From Anodontia alba (taxonomy: Eukaryota; Mollusca; Bivalvia; Lucinida; Lucinidae): 64,000 nt of DNA. Both the position numbers and the translations under genes were made by a program. The stretch spans positions 35,383,687 through 35,447,686 of the forward strand of contig OZ024823.1 of NCBI GenBank assembly GCA_964016985.1, in the 5' to 3' direction. Each line of letters starts with the position of its first letter. Position 1 is the stretch's first letter. The notes beneath the pieces are model-generated. The model was not told where the DNA came from, made no database searches, and saw only the letters and a program-made list of their open reading frames with translations. Below are positions 1-64,000 of this stretch, in pieces.

Positions 1-539
1 GAGAATCATGAATGAAATTCCTTCTACACAATTGGTTCTAAAAATAGATACACCATTACTATACACTAAACCTTTGGAATGATGCTGGTATTACAGTGCA
101 CACAACTCTTTATCATTCAGGTCAATTTATGTACATGTACCTATAACTCCAAGATCATGAGAAAAATTGCACTTTAATCTGGGATTCCTGGATAAGAAAA
201 CCAGCTTGCATTCACATAGATACTTTTGTCACAAACTACTAATTCACTAAAACTAAACAAATAATAAAACAGTACAATAGTCCTGAGCCTGCTAAAGTTT
301 GATGTCCACTGACAGTGACATTTTAGACACTTTTTTCAAACCTACAACAGGAAAACTAACTGCTAGGTCTTTATTGAATTATCTTTCTTTATAATCATCA
401 ATGTGGAAAAAAAATAAATAAATAAAATAATAATAATCATAAACAACAAAACAAATTAACCTAACAGGCTCGTGGCATAACGAATAATCGGTGACAGATA
501 GACCACAAAGTGATCACATTAAAATTCAGGTCCACAACA
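1..539 (-). mobile_element. 3' LTR of element A (partial, cut by window edge)
   Basis: Bases 1-539 repeat 14496-15034 with three substitutions and no length change that I can see. In element (minus-strand) sense this is the first 539 bases of the 3' LTR, beginning TGTTGTGGACC at base 539. The rest lies to the left of the window. A purine-rich tract directly precedes it. The near identity of the two LTRs indicates a recent insertion. Confidence 0.92.
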
Positions 540-553
540 ATGCACCCTTTTCC
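540..553 (-). other. polypurine tract of element A
   Basis: In element sense the bases just before the 3' LTR read GGAAAAGGGTGCAT, then TGTTGTGG begins. A short purine run abutting the 3' LTR is the expected plus-strand priming site of an LTR retrotransposon. The call rests on position and composition. Confidence 0.55.
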
Positions 554-3243
554 AAAAGAAAAAATGTATAGGGAATGCATTTTTTCTGATTTCGTCCCCG
601 AAATCCATATTCTTAATTTCAAATTTAATCATTAAATTCCTGTGATCATTTTGAATTTACATCAACAATGTTCAGTTAAAATATTTACATCAGTATGTTG
701 GCTGGCACATATGGACTAAAATACTCTTTTGGCATATGCTTATGAATTTTTTCCCCTTGTATATGATTGTCAAAATATCAGTTAACTAACAGCTACCTTG
801 ATACCACTGAATCAGCTAGGGAATAAATGTGCAAAACAAAATGACTAGGTTTGCTGTTAAAAATCACAACATTAACTGGCAAACAAGCAAGTAAAACAAA
901 GAGAAAACTCTTGAGTATGTATTTGTCACATTCTGTGCCAACCAGAAATGGTTAAACATCAATAAACTCCTTTTAAGTATGCAATCCTACCCAAACCTAC
1001 ACGGCATGCCATATATAGGTACTTACTATCAGGCCAAACCTTACAAATAAAATATCCACCAAATGCTTCATTTGAAACCTAGTCCATAAATGTATATATA
1101 TATTTTTTTAATTTGTTTTGTTTTGTAGTTTAAATGAATTTGAAGCAACAGACTAAATGCTTCTCAAGAGTAAAAGGACTAGGGCATAGTTGAACATTTA
1201 TAGGTATTCAAAATAGTGAATCTTTCTTTTGAAATAAGATAATTTTCAGAATATTCAAAGCAGATGAAGATTTATGCATGACACGTATTTTGGCTATATG
1301 CACAACTACTATTACATAAACATAAACATTTACTAAAATCTCTGTGATATGCAATATATATGCACGGCTACGCCATCAGCATAATACAAGATAGGCTCAT
1401 GTATGTTTTTGAACACAATGTGGTTGAGTGTTTGTCATTAACAATTTAACAAAATTGTCAACAACAACAAACACTTAGCTTCAATATAACCAGGGAATAA
1501 TCAGGCCTATATTACTCCCTAATCTTTGTTATGGCCAAATGCAATGGACTTAAGTCTGGTAACTTCTTGTAAGTCATTCTATTACTTATTCACCGTGCCC
1601 ATAACTTACAGTAATTATAGGATTGATTTGCAGCTGGCATAACATACACCATTTGCAAACATTGTAATAGTAAAAATAATAATACTAAAACAAAAAATAT
1701 ATGTAAGAAAAATAATGTGGATTACAAGAAAAGATATACAAATATTTACACACTTCTGCACCTTGTGTAAGGAGAAATGATGCTCTTAAAATGAATACTA
1801 ATAGGTCCTGAATGCTTTAATTGCTCAACATCTAGCTTGCTAAGTGACAACATCACAACCAATGGAAACTTTAAAGTCGGAATGAATCACTGACTTTACA
1901 AAAATACTGCACAGAGGCAATGACTGTGGTAGACCATCTTGAAAACCAAACATGTAGATATCGAAACTCTGGAAATGCAATAAAGCACATTGCTCCATAT
2001 ATACAATGGCAATGAAACACAAATCTCCACAGTCTTATAATTAGACAAACATTGTTACAATGTAAACACCACAGTCATGCCTCTACACAAACATTTATGG
2101 AATGACTTTAAGCTATCAAAACAGTGGAATGATTATAGATTCATCAATAGCTTTTTTTTTTTTTTTTTTTTTTTAAACTCATGAAAACATGCTACCCATG
2201 TCACTTCAAAATAATTTGAGAGGCACGCCCGCCGTGTCTTGCTGCAGCAGATTTAATTAGATGTAAAAACGAAATAGAGAAATCTCCAGGGCGCCAAGTC
2301 ATCTATAGGAATCGGGCTGGAAGCAGGACCCCAGGGCTAGGTAAGGATCATTTAAAAACAAACAAACAAACAAAAACAAAAAACCAACCACCCCAACCCA
2401 GGGTATAGGACCAAGATGGAAATGGAAGGACCAAACCAGGGGCCCCCAAAATATTCTCATTAGCAAAAATACCCAGGCATATATGCATAAACACAGCCAG
2501 CAAACCTCAAGTGTCTGCATATCATTTATTAAGGAAGTGACCAGATAACAAGATACCTCATACTATGAAGTACGTTTGATGCATGCATAAACCAGAGGCC
2601 AGAACGTTGAAATACTGCCATTTTCTGCTTAACGGACATCATCCGTTAACACACCGGCCAAAATAACAAATATGTATCTGCTACTATCCGGTAATAACAA
2701 CAGTTAACAAAACGTCATGGGAACCCTCCCTTAAACAGAACGAAATTGTTCACATGATGAAGTCAACAATAACAACGTATACATAACCCAGATGTATACA
2801 CACACAAAAAAATGCAAAAAAGATTGCCATTGAATACACATATGGCTCAAAATGTCCATCTACTACTAGAACGATACCGGTTTTTACCTTCCAAATTCCA
2901 GCAGAGATGCAAAAAGCCCTTGAAGTGTGCAAACGCCGAGGCCTACATCACCTCAACCAGTGTGCAAACGCCGAGGCTTACATCACCGGACATCTAGTGT
3001 GCAAACGCCGAGGCCTACAACACCAGAGGATAAAATGGCCTACGACCCCCACGCCAGACCAATAGCCACGCACGCACCAAAATTCCATGAAACAAAGTAT
3101 TCACATAAGAAACAAATTAAAACACTAATACTGAACCTCAAGAAAATTTACTAAAAATACAAATGTGAAGGAAAATGTGAGAGGTAGAGAAAAATACAAA
3201 CACCATGTTATATCTACCCGTATGGAATCATCAGAAAATTAAA
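554..3243 (-). other. 3' non-coding region of element A
   Basis: About 2.7 kb between the last accessory ORF and the polypurine tract. It is AT-rich with a poly-T run near 2153-2174 and short A-runs. I see no ORF with recognisable protein character. The only structure is a three-copy tandem repeat near 2924-3029. Such a long 3' region is unusual for a Ty3/gypsy element. Confidence 0.6.
2924..3029. repeat. three tandem copies of a ~36-bp GC-richer unit
   Basis: Units start at 2924, 2959 and 2996. Each begins AGTGTGCAAACGCCGAGG followed by CYTACAWCACC and then diverges. The block is GC-richer than its surroundings and sits inside the 3' region of element A. No coding role is apparent. Confidence 0.8.
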
Positions 3244-3600
3244 TTAACTATTTTTATGCCTTTTATTGTATTCAGAAATGGCATCCTGACTACACCGCTT
3301 CCAGATCTGCTGAGTGCGAGTGAGATGTCTGTTCGTTTCAGGAACAGACACAACACTGCGCATCCTTATAGGTGGATCTGGAAACAATGCAGCCTGAGAT
3401 CCACTTGGCTGGTTATCACGCCAGGCCTGCTCAAATCCGGACAAGGCAGAAACATGAGGTACACCGGATTCTGGGGTCAAAAGCTCACCAGACAGACAGT
3501 CATTAATCCTCAAAAGCTCATCATTCTGTTTCTTCAGCTGTCGATTCTCCTCCCTAAGCTCTCTCAACTGCTGTGACTCATCATCATAATCGATGATGAA
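3244..3600 (-). CDS. coiled-coil ORF downstream of pol (element A accessory ORF)
   Basis: An open frame ending at 3244 encodes an N-terminal acidic stretch (IIDYDDES) and then a clear leucine/glutamate/lysine heptad segment (QLRELREENRQLKKQ), followed by a polar tail rich in Ser, Pro and Arg. The frame has no ATG of its own before the coiled coil and is shifted relative to the zinc-finger ORF it overlaps at 3564-3600. It is therefore either read by frameshift or splicing from that ORF, or is part of one protein broken by an indel. It is in element sense and lies between pol and the 3' LTR, where envelope or other accessory genes sit in related elements, but it shows no signal peptide or membrane segment. 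Function unknown. Confidence 0.5.
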   Translation of the reverse strand, partial: FIIDYDDESQQLRELREENRQLKKQNDELLRINDCLSGELLTPESGVPHVSALSGFEQAWRDNQPSGSQAALFPDPPIRMRSVVSVPETNRHLTRTQQIWKRCSQDAISEYNKRHKNS

Positions 3601-3953
3601 TCCAGCAGAAAAGAGTTGGAAGAACCAGCAACAGAAGAAACTCTTTCTTCACCAATCTCGGGTTCAGTGGAGACAGCAGCAGCCTGATCAGTTGGGTAAT
3701 GCTCCCTCTCCGTCTGTGTTGCTTTGCGCATCATCAGTTTCCTTGGAATGACCTCCTCATTCTCATGAACTGGGCCATGGCATCCGGTTCGATGCTGATG
3801 CCGCCTTATTCCTGCAGCTTTAACTGCAACAAATCCGCAGTTACATTGGAAAGGAGCTGCCTCCTGGGTGTGTTGTTTATACAGATGAACGTACACCGAC
3901 TCGAAGAAGCCAAGGAAGTTACATAGAAGACATAAATAAATTGACTTCCCCAT
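3564..3953 (-). CDS. small zinc-finger ORF downstream of pol (element A accessory ORF)
   Basis: The 129-codon ORF begins with ATG at 3953. Near its N-terminus are two zinc-binding patterns: a C2H2-like finger with spacing C-x2-C-x11-H-x4-H (CLLC...HLYKQH), and a second CNC...HQHRTGC cluster. A Ser/Glu-rich tail follows. It lies about 200 bases downstream of the pol stop on the same strand. Its last codons overlap the coiled-coil frame (3244-3600), which suggests a two-part protein joined by frameshift. Zinc fingers plus a coiled coil point to nucleic-acid binding and oligomerisation (inference). I do not recognise the family. It is not the Gag CCHC knuckle, which is present separately in gag. 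Confidence 0.55.
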   Translation of the reverse strand: MGKSIYLCLLCNFLGFFESVYVHLYKQHTQEAAPFQCNCGFVAVKAAGIRRHQHRTGCHGPVHENEEVIPRKLMMRKATQTEREHYPTDQAAAVSTEPEIGEERVSSVAGSSNSFLLDSSSIMMMSHSS

Positions 3954-4158
3954 CCTGAAACGACAAATTCAGAAACATCGACTGAACAGCCCGGCTGGCA
4001 CCAAACACAAGACAGAGGTTTGGCTATAAATCCATGTTTTTTTGTTTTTTTTTAAATTAGCCTATATATATATATTTTTTTTTTTTTTTTTTTTTTTATA
4101 TATTTTAAGTGTCTGATTCTATGGGTGACTGGCATTAGTTTTACAGAAACAAGGAAAA

Positions 4159-7100
4159 TTATATTACAGTACTATTCTGCAAACGCTTCTGCAGTTTTAC
4201 AGCCCACTTTGGCAGTTTGTCGGACTCACACTTCTTCAGTCGATCATGATGTACCACCAGTATAACTCGTTTGCCTGTAATCTCGTACACCGAGGGACTG
4301 CAGCACGTTGTGACTACAAAAGGTCCAGAGTATCTCTCATCAAGTTTTTTACCCATGGCCACCCTTTTGTATACCACATCTCCCACCTTGTAAGTGTATT
4401 CAACAGTTCGACTATCATAATCCCGTTTCTGTCTCTCAGCAGCTGCTCGGAGATTTTTCCTGGCAATATGGTAACACTCTTCCATCCTGTCTCTGAGTTG
4501 GGTGACATATTCATGAACGTTACATGGCTCTTCAGCTCTTGGAAAAGGGTAAAGCAAATCTTTTGGCATATTCACCTCCCGACCAAACATAAGCATATTT
4601 GGACTGTAGCCTGTAGCTGGATGAGGAGTAGCCCTGTATGCTGCTAAAAGTAAACCTAAATATTGATCCCAGTTCTTACTATTATGTGTCACAACCTTTT
4701 TTATCATGTTGCCTAGTGTCTGATTGAACCTTTCAATAAGACCGTTCGAGCTTAGTCTATAAGCTGTTGTTCTTGTCTTCTTAACTTCCAGTAATCGGAG
4801 CACTTCCTTGAACAACTGACTTTCAAAGTTTCTGCCCTGGTCTGAGTGTATTTCCAAAGGCGTACCAAATCTGGAAATGAATTCATGGACAAGTTTCTGT
4901 GCCACAATTTCAGCATGCTGGCTGGGTAAACTATACGCCTCCATCCAACGGGTGAAATAGTCTCCTATTACAAGGATAAATTTATTCTGGTCTTTTGTTA
5001 ACGGTAATGGACCCATTACATCTATACCTATTCGGTCCAAAGGATAGCCCACCACATAGTTTCTTAACTTGGCTCTTGGCTTTTTGCACAGAGTTTTGGT
5101 TCTGTTACACTTGTCACACTTCTTGATGTACAATTTCGTGTCACTTCTCATTTGATACCAATAAAATTTCTGTTGCATTTTCTGGTAAGTCTTATTAATG
5201 CCAAAGTGCCCTGTAACCAGTGTATCATGATGATTCCTAATCACCTCATTCCTTAAGACTTTTGGAACGAGTAGTTGTAAACTTTCTTGCTTTGCTGGAC
5301 AGAACTCCCATCTTCTCTGATAGAGTATACCATTTTTTCGGACAATATTTTCTGAGTTGAGCCAGTATTTTCTTACAGCTGGACTATGAGCCGCAGCTTC
5401 ATCCCTGCTGGGCTGACAGCTTTTATCCATCCAGTCATGCAAAATGCCCAAATCAGCGTCTTCTCTCTGAAGTAGTTGAATTTCTTCAAAAGTATATATT
5501 GGCAGAAACATAGATTCCGGACTAAAACTTCCTCCTTCAGAATTCTCTTGGTTTGGTTGAGAGATTTGATTTCCATCTTGAACAAGCGACTTAGCCTTGG
5601 CCCTGGTAAAGGCTCGAAGACATACCTCCTCCTGTTCTGATATTTCTTTTATCCTAGAAGCATGTACATTGGATCCTAGATCAGTAACATCGTCAACCTC
5701 ATCATAAAACTCTTGCCAGTCATCTTCACAATCCAAACATACCTGGTTTTCTTGGGAATCATATGGTACATGACCGCATTGGTCCTGTTCAAAATCTTTC
5801 CTGGACAGACTATCAGCGTTTTTATGCCTGGAACCCGGTCGGTGTTCTATATCAAAATCATACTGGGCAAGAAATTCTAGCCACCTGGCCACCTGACCTC
5901 TTGGATCCTTGAAATTGAACAGCCATCTCAGAGACCCATGGTCAGTCCTGAGAAGAAATTTCTGGCCCAAAAGATAGTGTCGGAAATGATTAACAAAAGT
6001 TATGACAGCAAGCAATTCCCTTCTCGTTACACTGTATCTTTCTTGTTGGGAACTAAGTCGTTTTGATGCATAGGCTATAACTCGCTCTTTTCCATCTTGT
6101 ACTTGGGATAACACCCCTCCAATTCCAACATCTGAAGCATCTGTGTCTAATAGATATTTCAGTCCAGGTTTTGGATATGCAAGTATAGGGGCAGAACATA
6201 GCTTCTCTTTGAGCTCTTCAAATGCTTTCTGACAGGAACCATCCCACTGAAATTTGACATTCTTCTTAAACAGCCTTGTCATTGGTGCAGCTATATGACT
6301 AAAGTTGGCTATATACTGGCGATAATATGAACACAGCCCTAAAAAACTTTGAATTTCCTTGATACTGCCAGGCTCCTTCCATGTCTTAACAGCCTCCACA
6401 GTCTTGGGATTGGGACTTATTCCTTCTACATTCACAATGTGTCCAAGAAAAAGGACCTGAGTTTTAAATAATTCACATTTTGAAGGTTTTATTTTCAACC
6501 CTGCTTCAGAAAGACGCTTCAGTACTTCTTCCAGTCTCCCAAGATGTTCATCAAAATTTGACGAAATAACAATTATGTCGTCCAAGTACACCAAAAGTAT
6601 GTCCCACTGTAATCCACGAAAGATGAGTTCCATGCAGCGCTGAAACGTACTAGGAGCATTGCAGAGTCCGAAAGGCATAATAGTGTATTCGAACAAGCCA
6701 TACTTTGTTATAAATGCTGTCTTATGTCTGTCCTCTTCAGCCAGCTCAAGTTGCATATATGCACTTTGCAGATCAATCGTCGAATAGATCTTTGCAGATG
6801 AAAGACAATCTAAGCACGCATCTATTCTTGGAAGTGGGTATGCATCTTTAATTGTACGTTCGTTTAGTTTCCTATAATCTATACATACACGAACATCTCC
6901 TGTCTTCTTACGTACCATTACGATAGGGGAAGCCCAGGCTGAGCTTGATGGCTGTATGGCTCCAGCTTTCAGCTGTTCATTCAAGTACTTTTCCTCCTCT
7001 CCTTCAAAACCTTGAGGTGTTCTTCGTAATGGCTGGCGCACAGGTGCAGCTTCAGCAGTGGCTATATGATGTTTTAAAACAGAACATTTCCCTAATTCGG

Positions 7101-8391
7101 ACTTTGTCTTAGCAAAAGTTTCTTGATACCTTAACAATAAATTTGCTAATTGACACCTTTGTTTTTCATCCAGTTTTTCAATACTTTGTGTATATAACAT
7201 GTGTAAATGTGTTGGAACCCTTTGCAATTGCTCTTCCACTCCAAAATCTGCTAATTCTGAACCAGTGAGTTCAGTCTGAACTTCTGAAGAGTGTATAAAA
7301 TTGTTTTCATCTGGCTCTGATGCTTTTGCTTTCTGATGACTACAGATATCTTCCAGCTCACCTTTTTTATGCTGAAGTTTGCTGTTCTTGAGTCTACAAA
7401 TGGAGATGCCCTCTTCGTGCCGTACTATATCTTGGACTTTTACAGTTGTCATAACACTTCCAACAGCCTGGAGGTTACCCAGTATCATTCCTTTTTTTAA
7501 TTTTACTGGTGATACACTAGAGTTTATCATCTTCACTGGTATTTTGTTTGACTTCAGTTTTATTACGCTCCTAGCAATAAGCAGCTGTTTCTTTGCTTCT
7601 TCAGAGGCCTCAAAAATATAAGTCTGGTCTTCATACTTCTCTTCGGTATAACATACCCCGCTCATTATGAATTCTGATGAAGCAGGCACAGTAACGGCTC
7701 TTGATACTTTCACTTTTCCACTGCTTTCTTGAACTCGAATTACCTCACAATCAACCCAGGAATCTTTTATCTGTATACCACGCTTGGTGCTGACAGTAAT
7801 ATCCATGGCATCAATAACATCACAGCCTAACAGAATTTCGTCTCTTATTGGAGCGACATAAACAGGCCAAGTAAAGTTGTATTCACCTATCTTAAACTCA
7901 ACATCAGTGATGCCACAAGTTTTCATTTCACGACCAGCTTCAGCAACAACTAAACCCCGCTTTGCCATCTTCAACTTTGGTTTTACATTCTCGGGAAATG
8001 AATCATAAAGTTGCTTACTTAATACTGTCACTTCAGCCCCAGTATCTACGATAGCTTTAGTTGGAAGTCCCTGCACAGATAATGGTGTTTTGATAGTGAC
8101 AGCTCTTACCCGTTCTATTATAATTTGCAAATCCTCACATTTTTTCATGTTATTCTGGTTTAACATACCGGGTATATATATATTCTCAACTGTAGCAGGA
8201 GAAATATTCTCTGCAAGTCCTAACTCTTGTCCTTTAAAGCTTACATGAGGTAGTGGTTTGGCCATTTCATCGACATTAATTGAAGACTTGCTTAACACTG
8301 GGCCTAAGTCCTGGCCAGCGGACTCGGCCCCGTCACGTTTTCCGACTGTTTTTCTTTTGGTGAAACCTTTTGCGTAGCAGGTTTTCTGTTC
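4159..8391 (-). CDS. pol: pol polyprotein of Ty3/gypsy element A (PR-RT-RNaseH-IN)
   Basis: About 1410 codons, uninterrupted. Domains in order, with residue numbers from GTG at 8298: aspartic protease with VDTGAEV at about 84-90 and LLGCDVI further on; reverse transcriptase with YLDD near 570; RNase H with TDASD near 720; a His/Cys zinc domain (HH...CDKC) near 1040-1080; and an integrase core with all three acidic residues (GIDVMG, HSDQG, IERF). This order is that of Ty3/gypsy. The frame lies -1 relative to gag and is open from 8391, overlapping the end of gag by about 85 bases. It is probably made as a Gag-Pol fusion by -1 frameshifting, though I see no canonical slippery heptamer. Next to the integrase Glu, the usual HPQ triplet reads RLS. 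No chromodomain is visible. Confidence 0.95.
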   Translation of the reverse strand, partial: EQKTCYAKGFTKRKTVGKRDGAESAGQDLGPVLSKSSINVDEMAKPLPHVSFKGQELGLAENISPATVENIYIPGMLNQNNMKKCEDLQIIIERVRAVTIKTPLSVQGLPTKAIVDTGAEVTVLSKQLYDSFPENVKPKLKMAKRGLVVAEAGREMKTCGITDVEFKIGEYNFTWPVYVAPIRDEILLGCDVIDAMDITVSTKRGIQIKDSWVDCEVIRVQESSGKVKVSRAVTVPASSEFIMSGVCYTEEKYEDQTYIFEASEEAKKQLLIARSVIKLKSNKIPVKMINSSVSPVKLKKGMILGNLQAVGSVMTTVKVQDIVRHEEGISICRLKNSKLQHKKGELEDICSHQKAKASEPDENNFIHSSEVQTELTGSELADFGVEEQLQRVPTHLHMLYTQSIEKLDEKQRCQLANLLLRYQETFAKTKSELGKCSVLKHHIATAEAAPVRQPLRRTPQGFEGEEEKYLNEQLKAGAIQPSSSAWASPIVMVRKKTGDVRVCIDYRKLNERTIKDAYPLPRIDACLDCLSSAKIYSTIDLQSAYMQLELAEEDRHKTAFITKYGLFEYTIMPFGLCNAPSTFQRCMELIFRGLQWDILLVYLDDIIVISSNFDEHLGRLEEVLKRLSEAGLKIKPSKCELFKTQVLFLGHIVNVEGISPNPKTVEAVKTWKEPGSIKEIQSFLGLCSYYRQYIANFSHIAAPMTRLFKKNVKFQWDGSCQKAFEELKEKLCSAPILAYPKPGLKYLLDTDASDVGIGGVLSQVQDGKERVIAYASKRLSSQQERYSVTRRELLAVITFVNHFRHYLLGQKFLLRTDHGSLRWLFNFKDPRGQVARWLEFLAQYDFDIEHRPGSRHKNADSLSRKDFEQDQCGHVPYDSQENQVCLDCEDDWQEFYDEVDDVTDLGSNVHASRIKEISEQEEVCLRAFTRAKAKSLVQDGNQISQPNQENSEGGSFSPESMFLPIYTFEEIQLLQREDADLGILHDWMDKSCQPSRDEAAAHSPAVRKYWLNSENIVRKNGILYQRRWEFCPAKQESLQLLVPKVLRNEVIRNHHDTLVTGHFGINKTYQKMQQKFYWYQMRSDTKLYIKKCDKCNRTKTLCKKPRAKLRNYVVGYPLDRIGIDVMGPLPLTKDQNKFILVIGDYFTRWMEAYSLPSQHAEIVAQKLVHEFISRFGTPLEIHSDQGRNFESQLFKEVLRLLEVKKTRTTAYRLSSNGLIERFNQTLGNMIKKVVTHNSKNWDQYLGLLLAAYRATPHPATGYSPNMLMFGREVNMPKDLLYPFPRAEEPCNVHEYVTQLRDRMEECYHIARKNLRAAAERQKRDYDSRTVEYTYKVGDVVYKRVAMGKKLDERYSGPFVVTTCCSPSVYEITGKRVILVVHHDRLKKCESDKLPKWAVKLQKRLQNSTVI

Positions 8392-10028
8392 TTATGCCTA
8401 AGTGGACATCGAGGCGCAATATGACCTGCTTGTAAACAGAAGTAACAAATTATATTTTCTTCTTGCCGTTTTGGCATCAGTTCTTCTTCACTTTTATCTT
8501 TACTGTCCAGATCGTCCATGCTTGCCTTCCCATTTCTGAAAAGCTTTTCAATGGTTGCCTTTAGATCCCTACCAAACTGGATCAGACGTTCTTCAGTCAC
8601 AAATTTCTTACCATTTATACGTCTTACTTCAGATTCATTGGTATCGTTAATATCGGGTAAACATGTTAATTGCTCCTTAGCATAAGAGCTTAGTTGCCTT
8701 AGTCCAGATTTCTTTCGTGTTGTCTCCTTGCAACACTCATGCCATGTTATCATGTCTACAGCATCTGTGAGACTCCTTGGTTTCTTTATGAGGACTTCAT
8801 AAGCAATGGTTTGATCAGGCAATCCCTGAAGAAGATGGTGTATAGTCATTTGTGTAAAGGTCTCTGTAGAGCCTATGTCCGGGTAAGCCTTGGCCATCAA
8901 TGTTCGGACTCTTGAAGCGTATTCTTGAATTGTCTCTTTGGAATTCTTTTTAATATTATTTAAGCTCGCTCGTACAGTTTCAGCTGGTGTTCTGTGAGTA
9001 AACCTATCCCGCAAAGCTTGGACAAACAAATCAATATCTCCTCTTGTCTCTGGTCCCAGACCAGCTGCAAAACTCATAGCATCATCTTTTAAACAGAGCA
9101 ACAACTGCTCCCTTTGTTTCTCAGCAGACCAATGGTATCTTCTAGCCAACAATTCAAACTTGAGCCAGAAAGCATCCCATTCATCATGCTTTCCAGAAAA
9201 AGATGGAAAATAGGGCCTTGGTTCATTAAGAAATTGTTCTGGAAAACTTAGCTCTGGCCGCGGTATTCCATAAAATACAGGTCCTAGGGACTCATTGTAG
9301 CTTCGAGGTGGAGGCAGAAGTCTGCTGTAATCGAACTCTCTTTGTGGCATGCGATCTCTGTCCCTGTAACCATGATCCTTTGGGGTTGGTTGAGTTGTCC
9401 TTGTTGCTGATTGCTGATCCCTTGATGACGAGTTAGCCCTTGGAACCTTCTTTGACTGGCCATGCGGTTCACCAAGAGTAAAACCAGTATATTGTCTAAA
9501 ATCAGACCTGTCTATGTTTCTATTGTGGATATTTTCTCGTGGTCTCACTGGGGTCTCACCCCTAAGAGAAACATGATCCTGCCTCAGATAGTCTCTCAGT
9601 GAAGGTTCAAAGTCAGTCGTTGTTCCGAAATGTACTCTAGGTGGTAAACTCCATCTAGGTAATGGAACAGGTTCTCCAGGCATGGAGCGACCATGCGAAG
9701 CATCCTTGCCAGTCTCAAGCAAATCAATTGGTAGAGTATCCTCTGAGTCATCCCTTGAATGCAGTGTCCACCTTGCCCCAGGTGAAGTGTCTCTCTCCAT
9801 CATACCATCAGGAGAATGACTACGTTGCAAAGGTGATGAAGTACCTCTTGGTCTATCTTCCTCAAATAACTGTAAAGGCACAGTCTCATCCTCCAACAGA
9901 TCACCATAGGGAACATGGCCTGTTGACTGGTCAGTGTGTAAAGTCTCTCCATCACCAATTCCTTCTCCTTCACCGTGTTCTTCATTTGCTGTTGAGCGTT
10001 CCGGAAGCGTTCTAGACCGTAAATCCAT
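8304..10028 (-). CDS. gag: gag of Ty3/gypsy element A
   Basis: 574 codons. I chose the ATG at 10028 because the longer reading starts only with TTG. The N-terminal ~240 residues are charged and low-complexity. A retrotransposon capsid-type region follows from about 245 to 420 (SFSGKHDEWDAFWLKFE and an IQEYASRVR helix). A single CCHC zinc knuckle with spacing C-x2-C-x4-H-x4-C (CYFC...GHIAPRC) lies near 527-540, followed by a Lys-rich tail. Gag forms the virus-like particle and binds genomic RNA. It lies just 5' of pol on the same strand, and both are intact, so the copy may be competent or only recently inactive. Confidence 0.93.
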   Translation of the reverse strand: MDLRSRTLPERSTANEEHGEGEGIGDGETLHTDQSTGHVPYGDLLEDETVPLQLFEEDRPRGTSSPLQRSHSPDGMMERDTSPGARWTLHSRDDSEDTLPIDLLETGKDASHGRSMPGEPVPLPRWSLPPRVHFGTTTDFEPSLRDYLRQDHVSLRGETPVRPRENIHNRNIDRSDFRQYTGFTLGEPHGQSKKVPRANSSSRDQQSATRTTQPTPKDHGYRDRDRMPQREFDYSRLLPPPRSYNESLGPVFYGIPRPELSFPEQFLNEPRPYFPSFSGKHDEWDAFWLKFELLARRYHWSAEKQREQLLLCLKDDAMSFAAGLGPETRGDIDLFVQALRDRFTHRTPAETVRASLNNIKKNSKETIQEYASRVRTLMAKAYPDIGSTETFTQMTIHHLLQGLPDQTIAYEVLIKKPRSLTDAVDMITWHECCKETTRKKSGLRQLSSYAKEQLTCLPDINDTNESEVRRINGKKFVTEERLIQFGRDLKATIEKLFRNGKASMDDLDSKDKSEEELMPKRQEENIICYFCLQAGHIAPRCPLRHKNRKPATQKVSPKEKQSENVTGPSPLART

Positions 10029-10175
10029 AACCGTCAAGTTACAGATGGTTCGAAAATTTGGAAAGTTTCACTTTTTTTTTTTATGCAAAGGGAGATAATT
10101 CAATAGTGGCCACCAGATAAATGGCAATTATAGTCAACCACTCCACTCAGTTGAATTTCACTGAAAAGAACTCAG

Positions 10176-10234
10176 CAGCAAGAGATCTGACTACCACAAG
10201 TCTGAGACTACCAACAAGTCTCGAATCAATGCTG
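10176..10234 (-). ncRNA. two-hairpin module A1 (UGUYGGU loop)
   Basis: Outer stem CAGCA 10176-10180 with TGCTG 10230-10234. Hairpin 1 is GACT/AGTC (10189-10202) with the 6-base loop ACCACA. Hairpin 2 is GAGACT/AGTCTC (10204-10222) with the 7-base loop ACCAACA (UGUUGGU in element RNA). Part of the leader of element A. Confidence 0.65.
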
Positions 10235-10296
10235 TGAATCCTTGCAGGCAACTGCCAGTGGTATGAACATAAATCTACTTGTTAAGAGAACACTAA

Positions 10297-10349
10297 CACT
10301 GATCTGATCACCGACAGATCTTGGACTACCAACAAGCCCTGAATCAGTG
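10297..10349 (-). ncRNA. two-hairpin module A2 (UGUYGGU loop)
   Basis: Outer stem CACTGAT 10297-10303 with ATCAGTG 10343-10349. Hairpin 1 is GATC/GATC with loop ACCGACA (10306-10320). Hairpin 2 is GGACT/AGCCC with loop ACCAACA (10323-10339). The one imperfect pair (A10325 with C10337) is a U.G wobble only in the minus-strand RNA. Confidence 0.7.
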
Positions 10350-10433
10350 CAATCTTGCTCCCTTAAAAAGAGATAAGCCTCAAAAGCTTCCTCAACACAA
10401 TTTTGAATTAATTAAATTATGCTATGATGATTC

Positions 10434-10496
10434 CACAGCAACTGATTTGACTACCACAAGTCCGAGGCTACCAACAAGCCTTGAACCAATGCTGTG
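10434..10496 (-). ncRNA. two-hairpin module B1 (UGUYGGU loop)
   Basis: Outer stem CACAGCA 10434-10440 with TGCTGTG 10490-10496. Hairpin 1 is GACT/AGTC with loop ACCACA (10449-10462). Hairpin 2 is AGGCT/AGCCT with loop ACCAACA (10465-10481). It is the duplicate of A1. Hairpin 2 changes from GAGACT to AGGCT-type pairing while staying paired. Confidence 0.7.
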
Positions 10497-10554
10497 AATC
10501 TCAGTAAGCAATTACTAATGTGGATTTAAAATCAACTCTTCAAGGAAACATCAA

Positions 10555-10607
10555 TACTGATCTGATCACCAACAGATCTTGGACTACCAACAAGTCCTGA
10601 ATCAGCA
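10555..10607 (-). ncRNA. two-hairpin module B2 (UGUYGGU loop)
   Basis: Outer stem TACTGAT 10555-10561 with ATCAGCA 10601-10607. Its single non-canonical pair (A10556 with C10606) is U.G in minus-strand RNA. Hairpin 1 is GATC/GATC with loop ACCAACA (10564-10578). Hairpin 2 is GGACT/AGTCC with loop ACCAACA (10581-10597). It is the duplicate of A2. Confidence 0.72.
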
Positions 10608-11152
10608 CAAACTTGCTTCCCTAAAGAGGAGTAAACACATATTTTTTTTTTTTTTTCTAAATTTTAAACAACTGTTTGTTATGAATGTGAAATGCTAGAA
10701 ATGCCCATCCAGTTACCACAAGCCTCAACAAGCATTCAAGCACCACACATCTGTTGTCAAATGTCACACAGGTGCAGATGTGACAAAATGTTGCCCCTCT
10801 CAAATGATTGTGTCCACTGTACTGTACAGGTTTTGTCTGCACTTCGTATGTTAAAAGCCAAAATTACGAAGTTACTGCAAAACAATGAACACAAAGTCAG
10901 AGGCAACGATCAGAAGATTACAATCCAGCATCGCAACTGATACACAGCGATACCAAACCAAAATCCTCTAACCGATTCTGCAGACCTAACTGAGAATTAA
11001 TTTGAAAGATAGAAGATAGAGGGTGGGGACTGACATCAATTAAGCTAATTAAATAAACAATTTTATACAATTAATTCACAATTAATTTTTTTTTTTTAAC
11101 CAAATTTCCCCAAAACTGCAGAAACCTATAAAAATACCCATATAATACAGCT

Positions 11153-11413
11153 TTACCATCTGTATTGCAAAACAGCAGCCTCCTCATCAAGTCCTAAAAT
11201 TTTGGCTTCAAGGTCACACTTTTCTCTTAGAAGTTTATCTATTTTATCCTCTTGCTCTTTTATCAGCAAGTCAACCTTCTCTGCAAACAGTTTGAAGGTG
11301 GCTGCATAATTATCTTCTTGGATTTGAAAATGTTTAATTAAATTTCGTCGTTCTTCTTCTAACTGCTTCAAAGTCTCTTTTAATTGCGAAATTTCTTCTT
11401 TTAATGTACTCAT
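11153..11413 (-). CDS. small coiled-coil ORF in the element A leader
   Basis: 86 codons from ATG at 11413 to a stop at 11153, in element sense, starting about 140 bases downstream of the primer-binding site and 1.1 kb upstream of gag. The product is almost wholly a charged coiled coil. It begins MSTLKEEISQLKETLKQLEE, continues with further heptads through residue ~75, and has no Cys/His cluster, signal peptide or membrane segment. It would be the first ORF met by ribosomes on the genomic RNA. It could be a real accessory protein, a regulatory upstream ORF, or captured host sequence. The well-formed heptads argue against chance. Function unknown. Confidence 0.55.
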   Translation of the reverse strand: MSTLKEEISQLKETLKQLEEERRNLIKHFQIQEDNYAATFKLFAEKVDLLIKEQEDKIDKLLREKCDLEAKILGLDEEAAVLQYRW

Positions 11414-11554
11414 AATTGACTGTCTGTCACAATATTTATTCTTTACACAGAGAACATGAAATCTGATACTTTCACTATGGAAAAAACTTAAATAAATCTG
11501 TAGTTGTTTTTTTTTTTTTTTTTTTTTTTTATTTATTTATTTTTTGAAAACCAA

Positions 11555-11572
11555 ATCCCACTTCTGACACCA
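11555..11572 (-). other. primer-binding site (tRNA-Leu type) of element A
   Basis: Read on the minus strand the 18 bases are TGGTGTCAGAAGTGGGAT. This is complementary to the 3' end of animal tRNA-Leu including CCA, as I know it. It begins six bases after the 3' end of the 5' LTR. It fixes the LTR boundary and the direction of transcription. Confidence 0.88.
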
Positions 11573-12156
11573 AGTTTTTGTTGCGTGAAATGAGGTAACT
11601 TGACGGATTTACTAAACAAAGTTTGTCAGGATGACACCACCAGATTGTCGTTTGCAAATATTCAGTGAGGCTACCCAATCTGGAAAGTAGACTTCACAAA
11701 AACAAAACTAAACTCAACAGGAATTCCTTTAAAACAAAGACTGTTTTAAATTGTAACTTTTTATCTAAAACTATGCTTTACAAATGGTTACAATAAGCAT
11801 GCAAAGATAATGAAAAGAAAACAAAACAAAAATGACACATAAGAGAAATACAAGTGGCTAACTTAACCAATGCCAGTCTTTGCCAGTAAACTAAACAGAA
11901 AGTCTGGGCAAAATTAAAATTTGGCACTAAGGGGTCTACGCTAAAAGGCACTAAAACTTAAACAACATGCAGGATTCAGAGCCAAACTAATGGTAAAAGG
12001 AAGGGGTGAAAAGTTAGAAAGATAGTCTGGAACTGTTTTGCTTTATTTATCTTGAACACACTCCAGAGCACTTCGAATATTCAAGAACTCCCTATTTGTT
12101 TGACGATCAATAAAAATTTAAAGAGAGAAAAAAAAAGGCAAATTTAGGAAACTGTC

Positions 12157-12254
12157 TGATCATTCAGTAGACTCAAGCCAGGGTGCAACCGACATGCACT
12201 TTGGAGTGAAACCAACATTCACGCCTCATAATCCCAGTGAGAGGACTGAATGAT
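12157..12254 (-). ncRNA. two-hairpin module C1 (UGUYGGU loop)
   Basis: Outer stem GATCATTCAGT 12157-12167 with ACTGAATGATC 12244-12254, 11 perfect pairs. Hairpin 1 is GTGCA/TGCAC with loop ACCGACA (12182-12198). Hairpin 2 is GTGAA/TTCAC with loop ACCAACA (12205-12221). It is in the 3' third of the 5' LTR. Confidence 0.8.
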
Positions 12255-12356
12255 CTGTAAATATCAAAGAATTTTCTACACTTTCCGAAAGTCACAGAAA
12301 ATTGAACTTCTGGGGGAAATGCTAAAAAATAGGGAAACAAACAAAAAAAAATGTCT

Positions 12357-12454
12357 AATTATTCAGTAAACTCAAGCCAGGGTGCAACCGACATGCACTT
12401 TGGAGTGAAACCAACATTCACGCCTCATAATCCCAGTGAGAAAACTGAATAATT
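12357..12454 (-). ncRNA. two-hairpin module C2 (UGUYGGU loop)
   Basis: Outer stem AATTATTCAGT 12357-12367 with ACTGAATAATT 12444-12454. Compared with C1 two outer-stem positions change on both strands, so pairing is kept. The hairpins have the same sequence as in C1, 200 bases further on. Confidence 0.8.
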
Positions 12455-12703
12455 GTGTTTCGTTATTCTCTTTTTTCTTATTAATCAAAAATGGGATGCA
12501 GATAAACTGTGACCTGGAATGCAGCTCTGTCAAGAGAAATAAGAAATTTGCTGTCCTTAAATGCTTGATCTCTGACAAAATAAGATTTTACCCATACTGA
12601 GGAAAGAGAAAGGAAAAATAAGAATAAAATTCTCAGCTGTTAATAATTTATAGCAAACTGACAAAACTGAAATTTCAAACATTAGTCTCTTACATTTTTG
12701 GGG

Positions 12704-12800
12704 ATTGTTCAGTAAATTCATTCATGTAGTGCAACCAACATGCACTATGGAGTGAAACCAACATTCACGCCTCAGTCTCTGGCTGAACAAACTGAACAAT
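12704..12800 (-). ncRNA. two-hairpin module C3 (UGUYGGU loop)
   Basis: Outer stem ATTGTTCAGT 12704-12713 with ACTGAACAAT 12791-12800, with a third compensatory change relative to C2. Hairpin 1 extends to 7 bp (TAGTGCA/TGCACTA) around loop ACCAACA (12727-12747). Hairpin 2 is GTGAA/TTCAC with loop ACCAACA (12752-12768). Confidence 0.8.
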
Positions 12801-13021
12801 TTTATAACCCCTCTAAAAGATGTGATGCTAATAGTTTCCTCAAGTATAGGCTACAAATTTTGTGCATCATCAATACTATATAAAATCCCAAGCAATTGTT
12901 TTAGTATACCCCTTTATATACTTAACTAGAAATAAACAACAATAATAATAAAATCCGAGCTGTTCATGAACAGATTCTACAATATCAGAATATTTCACAA
13001 CTGAATACAACACTTTAGCCT

Positions 13022-13117
13022 ACTGTTCAGTAAATTCAAATCCAGGTGCAACCAACATGCACTTTGGAGTGAAACCAACATTCACGCCTCATATTCCGGC
13101 TGAACAAACTGAACAAT
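13022..13117 (-). ncRNA. two-hairpin module C4 (UGUYGGU loop)
   Basis: Outer stem ACTGTTCAGT 13022-13031 with ACTGAACAAT 13108-13117. The one imperfect pair (C13023 with A13116) is G.U in minus-strand RNA. Hairpins GTGCA/TGCAC (13046-13062) and GTGAA/TTCAC (13069-13085) both have loop ACCAACA. Confidence 0.8.
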
Positions 13118-13161
13118 ATTTAATGTCTGTTCAAAATATCAGTCAACCTATATATTAACTC

Positions 13162-13250
13162 GACACAGTATGCACACAAGGCTTTCCATGAAACCAACAT
13201 TCACAGTGCTTCACAACATTCACATGTCAAGTGAAACAACAAGCAGTGTC
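13162..13250 (-). ncRNA. degenerate fifth LTR module
   Basis: One hairpin TGAA/TTCA with loop ACCAACA at 13189-13203 lies within a weak GACAC/GTGTC outer pair (13162-13166 with 13246-13250). The partner hairpin is not recognisable. It is probably a decayed copy. Confidence 0.35.
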
Positions 13251-15034
13251 CATACATGCATGTACTTTTCAAATACTACAAAATAATTAAGTAAATATTT
13301 TCCCAAAATAGTTCTAAGATATTTTCTAATGTATTTATACAAGAATTCAGCTCAGTATTAATTTTATAAAATTATTTAAAATTAATTTAGCTTATTAAAT
13401 TCCAGAATAAGTAAATATCTTACTTTGATTCCAATTTCCAAAGCCAAAAATAAAAATTAATTAAAAATTATATCAGAATGAAGAGCTGTAGTTTTAGTGG
13501 TAACAGTTAGGAAGCTGGGAGCAGAATGGCAAAAACTGGCAATGAATCTGTATATAAAGAGCAGAAATTCCTAAGCAATCACATGACATTGGTCATTTTA
13601 CAAATAAGGGAATTGCATAAGACTTTAGACCAGTCCATTTTTCAGAGGTGTGTTATCCTCACTGTCACTGACAAGTCTTGAAGTTAAAAACGTTTACTTA
13701 TATTAAAAATATCGAGAATAGTTTCCAATGGCTGGACTACGCAATTACCCAATCAAGTAAAAAGACATTTATTTCCTTCTGCATTAAATATTTACTGCTC
13801 TGAAACTCTGTGCAACCCTTTGTTTTTAATTAATATTAATCAGCCCACTAAATTTAAAACATTACCAACAGTCTATTAATAACATAGAAAATGAAATATT
13901 TATTAACTGTCTAGTAGAAAGACATTGCAAACCAGCACCATATTTGCATTTTACTATTTAAAAATTAAGTTTTCTACCTAGCTAACAATGCAGTAGCAGC
14001 TCATAAAATCAAATTTTCCCATGCACTATTTTTTCCTTAAATCTGAGAAACCTGGAGATTCCTACACTTAGCTCATTAATATTCATAAGCTGTCTGTTAA
14101 TTTTGGGATGTTGCCATTTTTTTGGAATTATTTTGCTAAATATTTTGGAATTAAGGTATTAGCCTTCATAATTTCAGTTTGTATATTAATTGTTTCACTA
14201 CATCTGAATCTGTTATAAAAGTTTTGCAACAGCCAGTTTCTTGAAAAACTTTATTTGTTCTCAAAGTTCCCAGATAGAAAGGAATCTGGGTCAATTTATA
14301 GCCTATAAATAGATTCTGCTAATGTAAAAACAAATCTTATAATTTGTCAAAAAACAGTATATACTGCATGAAATCACTTAAAATAGATCTTTAATTTCCA
14401 ATTTTCAATCAGTTCAGCACTCAAACACTTATGAAAAAATTCAGAAAATCAATATATTGATTTTGCTATCCTAAAGTCAAGGTCAGGTCAGTGCAGAGAA
14501 TCATGAATGAAATTCCTTCTACACAATTGGTTCTAAAAATAGATACACCATTACTATACACTAAACCTTTGGAATGATGCTGGTATTACAGTGCACACAA
14601 CTCTTTATCATTCAGGTCAATTTATGTACATGTACCTATAACTCCAAGATCATGAGAAAAATTGCACTTTAATCTGGGATTCCTGGATAAGAAAACCAGC
14701 TTGCATTCACATAGATACTTTTGTCACAAACTACTAATTCACTAATACTAAACAAATAATAAAACAGTACAATAGTCCTGAGCCTGCTAAAGTTTGATGT
14801 CCACTGACAGTGACATTTTAGACACTTTTTTCAAACCTACAACAGGAAAACTAACTGCTAGGTCTTTATTGAATTATCTTTCTTTATAATCATCAATGTG
14901 GAAAAAAAAAAAATAAATAAAATAATAATAATCATAAACAACAAAACAAATTAACCTAACAGGCTCGTGGCATAACGAATAATCGGTGACAGATAGACCA
15001 CAAAATGATCACATTAAAATTCAGGTCCACAACA

Positions 15035-16440
15035 GTGTGTTGTTTTCGTTTTGCTAAAGTGTCCTGATTGTATTTTGCTTAGCGTCTTGTTACCTCATTT
15101 GCATACCAATTTTCATATGGGATGGCCATCATGCCCATACATGTATATGGTAAAAACAAACTTAAATATCCTTCTCCAGAACCAAGAAAGTTTTGAGGCT
15201 GAATCTTAGTATACAGCATCGAGAACTCAACATCTACCAAGTTTGTTCAAATAATGAACATAGGTTGATCTTTGATCTTTTTACTGCAAGGTCAAATTCG
15301 CGTCCCCAGTTACATTTGTATGGAGAAAATGTTGAAAAGTTATTTTTTTTCAAAATGTATGAAAGACTTATGGCTGAAACTTACAATGGATGGTTAGAGA
15401 AGTAAAACGTTGTGGCTACAATCAAAATTTTGTCTCCGGGGAGTTATCTGCCCTTGCCCCTGGGCTATATGCGTCTATAAAATCGAGTTATCTTTAGTCT
15501 TCTTCTCTGAAACTGCTCGACCAATTTTTACCAGATTGCTTTTGGGGCCTTCTGTCAAAGGGGTATTTGACGGCAATTTGTTCAAACAGTTCTGCCCCAT
15601 TCAGCAAGATGGCTGTAATGCCCATATATGGTAAAATGTCTTCTTCTCTGAAATCGTTTGGCCAGTTTTCACTAGATTTCGTATGGTGCCTTATGTCGAA
15701 GGGGCATTGACTGTTTGTTCAAATGGTTCCGCACCTTTGAACAAGATGGCCACCATGCCCATATATGGTAAAATACTTAAAAATCTTCTTCTCCAGAACC
15801 AAGAAAGCTTTGAGGTTTAATCTTGGTAGATGGCATTGGGGACTTAACGTCTACCAAGTTTGTTCATATGATGATTCTAGTATGATCTTTGACCTTTCAC
15901 CGCAAGATAAGATTTGCGTCCCTATACATTTTTATGGGGAAAATGTGGTAAAATAATTTTCTAAAAATGTATTAAAGACTAATGGATGAAACTTACAATG
16001 TACGATTAAAGTAGTAAAACTGTTTAGTTACAATCAAAGGTTTGTCCCCCGGGGGTAATCTGGCCTGGCCCCAGAGTTTTATACATGTTTAAAATTGTGT
16101 AATCTTTAGTCTTCTTCTCTGAAATCGCTTGACTAATTTTCATCAGATTGCTTAGAGGCGTATTGACGGCAATTTGTTCAAACAGTTCTGCGCCATTCAA
16201 CAAGATGGCTATTATGCCCATATATGGTAAAAGAAACACTTAAAAGCTTCTTCTCCAAAACCAAGATAGCTTTTTGGCTGAATCTTCGTATACAGCATCA
16301 GGGACTGAAGGTCTACCAAGTTTGTTCAAAGGATGATCATAGGATGACCTTTGACCTTTTTATGACTGTCAAATTTGTGTCCTAGCTGCTGTGGAATATT
16401 GCAATGCATCCGCAGATATGTTGTAATGGCTGTTTTACTC
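15035..16440. repeat. diverged tandem repeat block
   Basis: Two interleaved motifs recur. One begins near 15175, 15790 and 16250 (ccaagaaagYtttgaggct... ctaccaagtttgttca). The other begins near 15495, 15640 and 16110 (cttcttctctgaaa...). Each unit ends with a copy of gcccatatatggtaaaa. Short ORFs here are stop-to-stop chance frames. I see no exon. Confidence 0.65.
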
Positions 16441-16591
16441 AGGTGAGTGAATCGTGGCCCATTGGCTGCTTGTTTCTTGAGCTATTGGAAAAATTACCTA
16501 GGGTATTAAAAACGAGATCGATTCAGCCAAGGTAAACGAGCCATCGGTGTTCAAGTCATTGAAATTTTACTGTATTTTGGAATTTTTATTA

Positions 16592-17000
16592 TAGGGATCA
16601 AACATGTTTTTTCATGCATTAACACTCGCCAGGTCCCGTGGGAGGTGTTGAAAACCGCGGCCTCCCAAGGGACCTGGCGATTGTGAATGCATTGAAAAAC
16701 CATGTTCGATCGCTATTATTGCATCAAAAATGAAAACATTTGCTACATTTCGCGTTACTTCTTGCACTATTTTGTTTCGCCTTTTCATGTCTCGCGAACG
16801 TAATTTCCACGGAGTATGCTCGTTTTAGGGCCGGGCAGTATACATCTCGTAACGGCAGCAAATCTGTGGCCCCGGTACGATCATATTGAAAGTTGCGTAG
16901 CCATGCATTAACAGCGCGTGAATTGCCTTGTTAATACACGGCTTTTCGCCGGTTAATGCCCGGCTCTTAATAACGTGCGCACTGCTTTTTATGCAATAAT
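16592..17000 (+). mobile_element. palindromic MITE, copy 1 (inverted relative to 49206-49642)
   Basis: The core is foldback: cgccaggtcccgtgggaggt is mirrored by the downstream ctcccaagggacctggcg. The same ~410-base unit occurs in opposite orientation at 49206-49642. There is no ORF. Its right end lies only about 24 bases from the 3' splice site of exon 1. Confidence 0.75.
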
Positions 17001-17024
17001 AGATGTTATATTTCGTATCTCCAG

Positions 17025-17219
17025 ACCTGTGATGATGATCCCGATAAGGCTGTACACAGTTTGCCGCCGAGCCTGGTTGTCAAAGACTCAGGAATACCCA
17101 ATGCCGGTCTTGGCGTGTGGTCTGAGAAGGAATTTCCATCACGTGTAATGTTTGGCCCATATGGTGGGGAAGTTGTACAAATCCAGGGCCGATCCAAAAG
17201 CACTGGTTATGCTTGGCAG
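17025..17219 (+). CDS. exon 1 in window: N-terminal half of PRDM9-type PR/SET domain
   Basis: A 65-codon exon with acceptor tatctccag and donor cag/gtacag, phase 0 at both ends. It encodes ...LPPSLVVKDSGIPNAGLG, VWSEKEF, FGPYGGEV and ends GYAWQ. These match the first strands of the PR/SET domain of PRDM9 and PRDM7 (SGIPxAGLGVW, FGPYxG). The PR/SET fold transfers methyl groups from S-adenosylmethionine to histone lysine, H3K4/K36 in PRDM9. TTG 17061 is not a start: the frame is open back to the splice acceptor. Earlier exons, which in PRDM9 encode KRAB and SSXRD, must be outside the window or are absent. Confidence 0.85.
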
Positions 17220-17344
17220 GTACAGTGTTTCTTAAATTATGTTGTTGTTTTATATTATATACAGTGTTGCACCTTTCAAATAGTTAAGCGTCATACAATT
17301 GATCTGAAAGAATGGATCAGTTGAGATTTTGATTTAATTCAGGT

Positions 17345-17530
17345 CCGTATCACACAGTCTTAACTCTTAGCACTCTGGGTAAAATTTTCAACAGGTGGAA
17401 ACAGGATTTGGCATTTCAGTGGAGACAATTTGTATGCAATGTCAAATTCTGTTTTCTGGGAAAAATAAGTAAAATATCACCACCAATGTGTTGTCTGCTG
17501 AATTAGCCCAGAGAGTGATAAAGGTTAAAG
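17345..17530 (+). mobile_element. foldback MITE (same family as 61435-61635)
   Basis: It starts taactcttagcactctggg and ends cccagagagtgataaaggtta, an imperfect terminal inverted repeat around an AT-rich hairpin. A related copy lies at 61435-61635. It is non-coding and in intron 1. Confidence 0.55.
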
Positions 17531-17874
17531 GAGGCCTGTCATAAAGTTGAAGCGACATGCGCGTAATGTTTCCGCATATCATTTAACTGCTCCAAGCTCC
17601 ATTTAGCGACATATTCAAATTAATATATAGATCCTTATTAATGAAATGAAATGAAAATGCTGTTCAAAATTGTAGCATTCTAAATATTTTCCGAGAAACT
17701 AAGGCTTGACATTTCATGCAAATCATCTCAATAGCAAGGCAGACAATTAGCATGAAATGTCAGACCATATTTCCTCGGAAAAAAAAAGATTATATTCCAG
17801 AATATCGTCTGCTGCTGTTATTAAAGACGTTTTAAAGGTTAATTTTCAAGGTATATAATAACGACATTAGTATT
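17531..17874. other. intron 1 sequence with a foldback
   Basis: Contains a palindromic stretch near 17660-17800, with gacatttcatgcaaat mirrored by attagcatgaaatgtc. No coding signal is visible. Confidence 0.4.
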
Positions 17875-18150
17875 CATTACGAAAACACACCTAATCAAAT
17901 ATATCGAAAATTTCAGTTCCAAAAACTGAAAATTTTTCGATAAAAACTGATATTTTTTATATTTCTGCTCAAAACATAGATTGTGGGTACTCGTTAGAAC
18001 CGCCTCAGTGAGACGGTTCTAACGAGTGGCCACAGTCTATGTTTTCGAGCATAAATAAGAAAAATAATGTATACCCCTGTAAACCCCAATTTAACTATAT
18101 AAAAGTGAAGTTTAAGGGGGTCATATTTATATAGGCATGTTTTCGTGATG
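17875..18150 (+). mobile_element. MITE family 1 (CATYACGAAAACAY ends), copy 1
   Basis: A 276-base element with inverted ends cattacgaaaacac and tgttttcgtgatg. A central hairpin is built on gggtactcgttagaaccgcc. Related copies lie at 26405-26677, 52053-52330 and 53227-53505, with shortened relatives near 56790-56905, 57645-57750 and 63890-63990. Confidence 0.85.
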
Positions 18151-18497
18151 CTTGTTCATGATCCTTTATTCTGGGAATATCTTGACGTGATTCAGAGTGT
18201 TAGGTCCCGTTACTATAGTAATAATGTGTATATATTCCTCCAGGCGTTCTTCCGCTGTCTATCCTACAGTATGTTTAGCTGCCTTATGACTGCATATATT
18301 TGACAGCCAAAGAAGGGCGGTAACTCCCCCTGACCCATCTGTGACCCACTTGTGACGCCATGTACATTCCCTGCATAAATTATGATTTAAATATTGGCCA
18401 TCTTTAAAATCAACTCATTTGTGAATGTATTTGTCCAATTTATTGAAAGTTTTTCATGGTAAATTGTGTATCAAGTTTGAAATAGTGTTTCTGAATG

Positions 18498-18580
18498 TGT
18501 TTATTATTATTATAATTATGATCATTTATATTATTATTATTATTATTATTATTGTATTTATTATTAGAATTATTATTGGG
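18498..18580. repeat. ATT microsatellite
   Basis: Interrupted runs of tta/att. The predicted Ile-rich peptide here is an artefact of the repeat. Confidence 0.85.
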
Positions 18581-18744
18581 TCAATTGTTTACAATGGAGC
18601 CATAGTACACAAATGCCAAAACTTCCTTAAGGTAGTTGTCCACGTGTGATTATCATTGACCAATGTAATCAAATCACGCGTTAGATGAAATCCAGGTAAC
18701 GGTTATTTACAGCCGCGCTGTTCTTGTCACTGTTGATTGAGGGT

Positions 18745-18972
18745 TATCTGTAAAATCTGGACTTGGACATTTGGAACATGATTAGCTGTAAAATCTGGAC
18801 TTGGACATTTGGAATATGATTAGCTGTAAAATCTGGACTTGGACATTTGGAACATGATTAGCTGTAATATCTGGACTTGGACATTTGGAACATGATTAGC
18901 TGTAAAATCTTGACTTGGACATTTGGAACATGATTAGCTGTAAAATCTGGACTGGGACATTTGGGACATTGG
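18745..18972 (+). repeat. 38-bp tandem repeat, about six copies
   Basis: The unit attagctgtaaaatctggac followed by ttggacatttggaacatg repeats six times with few changes. There are no spacers, so it is not a CRISPR-like array. It lies in intron 1. Confidence 0.9.
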
Positions 18973-19369
18973 CAAACAATGCAGACCCAGAGCCATTTTC
19001 CAGCCTACACTCAGAGACAATCGACCCACAAGTGCTATCAGTGCTTTGATTATTATTTATTTGTATTATTAATCAGAATTCTAATGTTTTGGTGTTGACA
19101 AAATATTACTGGAATTGGATTCTTTATATGGGCATGGACAGCGTTGCAGAAGGCAACGCTGACGCCGGCGAACGACGGCAGCAGGTAACGTTGGCCTGCA
19201 CGACTGTAGTTAACACGCATGAAACTCGCCACTGTATCCTGCCCATGTCTCTCTCAGCTGATCCGTGCCAAAGTTACCAATCTCGCAAGTAGAAAACTGG
19301 CGAGAAACAAATATTTTCTTAAAATGTTTTTTTTTCTTACAATAATGATAAAATGAGAAAAAAAAATGA

Positions 19370-20126
19370 CGACTGCCTTTGAATGATTCACCTGGACAAT
19401 CTTTAGAGGGTACGGTCCTCGAAAATGCGGATTCCATTAAATACCTACGAGTAACAATCACACATGACTTGAGATGGAATAAACATATCAGCAATATGTA
19501 TACTAAGGCAAATAGAACTCTTGGTTTCGTGAGACGAAATCTTTATCAATGTCTTCAGGATGTAAAAGAGGCCGCATATAGGGGACTTGTTCGCCCCATT
19601 TTGGAGTTTGGCAGCTGCGTTTGGGATCCCCAAGGCGTGGTTCTTCAACAAGAAATCGAAAAAGTTCAGAATAGGGCTGCTAGGTTTGTTAGTAGCAATT
19701 ACTATTTTGAAACTAGGAGTATGACTGGAATACTGCAAAAAACTAAGATATGAGTCTCTCAAGAAAAAGAAGAGAGACAGTAGATTGATTCTTCTATACA
19801 ATGGTCCAAGGGGTGCTGCCAGCATCCCAACAGATGATCTTATCACCTCAATTAGGCGCAGTAGAAATCATCGATCTTTGACTTTTCAGACCCCCGCTGC
19901 AAGAACTGATATTTACAAGGGCTCCTTCTTCCCTCAAACAATCAGATATTGGAATGTCCTTCCAGATTCGATCATTACGTCTGCTGAAGAGACAGAGGAT
20001 GGTATGGCTAGGTTTACTTCTCTGATGAGAGCTAAGGACTAACTTTCCATATCACAAATCCTGGTGAATGAATGCCATTAGACGTATCACCAGTAGAAAT
20101 TCTGATTCTGATCTGATTCTGACCTG
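19370..20126 (+). pseudogene. 5'-truncated non-LTR retrotransposon (LINE), RT C-terminal fragment
   Basis: The frame 19379-19753 encodes IKYLRVTITHDLRWNKHI, then GFVRRNL and LVRPILEFGSCVWDP. This is the segment after the catalytic YADD of CR1/Jockey-like reverse transcriptases. The coding sequence continues in another frame at 19785-20042 (IYKGSFFPQTIRYWNVLPDS), which is the usual C-terminus, so there is at least one frameshift. The catalytic part is missing (5' truncation). The tail ends in a short tctgattctgatctgattct repeat, typical of LINE 3' ends. Dead copy in intron 1 of the PR/SET gene, same orientation. Confidence 0.85.
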
Positions 20127-20164
20127 GCGCTTTCATCTCAGTTCGTCAGAAGCATATCAGATAC

Positions 20165-21496
20165 TACGTGGGTCCTGCAAAAAGTTTCGGATTATTTCAG
20201 TGCTACGTTTTATCAAACATATTCTTATTACAAACCTTCAAAGTATTCCCCCTTTACTGAAACACATTTTGTAACCTTTTTACCGAGTCGCGAAAAGCAG
20301 ATAAATAGTCTTCTTTTGGTATCTGTTGGAGACACTGATAAATAGCGCTGCCAAAAGAACTTCTAGACGTATACTTATTTCCAGAAAGCATTTTCTTAAG
20401 CCTTGGAAATAAAAAGAAGTCACAGGGACTCGGGCCAGGTGAATAAGGTGGATGGTTTAAAACTTTCACCTTTCCAGAAGCCAAAAAAAGACTTAACAAC
20501 CTCACACTTACGAGAGGGGGCGTTGTCATGTGAATGGTGGACTCCTGACCATCCTATGCTTGATCGTTTCTTATTGTACAACTCTTTCACTTTCTTCAGT
20601 ACAGAATTCTCGTAGAATCGGCCAGTGACTGTATGACCAGATGGACAAGGCACTTGAACGACTGGCCCACTTGAATTAAAGAAAATTGCGTACAACATCT
20701 TTTTCGAACTTATGGTTCTCTTGGCAATACATAGGCGTTTTTTATCTTATAGCTTCCATTGCTTAATATCAGTCCTTCTTTGTGGCTCAAACATGTGCAC
20801 CCAGGTTTCATCACCTGTTAGCAAGTTAGAAATAACCCGACTATTATAGCCTTTGTATGTTTTCAAAAGTTCCCGAGCACATTTAATGCATTATGTCTTT
20901 TGCTCCTCAGTGAGCAGATGAGGTACCCACATAGCGCAAACGTTTCTCAGGTCCAAACGCTTTTTTTTTCAGAATTGTTTGCACACTGCCTTTTGATATT
21001 CCAGTACAGCTAGCTATATCTGTGACAGACAAGCGCGCATCCTGTTCGACCACTTTACAGCAGCGATGTTAGCCTTGGTAACAGAGATTGTAGGCCTTCC
21101 AGGACGGATATCATCTTCAACAGAAAACTTCCCAGCTTTAAAACTTTAACCCACCTAAAACTGTGCGCATTGAAATGGACTGAGGTCCATATATACCACA
21201 CAATTCATTAAATATCTGCTTTGAATCTATATTAAACCTAATGCGGCATTTAATGTAGCTACGAATTTCAGTCTTCTGGTCCATGTTCCAGTGTAACTAG
21301 TAAATTGGTCAGTGTATATGACTGCATCTATTTCAATTTGAAATAACTCGGTCAGTTGGAAAGCAATTTCCACGAAATAAACGGGTATCGTTAGCTATTC
21401 AACACGCCATTCAAATGCAGTGAAGCATTTTAAGATATACTAGGGATAAAACTAAGTAAGCCTATTAGTGACAAAACTTTTTGCACGACCCTCGTA
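20165..21496 (-). mobile_element. mariner element, copy 1 (about 1.33 kb)
   Basis: Terminal inverted repeats (ACGTGGGTCCTGCAAAAAG on the left; CTTTTTGCACGACCCTCGT on the right) are flanked by TA on each side. The length and the encoded transposase are those of mariner elements. A second copy lies at 23850-25372. Confidence 0.9.
20254..21284 (-). pseudogene. mariner transposase, frameshifted
   Basis: Reading on the minus strand from ATG at 21284 the pieces are: an N-terminal helix-turn-helix region; then TGDETWVHMFEP with the first catalytic Asp; then HDNAPSRK with the second; and PPYSPGPSPCDFFLFP with the third, about 34 residues after the second (DD34D). The pieces fall in different frames, with stops and shifts between them, so no full-length transposase is made. 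The span of about 343 codons equals a normal mariner transposase. Confidence 0.85.
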
Positions 21497-21944
21497 TAAC
21501 TCAAAACGTCTACTGATAATCGTAACGCTATAGAACCAGTTGGATTTTGACACTGTACTACGGAAATCATTTTCATACACATTTTTATACACTCGTTTAA
21601 CTTCCATTTCATTATTTGAAGCAACTGCAGAAATTTCAAAGCTACATAAAGCTTTTAAAAACATGATTAATAATTCTTGTCTACTTCAATAATGTTGGTC
21701 AACGTTAAAGAGACACTTAATGGAAACGAATAGCTAATCAAGGTGACATTCGGCGGGAATCATAATAAAAAATAGAGCCATTCTAGTGTATTTTTTTGTT
21801 TTTTGTCTGCATCGTTACAGATTGTGACCCCGTCCTGCATCAACAAAAACAATAACACTTTCTTTTCGGCTAACTGAAAATCAAGCAATTGCCATGCCCT
21901 TTTCTAAGCAGTTCCTAAATTCAAATTAACGATATGATTTTTAG

Positions 21945-22110
21945 ATATGCGAAGATGGAAAGCCCAGTCGTATGGTGGATGGGAGTGACAAGTCGAAATC
22001 AAACTGGATGAGATATGTCAACTGCGCACCATCCGAGTCGGAACAAAATCTCGTAGCTTTCCAGTTTAAAGGAGAAGTTTATTACCGCACCTACAAAACA
22101 ATCCCACCTG
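21945..22110 (+). CDS. exon 2 in window: middle of PR/SET domain
   Basis: 166 bases with acceptor atttttag and donor cctg/gtaata, entering in phase 0 and leaving after one base of a codon. It encodes [13 protein letters not shown], then [10 protein letters not shown], then EQNLVAFQF and [19 protein letters not shown] and EQNLVAFQ are signature strands of the PRDM9/7 PR/SET domain that form the cofactor and peptide pockets. The preceding exon ends GYAWQ, which joins directly to this exon as in PRDM proteins. Confidence 0.88.
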
Positions 22111-22119
22111 GTAATAATC

Positions 22120-22200
22120 TCGACTCTTATTGTTTTTTTTTTTTTTGTTTTGTTTTTTTTTTTTTTTGTTTTGTTTTTTATGTTGGTAATACATACTATT
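22120..22200. repeat. T/TTTTG low-complexity tract
   Basis: Runs of T broken by gttttg directly after the exon 2 donor site. The apparent Phe-rich ORFs in this tract are artefacts. Confidence 0.85.
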
Positions 22201-22204
22201 TGGC

Positions 22205-22432
22205 TACTTAAGTCCGTCTTAAGGAGAATTTATACAATTTCAAAGGCGATAATTCTCTCAAATTTTGTTTTTGTGGTGTTGCATTGCACTGGGAGCAGAT
22301 TCTCTCCTTTTATAGTAGACCCACTTTCAGAAGTGCATGGTATGCAGAAAAGCGAACAGGATGTCATAAAAATTATCTCCCTTGTAAAAATGGCAGAAAC
22401 TACCAGGTGTATCCAGTTACCTTTTAGATGAA
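22205..22432. mobile_element. foldback MITE (aaggggaa..ccttt family), diverged
   Basis: Contains ...gggagcagattctctccttttatagtagacccact, also seen around 51425-51600, 54570-54720 and 58363-58602. It is non-coding and in intron 2. Confidence 0.5.
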
Positions 22433-23424
22433 TAATATGATCAGAAGCAGACCTACAGCATGCAGCTTTGCACTGCAACAACACGCTATATTTCTATAAA
22501 TAAATAAACATAAAAGTAGATGAGTAAATACATGTTGTTTTTTTTTTTCAGATTGCACCCCCTGTGTCAATAGTCCTGGGCCCTATTAATTGCTCATGTC
22601 TGTCTGCCTGTGCATTACACTTGAGGGCACCAAGCTTATATCATCAATTTCTACAGTTTTAGGCACAAAGTTTATATCATCAACTTCTCATACAGTTTTC
22701 ATGAAATCTTGTTGGTAGTTTAATTGTAACAAAGTATTTATAAAGAATCTGGATGTGAAGTTTGTGTAATTGGTTCACTGACTCATTTGACTGTAATGTG
22801 TACACAATGAACATGTAGATGTGTTTTCGGTGGCTATAGAATAGTTTTTGGTCTAAGAAACAGCTTGTTATTTTGATCATTACCCTGAGAATTGCCGTAT
22901 TTGCACAGTATTGGTGGGGTAAGATACCTATTTAATCAAATCATCCTACAAGTTTCAGGAAACATTTTAGAACTTTGAATGTATATCAGTGGAATAACGA
23001 ACGTATGCACATGTGCTTTTGAATAGCACCAAATAGGGCTTAATGCGCTTTCATCTGATAATACTTTATCCTTTTCTATCTGTTAAAATTCCGGCGTCTG
23101 GGTCCGTGCGTGTAAATACTATATTTGTCATTAACAAAGGTAAGACACATATAGCTATAAAGACACAATCGTATAGTTTATTCACAAGCTTAAGGGGACT
23201 GGATACATTTCAAAGATTTTCCATCATTTTGTACAAGAGAGATGGTTGTTGTGGCTTCCTTGCAGTTCATGCAACGTTGGTTTCATATGTGTGGCATTTG
23301 TTTTGTCATTTTTTGTTCCTCATCCATCCCTTTTCTGTTTCCTCGGAAAGGCTGTGATTGTACTATTTCTTGAGTATCTTGCAGACCATACATAATCATA
23401 ATCGAATCAAAAAAAAAAGGACAT
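22433..23424. other. intron 2 sequence, no feature recognised
   Basis: AT-rich. Short ORFs are present but none has protein-like composition. A piece around 23190-23300 resembles part of the MITE at 58363-58602. Confidence 0.4.
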
Positions 23425-23636
23425 TAACCCTAGTCCTGCTCAACCCAGATATACCCTGCCTTTGCAAACAGTGTAGATCCAGATCAGTTGGCTTCTGAAG
23501 AAGCCAACTGATCTGGATCTGCACTGTTTGCCATTAAGTTTGTGAATTTGTATCAAAAGCTTGGATTAAGAAATCTGATTGCTGAAAATTAGAAGTGGGT
23601 GTGACGTCTTAATTTATTCAGCATGACAAGGGTTAA
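23425..23636. mobile_element. MITE family 2 (TTAACCCTTGTC ends), copy 1
   Basis: About 212 bases with inverted ends ttaaccctagtcctgct and agcatgacaagggttaa. A perfect hairpin of agatcagttggcttct type lies inside. Other copies are at 49804-50016, 54184-54364, 55190-55388 and 60452-60653. Confidence 0.85.
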
Positions 23637-23849
23637 CCACTCTTGAAGATTTCAAAATTGTTTTTATGCTTGTCGCCATTTTGAAAAATAAATGAGACTA
23701 TTACTTCAAATATTTTTAATAAAGTCCCTAATAATACGGTATTTTACCTCTTACCAATAGAGCTTCTCTGATGACCATTTATTTATTTTTGCTGATCTGC
23801 ACATTCGTATTTGCCAGAAACCCGTTTTTAAATGTGAAGTTTTGCAGCT

Positions 23850-25372
23850 TACGAGGGTCCTGCAAAAACTTTTGTCACTGGGTTCGGATTACTTCAGTGC
23901 TTTTTATAAAACTTGTTTTTATTACAAACCTTCAAAGTATTCCCCCTATACTGAAACACATTTTTGTAACCTTTTTACCCAGTCGCGAAAAGCAGATAAA
24001 TATTCTTCTTTTGGTATCTGTTGGAGACACAGATAAATAGCGCTGCCAAGAGAACTTCTAGACGTATACTTGTTTCCAGAAAGCATTTACTTAAGCCTTG
24101 GAAATAAAAAGAAGTCACAGGGACTCAGGTCAGGTGCATAAGATGGATGGTTTAAAACTTCCACCTTTTCAGAAGCCAAAAAAGACTTAACAACCTCACA
24201 CTTATGAGAGGAGGCGTTGTCATGTATAAGGTGGACTCCTGACCATCCTTTGCTTGGTCGTTTCTAATTTGTAAAACTCTTTCACTTTCTTCAGTATAGA
24301 ATTCTTGTAGAATCGGCCAGTGACTGTATGACCAGATGGACAAGGCACTTGAACGACTGGCCTATTTGAATTAAAGAAAATTGCGTACAACATCTTTTTC
24401 GAACTTATGGTTCTCTTGGCAATACATAGGCGTTTTTTTATCTTTTCGCTTCCATTGCTTATTATCAACCCTTCTTTGTGGCTCAAACATGTGCACCGAG
24501 GCTTCATCACCTGTTAGCAAGTTAGAAATAACCCGATATTACAGCCTTTGTATGTTTTCAAAAGTTCCCGGGCTTATTTAATGCGTTGTCTTTTGCTCCT
24601 CAGTGAGCAAATGAGGTACCCACCAAGCGCAAACCTTTCACAGGTCCAAACGCTTTTTCAGAATTGTTTGCACACTGCCTTCTGATATTCCAGTACAACT
24701 AGCTATATCTTTGACAGACAGTCACGCATCCTGTTTGACCACAATCTTTACAGCAGCGATGTAAGCCTTGGCAACAGAGATTTTAGGCCTTCCAGATATC
24801 ATCTTCAACAGAAAATTTCCCAGTTTTAAAAGCTTTAACCCACCTAAACACTGTGCACAGTGAAATGGTCTGGGGTCCACATACACCACACAATTCATTA
24901 AATATCTGCTTTGAATCTGTATTAAGCCTAATGCGGCATTTAATATAGCTACGAATTTCAGTCTTCTGGTCCATGTTCCAATATCATCTTCAACAGAAAA
25001 TTTCTCAGCTTTAACCTTTTTTAACCAACCTAAAAACTGTGCGCATTGAAATGGTCTGAGGTCCATATATACCACACAATTCATTAAATATCTGCTTTGA
25101 ATCTATATAAAGCCTAATGCGGCATTTAATGGAGCTAAGAATTTCAGTCTTCTGGTCCATGTTCCAATGTAACTAGTAAATTGGTCAGTGTATATGACTG
25201 CATCTATTTCAATTTGAAATAACTCGGTCAGTTGGAAAGCAATTTCCACGAAATAAACGGGTATCGTTAGCTATTCAACACACCATTCAAGTACACTGAA
25301 GTATTTTAAAATATGCCTGGGATAAAACTAAGGAAGGCTATTAATGACAGACCTTTTTGCACGACCCTCGTA
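23850..25372 (-). mobile_element. mariner element, copy 2, with internal duplication
   Basis: Same family as 20165-21496. TA-flanked ends carry ACGAGGGTCCTGCAAAAA and its inverted counterpart. It encodes the same transposase pieces on the minus strand, broken by frameshifts and stops. An internal segment of about 190 bases (roughly 24795-24980) is tandemly repeated at 24981-25165, so the N-terminal transposase region occurs twice. Dead copy. Confidence 0.88.
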
Positions 25373-25559
25373 TTAAATATTCAAAATTGCGGCACCCTCG
25401 ATCCACAGTAGATCTAAAAAAATGTACATCAATAACTTTATTGTTTTTCATCCGGTTGTGATCATATTTGTGTTGGTTTTCATCTGGTTGTGATCAAATT
25501 TGTTCGATATCTATTTTTATTTCAGCTGATTTGTTTTCAGTGTTACAAATAATCATCAG

Positions 25560-26200
25560 ATAGATTGTGACTGCAGTTAAACTACCCCCTGGTAGTTTTT
25601 TTCTACTGACCGTTCTAAGGCGGTGGTCCTGGTGTTAATCTTACTCTTTGTAACTCTTTCTGTTTTTTCTGTATGTGTTGTGATGCTAGCATTGTGGTCA
25701 CCGTCTTCAACAGCTGCCCACTTTGCTTTCTGTTTTACTAGTTGTTTTGTGATGCTAGCATTTTGGTCATCTTCAACAGCTGCCTATTTTGCTTTCTGTT
25801 TTACTTGTTGTGATTAAGAGTGGCATCGGGACCCAGAGTGAAGTTGGCTTGCTGTAAAAGTGTTTTAAACCCCCCGGTGGTTTGCTCTACCGACCGTTCT
25901 AAGGAGGTGGTCCCGGTGTTAGTCTTACTCTTTGTTGCTTTGTGGTTTATTCTACGAGGCGATTTGTTGTTTGTCTTTCCGTGTGTCATTTTGTTCTTGT
26001 GTTTTCGAGTCCTTTTAGATTTTGCGATTACATCGCTTGGGGAAGAGAGAGCTAATCTTAGTGTTTTTCGTACGTTTGTTCGGTTTGTGCTTGTTTAGAT
26101 CTGTCGGTTTCCTCGTCCTCTTGGTGTCTGGGAAGGGCTGCGGTTTGTGATTGTGGCACTCCCTTGACTTTTCCCTTACCTTTTTTTACCTCTCTGATGA
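25560..26200 (+). repeat. two copies of a GGTGGTCC-rich repeat, possible LINE 5' end
   Basis: Sequences around 25585-25660 and 25868-25940 share ccgttctaaggNGGTGGTCC then cggtgttaNtcttactcttt. A short LINE tail-like string (tacctctctgatgagagctaag) occurs at 26190. No intact ORF. Confidence 0.45.
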
Positions 26201-26404
26201 GAGCTAAGAACTTACTTAGATTTTTAACATAGGTTGAAAATTTGAATTTAGCGCTCCTGCTGCACAGATACAGGTTTGGTGTGGACATATATGGCTGCAG
26301 ATAGCTTGTTTATTCTAAAAGGAACAACGTTTGAGCGCAGTGATCACACATGCAAAACTGAAAACTGCTGGTGTGGAGTTATCATGGCCAAACTAGCTAG
26401 TTTT

Positions 26405-26677
26405 CATTACGAAAACACGTCTATTCAAATATACTGAAAATTTTATCACCAAACATGAAAGTTTTCTGTTAAAAATTCTAATATTTTTCATATTTCAGCT
26501 CAAAACGTAGACTGGGTACTCGTTAGAACTGCCTCGACGAGGCGGTCATAACGAGTACCCACAATTTATGTTTTTAGCAAAATAAGAAAAATAATGTATA
26601 CCCCTGTAAAACCCAGTTTTACAATATAAAAGTTGGGTTTAAAGGGGTCAAAATTATATAGGCATGTTTTGGTGATG
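26405..26677 (+). mobile_element. MITE family 1, copy 2
   Basis: Inverted ends cattacgaaaacac and tgttttggtgatg with a central ggtactcgttagaactgcc hairpin. Same family as 17875-18150. Confidence 0.85.
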
Positions 26678-26697
26678 TGGCATGATTAATGACCCTC

Positions 26698-26700
<3 letters not shown>

Positions 26701-26785
<85 letters not shown>
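26701..26785. repeat. TA dinucleotide microsatellite
   Basis: An unbroken run of about 40 TA units. It explains the Ile-Tyr repeat ORFs on both strands, which are not genes. Confidence 0.97.
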
Positions 26786-26789
<4 letters not shown>

Positions 26790-27361
26790 TCCCAGAATCC
26801 AGAAAATATAAACTACACTATATTGAAGAACGGACGAGACATTTTCCGGCCACCAACCGGCACTAAGAACAGCTTTAGTGAAGATATATAGATTCTGAAA
26901 GGAATGACCCTTGAGCGAAATGAACATACACAAAACTAAAAATGGCTAGCTGAAAGGGCAAGTTTTCTGAGCAAGACTGGCTAGTATGACACTAACGTTA
27001 GCTGAAATGCAGTGAGCCAGTACATGGATCATTTAAATATTTAGATCTTCACAAACAGATTCTAAATGGAATTGCCGTTGACAGCTATGAACACTTCGCA
27101 AAGTTTTCTAAGCCTGACTAGCTAGTTTTGGCCAATTAGGCCTAATCGGTCACCCTCATAAGTTTTCAAGATTCCCAAAATGTGCTATAGTAGGTTTGTA
27201 ATTATTTAGAATTTTGATCCAGCTATCAGCATTTATTTCAGTGCAGTGAGTTGCATCTTTAAAAATACTGTACAGTAAAACAGGATATCAGATTATTTCA
27301 TCTGTCACCGGGTATAGGTATATGATACACTTGTACTGCCTTGCGGTACAAGCCGGCTTTT
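26786..27361. other. intron 2 sequence upstream of element B
   Basis: No ORF of note. A perfect hairpin CTTGTAC/GTACAAG lies at about 27330-27352, just before the tRNA-like sequence. No LTR copy matching 34486-35403 is found here. Confidence 0.4.
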
Positions 27362-27428
27362 ATAGCGACGTGGTAGAGTGTAGGACTTTGAGTCCAGCGG
27401 ACCGGGTTCGATTCCCGGTCGGGGAAAA
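27362..27428 (+). repeat. tRNA-like sequence (SINE-type or pseudo-tRNA)
   Basis: It has a perfect B box (ggttcgattcc) in a GACCGGG/CCCGGTC T-arm, an anticodon-arm-like ggactttgagtcc (TTG, as in tRNA-Gln) and a D-arm-like tagcgacgtggtagagtg. The 5' and 3' acceptor strands do not pair, so it is not a functional tRNA. A tRNA-derived repeat head is the better reading. Confidence 0.6.
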
Positions 27429-27460
27429 ATGTTATTTCCATTTTTTCACCTGATTTTCAG

Positions 27461-28030
27461 TGTTTTCCAGGTGCCAGGTTTTCTGATTATTATTTTTGGT
27501 TGAAAAATAATTTGCATAAGAAAGTTAGGCAGTTTGGTCAAATTGTTTTATATATTTGGCTTGGCACATGTGACTTTACTTATAAAAAAGGTAGAGAAAT
27601 TAATTTACGCCATGCTGATGACAATGCAGCAGTTTCTTATTTGAAATTTCAAATTGACAGATATTTTTACTTTGTTGCAAATTTTCCTACTGTTTCTATT
27701 ATCTTTCTGGAAATTCCTTACTATTCTCTTGAAGCTTATTATTCAAGTAAAGGACATAGGGATCCGACCATCCTTCGTTCACAGGATCTTGTTCTTAAAG
27801 AAAGAGTAGCTCTTGTGAATGAATATATTAAAGAAGTGAACCAGTTTACCTCTGTGATCTCTCCTCGCTTTAATTTTGATTTAATACGTTTTCACAAATC
27901 TAAAGGAGACGATCACAAGAGAGCCAAAATTAGTTTTGTAAATTTTAAAGATGGAATACATCCAAAACTAACATTGGCAAGATATTGGACAAAAAGAATT
28001 GTAGCACACATTTTGGTAGATTGTGTTTAG
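27461..28030 (+). CDS. SGNH/GDSL-hydrolase-like ORF upstream of element B gag
   Basis: The frame is open from before 27461, possibly after the acceptor-like ttttcag, to the stop at 28028-28030, about 190 codons. It encodes IVLYIWLGTCDFT, resembling the GTND block of SGNH hydrolases; then VSIIFLEIPYYS; and near the end VNFKDGIHPKLTLARYW, resembling the DxxH block with the catalytic Asp and His. The N-terminal GDS block with the nucleophilic Ser is not seen, so the domain is incomplete or spliced. It sits 300 bases upstream of the element B gag in the same direction, so it may be an ORF carried by the retroelement. The TTG at 27500 is an arbitrary start. Confidence 0.55.
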   Translation, partial: CFPGARFSDYYFWLKNNLHKKVRQFGQIVLYIWLGTCDFTYKKGREINLRHADDNAAVSYLKFQIDRYFYFVANFPTVSIIFLEIPYYSLEAYYSSKGHRDPTILRSQDLVLKERVALVNEYIKEVNQFTSVISPRFNFDLIRFHKSKGDDHKRAKISFVNFKDGIHPKLTLARYWTKRIVAHILVDCV

Positions 28031-28335
28031 CATTCATGCTTTGTTGTGTTATGATAGATGCTGGCTACACCAGGTTTAGATAGGCTAGATCATAGTGGAT
28101 GCCTGTGTTGATTCATTTTCATAGCATTGTATGATTGTTAACTACTTTCACTTGTGTTGCTGCTCCACATATCTTGTTATTAAAGTGTAGTGCAGATATT
28201 TCAGTCTATTTGATTCAGAACTTAATTGTGAAATAGTCATTTTTGTGTGAATATATTTTTCTGACAGTACAAGTGTATTGTCATTCGATATAGTTAATAG
28301 TTGTTGCAATATTAGTGTCTTAATAATAGTTCAAA

Positions 28336-29043
28336 ATGGCTGACAAAGGTCCCTCTGATGAAAAGCTTTCAAACATGGTTAAATGTTTGGAGGAAAAACA
28401 ATATAAAGTTCTCACTAAAGAAGAGTATGATATACTTTTGGGTATTAACCCTGATAAAATTGTAACTTCAGCTGGTACAGCAAGTGCTGTGTCTAGCACA
28501 CCAAAAACAGTTTGTGCAACTGGTGGAACAAAACCTAAAACAACATTTGCATTTCCAGGTATGTCACCAGTTCCACCTAGACTGCAGCTGAACAATTCCC
28601 AGTTGTATAACACCTCCTTTATGGCACCGCCCTACAATGTCCCAAAGTTACCTTTCTTTAGTGGCTCAGAGGAACCACAGAAAGGTGAAACAACATATGA
28701 AGTTTGGAGTTTTGAGGTGAAATGCCTCCAACAAAATCCCTTGTTACCTGAACATGTGGTCCTACAGTCTATTAGAACCTCACTTAAAGGGTCAGCCAGA
28801 GCTATGCTAGTCCCTTTAGGGGAAAATGCTACTGTAGCTGACATATTAAATAAACTTGATGGTTTTTATGGGAATGTGAGTTCTAGTGAGACTCACATTC
28901 AAACATTTTATAGTGATTATCAAAAAGATAGTGAATCTATCGTAGAGTATGGTTCGAGATTAGAACAAACTCTATCAAGAGCAGTTCGCTATGGGCACAT
29001 TGACTTTGTCGCAAAAGATGCCATGTTAAGAAGCAAATTTTAG
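28336..29043 (+). pseudogene. gag: gag of Ty3/gypsy element B, interrupted by an in-frame TAG
   Basis: ATG at 28336 (context tcaaaatggc) opens a frame of 235 codons that ends in TAG at 29041-29043. The same frame continues open for the next 1600 codons. Residues from about 95 form a capsid-like region (FFSGSEEPQKGETTYEVW, then YSDYQKDSESIVEYGSRLEQ). The stop falls at its C-terminal end. It could be an inactivating mutation or, less likely, a read-through stop. No CCHC knuckle lies before the stop. Confidence 0.85.
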
Positions 29044-32000
29044 ACAGGTCTGAAAAGCCAACAGTTAAAACATTCAACACGGCATTTATATGATAGCATT
29101 AAAGATTTTCAGCTATTATTGAAAGAAATTAGAAAGGTTGAGCAAGAAGAAGCCAGTAATAGCAGACCTGACCCAAAGCAGAAAGTTGCTCAACAACATA
29201 TAGGCCAAGCTTCAGCAGAAGCAGATGATACAAATAAACAATTGTTAAAACAATTGTCTGAATTGATGGGTCGTATGGAAGCTTTGGAACAGAGGTTTGA
29301 CAGTCAGCAATCCAGTTTGGGTGCTGATAGCCATGCTTCTTTCCAACAGTCCTTTAGACCACAGTACAGCCGAGGTAGAGGCAGAGGTTATAATAGAGGC
29401 TATATAAGACAACATAATAGAGGTAATTATGGTAGGAATTTCTATAGTAGTAATAGTGATCAGAGCCACTCTTCAGATGGTTATAAGGCTGGCAACATCT
29501 ACGGCAGTTATCGCGGTGGCACTACCGGCCGGGGTGCTAACTGTGTTAGAGGTCGTGGGAGTAACGCCCAGCATTTTAATAAACCACTAACTTCCTCTGT
29601 TGTAGGGCAAACAGAGGAAGAGTGCCAAATTGGTTCTAAGTATCACCCAAACTTAACTAATTCTGTAAAGCCTACTTTGTTGGATAGAATGGTGGGTTCT
29701 TCCAATGAAAGTTATATTATTATAAATGGTGTTAAAACCTCAGGTTTGATCGATTCCGGATCTATGATAACCTCCATTTCTGAGAGTTTTTATCACTCGT
29801 TAAATCCTTTGCCTGAGCTTCGTAATATTACTGAATTTGGCCTATCAATACAAAGTGCTGGTGGAGCAAAGTTACCATACAAAGGTTATATAGAAGCTGA
29901 AATTTCAGCTCCATTTTTATCAAATAGTGTTTTTAATGTACCTTTGTTAGTTGTTTCTGATACAGAATACAACAAAGATGTTCCCATAATTGTAGGGACA
30001 AATGTGATTCGCCTTTGTAAGGCTAGTGTTCCCACAAGTGACGTGCCAGTTGAATGGCAGACTGCTTTTGATAGCATATGTGATGATGCTATACCTGTAA
30101 AAACAACAAACAATTTTGCAATACGTATTGCTCCAAATGAATTTAAAATTGTACATGGTATAGTAAGAAAAACAGGTGATTATGAAACAGCTCTTACTGA
30201 ACATAGGGATACCTCATTGCCAGGAGACTTGACCATTTGTCCCAGAGTTGTTTCCCTAAAATCCCCTGGAAATACTGCACGTGTTCCCGTTCGAGTGTGT
30301 AACCTGTCAGCACATACAATAGAAATACCACCCAAATCAGTTTTATGCTCCCTTAACAGTGTTTCAGTTATTGACTCTTGGACTCCTGATTTAACACAAA
30401 AGCCAGGTAATAAGTCCTCATTTTCTACACTTGAAGACTTGGGTATTTCAGTTGATAAAAATAATTTATCACATGAACAATTTCAAGAAGTACAAGAAGT
30501 GCTTGGTAAATGGTCACATATATTTTCCAAGGGACCCACCGACCTTGGGAAAACAAATACTGTCAAGCACGAAATCAAATTAACTGACAGCACTCCCTTC
30601 AAGGAACCGTACAGAAGAATTCCACCAGCCATGTTTGAAGAGGTCCGCCAACATTTGAAGGAAATGCTGGAGTCAGATGCTATTAGACCTTCACAAAGTC
30701 CGTATTCTTCTAACGTAGTGTTAGTAAGAAAAAAGGACGGTAGTTTAAGGTTTTGCATTGACTTCAGAAAGTTGAATAATCGCACTATCAAGGATGCTTA
30801 TACACTCCCACGTATAGACGATACCATTGATACCTTGATAGGTGCAAAATACTTTACAAAATTAGATTTGAAAAGTGGTTACTGGCAGGTGGAAATGAGC
30901 GAAGAAGATAAACATAAAACGGCTTTCACTGTTGGTAATCTCGGGTTCTTTGAATGTAACAGAATGGCTTTTGGTTTGACTAATGCGCCTGCAACGTTTC
31001 AGCGTTTGATGGAACGTTGCATGGGCGAGTTAAATCTTAAGGAATGTTTAATTTTTCTAGATGATATTCTTATTTTTTCTGTTACGTTTGAGGAACATAT
31101 AAAAAGGATAGAGGCAGTTTTCAGTCGTTTGCAGGAACATGGCCTCAAACTCAAGCCGTCAAAATGTGAGTTTTTCAAAAGCAGCGTTGCATACCTTGGT
31201 CATGTAGTCAGTGACCGAGGCGTGGAAACGGACCCGGATAAAATTAAAGCTTTGTCCGAATGGCCAGTCCCTCATAATGTTAAAACACTCAGGTCATTCC
31301 TTGGATTTACCGGTTATTATCGGCGCTATATCAAAGATTATGCCAGAATTGTAAAACCATTGAATGATCTGCTTGTTGGTCACTCTACAAATGGATATAC
31401 CCCTGAAGGTAAGAAAAAGAAGAAGAGTATACCCTGGCAATGGGGGAAAGCACAGCAAGATGCTTTCGATATGCTTAAATTAAAACTGAGTACACCTCCA
31501 GTTTTGGCATATGCCGATTTTAACAAACCTTTTATCCTACATACCGATGCGTCTATAGAAGGGCTTGGTGCGGTGCTATATCAGAAACAAGATGGTATTG
31601 AAAGGGTGATTGCATATGCTAGTCGTGGACTACGTAAAAGTGAAAGAAATTATCCTGCCCACAAACTTGAATTTTTGTGCTTAAAATGGGCTATTACGGA
31701 TAAATTTCATGATTACCTATATGGTAACAATTTTACAGTTTTAACGGATAACAATCCGCTTACATATGTACTTACTTCAGCAAAGTTAGATGCTACAGGT
31801 CATCGTTGGCTTGCAGCTCTTGGTACTTACAATTTTACATTGAAGTACAAAACAGGAAAATCTAACTGTGATGCTGATGGTCTTTCAAGGAGACCACAGG
31901 AGAAGACTGAGCTCTTTCCTGAAGTTGTAAAGGCTATTTGTGATGCCTATACAGTCAAAAGAGAGACATGTCCCTACGCTGAAACTCTAGTTGTTACTAG

Positions 32001-33903
32001 TGCTTCTCAACTTGCGGAATCTGTTGATTCCAATATAGAATCTGTTGATCCTGATATCAGAACAGACATAGAGTCTACAAATATAAATACTGTAGACTGG
32101 GTCAAAGAACAAAGTAGAGATCAATTTATTGACAGAGTAATTTATTTTGTCAAAAGTAGATATTGTCCACAGAAAGAAGAGTTAAAGGCTGAGCATCCAG
32201 AGGTTAGCAAATATTTGCGCCACTGGAAAAGTATGTCTTTGGAAAACGGTATTTTATACCGGAATACAGTTTTAAATGGTGAGAATGTAAAACAGTTAGT
32301 TTTACCATATTCTTATCGTGAATTTGTATTAAAACAACTTCATGATAATGTTGGCCATCAAGGTCAAGATAGAACTCTTTCTTTAGTAAGATCTCGTTTC
32401 TTTTGGCCAGGTTTTGAGTCAGATGTTGAGAAGAAGGTTAAAACGTGTGAAAGGTGTATCAAACGCAAAACCTTTCCAAAAACCAGTACGGAACTTGTAA
32501 ATATAGTAAGCAGTGAGCCAATGGAACTTGTCTGTATTGATTTCTTGTCTTTAGAAAGATCCAAAGGAGGGTTTGAGAATATTCTGGTGATTACAGATCA
32601 CTTCACCAGATATGCTCAGGCTTTCCCTACAAGAAATCAACTTGCAAAGACCACTGCAAGAATTCTTTTTGACAATTTCATTGTTCATTATGGCTTCCCT
32701 GCTCGTTTACATAGCGATCAGGGAAGAAATTTTGAAAGCAATGTCATAAAGGAATTATGTTCTTTGGCTGGTGTTGAAAAGACACGTACTACGCCATATC
32801 ACCCTATGGGGAATGGTATGGTGGAGCGTTTTAATCAGACACTTTTAAATATGTTAGGGACCCTTGAAGATCATAAGAAACAAGACTGGAAATCATATGT
32901 AGCACCTTTAGTGCATTCATATAATGCTACTAGGCATGACAGTACTGGATATTCTCCGTACTTTTTAATGTTTGGACGTCATCCTAGACTAGCTGTTGAT
33001 GCATATCTAGGGCTTAAATCATCAGAGGAAGCGTCAGTCAAAAGCAAAGACCATTATGCAACCAAACTAAGAAAAAGGTTGCAATTTGCTTATAAAGTAG
33101 CTTCAAAGGAGGCTCAAAAATCAGCCCAACGGCATAAAGCTCGTTATGATACTAAAGTCAGAGAATCGACTTTAGATATTGGAGACAGAGTTCTGATCAG
33201 AAATGTCGGTCTCAAAGGTAAAAATAAATTAGCCGACAAATGGGATAGACATCCATATATTGTCATTGACAAACCTGATAAAAATATCCCAGTTTTCAAA
33301 GTGAAACAGGAATCTGGTGATGGCACTGTGAAAACTTTACACAGAAATATGCTTCTTCCATTTTCTTCAATTCCTTCAATTTCTGAGGTAAATGAGTCTT
33401 TGTTGTCGAACAAGGAAAAGATACCTCAGAAAAAGGTGCAAACAAGGAAGCATGTTCCAGCTCCATCATCAAAATCAGATGGAACATCTGATTCTGATAC
33501 CGACTCAGACAGCATAGCCAGATATGTTATTCCGCAAAGACGGACTAGGAATAGACATGTTTCTGTTCCCACTGGTAACAGTATTTCCTCACGGAAACAT
33601 ATTTCTGTTAATTCCAGTGAACCAACTGCTAATATTAGCAGAACAGAGTCAGGTAATTCAGTATTACCTACTGTGTCAACTAGTATTGACCGTAGTACTC
33701 GGTATCAGTCAAATGTAAATATGCCGTCTCTCCATGAGTCTCCGAATGTTGTACAAGCGCCCCGTCGAACAGGTCGAGCTCGGAAGCCACCTGACAGATA
33801 TGGTGACTGGGTATGCAGTCAACAAACAGTTGATATGCCGGCAGAATTATATTGGTCCCCAGAGTTCATCTATGATGACTCTACTGTTATATTTGATGTT
33901 TAA
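29044..33903 (+). CDS. pol: rest of gag plus pol of Ty3/gypsy element B (PR-RT-RNaseH-IN)
   Basis: The same frame as gag, read through to a stop at 33903. In order: an RGG/Tyr-rich basic stretch (about 29370-29560) in place of a CCHC zinc knuckle; aspartic protease IDSGS at about 29750; reverse transcriptase with FLDD near 31055; RNase H with TDAS near 31543; a zinc domain with CERC; integrase with acidic residues at about 32537 (CIDFL), 32714 (SDQG) and 32821 (VERF). The Ser/Thr-rich tail ends near a GRARKPPDRYGDW motif and shows no chromodomain. All catalytic motifs are intact. It lies in intron 2 of the PR/SET gene, same orientation. Confidence 0.93.
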   Translation, partial: TGLKSQQLKHSTRHLYDSIKDFQLLLKEIRKVEQEEASNSRPDPKQKVAQQHIGQASAEADDTNKQLLKQLSELMGRMEALEQRFDSQQSSLGADSHASFQQSFRPQYSRGRGRGYNRGYIRQHNRGNYGRNFYSSNSDQSHSSDGYKAGNIYGSYRGGTTGRGANCVRGRGSNAQHFNKPLTSSVVGQTEEECQIGSKYHPNLTNSVKPTLLDRMVGSSNESYIIINGVKTSGLIDSGSMITSISESFYHSLNPLPELRNITEFGLSIQSAGGAKLPYKGYIEAEISAPFLSNSVFNVPLLVVSDTEYNKDVPIIVGTNVIRLCKASVPTSDVPVEWQTAFDSICDDAIPVKTTNNFAIRIAPNEFKIVHGIVRKTGDYETALTEHRDTSLPGDLTICPRVVSLKSPGNTARVPVRVCNLSAHTIEIPPKSVLCSLNSVSVIDSWTPDLTQKPGNKSSFSTLEDLGISVDKNNLSHEQFQEVQEVLGKWSHIFSKGPTDLGKTNTVKHEIKLTDSTPFKEPYRRIPPAMFEEVRQHLKEMLESDAIRPSQSPYSSNVVLVRKKDGSLRFCIDFRKLNNRTIKDAYTLPRIDDTIDTLIGAKYFTKLDLKSGYWQVEMSEEDKHKTAFTVGNLGFFECNRMAFGLTNAPATFQRLMERCMGELNLKECLIFLDDILIFSVTFEEHIKRIEAVFSRLQEHGLKLKPSKCEFFKSSVAYLGHVVSDRGVETDPDKIKALSEWPVPHNVKTLRSFLGFTGYYRRYIKDYARIVKPLNDLLVGHSTNGYTPEGKKKKKSIPWQWGKAQQDAFDMLKLKLSTPPVLAYADFNKPFILHTDASIEGLGAVLYQKQDGIERVIAYASRGLRKSERNYPAHKLEFLCLKWAITDKFHDYLYGNNFTVLTDNNPLTYVLTSAKLDATGHRWLAALGTYNFTLKYKTGKSNCDADGLSRRPQEKTELFPEVVKAICDAYTVKRETCPYAETLVVTSASQLAESVDSNIESVDPDIRTDIESTNINTVDWVKEQSRDQFIDRVIYFVKSRYCPQKEELKAEHPEVSKYLRHWKSMSLENGILYRNTVLNGENVKQLVLPYSYREFVLKQLHDNVGHQGQDRTLSLVRSRFFWPGFESDVEKKVKTCERCIKRKTFPKTSTELVNIVSSEPMELVCIDFLSLERSKGGFENILVITDHFTRYAQAFPTRNQLAKTTARILFDNFIVHYGFPARLHSDQGRNFESNVIKELCSLAGVEKTRTTPYHPMGNGMVERFNQTLLNMLGTLEDHKKQDWKSYVAPLVHSYNATRHDSTGYSPYFLMFGRHPRLAVDAYLGLKSSEEASVKSKDHYATKLRKRLQFAYKVASKEAQKSAQRHKARYDTKVRESTLDIGDRVLIRNVGLKGKNKLADKWDRHPYIVIDKPDKNIPVFKVKQESGDGTVKTLHRNMLLPFSSIPSISEVNESLLSNKEKIPQKKVQTRKHVPAPSSKSDGTSDSDTDSDSIARYVIPQRRTRNRHVSVPTGNSISSRKHISVNSSEPTANISRTESGNSVLPTVSTSIDRSTRYQSNVNMPSLHESPNVVQAPRRTGRARKPPDRYGDWVCSQQTVDMPAELYWSPEFIYDDSTVIFDV

Positions 33904-34485
33904 CTTTGTTTTATTTTCTGAATGTCAGTATTTTATTTTGACCTATACAGGGGAGAATGTCACAAAAGTTTTTAATTGTAAAGAAAATACTTTCCTGTAA
34001 TTCAGACAATCCATTTACAGCTGATAAAATGGCAATATTGTAGTAGTGTAATTATTGTTTCTTCATGATTTATATGTGTGTATGCCATTTATTATAGTTT
34101 CAAAGCATATACACAGGAAGTTAAGATGTACACGTGTAAAGCTGTAGTCTGAGATTCTTTATTGTGTATATCGTTTGTTTGTCATGTATTGTGAGACGTA
34201 TGTACATGAACGTTCATGTATGAGAAACATATATGGCAATGTGAGTCCAAAACCAGATGAAGTAAAATGTAGTTGTTTGTCATGTATTGTAAGCATATAC
34301 ATGATGTTTCATGTATAGCATTATGCATACGTGATCTAATATAGTGGAATATTTCAAGCATATACATGATGTTTCGTGTATAGCAATATACATACATGAT
34401 ATCATAAAATGTAATATAGATAGAATCAGCTGTGTCCGTGTTTTAAGGAAATGTCGGGAGACATTTTCCCTAGCAGGGGAGAATG
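33904..34485 (+). other. 3' untranslated region of element B with two PPT-like copies
   Basis: The string ggggagaatgtcaca occurs twice, at about 33951 and 34479. It pairs a polypurine tract with the first bases of an LTR-like TGTCACA. Between them is AT-rich sequence with repeats of gcatatacatgatgtttc. Confidence 0.55.
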
Positions 34486-35403
34486 TCACACAGGTCATTT
34501 CATGACAAATAATTATTTTACTTAAATTTAGGTAGTTTCTATTTTACTATCTGTGATACGCTACCTTAAAATGTAAAGTGAAAGTAACCTTCACCTACAT
34601 AAGGGAAACCCGGGATTCCTCTATGTAGTATTTTTACTCGCATGTAAATAGCGCAGTCCAATGATAACTTTTCTTACTCTATAATTCTCTCTATTCTTAG
34701 TGTGTGTGACGTCAGGGTGATTACTAACGCAAATAACCAATGCATGTACCTGTTGTTTATGCACCTGTATTTTTATGCGCGCTCTTTGCATTCAGCCGGT
34801 GGCCATTTTAGTGGCAGAAGGTCATCCTCCATTCAACGGAGAAATTATTTCTTTCATTCACCTTCTGAAGTTTATATCTTCACTGATATTCACAGAATGA
34901 ATTTATTATACAGCCAGGTATGTTGATAAGGGTTGTTTGTTTACGTTCCGTCAGTATTGATTATTTTACACACCTTTGTCATACATGTCCGTCTTCGTGC
35001 TGAATGTAAACAAACCTCGTCTTGTGAAGAAATGCGCTTTCCTGTATCAGGTCATAGTATTGATATGCATCGGTGTTAGTATTACATTAATAGAGTAATT
35101 CTGCACAGTTTCATCACTTAATTTATGCACAAAGATACATGCATAATCTATAAATATTCATGACTTCCATCCGTCATAAGCAAACCCATGTCTAACTATT
35201 AAGGTCGCTAGAACCAAATTTAATTACATGTCTGTCAAGATGTGCAAGTTGTGTCCTATGTATTTGTATCTGTACATTTGTATATTGTGTAAGGTCTTGT
35301 TCTATGTGTTTGTGTATTTTATTTGTAGGACACCTTTTAAAACCGAGATATAAAAGAGTCTTCGTTTTCTTTGTCTGCCCTGACTACCAGGCTATACGAC
35401 ACA
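34486..35403 (+). mobile_element. candidate 3' LTR of element B
   Basis: It starts TGTCACACAGG right after the purine tract and may end near ACGACACA (about 35403). A TATA-like gatataaaagag lies at about 35350. No matching 5' LTR is present upstream of gag, so the boundaries are tentative and the element is probably 5'-truncated. Confidence 0.45.
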
Positions 35404-35476
35404 TCTTAAAGACAAATGGAAACTCTACCGCTTTTTTGTGTTAATGCTATACATATAATTGTCTTTTTTGTTGTAG

Positions 35477-35536
35477 GCACAGAACTTTTGGTTTGGTATG
35501 GTCCAGCATATGGCAGAGAGTTAGGAATTATAGCAG
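35477..35536 (+). CDS. exon 3 in window: C-terminal end of PR/SET domain
   Basis: 60 bases with acceptor ttgttgtag and donor cag/gtagga. It takes one base from exon 2 and leaves one base for exon 4. It encodes GTELLVWYG and then PAYGRELGI, the last strands of the PRDM9-type PR/SET domain. The Tyr of WYG corresponds to the catalytic tyrosine of PRDM9. The exon lies only about 75 bases downstream of the candidate LTR of element B. Confidence 0.87.
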
Positions 35537-35766
35537 GTAGGAATCTATTGTTTAAGCCAGACTGTTTAGTACTATGACTGTTCGATCATTTCCATAGCTG
35601 TAAATTTACATTTAGTGCATCTTTGCAAGTTTAAGGAATATTTTTACTATACCCTGGACGTGGGCGTGTGTGTAAATGTTAGCATGAGATTCAGCACTAG
35701 CATAGGAAGAAAAGCTGAAACCTACCCTCCATATCTGATCCAGGCCTACTGTCACTCTTCAGTTCT

Positions 35767-36405
35767 TATGAAGAGTCTCAATAAAACCGAGACTCCAATT
35801 TTCTTATCTGTAGTGTGTTCTTTGTATCCAAAGGCAGTCTTTTTGACGTTTATTTTACCACACTGCAGCTGGTATTAGTGCCGTGTAGCGGCGGTAGAAC
35901 GTCTCCCCGTACTTTACCATAGTGCAGATTATATTTCATTTCCTTTGGGATCATTGGGCCCATTGTGGAATCTTTGAAAATGGAGTTCTGCTCATGTATA
36001 CGCTAGAGGGCGTAAGCAGTGTTGCAAACCTCATTACTGCTTATGAAGTCTCAATAAAACCGAGACTCCCATTTTCTTATCTGTAGTGTGTTCTTTGTTT
36101 CCAAAAGCAATCTTTTTGACGTTTATTTTACCACACTGCAGCTGGTATTAGTGCCGTGTGGCGGCGGTAGAACGTCTCCCCGTACTTTACCATAGTGCAG
36201 ATTATATTTCATTTCCTTTGGGATCATTGGGATCATTGTGGAATCTTTGAAAATGGAGTTCTGCTCATGTATACGCTAGAGGGCGTAAGCAGTGTTGCAA
36301 ACTTCATTACTGCTTATGAAGAGTCTCAATAAAACCGAGACTCCCATTTTCTTATCTGTAGTATGTTCTTTGTTTCCAAAGGCAATCTTTTTGACGTTTA
36401 TTATC
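35767..36405 (+). repeat. 275-bp tandem repeat (2.3 copies) with AATAAA hairpins
   Basis: Units begin at 35767, 36042 and 36315 with tatgaag. Each contains GTCTCAATAAAACCGAGAC, where a GTCTC/GAGAC stem puts a poly(A) signal in the loop. The copies are over 95 percent alike by eye, so the duplication is recent. Confidence 0.85.
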
Positions 36406-36488
36406 TTTATATTCAGCCCTTGTGTTCAACTCAGTCTCTCAGTGACATTACCATCTAAGGTCTTGATATCTTGACCACTGTTAGACCT

Positions 36489-36508
36489 TGGGGGGGGGGG
36501 GGGGGGGT
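36489..36508. repeat. poly-G run
   Basis: An almost unbroken run of G, continuing into GGTGGGCGGGCGGGG. It is G-quadruplex-capable in an otherwise AT-rich intron. Confidence 0.9.
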
Positions 36509-36529
36509 GGGCGGGCGGGGAAAGATGAA

Positions 36530-37780
36530 ACCCGTCACACTTAATGAGCTAAATTTGCTTTTCAAGCTTCACTGACTTCATTAAGTATATGTTCTCAACC
36601 CTTGCCTTGATAGTTTCATCTACCCATAACTCTAACTCAGCAGTGGCTCAACATAAATGAGCTATGAAATAACTTCTCATATATGATGAAAGACAGATGA
36701 TGGGCTAAAAAACCGCTAGTAGGACCTATATGAGTAAGGTCAAATACAAGCCGTCTGAAATGTTTGGGTGTGATCTACCATTTGTCAGAGGCCTGATTCG
36801 CTGTCTTGCAGTTAAAAAAGGGTGGCAAAGTAGTTACTCTTGATTTGTTTAACCACTAAGCAGTCTGCCGCCTAACATCTGCATTATATCCTATTCTTTT
36901 ATATCGATTGATAATCTCTTTTAATTGCTCAGAGAATTTCGGCTTACCAACAGCTCACCTGAGTTCCTAAACTCAGTCAACATACAACTAAAGTTCCGTC
37001 AACATATACAACTGAAGTTTTTGAGGCAGTTTTATGAAGCCAATATTATATCCAGGGATTAGTTAAACGTATATTTGAAGATACCCAGGAAATGCCGCAA
37101 CCATGAAGCACTGCCCTCCCAAGGCACCAAAAGAGGGAGAGATGAAGAACAAACAATGACAACACAAATGCCACATATGAAACCAAAGAAGAACAAACAA
37201 AGAAGAACTGCAACAGAAGAATCTCCTTGGAACAGTCAGTAGAAAACTTATGGGGGCTTAAACCAGTTTTATTCACGGGAAACCTCACCCGTAATTCTGA
37301 TGCATCTGTCATCTTACAAATATATGAGGGCCGCATAGGTTTCCTTTGCCTCATCCATTCAACATCATAGTGAAACAATATAATCAAAAACACTGTTATT
37401 AAACAAAGCAAAGGGCTCAGTGGTGATCTGAAGCCAAAACACAAGAAGACCACAAACAGGACCACGATGACCCCAACAACAGACATTAATAGTCAGGCAC
37501 CGACCATCTGAAACAGATTGATGAGGGTGTTGTCATGTAGTCTGAAGATTTAACCACCGTCGTGCAATTAAAGAGGGAAGCAAAGTTATCAACTATAATT
37601 GGTTTAACAACCATGCATGCAATTTGCCGCAGAAATCTGTGTTGTAACCTATCTTTTTGTAGCGAGTGACAATCTTTTTCAGTTGCCTGAAAAAAAATCA
37701 GTTTTGTCAACACTCTTTCTGAAATTATAGACAAGGTCACAATAAAATTCAATTTCGGACTGACCTTGTAGACGGTAACA
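36530..37780. other. intron 3 sequence, no gene recognised
   Basis: Short ORFs on both strands near 37046-37800 have no domain character. Nothing supported. Confidence 0.4.
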
Positions 37781-37784
37781 CGAT

Positions 37785-38370
37785 AAACCGAAATCACCGA
37801 AATCCACCGAAATCACCCTTGAAATCATCGTGGAAATCACCGAGGAAATCACCAAAATCACCAGTATATATGTAGATAGGGCTAGGGTGTGGAAATCACC
37901 GAAATCACCAATGTAGAGCTAGGTAGGTTAAAGTTACCGAAATTACCGATTTTTAGAGGGGTCGGGTATAGAAATTGTTGAAATCACCGATGTACAGAGG
38001 GGTTGCATTGAGAAATCAACGAAATCAGAGTGGAAATCACCGAAATCACCAAAATAGATAAGGATAGAGTATGGAAATCACCGAAATCACCAGTGTAGAG
38101 ATTGGTAAGGTACAGTAGTCACCGAAATCACCGTTGTAGATAGGAGTAGGATATAGAAATTGTTGAAATCACAGATGGTTGACATGAGAGATAACCGAAA
38201 TCACCATTGAAATCACCGAAATCACCAAAATAGATAGGGCTAGGGCATGAAAATCACCAAAATCACCGTTGTATACAGGGGTAGGTAATAGAAATTGATG
38301 AAATAATCGATATAATGAGGGGTTGGATTGAGAAATCACCGTGGAAATCACCAAAATCACCAAAATAGAT
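37785..38370. repeat. degenerate GAAATCACC minisatellite
   Basis: The 9-base unit gaaatcacc recurs dozens of times, in places perfectly tandem. It is broken by a longer spacer containing gatagggntagg, which gives a higher-order period near 70-90 bases. Confidence 0.88.
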
Positions 38371-38429
38371 AGGAATCAACACTGCAGAGATGGAGTAGTA
38401 AACTAAAAGCTTATTTATTTATTTATTTA

Positions 38430-39111
38430 TTTTATGATAATTAAACTGGATCTTTATCGAATGGAAGGAAGGATGGGCTTGGTAATCAGAGTTTATTATT
38501 ATTGATCGTTTTTCACACTTGTTAAATCGCTTAATCCATTGTCTCATTAACAGCTGCCAATACCGAATTAATTGGCTTACAAAACCAGTCTTAAGACTAA
38601 CACTCACCTGATGCGATAAACAATCAGGTATAATTTGATCATCCCACGAGATGAGGAAAGATTAAAGAAATCCGCTACATAAAAGGAACCGCGATTAACC
38701 CATATTTACAAGAAAGAAAGAAAGAAAAAAAATAAAGACCTTTACATTACTGTGAAAAATAATCGGCTGGTTTGTGTGATTATGTGTCAGTAAAGCACCT
38801 TATAAGTTTGAAATGAAATCACTTTCTAAAAAAATAACGTATATAAAAATATTTTTCAAAATGCTGTCTTCTGATTTTTTACCCAGCACGCTATACGTAA
38901 AAGTGGTCATTTACGTGCCGTTACTTTTTTGTTTGTTGCCTGAAGATAAAGTGAACAGACTGTTTGGACGTATATAGGCTCATCTGAATCTACAGGGAAA
39001 TACGTATATTACATTTTGTAGTATATTGCCGTGATTCGTCATTTCATATGCACATTTTTTTTTTTTTTCCATTAAACATTTGTGATTGATATTTGTTAAA
39101 TTGTTTTTATT
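38430..39111. other. intron 3 sequence, no feature recognised
   Basis: AT-rich. Nothing supported beyond short homopolymers. Confidence 0.4.
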
Positions 39112-39735
39112 ATACCCCGCCAAAGAAAAGTGGCGGGGTATTATGGTTACACGTTGGACGTCCGTGTGTCCATCCGTCAGTCGTCCGTCCGTCGTACGTC
39201 CGTCCGTCCGTTTTTCGTTTCCGGGTGATAACTTGAGTAAACATCAATGGATTTTCTCCAAACTTGGTGTGTGCATTGGTATTGTGGAGATCTGGTTTGG
39301 GATTGCTAATGGGCAAATTTCGTCAAATTTTTACGGAATTATCTGCCCGAGACACTCCTGTATTTTCGTTTCCGGACGATAACTTGAGTAAATAACAAGG
39401 GATTTTAACCGAACTTGCTATATATATTGACATTAAGGAGATCTGGTTTGGAATTGCTAACGGGCAAATTTCGTCAATTTTTTACGGAGTTATCTGCACG
39501 AGACACGCCCGTATTTTCGTTTCGAGACGATAACTTGAATAAATAACAAGGGATTTTATCCAAACTTGCTTTATGCATTTACCTTAAGGAGATCTGTTTT
39601 GGAATTGCTAATGGGCAAATTTCGTCAAATTTTGACGGAGTTATCTGCCCGAGACACGCCCATATTTTCATTTCCGGACGATAACTTGAGTAAATAACAG
39701 GCCTTTTAACCAAACTTGCTATATGCATTGATATT
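39112..39735 (+). repeat. hairpin plus CCGT run plus 151-bp tandem repeats
   Basis: It opens with the hairpin taccccgcc/ggcggggta (39112-39140). An array of ccgt units follows (39163-39215). Four ~151-base units then start near 39215, 39366, 39517 and 39667 with ttcgtttccggacgataact. I associate this arrangement with bivalve genomes. Confidence 0.85.
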
Positions 39736-40298
39736 ATCAAGATATAACAGTGTATAGTACCAAGTTGATAGACCTTTAATGATAAATTGCCTAAATGTGT
39801 CTCAACCACATATGTGCCACGGCACCAGAAACGTTGTCTTCGGGATAAAATCAAACAGTAAAGATCCAGATCAGCCAGCGGAGACATATAGTCTTATCAG
39901 GTATTTTGCTATGTATGTTCTACAGAACCCAATGATTCTGTAAGCAGACAATGAAGGACTTGATCAGACTGCGTGGATGTGCAGGCTGATTTGGCCCTTG
40001 CTGCCTCTGTATATGCCTGAAGGCACGTTTTTGCATGGCACAGCCCATATAGCCTATCAGTAGAAGGGTTCATTAGGGGTCAGCCTTCAATGAAGCTAAT
40101 TGTTTGGTGTCAAACCAATAGTCTTAATGAGACCTTAGCAGCTAGCTACTTAAATGCAATTCACCCACACATAGTTTCTGCCCCATTTCCTAAAGAACTA
40201 GTAGACTCCATATCAGAATTTTTGTTCAGTTATGTTTTATAAGTGTTTGGTTTGAAAATTTGTTTTGTAAAACTAAGTTTTTTTTACTGTATTTTTAG
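39736..40298. other. intron 3 end, repeat relics
   Basis: Fragments of the ccagatcagcc..gcacagcc repeat also seen at 53030-53215, 58800-59240 and 63590-63850. The exon 4 acceptor follows a clear pyrimidine tract. Confidence 0.45.
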
Positions 40299-43200
40299 GA
40301 TCTTTTTTGGATAACTGCGATGAGAGTCCGGAACACAGAAGCAAATCAGAATCCAATTTTAGCAGTGGGGTAACCTCACTGACAGCAGAATCAATACCTT
40401 TATATAAATGGAAGCGACTCCGAATTCCTAGTCTGTTAAGTTTAAATAGAAAGTTGGACTCTAACATGTGTGCTGAAAGCACAGATAAACAAGGCATAAG
40501 CTCAAGTTCACGCAATAAAAAGAAGCGTCTGATTGATATTCCTCATAACATGTGTCTGCTCAGTGAAAGTAAAGACAGCAGGAAGGAGGTGGGTGACAGG
40601 AATCCCAACGATAAAATGGCGCGAGTGTGTAATAGAGGTAAAGTGCCTTGTTTGATAAAAGTCAACCACAAAGTAAACAAGATATATGATCAAAGACACC
40701 AGGAAATGTTTTTAGGAGTAAAGAAAGCTGAATTCAGTCGACTCTTAGGCAAATATTTAAAAAGTGATGGTAGGACAGCTACAAATAAAGGACGACCAGA
40801 AAGAACTGTAAACAGAAAACAGTATATACCAGACCGTCCAACATCCCCTTCCAAAAGCAGTGGCAGTAAAGAACACAGAACAGATAAAAGTATCGTCAGT
40901 AATTATGATAGAAAAGCAGAATTGTCCAAAACCTTTGATAATAAACATTTTGAAAAACTAAGAATAAAAAGGAGACAGACTAATTCAGAAGAGAATCAAA
41001 TACACCACAGGGATATCTTGAGTAATTTATATAACAATTTTAAATCGAAAACATTTCAGTGCAAGAGATCCTATAATGATGTACGAAATTTATATAGTGT
41101 TTGCATACAGCAACAACGACTATCAGATGACAAAAGTATTTCTAGAAATGGTGATAAGCGAGAAGCAAGGGATGAAAGGATTTTTAACGATTGCGACAAT
41201 TGTAGTGTTAGCAAGACAGAAAATTGGAGCAGATGTAGAGACGTTCCAAAAGAAAACGAATGTTTGCAAAAAGAAAATAAGAGAGAAGATAACGATCAAA
41301 GGAGAAAGAACAAAGAAAACAGAGATCCAAGAATTGTGTTCTCTAAGTCTGAAAATGGAGAACAACATACATATTCACAGCAAGGGATGGCTATACAAAA
41401 TGCAGTTCAGGTAAACAATAGCAGAAGAAAGAAATTGGTCCGAGAAATCTGTGGCAAAATGAAAGCGCAAAGTACGTCAGAACAAAGATATTATTCATCA
41501 GAGGGAATAAATAATAAAAACAGTGGCATAACTGAATTCAGCAAAAATGAAAAACTTCAGCATATCAGATCACCAGTTCGGTCATTAGATCGTACAAACA
41601 GATCTAGGTCTAGAGAAGAAAGAGAATGCGCATCAAGGTCGAAGTGTGATATAATATCGAGGAAAGGGCAAAAAATTTATAGCAGATCACATAATGGTTA
41701 TGGAAGAGCATGCTCCCAGGATAGATCCAATGAAAGATTATCAAAACATAGGATTACCTACACGAACAGAGAGAAAGGAGAAAGAGACATTTGTTGGAAT
41801 AGAAGCAAAGAAAATAAAGAATCATTTAGTTGTTTAAAATCAGACGGCTGCTGTGAACATGCCATGTCACCAGATACAAACAAAAACAGGTACATGTCCA
41901 GTACAGATCGCAGTAGCACATACTGTCAGACTAGAACTGATGCATTCTTATCAGGAAACAAGGAAAGTGGAGACCAAGATAGAAATGAAGGAAGAAAACA
42001 CAAGAAGCTTATGAAAACACAAGAAGAAAACACAAGACCATTAAGCAAGAAAACTTCAGATTCATTTAATGATTCAGATACATGTACACACAGTGAAAGC
42101 TCTTGGTCGCCCCAACCTTACAGTCCAAACAGCTACAGTCACTATCGGTCGACCTCTGATGCCAGAGGTTCTGAAAGATTGAGAAGAGAGAATAAAACAC
42201 ATAGATGTAGAAGAACAGAGAAAGACTATAACAGAGAGAGGAAAGAACGTTGGATTAGAGACAGAATAAAGCATATTCTAGAAACCTGTGAAGAGAGTGA
42301 CCATTCTCCATCGACAAGTTCCTGTGGATCCTACACAAGATATAAAAGGCCATTTAGAAAATATGAGTCATCTCATGAGAATGAGAACTTAGTTGCTTCA
42401 GGCCTTCCTTTAATGAGAGGCCCCATTAAACAGGAGCCGCATGTTTCTGTATCAACTGAAGGTAATGGTAATTGCATATCAGAGACCATTGAAGCTACAA
42501 TACAACATCCAGCAACTAAACAACCAAACCGTGACTTTCTTGAGGATGAAGGTAAAAACAAAATGTTGTCAGCAAAATCTGAAATGATTGAAACTAGTTT
42601 TGCATTACATCAGACCCCATACAAGAACATTGCAAACGTTTGCTCATCTGTTGAATCATTTACTGATGCACTTTGTCATATGAAAAACTTTAGAGATACA
42701 TGTATTAAGAAATCTCAAGAACCTGTAGAAGAGAAAAACCTTGTTTCAAATATTAAGTCAGAAAAGTCCCAAGGGTACAACTATACTGGTAAAATGAATT
42801 GCATCTCTCAAATTAAAAATCAACAGCAACATACTGTTCAGTTACATAATGTCCCTGATTCTGAAAATACAAGAGTATCCGCAGGTTCAAAACAAGACTT
42901 ATCGTGTGATAATTCTGTGTCTCTAAGAGGAGCTGAACTATGCAGTGATATTGGCAAATTCGCATCACAACCCGTTATGCATACAACATATATACCTGAA
43001 GTCCTTAACAGGGACAGTGGTGCTTCCTTAGGATTTGAACAAGAATTGCTATCCTCAAAGTGCCAGTACCAAAACATTGGTAATGGATTTATAAATCATC
43101 CTCATTTGGATTATGCTAGATTACCTGATGTAGGTCAGCAGATTAAACCCTCAATCTCCCCACAGGTTTGCAGTCATAACACGCACAAGCCAAATTGTTC

Positions 43201-44827
43201 ACTGGTTAGTCGAGCTGGTTTTCCAGCAGGAGACCCCCTGCTTGCAGTACAGACATCAACTGAATCTGCATCATTTTATAATATTCCATTTGATCGACAG
43301 TGCATGGACAATTCATCTGGAACTATTGCTTCATCATTAGAGCCTCAGATTATGCCTTCTGGACCGAGGCCTATACATATTACTTCTCAGACTAGTGACT
43401 CAAACCATTTTGGTCTTTTACACCACGTTACGAATTCACAAAATAATATAGTCACAGTATCAGTCCCACCACCTAATTCAGTTTTCATTGGCATAAACCC
43501 AATACTAAATAATCCTGTCAACAAAGATATTCCACCTTCTACTGAAAGCCATAATCCTGCTGTCGATTTTTTCAAAAGTGTGGGAAAATTACCATATTGT
43601 AAGACAGCACCGCTTACCTGTAATATGTCTCCTTCTGAATCTTCTGAAATTCTAAAAGGTAGTGGATTTGAAAATTCGACAGATTATGATTTAGAAATGA
43701 CAACTTTGGACAAAGATCAATTAGCCATAATCTCGCAACTGGAGCAACTCAGTAACCTTCTAAATATTCAAGCTAGTTTAAAACTTGAGGAGTGTCGTAA
43801 AGATGAATCAACAGTTATGTCTCAAATTAAAACAGTCAGTAGGCTTCTAACTATTCAAACTCAGCTAAATGAAATATGTAGGCAAAAGCAAGATACACAG
43901 ATGGAAAATGGTCAGACGCAAAATTTAAAAGAGAAAGGTAAAGACTTTTGTGTGCCATCACAGACTAATCAGACAAATACTGGAAAAAACTATGAAACAT
44001 CAGTACTGAATGGTGTGACTGATATGGATATAGCATCACCTATACATGATGTGGGATGCATAGAACTGCCTTCTAGTCTGAATTCGCAAAATGATATGAT
44101 AAGTGTTGAAACTAATAATATAGTAGATATGGATATAGCATCACCTATTCATGATGTGGGATACATAGAACTGCCTTCTAGTTCGAAGTTACAAAATGAT
44201 ATGATAAGTGCAGAAAATAATGATATAATAGATATGGATATTGGCTCACCTATTCATGATAAAGGGTCTATAGAACTTCATTCTGGTCTGAAGTCACAAA
44301 ATGATATTACCATTATTGATTCAGTAGGAAATAAAATAATAGATATTTACACAGGATGTCATGGTAAGGGAGATATTGAAGTGCCAATGTTTTCACATTC
44401 AGAACATCTGACTGACAGCTCAGAAAACTTAATACATAATACATCACAAGATTTAATTAACAATAAATCAGAAATACAAGAAGAAAGTATAGCCTCTAAA
44501 ATGTTCAATGATGTATTTGTGGTGAAGTCAGTACCACAACATAGATTCAAAGAAATGGACAAAACTGATTACAAATCCTTCTTATGGAAAAATGTATCTG
44601 TTATTAAAGATGAAGACAACTTTAGAAAAGGTGCATCAGCTAACTTCAAGGTAGAATTTTCCTCACACAAAACAGAAAGAAAACGTACACATCATTCTTC
44701 AAAGCATCATTATATAAATGAAACCAGTAAAGACAAAGATCTGCAAATGAAGACTGTAAGAAAATTCCATTGTCAGACAGACAATCAGATGCCATCGCCA
44801 GGAAGCAGAATGCCTGCAAAAGATAAG
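40299..44827 (+). CDS. exon 4 in window: long basic, Ser/Arg-rich disordered region
   Basis: 4529 bases with acceptor gtatttttag and donor aag/gtaagg. It takes one base from exon 3 and ends in phase 0. The TTG at 40307 is internal, not a start. About 1509 residues are mostly polar and unstructured. The first half is Lys/Arg/Ser/Asn-rich with RS dipeptides (RSLDRTNRSRSREERE). A SUMO-type motif IKQE lies near 42430. A Leu/Gln/Ile coiled coil spans about 43705-43900 (LAIISQLEQLSNLLNIQ). Three tandem 35-residue repeats around DMDIASPIHD lie at 44021-44335. There is no C2H2 zinc-finger array, unlike PRDM9. The composition fits SR-related, Pol II-associated proteins such as SCAF11 and PHRF1. That it belongs with exons 1-3 is inferred from matching splice phase. 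Confidence 0.85.
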
Positions 44828-46600
44828 GTAAGGTATTTTTGGTTGTTTTGAAAGTTTAGTTCAAATGCACAAACATGTATATTTAGTCTGTTATTTTTGT
44901 TTATTTTAAAATTTAGTACTATTATACGGGACTGTCAATTTAGAATGTTAAAATAGTTCAGACATAATTTAGCAAGAAAGGTAAGGACCTATGACAGTGA
45001 CATGACTAATCAGCCTGTTTTTAGCAGGTTGTCCCAGGTTCCATGATTTTTCCATACTATTTTATTTGGTAATTTTAGGAAGATACATGTTCTATAAAGA
45101 AGCAGAAGTAGTCATATTGCAAATATTTCTTACAGAAGCTGAATTTTATTAATTTAGGAGGGAGGGGTAACATTTTTGAAAAAAAATTGATTCGAATTTG
45201 GAATTATTTTCATGCACGTGGATGTTTATGCATATGCATATACAGTTATATTTGGGTATATAGCCAATTATTTGACTAAATTTGATGGTATAAATTTACT
45301 TTTTCCATAGAAAAATATAATTTGCTCCAAACATTTAACATACCCTATAGCAGTGCTATCATTATTGTTTAGTGATCCTATTTGTAGCCAGATGCTCCAG
45401 ATAAGTTAGTTATCATAGAGATAAATATTAGTATGCTTTGTCATTTTATATGAATTAATAAGTTAAAGATAAGCTTGTTAGATCTACAAGACAATATGAA
45501 CAATTAAGAACACAGGTCATTTTTGTCACAGTAAAATAGAAAATAAAAATACATCTGACTACTTAACTGGAGCCCTATAGTGCATCCCACATCTACCTGT
45601 AGGTTCCACTTCACTGACTATATATACAATATATGCACAGGTATATTGTGTTGTACAGTTGCCTTCCAAAGGCACATTACTGAATCAGGCTGAATCATTT
45701 TCAATTTGTAACATGTTCTTTGTTTCCAAAGGCAACTTTTTAGATTTTAATTTTACATCTGTAAGGTACTTAGTGGAGGCTGCATTTCTGCAACAAAAGT
45801 CAGGCAGATAGCTAAGTATATGAACAGATTAATTATAGTGTATACTGAAATGGTTATGCCAGGACATGCTAGTTCAGATAGTTCAATTTAAAACCGTTGT
45901 AATTCTTTCCATTCGTAAAACTGCTACACTGAGTGAAAAATATGGGTTTTTGTCTATACTGTAAGGTATTATTCTCCACCCCCATTGCCTTAGGAAGCCA
46001 CTTACATATAATATGTAAATTATTATGTATATACGAATTCCTGCAAAAGGAGGGGAACAGTAGATTATAAAAACATTTCCATTTTCCATGCATTCCAACA
46101 GCAAAAATGGACAGTTTTACCCAAATTTAGGGTCCAGTTACATTTCATTTCTTAAAGTTGTTTTCATATCAGTACTGATGGGTCATTAGAGGTCTTCTGC
46201 AATAAAACTTATGCAGTTTACTGAAACTTTAATGTCCATCATTTTGTAGGCAAATTTACATTGCTTTGTTTAGAGGTCCTTTGCACTTTAAACCAAGAAC
46301 CACAAATGTTTTAGAAACATGAACATACTTAATATGTCAGTTTCATTAAGGGGTCCGATACTCTAAGCAGACCTGACAGTGTTATTAACAAAGGAAACAA
46401 ATTTTATGACTTCAATTTGCTTTCCTGCACACCAATCCCTTTTTGCAAAAAAATGTTGAGTGTATGGGAAGAGAACTGTTTCTTTTAGGATAAACCCCTT
46501 TTCAGAATGGCGGTAAAAACAATTATGCCAGCTGCCTCCTCTTAAATGTTTAATATACAAAAATATAGTTCTTGGCTAAGGTCAGTGAAGTACTAAGGAC
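44828..46600. other. intron 4, first part
   Basis: AT-rich with no coding signal. Short minus-strand ORFs near 45870-46560 are not convincing. Confidence 0.4.
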
Positions 46601-46604
46601 TTTC

Positions 46605-46855
46605 TTAACCCTTAAAATGCCAAGAAAACCTGCATTTGAAAATGTTGTCTGTTTATGTTGTCTGCTGAATATTCTTGCAAACTTTTCAAACCTATTTTTG
46701 CGTACAGACAAACAGTGTGGACCCTGATCAGACTGCTCCTAGAGGAGCAGTCTGATCAGGGTCCACTCCTAGAGGAGCAGTCTGATCAGGGTCCACACTG
46801 TTTGCAAAAATGACTTAAAATCACAAGCAGACAAAGATTGTCGTGCTTGGGTTAA
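46605..46855. mobile_element. foldback MITE (family 3), copy 1
   Basis: About 250 bases with ends ttaaccctt and gggttaa. The hairpin gatcagactgctcctagagg is partly duplicated inside (46710-46804). An inverted relative lies at 54799-55028. Confidence 0.75.
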
Positions 46856-47184
46856 CTGTGGGGGATTCAATGCATGCAGCATCATATAACCAGTTACTGC
46901 AAATGAACAGAATGCTGTTTACTGTTTTGGGTTTTTCTGTATTGCAAAGGAGACTATGTCAGAATACTTAGTAAAACTTAATCATTTCTTTGATATTTTC
47001 TTTGTTTCTGAAGGCTCTCTTTTTACAGTATATATCTGACTTCACTACAGATGGTTTAAAGTGATGTGTGATGGGCCTAAACTCTTGTATATCATCATAG
47101 TGTAGATTATATTTTCTGGCATTTTGGGACTACTGAGTGCATTTTTTGTACTGACATGAGAGTCCCCTTTGAGGGAACATATTC

Positions 47185-48170
47185 ATCCGGCTATGCATCC
47201 CACCTCTGCAGGTCACCTTCTCAAACGTAGGACATATTCTCTATAAAAACTGGACATGTGTCCAAAGAACACAAAGTCACCTGCCCTTTGGACCTTAACC
47301 ACATCCTAGGGCATCACCAAGGGGCATCTCTAGCACAGTGTTAAAAGTTCAGGTCAAGGTAAGTAGCACACCAAATTTAAACTTCCTAGCTGAAAAAGGT
47401 ACCCAAGTTATGTCCTCCAAGAGAAACATAGACATAAATGTCATTGTAAATCTGAATGTAAACTTAAACAATTGTTGGACTCAATAAGAATGTGACATAC
47501 GTGCAATCGCATGTACAGATATAACCACTGCGAAATGCTTTGTGCCCCTTGCCTGCCTTTGGCAGATGAGGACATAAAAACAACAGCTTCCATTGGCCTG
47601 AGTCACATTGAACTTTATTGTTGCATGCCGTCCATTAATTCAGATAATCTACAATAAAACTGTTACCTATTTTCGCTTAACATAATGCCCATTAGGGTTA
47701 GCCTCAAATTTTGGCTACCTTTACTGAGATCAGTGCATGCACCCAACACTCCAGATCAGTTTCCACAAAGTTGAAACTTTTAGTTTACTTTTGCAAAACT
47801 TCACACCTGGATAAGTTCTTGGACTAAACTTCATATTTTGGTTTCAATGAGGCTGCATCACAGCAGACTTTTCAGTGCATGGACACACTGTGCCAAGTCA
47901 CCTGCACAAACTAGGCTACTATTATCTACTTGCAGAGCTAATCACCAGTAAACTTTTCAAGATCAGCCTTGTAGTTTGGCTTCCATAAGTTACATCAAAC
48001 TTCATCTATGCATGTGTCACACCACTCCAGGTGTTCTTCCACAGAACTAGGTCACGATGACCCATTCTTGAGAACATGACCACATTGCTACCTTTCCAGG
48101 ATCATCCTTCTGTATCATCTTCCAATGACATAAATTGCTTCAAATGGCATCAGTGCACACAACCCAGCAC
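47185..48170. repeat. diverged ~150-bp tandem repeats
   Basis: Recurrent actccaggtcacc, gatcagccttgtagtttggcttc and catcaaacttcat motifs at spacings near 145-155 bases. Similar pieces continue to about 49130 around two MITEs. Confidence 0.55.
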
Positions 48171-48174
48171 TCCT

Positions 48175-48418
48175 GGGCCCAGTTGTTCAAAGCTAACGAC
48201 ATCGTTAGTTAACGATTCGTTAAAATTAACATCGAGTGATACGCAAATATGCTGAAATTTTTTGCTGAAAAAATGTGAGTAGCTTTTGAAATGCAAAAGC
48301 TACTCACATTTTTTCAGCATAAAATTTCAGAATATTGTGTATTGAATCTGCTAAAACAGTTAACGAAATGACCCTTAACGAGCTCGTTAAGCTAACGACG
48401 CTTTGAACAACTGGGCCC
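48175..48418. mobile_element. MITE family 4 (GGGCCCAGTTGTTCAAAG ends), copy 1
   Basis: About 244 bases, almost fully palindromic, with perfect ends gggcccagttgttcaaag and its inverse. Further copies are at 48475-48710, 55582-55825 and 62620-62862. Confidence 0.9.
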
Positions 48419-48474
48419 AGGTCATCTCGAGTAAATCTAGTCCACTATAACATTCTTTTGCAAAATTTAACACC

Positions 48475-48710
48475 AGGGCCAAGTTGTTCAAAACTAACGT
48501 GTTGCTAGTTAACACATTGTTAAAACTTTGATCATTAAATATGGCATATATGCTTATTTATTTGCTGAAAAAATCTGAATGTTTTTGCAAAAGCTACTCA
48601 CATTTTTCAGCAAAAATACCTAGAAACTAGATATTGTATTTACTAGAACAGCTAATCTTTTGACCATCAACAAGCTCGTTAAGCTAACGATGCTTTGAAC
48701 AACTGGGCCC
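48475..48710. mobile_element. MITE family 4, copy 2
   Basis: A more diverged copy starting agggccaagttgttcaaaac and ending gctttgaacaactgggccc, 57 bases downstream of copy 1. Confidence 0.85.
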
Positions 48711-49205
48711 TGGTTAAGTTTTTAGTTTTTTTAGGACTTTGTGCAGCTTCCTTATGCAGCATTGACATAGAATTACTCATCACACCACTCCAGGTCACCT
48801 CCTATAGTGTGCACTGCAGTTGCTAAGTCAAGAGGTCTGTAACCTACTTTCACAAAATAAACATGTTCAGCCTCCTATTACAAGACTACATCACTCCAGG
48901 TCACCACCCACGAATTTGGTCACTGACAAGATTTTATTAAGCATAAGACTCTTTTAATTTTTCAGGGTCATTCTCATATTTTGATTTTGATAGAATTTAA
49001 TCACATCAAACTTCATGTAACTCATCACTCCATGCCCCCTGTAAACAAAACTAGGGTCTATTTATGTGCACATTAACAGCTGACTAAATTTTTCAGTGTC
49101 ACCCTTCATGTCAGTTTCCTTAGCGTTGAATAAAATCTGTTGTCTTTCAAAACAGAGAACACTTAAAAGAACCAAAATTAGAGTTGCAGTATTATTCAAA
49201 CTTCA

Positions 49206-49642
49206 TTATTGCATAAAAAGCAGTATCGCACTTTATTAACAGCCGTGCATTAACCGGCAAAAAGCCATGTATTAACAAGGCAATTCAGGCGCTGTTAATG
49301 CATGGCTACGCAACTTTCAATATGATCATACCAGGGCCACAGATTTGCTGCCGTTACGAGATGTGAATTGCCCTGCCCTAGAACGAGCATAGTCAGTGGA
49401 AATTACATTCGCGAGACATCGGTGAAAAGGCAAAACAAAATAGTGCAAGAAATAACATGAAATGTAGCAAATGTTTTCAGTTTTTATGCAATAATAGCGA
49501 TCGAACATGGTTTTTCAATGCATTAACATTCGCCAGGTCCCTTGGGATGTGTTGAAAACTATGGCCTTTGGCCTCGGTTTTCAACACCTCCCACGAGACC
49601 TGGCTAATGTTAATGCATGAAAAACCATGTTTGATCCCCATA
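49206..49642 (-). mobile_element. palindromic MITE, copy 2 (inverse of 16592-17000)
   Basis: It repeats the exon-1-flanking MITE in opposite orientation, including the cgccaggtccc...gggacctgg-like foldback. The two copies flank most of the gene. Confidence 0.8.
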
Positions 49643-49803
49643 TTAGAAAATGAATACCAGTACTCAAGAAAATCTTGAGGCTTCTCTAAATAGAAAATAA
49701 TAAGGTCTTAGAAGAGGATATCAACCTCATGACACATGCAACCAGCATTGACCCAGGTCAGCCTGTGTATCTGTGTAATCTGATCAAAGTCTACATTGTT
49801 CAC

Positions 49804-50016
49804 TTAACCCTTGTCATGTTGAATATATTAAACTGCCACGCCCACTTCTAATTTTCAGCCAATCAGATTACGTAATCCAGATTGTTGATATAAGTTCACA
49901 TACTGAATGACAAACAGTGCAGATCCAGATCAGTTGGCTTCTTCAGAAGCCAACTGATCTGGATCTACACTGTTTGCAAAGGCAGGGTATATCCGGGTTC
50001 AGCAGGACAAGGGTTA
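49804..50016. mobile_element. MITE family 2, copy 2
   Basis: Ends ttaacccttgtcatg and caggacaagggttaa. Central hairpin agatcagttggcttcttc. Confidence 0.88.
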
Positions 50017-50170
50017 ACTATATACAATTTCAGAGTTCATGCATTATATTAGCGACCATTTTAGTCTGATTAGATTTCACAGATCTGCAGGCTTATTGGT
50101 GTTTTAGCTTGTTGCATATACCATAAGGTTGTTTTGTTTAACGTTTATTATCATGGTGAACAATTTGTAT

Positions 50171-50465
50171 ATCTGGCCCTGAGGTTATAAAACTTTGTTC
50201 ATGCCCAACTCAGCTGAGCATGAAATTTGTCCTGCTAATAAATCTCAATTTACTAACAATTGAAATTGTTTTCTTGCTAAAAATAGGCGAGCATGAAATT
50301 TTCTCTGCTAATAGATATGAAAATGCCAACTGTTGTTGGCATTTTCGTATGTATTAGCAGAGAAAAATCCATGCAAACAATTGGCATTTTCATATTTGAT
50401 AGCAGAGAAAATTTCATGTGCAGCTGAGTTGAGCATGAAAACAGTTTATAACCTCCTGGCCAGAT
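50171..50465. mobile_element. foldback MITE with nested palindromes
   Basis: Inverted ends atctggccctgaggttataa and ttataacctcctggccagat. Three gagcatgaaattt-type internal hairpins lie inside. Confidence 0.8.
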
Positions 50466-51414
50466 CAGCTGTTGAATAAAGACTTCATAAGAAAGAGGGG
50501 ATGAAATGTTTCTGTAAAAGGAAATGAAGTTAAACATAAGAGGTAAAAATTTGTCACATTTATCCAGAATCACTCAAATCGTCTAACACCCACTCTATCA
50601 CCACCCTTTACAATTGCATCCAACTATCTTTGCCTGCCCCATTGTCCCCACTCATCTCGATCGAAATCCTAACTGTCATTTTCTATCCTGCACCAGCCAC
50701 TCCCATCTCCAGACTATCTTACCTATCTCTACCAGAAGAGCTGTCTTAAGGTCTTCGGTGTCTTGCAAGGCTATGTTCTGTCATTGTGGCTCATCCTGGA
50801 TATCTTGATTACTATTTTACTTTAATCCATTGTAGTCGGGAGACCCATTAAAGGGTAACTGGCAAACAGTGCAGACCCAGATCAGATGCCGCAAAATGCG
50901 GCATCTGATCAGGGTCTCCACTGTTTACAAATAGTTTAGCCATTTTGTTTCTAGTAATATGTAAATCTCATAGCCGGATGTACCTAAAATTAAAATTGGA
51001 CTCTTCCTATATATAGTGTGGGAGAGTCTATTCAGTCTACAATGGGTTAAGTACCAATATTCTCACAGCTCGTCCTCACCATACTTGTCCTAAAGATTGA
51101 ACAAATCCAGTTTACTACCTGTTGATGTGTCTAAAATTACTGGATGGCAAACATTGTAGACCCAAATCAGATGGTCACCTTCTGTGGTATCTGATCTGGA
51201 TCTGCACTGTTTGCTCAGTACTTAATACTTAAAGCATATATGGTATGTTCTCGTATCCTATGGGAACTCTTCTTGATTTGGTAGCTATGAAAAATAGAAT
51301 GATACAAATGAATTTGACTATATGGAATCTCGTACATATCACACCTATTAGAAGTACTCTGTTGTCTTATGATAGAACTTCTCTTAAATCTCATAAAAAT
51401 AACCTTATTTTAAC
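50466..51414. other. intron 4, last part
   Basis: Contains a hairpin pair around 50865-50935 (cagatgccgcaaaatgcggcatctg) and a related piece at 51145-51215. No exon is recognised. Confidence 0.45.
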
Positions 51415-51610
51415 CTTAATCCTGCTGGGCTTAAGGGGAAATTATACATTTTCAGAGGCTGCAACTCTATTCAAATTATTTTGCCTCCCTTTTAAAACAG
51501 GGTCTACTCTAAAAGGAAAGAATTTGCTCCCCTTGTGAGCAAATTCTTTATATCCTTTTATAGAGACCCATTTTCATTTGTTTTATTTTCCAAGAAAATA
51601 TGGTTTAACA
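51415..51610. mobile_element. foldback MITE of the 58363-58602 family, partial
   Basis: Contains ggaaagaatttgctcccctt mirrored by gagcaaattctttatatcct, plus shared flanks. Non-coding. Confidence 0.55.
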
Positions 51611-51801
51611 TTTCTTACAAAATGTCTCCAGCTTAGGAGAACTTACATTAATGTCCAATCCAATTTAAACCATGTTCATTCACCAGTTTTCATGAAATTG
51701 CAAACGTGTTTTTCTGAGAGAAATAAGAAAAGTATCATCAGTCCAGGCTGTCATCTGCTGCATATGCTCAAAGACTGTAAATGACTAAATTTTCTTTTCA
51801 G

Positions 51802-51930
51802 CATTTGGTGAACCGTAAATTTAAAGAACGAGTTATAGAGGAAGTGACACTAGCAATTAAGCCATTTTATAACCACAAAGTCATTAACAAAGAACAGTAC
51901 AAGAAAATACTCAAGAAAGCTGTACCAAAG
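51802..51930 (+). CDS. exon 5 in window: SCAF11/PHRF1-type C-terminal domain, first part
   Basis: 43 codons with acceptor tcttttcag and donor aag/gtaagt, phase 0 at both ends. It encodes a helical segment with [14 protein letters not shown] followed by [16 protein letters not shown]. This pattern (EEV-LA-KP-Y...I-KE-YK-IL-KAV-K) is the conserved C-terminal domain of SCAF11, SCAF1 and PHRF1, proteins linked to the phosphorylated Pol II C-terminal domain and to splicing. In those proteins it is directly followed by ICHSKSGEINP, which here is exon 6. The frame read into the intron before this exon is not coding. Confidence 0.88.
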
Positions 51931-51974
51931 GTAAGTTTTTTATCACAGACACTTGGGGTCAGCAGAGTGTGTTT

Positions 51975-52880
51975 GGTCCAAATTTGATCTCTTGCATTTT
52001 TTTCATCCTATAAGTTGTACATTTATATATTATTGAACAACATGTGAATTCTCATTACGAAAACACACCTATTCAAAAATATGGAAAGTTTCACCACCAA
52101 AAACTGAAAGTTTTCAGATAGAAATTCTGATATTTTTCATATTTCTGTGCTCAAAACTTAGATTGTGGGTACTCGTTAGAACCGCCTTGGCAAGGCGGTT
52201 CTAACAAGTACCCACTATCTATGTTTTGTGCAGAAATAAGAAAAATAATTATACCCCTGTAAACCCCAGTTTTACTACATGAAAGTGGGGTTTAATGGGG
52301 TCAAAATTATATAGGTATGTTTTCGTGATGTGACTATGTTTAAAAAAAATGATATTTGCTGGAAAGGTATCTTACACCTGTGGACACAAAACTGTACAAA
52401 CTTTGATGGGCTTCATTTCATTTTGATATAACATATTATCTTATATATTCTAACATCCTGTCAGTCAACTGCTAGCCATGTATAAATGAAAAACATAAGA
52501 AGTTGTCCATTTCACGGCAGAGCTGCCCTGCATAAGCCAATTAAAATACATCTCAACTGTCAAGAACATACATCAGACTTAAAATAGAATAAATACTTGT
52601 CAAAATGAATAAGATCAATCAACGTAAATTGTTAGTATTGTCCATGAATGACATTTGATTGTCAAACAAACATGGAGCAAACAGATTCATTGAAAGTTAC
52701 TTCATCAGTTTGCACAGTTTTGTATCCACAGGTGTAAGATACCTTTCCAGCAGATATCAGGTTTTTGTTTTTAAAAGCATTCTTAGATCCGGAAAAAAAC
52801 ATCTGACTTTAAATATTGTTCAGTAATATAAAAATGCAAATTTTACAGGATAAAAAAATGCAAGAGATCAAATTCGGTCC
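51975..52880. mobile_element. long-TIR foldback element with a MITE inserted in its left arm
   Basis: The left arm begins ggtccaaatttgatctc and the right arm ends gagatcaaattcggtcc. The arms continue inward to an almost perfect inverted repeat (gctggaaaggtatcttacac near 52357, its inverse ending near 52751). MITE family 1 copy 3 (52053-52330) interrupts the left arm. The element starts only 45 bases after exon 5. Confidence 0.85.
52053..52330 (+). mobile_element. MITE family 1, copy 3
   Basis: Ends cattacgaaaacac and tgttttcgtgatg. Nested in the foldback element 51975-52880. Confidence 0.88.
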
Positions 52881-53019
52881 ATGTACGCTCTACAGACCCA
52901 AAATGTCTGTGGTTTTTGATTCAAAGGATTTATCCAATGGATGTTTTACTGTTTTATGTGGACCACAAACACACCTATCAAGCATGAAAACATAATATGA
53001 GCCACATTGTCAAAAAATA

Positions 53020-53215
53020 TACCTTCGGACATGTTTGCCCAGCAAAGATTCAGATCAGCCTGCACATTTGTGCAGTCTGATCAGAATCTTCACTAGGTAC
53101 ATTTTGGATAAACTAGGATGCAAAGTTTCTTCATGCTGACAACAAAGACTCTGATCTGTCTGTGTGGATGCACAGGCTGATTCGAGTCTTCATCGGGCGC
53201 ACATCAGAAGGTACA
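53020..53215. repeat. gatcagcctgcacat repeat relic
   Basis: Two half-units with cagatcagcctgcacattt and gatgcacaggctgattcgag. The same repeat type occurs at 58800-59240 and 63590-63850. Non-coding. Confidence 0.55.
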
Positions 53216-53226
53216 TTTTTCCATAT

Positions 53227-53505
53227 CATTACGAAAACACGCTTGTTCAAATATATAGAAAATTTCACCTCCAAAAGCTGAACATTTTCAGATAAAAACT
53301 TACATTTTTCATATTTCTGCTCAAAACGTAGAGTGTGGGTACTTGTTAGAACCGCAAGTGAGGTGAGGTGGTTCTAATGAGTACCCACAATCTATGTTTT
53401 AGAGCAGAAATAAGAAACATAATGTATACCCCTGTAAACCCCAGTTTTACTATATAAAAGTGGGGTTTAAGGGGGTCAGTATTATATAGGCATGTTTTCG
53501 TGATG
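53227..53505 (+). mobile_element. MITE family 1, copy 4
   Basis: Ends cattacgaaaacacgc and gcatgttttcgtgatg, with a central ggtacttgttagaaccgc hairpin. Confidence 0.88.
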
Positions 53506-54183
53506 TTGTGACACACATATTTCTCATGTTAACTTTAATTTGACTACAATAATTTTGAAAGTGTATCCATACCCCTTAATTCAGCATTTGCATGTTGGAA
53601 GCTCCTGGAGATTAACCCTTTCAGCCCTGAGTTTCTGAAATAGACTCTTTTGTCTCTGCATTTGGACACATCCATTGTTGCCAAAAGGGTGACAGTTGTA
53701 AATCAATAACAGAATGGCAAACAGTGTAGATCCAGATGGGAGCCAGCCTCCATGGATCAGTTGGATGCGCATCCAACTGGGGATCAGGAGGTTGCTGATT
53801 TGACCCTCGCTGGGTCAGCAACATTCTTTCACAGAGATTGATTATGAAATATTTTCTACAGCCATTTTAACCCTTCCGCCGATTCAAGAAGGACAGTTGT
53901 CAGTTTCTGCTGAAAGAATGTGCACAATAGTGGTTAACCGCTTAGAGGAGGACTAAGCCTGCCCAATAAAAGTGTGGTTAGGTAAACTGACCATGCTCAA
54001 CATGACCTCAGTGGGTTGACTGGACCATAAAACCTCAACACAAACAAACAGATCCAGATGAGATGGCTAATTATGAGCCATATGATCTGGACCTATACTC
54101 TTTTGCAAAAGTATATCTTGGTCTACAGGACTGAAAGAGTTAAATCAGTTTGTTGCTTATCCATTTTAGTGTATGACTATTCT
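53506..54183. other. intron 5 sequence, hairpin relics
   Basis: A short foldback ggatcagttggatgcgcatc lies near 53755. Otherwise nothing coding. Confidence 0.4.
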
Positions 54184-54364
54184 TTAACCCTTGTCCTGCT
54201 GAATAAATTAATAAGCCATGCCTACTTCTAATTTTCAGCCAGTCAGATACTTAATGGCAAACAGTGCAGATCCAGATCAGTTGGCTTCTTCAGAAGCCAA
54301 CTGATCTGGATCTACACTGTTTGCAAAGGCAAGGTATATCCGGGTTCAGCAGGACAAGGGTTAA
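54184..54364. mobile_element. MITE family 2, copy 3
   Basis: Ends ttaacccttgtcctgct and aggacaagggttaa. Central agatcagttggcttcttc hairpin. Confidence 0.88.
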
Positions 54365-54798
54365 CTCTTTCACTGCCACAGGGGATAATAACAGGCTTTT
54401 GCAAACAACACAGATCCAGATGAGACAGTTCATAATGAGCTGTCTCATCTATATCAATGCTGTTTAACATTCAGTCTTTCAGTTTTACATATAAACTTCT
54501 TTCCAAGCGATAGTTTGTTATAAAAAAGCAGACGACAAATGCCGTCTGAAAATTGGTGCCAAAAGGGTTAAGGTGAAGTGATACACTTTTGTGGGAGACA
54601 ACTCTGTCAAAATTGATTTTGTCCCCATTTAAAAAGGGTCAGCTGAAAAAGGAAAAAAATTGCTCCCAAGGGGAGTAAATTCTTTCCTTTTAAAGTGACA
54701 CGAAAAAAGTCCCCCTGACTTACTTTCACTAAAAATTATCACTTTTAAGTCTTTGGGGTCAGTTTCCTTAGGCCTTATGCCCAAGTTGCATCAGACTT

Positions 54799-55028
54799 AA
54801 CCCCTAAACTGCCAATCACAACAATTGTCGTCTGCTTTGTCATTTTAAAAGTAATTTTTGCAAGCAGTATGGACCCAGATCAGCCTGCTCCTCTAGGAGC
54901 AGTCTGATCAGGGTCCACACTGTTTGCCCGTGTGCAAAAATAGGTTTGAAAAGTTTGCAAGAATATTCAGCAGACGACATAAACAGAGGACATTTTCAGA
55001 TGCAGGTTTTCTTGGTTTTTTAAAGGTT
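54799..55028. mobile_element. foldback MITE (family 3), copy 2
   Basis: Inverse of 46605-46855, with the hairpin gatcagcctgctcctctagg and an actgtttgc flank. Confidence 0.7.
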
Positions 55029-55189
55029 AATCTGTCCATACATCTCACAGATCCTTTTATAGTAGACCCCTGTTCAGGAGTGGCTTGATGTCCAGGAAAA
55101 CAAAACAGAAATCAAAAAAGTTGTGTCCCTTATCAAAAATGGCAGAAAATCTTCTAAGTGTATCCATTCACCTTATGCATTAACCTTTG

Positions 55190-55388
55190 TCCTGCTGAAT
55201 AAATTAAGATGCCACACCCATTTCTAATTTTCATCCAATCAGATGATTTGATCCTGATTGTTGATATTCGCATAGTTAATGGCAAACAGTGCAGATACAG
55301 ATCAGTTGGCTTCTTCAGAAGCTAACTGATCTGGGTCTACACTGTTTGCAAAGGCAGGGTGTATCCAGGTTCAGCAGGACAAAGGTTA
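55190..55388. mobile_element. MITE family 2, copy 4
   Basis: Ends ttaacctttgtcctgctg and caggacaaaggttaa, with matching changes at both ends. Confidence 0.88.
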
Positions 55389-55581
55389 AGGTGTTATTAT
55401 TAGACAACATGTGCATTGAGAAAGGACATTTTTATCTGCCATCAATACTAGACTTTGATACATATATTCTTGGTTCACTGACTTTGATCAGTTTCTTATT
55501 AAATATATATGGCTTAGACTTTGATAAGTGGACCATAGATACTGTACATGTGGGGAAAAGAAGCAGCTGCCGCAACAATCT

Positions 55582-55825
55582 GGGCCCAGTTGTTCAAAGC
55601 TAACGATGTCGTTAGTTAACGATTCGTTAAAACTTACATCGAGTGATACGCAAATATGCTGAAATTTTTTGCTGAAAAAATGAGAGTAACTTTTGCAGTG
55701 CAAAAGCTACTCACATTTTTTCAGCAAAAAATATCAGAATATTGTGTATTGAATCTGCTAAAACAGTTAACGAAATGACCCTTAACGAGCTTGTTAAGCT
55801 AACGACGCTTTGAACAACTGGGCCC
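55582..55825. mobile_element. MITE family 4, copy 3
   Basis: Ends gggcccagttgttcaaag and ctttgaacaactgggccc, fully palindromic. Confidence 0.9.
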
Positions 55826-56082
55826 TGTATTTTACCTTGACTTTGGTCACTTGACCTTGACCGGTGTTCCATGATTCACCAACCTCTAAGTGTTTTTTCA
55901 GTGACTCTACAGTAAGGCTTAAGGTCTTGTTTAGACCACAGCTGTAACATCGGAAGCACACTTTAAATACTTAAAGTGACATCTGATTTGGGTCTGCGCT
56001 GTTTACTCAGGCCTTCCCATTCCAGTATGCAATTAAATTCCTTTTCTTATGACATGATCATTTTCTTCTTCTTTATTTTCAG

Positions 56083-56163
56083 ATCTGCCATAGTAAAAGT
56101 GGTGATATTAATCCGCTGAAAATAAAGTCCCTAATAAATGCTTATGTCACTGCTTATACTTAA
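56083..56163 (+). CDS. exon 6 in window: end of SCAF11/PHRF1-type C-terminal domain and stop
   Basis: 26 codons plus TAA at 56161-56163, with acceptor ttattttcag, phase 0. It encodes ICHSKSGDINPLKIKSLINA and then YVTAYT. ICHSKSG-INP-K---L--AYV is the most conserved part of the SCAF11/PHRF1 C-terminal domain. The protein stops sooner after AYV than vertebrate relatives do. With this exon the six exons total 1719 codons plus stop, with no phase conflict. A possible poly(A) signal (aataaa) lies near 56430. Confidence 0.88.
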   Translation: MCHSKSGDINPLKIKSLINAYVTAYT

Positions 56164-56341
56164 TCAGAAATGAAAAGCAAGGAATATAGATGAGCCTAAA
56201 AAGCCAGTCTGAGTAGGTGCTTTATTTCATATCATACATTTTTAAAAATAGAAGTAATATTTAGATATAATTCTGTGATCATTGCCAGGAATCAATGCCT
56301 GAATACTTCTACAGGGACTATCATGAATACATCTAGAAATA

Positions 56342-56689
56342 CAGTCAACTCTTGTTATCTCCTAGGAACTCTCTGAAATACTTCGAGCTGTCTGTAGCTC
56401 GACATATCAGTGTAACAGAATTCAGGAAAAAATAAATCAAACAATCACATCTCACAAATGAATATGTAATTTGACTCCTGAAATTTGAGATATATCGAAA
56501 ATATTGTGGAAAAGAGGAGAAATTGCTCCTTAGGAGCAATTTCTCCTCTTTTCTACAATATTTTGTTACTTGTATACTTGTTGTTAGATTTCCATGTTAA
56601 AACATGGACCAGATTTTCTCATCAAGATAAGCAGTTATTCAAGATAGCAAAGTCGAGATAAGCAAAGTGGAGATAATGAGAGTTGACTG
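56342..56689. mobile_element. pogo/Tigger-type MITE
   Basis: Inverted ends cagtcaactcttgttatctc and gagataatgagagttgactg, flanked by TA on both sides. CAGT ends and a TA target are typical of the pogo/Tigger group. A perfect inner palindrome gaggagaaattgctcctta lies near 56515-56560. Confidence 0.8.
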
Positions 56690-56909
56690 TATGAAAAAAA
56701 TCAGAAGAACAGTTACTTTTTTATGTCATATTATTTTTTTTATCTTGCTTTGTATTAGGATTAGGCATTTTTTTTAAATGAAAAGTGTTTATATTTTTCT
56801 TATTTCTCTACTAAAATATATGTTGTGAGTACTCATTAGCAGCCTCACACAAGGGTGCTTCCTATGAGTACCACAATATGTGTTTTCTTGGAGAACTTAG
56901 AAAAATATT

Positions 56910-57475
56910 TACAGGATACTCCTCTTATCTGACAGGATACTCCTCTTATCTGACAGTATACCCTCCTTATCTGACAGGATACCTCTCTTATCTGACAGGA
57001 TACCCCTCTTATCTGACAGGATACTCCTCTTATCTGACAGGATACCCTCTTATCTGACAGAATACTCCTCTTGACAGGATACTCCTCTTATATGAAAGGA
57101 TATCCCTCTTATCTGACAGAATACTCCTCTTGACAGGATACTCCTCTTATATGAAAGGATATCCCTCTTATCTGACAGGATACTCCTCTTATCTGACAAT
57201 ATACCCCTCTTATCTGACAGGATACCCCTCTTATCTGAAAGGATACTCCTCTTACCTGACAGGATACTCCTCTTATCTGACAGGATACTCCTCTTATCTG
57301 ACAGGATACCTCTCTTATCTGATAGGATACCCCTCTTATCTGACAGGATACTCCTCTTACCTGACAGGATACTCCTCTTATCTGACAGGATACCCGTCTT
57401 ATCTGACAGGATACCCCTCTTATCTGACAGGATACCCTTCTTATCTGCCAGAGTACCCTTCTTATCTGAAGCTCT
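56910..57475. repeat. 21-bp minisatellite, about 27 units
   Basis: The unit ggatactcctcttatctgac plus one base repeats with few changes. Because 21 is a multiple of 3, several frames stay open on both strands (Gly-Tyr-Ser-Ser-Tyr-Leu-Thr on plus, Ile-Leu-Ser-Asp-Lys-Arg-Gly on minus). These are repeat artefacts. It starts about 750 bases after the stop codon of the PR/SET gene. Confidence 0.95.
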
Positions 57476-57644
57476 GTAGTCATCTGGTACAATAGGTGAG
57501 TGAGGCCAATTTATATTTTGTCTCCTTTGTATCTTGTTCTTATTCCTACCCGAGTTAATAATTGTTTTCCAGAGGACAACATACCCTGTCCATTTCATCG
57601 CACCCTGCATAGCTCCAGGTAGGAGGAGAATCCACATACATGTA

Positions 57645-57750
57645 TTTTTCTCATTTCTCCATGAAAATGTATGTTGTGGGTTCTCATTTACAGTGCCTCA
57701 CTAAGAAATTTCTGATGAGCACCACAACATATGTTTTTGTGGAGAATTAG
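57645..57750. mobile_element. short foldback related to MITE family 1 core
   Basis: catgaaaatgtatgttgtgg is mirrored by ccacaacatatgtttttgtg. Relatives lie at about 56790-56905 and 63890-63990. Confidence 0.6.
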
Positions 57751-57837
57751 CATATACCCTGAAGGCACATTTTCTCATTATCATCTATATATATTTTAGG
57801 CTGCTGCTCCAATATACCACTAAATAATTCGTCACCT

Positions 57838-57900
57838 GAGCGCAAAAAGTCAGTAACTCCTTATATATTTTAATGGGAGTTACTGACTTTTTGCGCTCAG
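57838..57900. repeat. strong hairpin
   Basis: gcgcaaaaagtcagtaactc is mirrored by gagttactgactttttgcgc, 20 paired bases around a short AT loop. Confidence 0.85.
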
Positions 57901-58362
57901 GGGCTCAGTAGACGTAATGTACCTATCATTGTTTTTCCCCAGTGGAGGGGACAGAAGCGGGAAGGTGGGTGGTGGGGTTATCCTGGGGAATATGACATTT
58001 TTAATAATTGGCTGTCTGATTCCCTACCCATGAGTCACAAATGTGTGTTGAAAATACCTTAGGTAGGCATTAAAATTTGCACATAGTTTCTTCTAGAATT
58101 TCCCTTTTAGGTATCTAATACCCTACCCATGTGTCAAAATTTTTCTTTCAAACTCGCAGGGGTTGGGTATGCTTTGTATGTCTAATCCCCAGGGTGTCCC
58201 CACTACCACCCCATGGGGGAAAACAATGATTGGTCAGTTAGCTTCACACCACTTTACTGCATGATGCATTTGTCCTAATAGGAAATAAATAAAACACATG
58301 TGATAAAAAAAAACCCAAAAAACTCTTGGTCAAAGTTCTGTTGAGTCAGTACACAGACTGAC
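57901..58362. other. intergenic, no feature recognised
   Basis: An imperfect long inverted relation exists around 57935-58225 (cattgtttttccccagtgg and ccatgggggaaaacaatg). Otherwise nothing. Confidence 0.4.
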
Positions 58363-58602
58363 TAAAGGGGAATAGTTACACTTTCAAGGGAGGCAACTGT
58401 CAAAATTGTTTTGCTTCCCTTCTGTGAAGGGGTCTATTCTAAAAGGAAAGAATTTGCTCCCAAGGGGAGCAAATTCTTTCCTTTTAGAGTAGACCCCTTT
58501 TCGGAAGGGGTGTGTGTTGTAAAGCAAACAGAAAGTCACAAAACTTGTCTCCCTTGATGGAAATAGCAAAAAATCTACCAAGTGTATTAATTCCCCTTAA
58601 TA
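58363..58602. mobile_element. foldback MITE family 5
   Basis: It starts aaaggggaatagttacact and ends agtgtattaattcccctt. Perfect core hairpin aaaggaaagaatttgctccc. Diverged relatives lie at 22205-22432, 51415-51610, 54570-54720 and 59475-60440. Confidence 0.85.
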
Positions 58603-58799
58603 AAAGTGATAATGCATTGTGCATAGAACCTGTCAATTGATCACACTTTTTTAATGTACAGTAATAGTGCTTTTCCATTGGACAACAAGCGAAACTTTTG
58701 ATTTTATTTCAGTTTAAGGCAGCTAGAACAAATAGGGGATTAGAGAATTTTCTGAATTAAAAAAAATAGAAAATATATGCAGAATGCAAGAAAGGGACC

Positions 58800-59240
58800 T
58801 TATGCCATATGCAGGCCATTCAGGCTCAGCTCAATCTGCTTATAAATGCTGCCCTATGAGGCTGTCATGCCCCTCTCATCATATCAATAGATATTGTAGG
58901 ATATAGAGAATGTTTTGATCATTCGCGGATGCACAGGCTGAACTGGGCATTCATTGTCTGCATTTGAAATAAGGGCCCTTTTCTCATGTAATATGGGCTG
59001 CACCATGCAAAAACATGTCTTCCAGCATATGGGGACAGCAAATCCCAGATTGGCCTGCTCATCTGTGCAGTCTGAGCAGGGCCTTGGCTCAGCAAACAGA
59101 ATCATTGGATACTAAAGAATGTTTCAGTGGAGAGTGAATTCCCAGATGAGACTGGGCATGTGTAGGGTGATGTGAATCTGCACATTTGCGCATGCTGGAA
59201 GGCACCTTTTCACTCAGCGCAGCCCATATGTCATGTGAAG
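58800..59240. repeat. gcacaggctga / agcagggcc repeat block
   Basis: Repeated half-units such as gcatatggggacagcaaatc and atctgtgcagtctgagcagg. Same repeat type as 53020-53215 and 63590-63850. Confidence 0.55.
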
Positions 59241-59312
59241 GAATGATACATTATGCTACAAACAGTGCCTTATCGTAAATTGATAAACTCAGGGTGCTTG
59301 TTGTGAGATTCA

Positions 59313-59475
59313 ATCCTTAAAGCGCCAATCACAACTGCAGCAGACGACAATTTTTTTTTTATTTATTTATTTTTTTATTTTTTTTTATTTTTCAGAGACT
59401 TGTTTTCTCTGAAAAATAGAAAAAAAATTTTTTTTAATGTCGTCTGCTACAAATTTTGCTTGGCGCTTTAAGGGT
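59313..59475. mobile_element. AT-rich foldback MITE
   Basis: Ends ccttaaagcgccaa and ttggcgctttaagg are perfect inverses. Inner arms gcagacgacaattttt and aatgtcgtctgc follow. Confidence 0.8.
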
Positions 59476-59665
59476 TATGGGGACTGGCTACACCTGGTAG
59501 ATTTTCTGCAGTTATGTACAAGGGAGACAACTTTTATGAATCCTTGTTTGCTTTATTGCACAGCAAGTCCCTTCTGAAAAGCGTTTGTTCTGAAAGCATT
59601 TCTTTCAGAATAGACCCCTTTTCAGAGGGGAATAAAACTATTTATGACAGTATTATCTCTTCCCC

Positions 59666-60422
59666 CTCGGACCCATCAATACCCAGACTTGTTACTGTCC
59701 GTTTCCGTTAATTATCATGTCACGGTTGCTGGTGATGCTTACGTCACTTCGGAGTCTATATTTTGCAAAACTCCACCCATATTAAACTGGTATTAAACAA
59801 AATTATTATAAAGCAATAATGCAATCTTGGGTCCGTTATATGTTAATAACATTTTATTCAGCTGATTCCTTTTAACATAGATAATCGCCAAATTTTGCAC
59901 ATACTCGTTTTAGAAAAAGTGGGTCAAATTCGAGAAAATCGACATTTTCACAGTCAATTTTTCAAATTTCTATTACGGTTATGAAAATAATATGCTGATA
60001 AAGCAATAAAACAAAGCTAGTTTATTCTAAATAAGCTGGGTTTATAGTTGATTTTAGCGAGAAAAAGCATTATAAGGCTCTGCTAATGCTAGTACTATTC
60101 AACAATGGTCGCCATTTTTTCTTCGACGAATAGCTTCATTTGCAAATCAGTGTTTGGAAACTTTATCGAAATTTGTAATATATGTGATCAATATTCAACA
60201 AATATGATTAAAAAACAAAATAATTACATAGTATTTAATTTGAATGATAAGTGATGTTTTGTTCACAGTTTATTGCGGATAATTATCACTTTCTACCTGA
60301 TTGATTTTTGCACATTCCAGACGAAACCTGGTAGCCGGTAAAATCATAGCCATGACATCATCATATCGATAAAATAGGTATTCAGCACTATAGTTACCAG
60401 TCCTGGTATTGATGGGTCCGAG
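59666..60422. mobile_element. 757-bp element with perfect 18-bp TIRs, nested in a MITE
   Basis: The left end CTCGGACCCATCAATACC is exactly mirrored by GGTATTGATGGGTCCGAG. It splits a family 5 MITE: ctatttatgacagtattatc lies on the left and gaaagtgtatccattccccc on the right. There is no ORF. A non-autonomous DNA transposon of unknown family. Confidence 0.8.
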
Positions 60423-60451
60423 CTTCCCCTGAAAGTGTATCCATTCCCCCC

Positions 60452-60653
60452 TTAACCCTTGTCATGCTGAATAAATCAAGATGCCACGCCTGCTTTTAAT
60501 TTTCAGCCAATCAGATTACATGATCCAGATTGTTGATATAAATTCACAAACAGTGAAGATCCAGATCAGTTGGCTTCTTTAGAAAGCAACTGATCTGGAT
60601 CTACACTATTTGCAAAGGCAGGGTATATCCAGGCTCAGCAGGACTAGGGTTAA
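60452..60653. mobile_element. MITE family 2, copy 5
   Basis: Ends ttaacccttgtcatgctg and cagcaggactagggttaa. Central agatcagttggcttctt hairpin. Confidence 0.87.
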
Positions 60654-61434
60654 CGTATATAACATTTTATACTTAATAAAAAAAACAGGTTTGATGGTAG
60701 CAAGCGTTATCTCAAAGCTTTGTACAAGTTTTTGTATTTGGGCAAATTCAAGCAAAAATATGTCTTTAAACACCTAGATCAGATCCTGCAGAAAACTACA
60801 TCTAATCAGGATCTACACTATTTATGCCTCATCTAGCAGTTTTTAGACACATCAGTGGATAAAATGTATAAATTTTAGGATAAGTATGGTAAGGTGTTAA
60901 AATGTCCCAGTATTTCGAATAAATTTGACATAACAGCAAATAGAGGAGGTCCTTACATGTAGGCTCATCTGAACCGTTGCTATTCATATTTGACATAAGG
61001 ACCATGTCCTCTCATTGTACATCTTTTGGTGTTTTTTTTTTTTTTTTTTCTTGTTTTTATTGGAAGAAATCTTACTGTTGCGCAGATGCCAAACAGTAAC
61101 CTTTAAAGCACTAGGCAAAATTACAGCAGATGACATTCAAATTTATTAATTTTTTTTCATTATTATTTTCTGAAAATAAGACTTGGCATTTCACCTGAAT
61201 CATCTGCCAAGCAGACAATTTAGATTTTATTTCCTCAGAGATATACAAAAAAAATCAAAATGTTGTCTACTGCAATTGTGATTAGCACTTTATGCGTTAA
61301 TTCTTGTTATCTGAGATGAGCCTATAGTGATTTTATATTTAAATCAGTGAAAATGTTTTTATCGTTATTATCTTTAGAGATGAAGTTTTTTCCATTTTTT
61401 ACGCATATAAATTCAGTGAAGGTGTGATTTTAAC
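60654..61434. other. intergenic with a foldback
   Basis: A poly-T tract lies at about 61034-61050. A weak palindromic MITE spans about 61095-61300 (acagcagatgacatt... and aatgttgtctactgca). Confidence 0.45.
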
Positions 61435-61635
61435 ATTTACCATTCTGGGCAAAATTTTCAGTAGAGGACATTGAAATATTTTTCTTATTTTTCCTAGAAA
61501 ACAGGATATGATATTTCATGCAAATTGTATCCAAGGGAGACAATTGGCATGAAATATCAAATCCTGTTTTCTGAAAAAAAAAATTAGAAAAAATATCATC
61601 AATTTGTGTCTGTTGAAATTGCCCAGAGAGTGGTA
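61435..61635. mobile_element. foldback MITE (family of 17345-17530)
   Basis: The arms tatgatatttcatgcaaatt and ggcatgaaatatcaaatcct, with ends acatttaccattctgggc and gcccagagagtggtaaaggt, form an imperfect palindrome. Confidence 0.65.
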
Positions 61636-62619
61636 AAGGTCAATATATTTATTTTATTTTTAATTTTATTTGATAATAAAGAATGTGTAATTCCTTACAG
61701 AGATGTTTGGAATAAATCTAGTCTATTCAATGTGTGTTTCTTGTACATTACTATTGTAATGATGCTAAATGTTAGGACAGGCATGAGCAAACATTGTAGA
61801 ACTAAATCAGATGCAGCAGAATGCATTGTGTGATCAGGATCTACACTGTTTGCAACTCATCCAGCAGTTTTACATACAAATCAGAAGGTAGTAAAATGAC
61901 CTTGTTCAGATTTTAGGACAAGTATGGTAAGAAGATAAGATGTCCCGATATTTAGGGTAAATCTGGTATGTTTTATATTCTATTTTATGAAACAGTTGTT
62001 GTTACAAAATGGCAAGCAGCAAAGACCCATGGCAGCATACCTGTCATGCCGTCTGATCTGGTCCTTCAGTTTCCACCTATCATTAATAATGTGTATGTGT
62101 GGGTGGTTGGTTGGTGGGGTAGGGGGGGGTGGTGGAAGAGGGGGGAAGGTACCTGATTTCTGAATAAATAAAGCATTTGTGTTTATTGATTTGTTTAAGT
62201 CCTCAGAAATAATTTATGAAACCTTTTTGTTTATTGAACTGCCCACTGCTTAGAGGACAGAGCCTAAGTACGGGCAGGCACATTAGAGAAGTTCCACATT
62301 TTGAAACTTAAACACTCACCTGCTGAGTATCAGTAATAACAGACAACATTTAAAAACAATTTTCACAGAAATAAGATATTTCATTCAAATTGTCAAAAGG
62401 TTGAAAATCATTTTCTCAAAAAGTATTCGAGACTACTGTTTGAAGCATATACATGTAGTGTACAATCAGAATAGCAAGTTCCTTCAGTTACCATCAAAAT
62501 TTTATCGCACCCCATCCCCCACTCCAGCCCCAAGGCTAAGTGCACTTGCCCCTATGCTATATATACATGTACGTCTAAAATCATCTGTTGGACTCCTCCT
62601 ACACTGGATTTGAAGTCCT
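61636..62619. other. intergenic, no gene recognised
   Basis: A G/T-rich stretch lies at 62098-62150. Short ORFs here have no domain features. Confidence 0.4.
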
Positions 62620-62862
62620 GGGCCCAGTTGTTCAAAGCTAATGACATCGTTAGTTAACGATTCGTTAAAATTTAAATCGAGTGATACGCAAATATGCTGA
62701 AATTTTTTGCTGAAAAATGTGAGTAGCTTTTGCAGTGCAAAAGCTACTCACATTTTTTCAGCAAAAAATATCAGAATATTGTATATTGAATCCACTAAAA
62801 TAGTTAATGAAATGACCCTTAACGAGCTCGTTAAGCTAACGATGCTTTGAACAACTGGGCCC
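62620..62862. mobile_element. MITE family 4, copy 4
   Basis: Ends gggcccagttgttcaaag and ctttgaacaactgggccc. About 243 bases, palindromic. Confidence 0.9.
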
Positions 62863-62939
62863 AGAGCTTTACTGACTCTGCTATCCAGCCTCTACAACTT
62901 ACAAGCTCCTAATAAAACTTTTAGCTATTAAAATATCTG

Positions 62940-63500
62940 TGCTGTATCAAAAAAAAATGTATAGATTATATAAAAATGACTCAATAATAAAATAAAACTT
63001 TTAGCTTAATATCTGTGCTGTATCCAAAAAAAATGTATTGTTATATAAAAATGACTTACAAAAATGTATAGATTATGTAAAAAAATGACCATAAGTGATA
63101 AAAAAATGTATAGCTTATATAGAAAAATGACCATGAATGGTCTTAAAAAAATCTAAATGTTTTTTGTTTTTTTTCTACATAATCTATTTATGGTAAAAAA
63201 TGACAATAAATGATAATTTTTATGCCCCCACCATTTGATGAATGGTGGAAGAACATATCTGTCCTTCTCCATCCCCATCCAGCGTTAGCAATTTGCATTT
63301 AAGTTTTTCAGGTGTGGGCATCCGTGTCCTTTGGATGCATTTCTAGTTCTGTATAATTATAATCTATACATGACCATAAATGCTGTCACAAAAATGTACA
63401 GACCATTTATGGTCATTTTTCTGTATAGTCTATACAGTTGTGCGCATTTACAGTCATTTTTTATATAGTCTATATGTTTTTGTAAGTCATTTTTTCTGTA
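62940..63500. repeat. AT-rich inverted repeat of aaaaatgtatagattata units
   Basis: Several aaaatgtatagNttatat / aaaatgacc units at 62960-63210 face inverse units at 63360-63510 (ggtcatttttctgtatagtc). This forms a large imperfect foldback. Confidence 0.6.
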
Positions 63501-63589
63501 TAATCAATACATTTTATTTGAATGCATTTTGGGGGTCCATCTTTCAACCATTTTATATCCAAAACTGCTCTGTAATGAACTGTCATATG

Positions 63590-63850
63590 GGCCACGCCAT
63601 GCGAAAGCTTATCTTTAGGCATATGCGGAAAGTAAAGGCCCAGATCTGCCTGCACATGCATGCAGTCTGATCAGGGCCTTTGCTGTCTGATACCGGAATC
63701 AGTGGACACTATTAAATGTATCAATGGAGAGCAAATGCCCAGATGCGGCCTATATAAAGACAGCTCCTGTGTATTGAAGAAAAAACAAGAGGGCCCAGAG
63801 AGACAGCACAGAATGCACAGATTGATCTGAGTCTTTGCTGTATTGTGCAT
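63590..63850. repeat. gatctgcctgcacatg repeat block
   Basis: Same repeat type as 58800-59240. Non-coding. Confidence 0.55.
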
Positions 63851-63889
63851 GATATATCATAGCTCCAGATAAGAGGGGGTAGCAGGAAA

Positions 63890-63990
63890 CTGTTTTTTAT
63901 TTCTCCATTAAAACTTATGTTGTTGGTACTTATTAGAAGCGCCTAATGAGTACCAACAGCATAGGTTTTCAGGAAGACATAAGAAAAATA
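63890..63990. mobile_element. short foldback related to MITE family 1 core
   Basis: ttgttggtacttattagaag is mirrored by cctaatgagtaccaacagca. Close to the window edge. Confidence 0.55.
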
Positions 63991-64000
63991 TTAATAATTT

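What the first reader, a model, noticed from the sequence alone, without database searches (positions are those of the whole stretch)
10176..13117. Array of eight two-hairpin RNA modules with a shared UGUYGGU loop in the leader and LTR of a giant Ty3/gypsy element
Seen directly: eight modules (10176-10234, 10297-10349, 10434-10496, 10555-10607, 12157-12254, 12357-12454, 12704-12800, 13022-13117), each an outer stem enclosing two short hairpins. Fourteen of the sixteen loops are exactly ACCRACA on the plus strand (UGUYGGU in element RNA); the other two are ACCACA. Stem sequences differ completely between leader and LTR modules (GATC, GGACT, GAGACT, AGGCT, GTGCA, GTGAA), yet the loop is constant. 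Inference: a protein- or RNA-binding array on the genomic RNA, for packaging or Gag recognition, translation or transport. I know of no described element of this form.
Basis: partly seen in the sequence, partly recalled or inferred. Interest (0 to 1): 0.93.

Follow-up and report, generated by a model that had tools for sequence, protein, structure and literature searches.

The report
Paired-hairpin recognition array in giant retrotransposon
An 18-kb jumping element carries eight RNA modules, each predicted to fold into a pair of hairpins with the same loop; two related subfamilies keep the paired design while their stems, and in one of them the loop itself, have changed, so the loops are likely tags by which the element's own proteins would recognise its RNA.

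Summary
In the element's leader plus LTR, 17 of 24 UGU-N(0-2)-GGU sites close a stem; 500 shuffles give a mean of 0.06 and a maximum of 2. A covariance model built only from the window's four LTR modules finds modules in sister subfamily B1 (reverse transcriptase 81-84% identical) at E down to 4e-9; on the joint alignment 19 of 25 pairs change on both sides and 96.4% of cells pair. One B1 copy has 12 such hairpins with 12 different apical stems. Subfamily B2 lacks these loops, but a search blind to loop sequence finds two paired-hairpin modules in its leader with loops AUUUAG/AUUUAG and ACUAAG/AGUUAG. I infer binding sites for an element-encoded protein, most likely for choosing its own genomic RNA. 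A small predicted-helical protein encoded upstream of gag (ORF0) follows the loop type better than the Gag zinc knuckle does, but only three subfamilies were compared and ORF0 lies next to the modules. The function is untested.

The parts
10176..10234 (-). leader module 1: outer stem, hairpins with loops UGUUGGU and UGUGGU
10297..10349 (-). leader module 2: loops UGUUGGU and UGUCGGU; one G-U pair in the first hairpin
10434..10496 (-). leader module 3: loops UGUUGGU and UGUGGU; A-U to G-C change on both sides relative to module 1
10555..10607 (-). leader module 4: loops UGUUGGU and UGUUGGU
12157..12254 (-). LTR module 5: 11-bp outer stem, hairpins GUGAA[UGUUGGU]UUCAC and GUGCA[UGUCGGU]UGCAC
12357..12454 (-). 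LTR module 6, a duplicate of module 5 with compensatory outer-stem changes
12704..12800 (-). LTR module 7
13022..13117 (-). LTR module 8
13186..13206 (-). extra single hairpin with loop UGUUGGU (7 pairs counting G-U), perhaps a decayed ninth module
   Evidence: (partial match, E 3.4)
11579..15034 (-). 5' LTR, 3,456 bp, holding modules 5-8
   Evidence: inner edge inferred
1..539 (-). start of the 3' LTR, cut by the window edge; a 99% module 6 copy lies outside the window at G000:C3:35381547
11555..11572 (-). primer-binding-site-like stretch beginning TGGTGTCAGAAGTGGGAT
   Evidence: tRNA not identified
11153..11413 (-). ORF0, 86-aa conserved, predicted helical protein encoded between primer site and gag; candidate reader of the loops (inference)
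8304..10028 (-). gag, with one CCHC zinc knuckle (seen by eye; no Pfam knuckle match)
4159..8298 (-). pol: protease, RT, RNase H, integrase
3564..3953 (-). 3' accessory ORF with C2H2-like pairs (by eye); second candidate reader

Best explanation
The element's sense RNA carries an array of paired-hairpin modules, four in the leader and four in the LTR, whose stems co-vary while the loop stays constant, and this array is likely a set of recognition tags that an element-encoded protein would read to pick out its own genomic RNA, most likely for packaging. Shown by the calls: the modules, their covariation, their recurrence with new stems in subfamily B1, and a two-module version with a different loop in subfamily B2. 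Inferred: each outer stem presents two loops side by side so that a dimeric or multimeric protein can bind both, and the repeats raise affinity and selectivity for the genomic RNA. Inferred: the loop switch in B2 reflects a change in the partner protein, which would keep closely related elements in one genome from recognising each other's RNA. Most likely partner: ORF0 or Gag, with ORF0 favoured because its sequence and C-terminal tail differ in B2 as the loop does.
For: Covariation: LTR alignment, 37 distinct rows, 19 of 25 pairs changed on both sides, 96.4% of cells paired, 0 of 500 shuffles reaching the score, slid controls at most 44.1% (two of the 75 matches are weak, E 0.06 and 0.64); leader alignment, 28 distinct rows, 13 of 16 pairs, 92.7% (three of the 44 matches are weak, E 0.26-0.95). 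A model from A-family LTR modules hits B1 modules at E 4e-9 to 4e-7 and nothing at E<=1 in B2 or more distant loci. The leader model hits B1 in 11 matches, E 1e-10 to 2e-3. Sense strand: G-U versus A-C cells 44:15 (A4), 4:0 (window leader), 1:1 (window LTR). Blind scan: similar-loop sibling hairpins seen in at least 6 windows number 7 in the window element (module 8 was not among them), 3 in B1 L050 and 2 in B2 L044; 80 shuffled sequences gave 5 in all and never more than 1 each. Loop switch with linked protein change: RT identity is even (A-B1 84%, A-B2 80-83%, B1-B2 80-86%), but ORF0 is A-B1 76-77%, A-B2 54%, B1-B2 49-51%, and B2 lacks the VLQYRW tail. Zinc knuckles, compared by eye, pair B1 with B2, not with A.
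Against: No binding, packaging or transcript data exist here. Where transcripts start is unknown, so LTR modules may not be in genomic RNA 5' ends. ORF0 and the leader modules are physically linked, so an exchange of the whole 5' region could make them co-vary without contact. Only three subfamilies were compared. The six B2 loci are close copies, so B2 is nearly one observation; in the blind scan L052 shows no pair and L048 one B2-type pair in 5 windows. No B2 LTR array was found. Some B1 hairpins have drifted loops (for example UGUUGUA). The modules are not exceptionally stable: 4 of 327 windows of 110 nt in the window's leader plus LTR reach z below -4, and only one of the four overlaps a module. 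With the four window modules alone, the number of both-side pairs is reached by 38 of 500 (LTR) and 32 of 500 (leader) shuffles and the number of pair types by more than half. Alignments A4 and A5 were fitted to the structure, which favours it.
Confidence: 0.5

Rival explanations
1. The array is a nuclear-export or expression element: ORF0 would work like a regulatory protein that coats unspliced RNA and gets it out of the nucleus.
For: A small accessory ORF sits beside the array. A precedent exists in an element with Gypsy/Ty3-type pol order: CERV of Cer1 is required for export of genomic RNA (PMC10309623, abstract and passages).
Against: CERV is made from a spliced mRNA and shares peptides with Gag; no splice evidence was sought here. 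No homology test between ORF0 and CERV was run.
Confidence: 0.2
2. The hairpins dock a host RNA-binding protein for translation, localisation or stability.
For: The leader modules end about 150 nt before the gag start; short unpaired loops on stems suit many host proteins (general knowledge).
Against: B2 lives in the same genome with a different loop, which one fixed host factor would not explain.
Confidence: 0.15
3. Loop-loop or loop-RNA pairing: the loops base-pair with each other, the element or a tRNA.
For: Ty3's proposed kissing-loop dimer (passage in PMC11381356) and GACG tetraloops in Harvey sarcoma virus dimers (title in a reference list). L050 has 3 matches to a loosened complement pattern in its 7 kb, and L044 has 13 to a six-base complement pattern of the B2 loops, which is uninformative.
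Against: No ACCRACA complement exists in the window element's sense strand; the loops are not self-complementary by inspection. tRNA pairing was not tested.
Confidence: 0.07
4. DNA-level palindromes (factor sites or recombination hot spots) that only look like RNA hairpins.
For: Modules duplicate, and copy L043 has five LTR modules.
Against: G-U pairs on one strand exceed A-C mismatches in the larger set; motif hairpins are on one strand only; covariation keeps pairing and not stem sequence.
Confidence: 0.05
5. A rival on the loop switch only, compatible with the others: B2 merely took its leader from another family, with no functional link to ORF0.
For: ORF0 and modules are neighbours, and ORF0 divergence disagrees with the even RT distances.
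Against: It does not explain why the paired design survives with a new shared loop. A and B2 leaders still align at the primer site, in ORF0 and over another 63-bp stretch.
Confidence: 0.3

Closest known systems
[quoted passage not shown]
   Same: A pair of hairpins in the 5' untranslated region; needed for efficient encapsidation in spleen necrosis virus. Only the titles were seen, in the reference list of PMC5086612; the papers are not held.
   Different: Here one outer stem encloses the two hairpins; loops are 6-8 nt UGU...GGU, not GACG; eight modules, half of them in the LTR; the loop differs between subfamilies. Further details of the retroviral motif are recalled, not seen.
Alphavirus packaging signal of 4-6 stem-loops with conserved GGG
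   Same: Several hairpins with one conserved loop motif that selects genomic RNA (passage in PMC8233893).
   Different: That signal is in a coding region of an unrelated virus, and the passage describes no twin arrangement.
Cer1 CERV nuclear-export protein
   Same: An accessory protein of an element with Gypsy/Ty3-type pol order that acts on its own genomic RNA (PMC10309623, abstract and passages).
   Different: CERV is spliced and shares peptides with Gag; the word stem-loop does not occur in the text.
Yeast Ty3 genomic RNA
   Same: Untranslated regions take part in packaging (passages in PMC11381356).
   Different: Its packaging sequences are described there as not precisely defined; no hairpin array appears in the passages read.
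Giant Gypsy elements with long LTRs or extra ORFs (Ogre, Burro)
   Same: Large size, long LTRs (Ogre 1.9-6.5 kb), extra ORFs (passages in PMC6431247).
   Different: No hairpin array in the passages read.

Membership tests
Ty3/gypsy LTR retrotransposon | LTRs, primer site, and pol order protease-RT-RNase H-integrase | tested here: met
Retroviral hairpin-pair packaging motif (GACG type) | two adjacent hairpins with the same loop in the 5' untranslated region | tested here: met
Retroviral hairpin-pair packaging motif (GACG type) | GACG tetraloops | tested here: not met
   loops are UGU...GGU or A-N-U-W-A-G
Retroviral hairpin-pair packaging motif (GACG type) | needed for RNA packaging | not testable with these tools
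   no functional data
Multi-hairpin packaging signal (alphavirus type) | several hairpins with varied stems and one constant loop motif | tested here: met
Multi-hairpin packaging signal (alphavirus type) | GGG at the base of the loop, inside a coding region | tested here: not met
   loops hold GGU; modules lie outside gag, pol, ORF0 and the 3' ORF
Multi-hairpin packaging signal (alphavirus type) | selects genomic RNA for particles | not testable with these tools
   no functional data
Rev/response-element or CERV-like export system | accessory protein that binds the structured RNA and drives export | not tested
   ORF0 is present but binding and export were not examined
Any RNA family of Rfam 15 | match to a covariance model | tested here: not met
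   window 1-15100 gave one sub-threshold match, in pol on the other strand

The most novel reading that the evidence does not exclude
A self-recognition code in a retrotransposon clade: each subfamily marks its RNA with repeated twin hairpins carrying a private loop, read by a co-evolving helical protein (ORF0) encoded in the same leader, so that close relatives in one genome do not package each other.
Probability: 0.22. Interest if true: 0.9.

Novelty: new variant of a known kind. Interest (0 to 1): 0.74.

Why it matters
How LTR retrotransposons choose their own RNA is poorly defined; for yeast Ty3 the packaging sequences are described as not precisely defined (passage in PMC11381356). Here comparative evidence marks candidate sites hairpin by hairpin and offers a natural loop difference (A/B1 versus B2) to test who reads them. 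The one mollusc survey whose passages I read limited LTRs to 1500 bp and the distance between them to 11 kb (PMC6238403), so elements of this size would likely not have been collected there.

Tried and rejected
Chance and low complexity: rejected. Antisense RNA: disfavoured. Kissing within the window element: no 7-nt complement found. Rfam: no family. A third loop type in the nearest outgroup (L056, CGGG-containing loops around 5690-5860): looks like a tandem repeat with one broken stem; kept as a lead only. Paired hairpins in five loci of the 57-59% families (L054-L058): 6 similar-loop pairs in all, each in 1-5 windows with unrelated loops; two host stretches gave one such pair each and the gag-pol slice none. 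An earlier, stricter module finder missed the B2 modules and found 6 of 8 in the window element. Viral contig search for the RT: nothing. Literature: ten searches were answered. The four aimed at retroelement leader hairpins or packaging loops in general returned 0, 1, 0 and 1 papers and no description of this array; I saw listings, and passages of seven papers (abstract of one). PMC5408684, on extra ORFs in rotifer elements, showed nothing like ORF0 upstream of gag in the passages read. The loop string UGUUGGU occurs in 212 papers, of which 15 were listed, none about retrotransposons by title.
Full report
What is there. The window holds most of a Ty3/gypsy element on the minus strand: 5' LTR 11579-15034 (3,456 bp; inner edge inferred from its TGTTG...CAACA ends), primer-site-like stretch 11555-11572, gag 8304-10028, pol 4159-8298 and the start of the 3' LTR at 539-1. 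The two LTRs overlap in 539 bp in the window and differ at 3 positions there, so the insertion is young. The whole is about 18.0 kb (14,495 bp between matching LTR points plus one LTR). The window is G000:C3:35383687-35447686 of a 1.86-Gb genome; the species was not identified.

Four modules lie in the leader and four in the LTR. Each has an outer stem around two hairpins. Fourteen loops read UGUYGGU and two UGUGGU on the element strand. Motif sites in leader plus LTR are hairpins in 17 of 24 cases; the antisense strand has no site; 500 shuffles reach at most 2 hairpins. The five other copies of this family whose upstream regions I fetched have 14 to 19 such hairpins each (L039-L043), and L043 has a fifth LTR module. 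A DNA search with module 6 gave 60 matches with 40 of 90 candidates scored, a lower bound.

Relatives. An RT search (110 matches from 108 scored of 6661 candidates) shows the window family A (97-100%), then copies at 80-84%, then families at 59% or less. A tree of 29 RT pieces groups A, B1 and B2 (100/99), with B1 and B2 as sisters (97/95). I fetched upstream regions of 20 copies: five of A, four of B1, six of B2, five of more distant families.

Subfamily B1 (L045, L046, L050, L053) has the same arrangement with other stems: 10 to 13 UGU-N(0-3)-GGU hairpins per locus out of 23 to 30 sites, in the leader and upstream of the primer site. L050 has 12 hairpins with 12 different apical 4-base stems and all four Watson-Crick closing pairs. 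Not every B1 hairpin keeps the loop: some have drifted. The model from the window's LTR modules finds one B1 LTR module in each of the four loci (E 4e-9 to 4e-7) and two weak ones (E 0.06, 0.64), and nothing at E<=1 in the B2 or more distant loci. The leader model finds 11 B1 matches (E 1e-10 to 2e-3); its three off-target matches have E 0.26 to 0.95.

Covariation. LTR alignment A4: 75 matches, 37 distinct, 19 of 25 pairs with changes on both sides, 96.4% of cells paired, no shuffle of 500 reaching it, slid controls 24-44%. Leader alignment A5: 44 matches, 28 distinct, 13 of 16 pairs, 92.7%. The weak matches named above were left in both. Within the window alone: 4 of 25 LTR pairs and 5 of 16 leader pairs change on both sides; there no shuffle of 500 reaches the covariation score, but the count of such pairs is reached by 38 and 32 of 500 and the number of pair types by more than half. 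A4 and A5 were aligned to the structure, which favours it; the B1 hairpins were also found without any model. G-U exceeds A-C on the element strand, 44 to 15 cells in A4 and 4 to 0 in the window's leader set; in the window's LTR set it is 1 to 1. Thermodynamic stability alone is unremarkable.

Subfamily B2 (L044, L047, L048, L049, L051, L052) has 0 hairpins at 67 motif sites. A scan blind to loop sequence, asking only for two sibling hairpins with similar loops, finds two such modules in L044, L047, L049 and L051, one of them in L048 (5 windows) and none in L052. Their loops are AUUUAG with AUUUAG, and ACUAAG with AGUUAG. On the element strand of L044 they lie at about 5470-5600, just after the primer site, and 6275-6400, before gag. 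In 40 shuffles of L044 strong pairs turned up twice, never two together. No B2 LTR array was seen. As A is sister to B1 plus B2, and A and B1 share the UGU...GGU loop, the simplest reading is a loop switch on the B2 line, or import of another leader.

Who reads the loops. The leader of A, B1 and B2, and of the nearest outgroup L056, encodes a small protein, ORF0. It has 24 relatives at E<=0.01 in the public protein set; I aligned 14 of them with the window's and found 24 invariant positions. No Pfam match reaches a cut-off. It is predicted as one long helix and a short one (mean pLDDT 87.7, tail low). RT identities among A, B1 and B2 are even (80-86%), yet ORF0 is 76-77% between A and B1 and 49-54% to B2, where the VLQYRW tail is missing. 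The zinc knuckle, compared by eye, groups B1 with B2 instead. This favours ORF0 over the knuckle as reader, with the caveats that there are three subfamilies and that ORF0 and modules are neighbours on the RNA.

How it likely works. Shown: conserved RNA pairing, constant loops in twin arrangement, repetition, and one loop difference between subfamilies. Inferred: protein binding to twin loops, and RNA selection for packaging. Export or host-factor docking are the main rivals. The closest precedents are the GACG-hairpin pair of type C retrovirus leaders, known here from titles only, and the alphavirus multi-hairpin signal. Loop sequence, outer stem, number, LTR location and loop switching differ. 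The text searches described under Tried and rejected found no report of this array.

Noticed in passing
window 11153-11413 (-): ORF0, a conserved 86-aa predicted helical protein encoded between primer site and gag; C-terminal VLQY(R/K)(W/F) in 13 of 15 aligned sequences; no Pfam family above cut-off.
   Followed up: partly
window 3564-3953 (-): 129-aa accessory ORF after pol with C2H2-like pairs; 32% identical over 114 aa to a B2 copy (L066), not found in the 0.9-kb B1 piece L065.
   Followed up: partly
window about 2924-3030: Three tandem copies of a roughly 35-37-nt unit in the element's 3' untranslated region (by eye).
   Followed up: no
L056, element strand 5690-5860: Outgroup element has tandem units with hairpins whose loops contain CGGG; possibly another loop type, but one stem is broken.
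   Followed up: partly
L044, about 5434-5460 on the element strand (also L047, L049, L051): In B2 the primer-site stretch itself can pair with the sequence just after it (10-bp, G-U-containing hairpin).
   Followed up: no
window 23464-60613, eight copies: 68-nt palindromic repeat, near-perfect in several copies, scattered outside the element.
   Followed up: no
window 56846-57529: Long 21-nt tandem repeat array.
   Followed up: no
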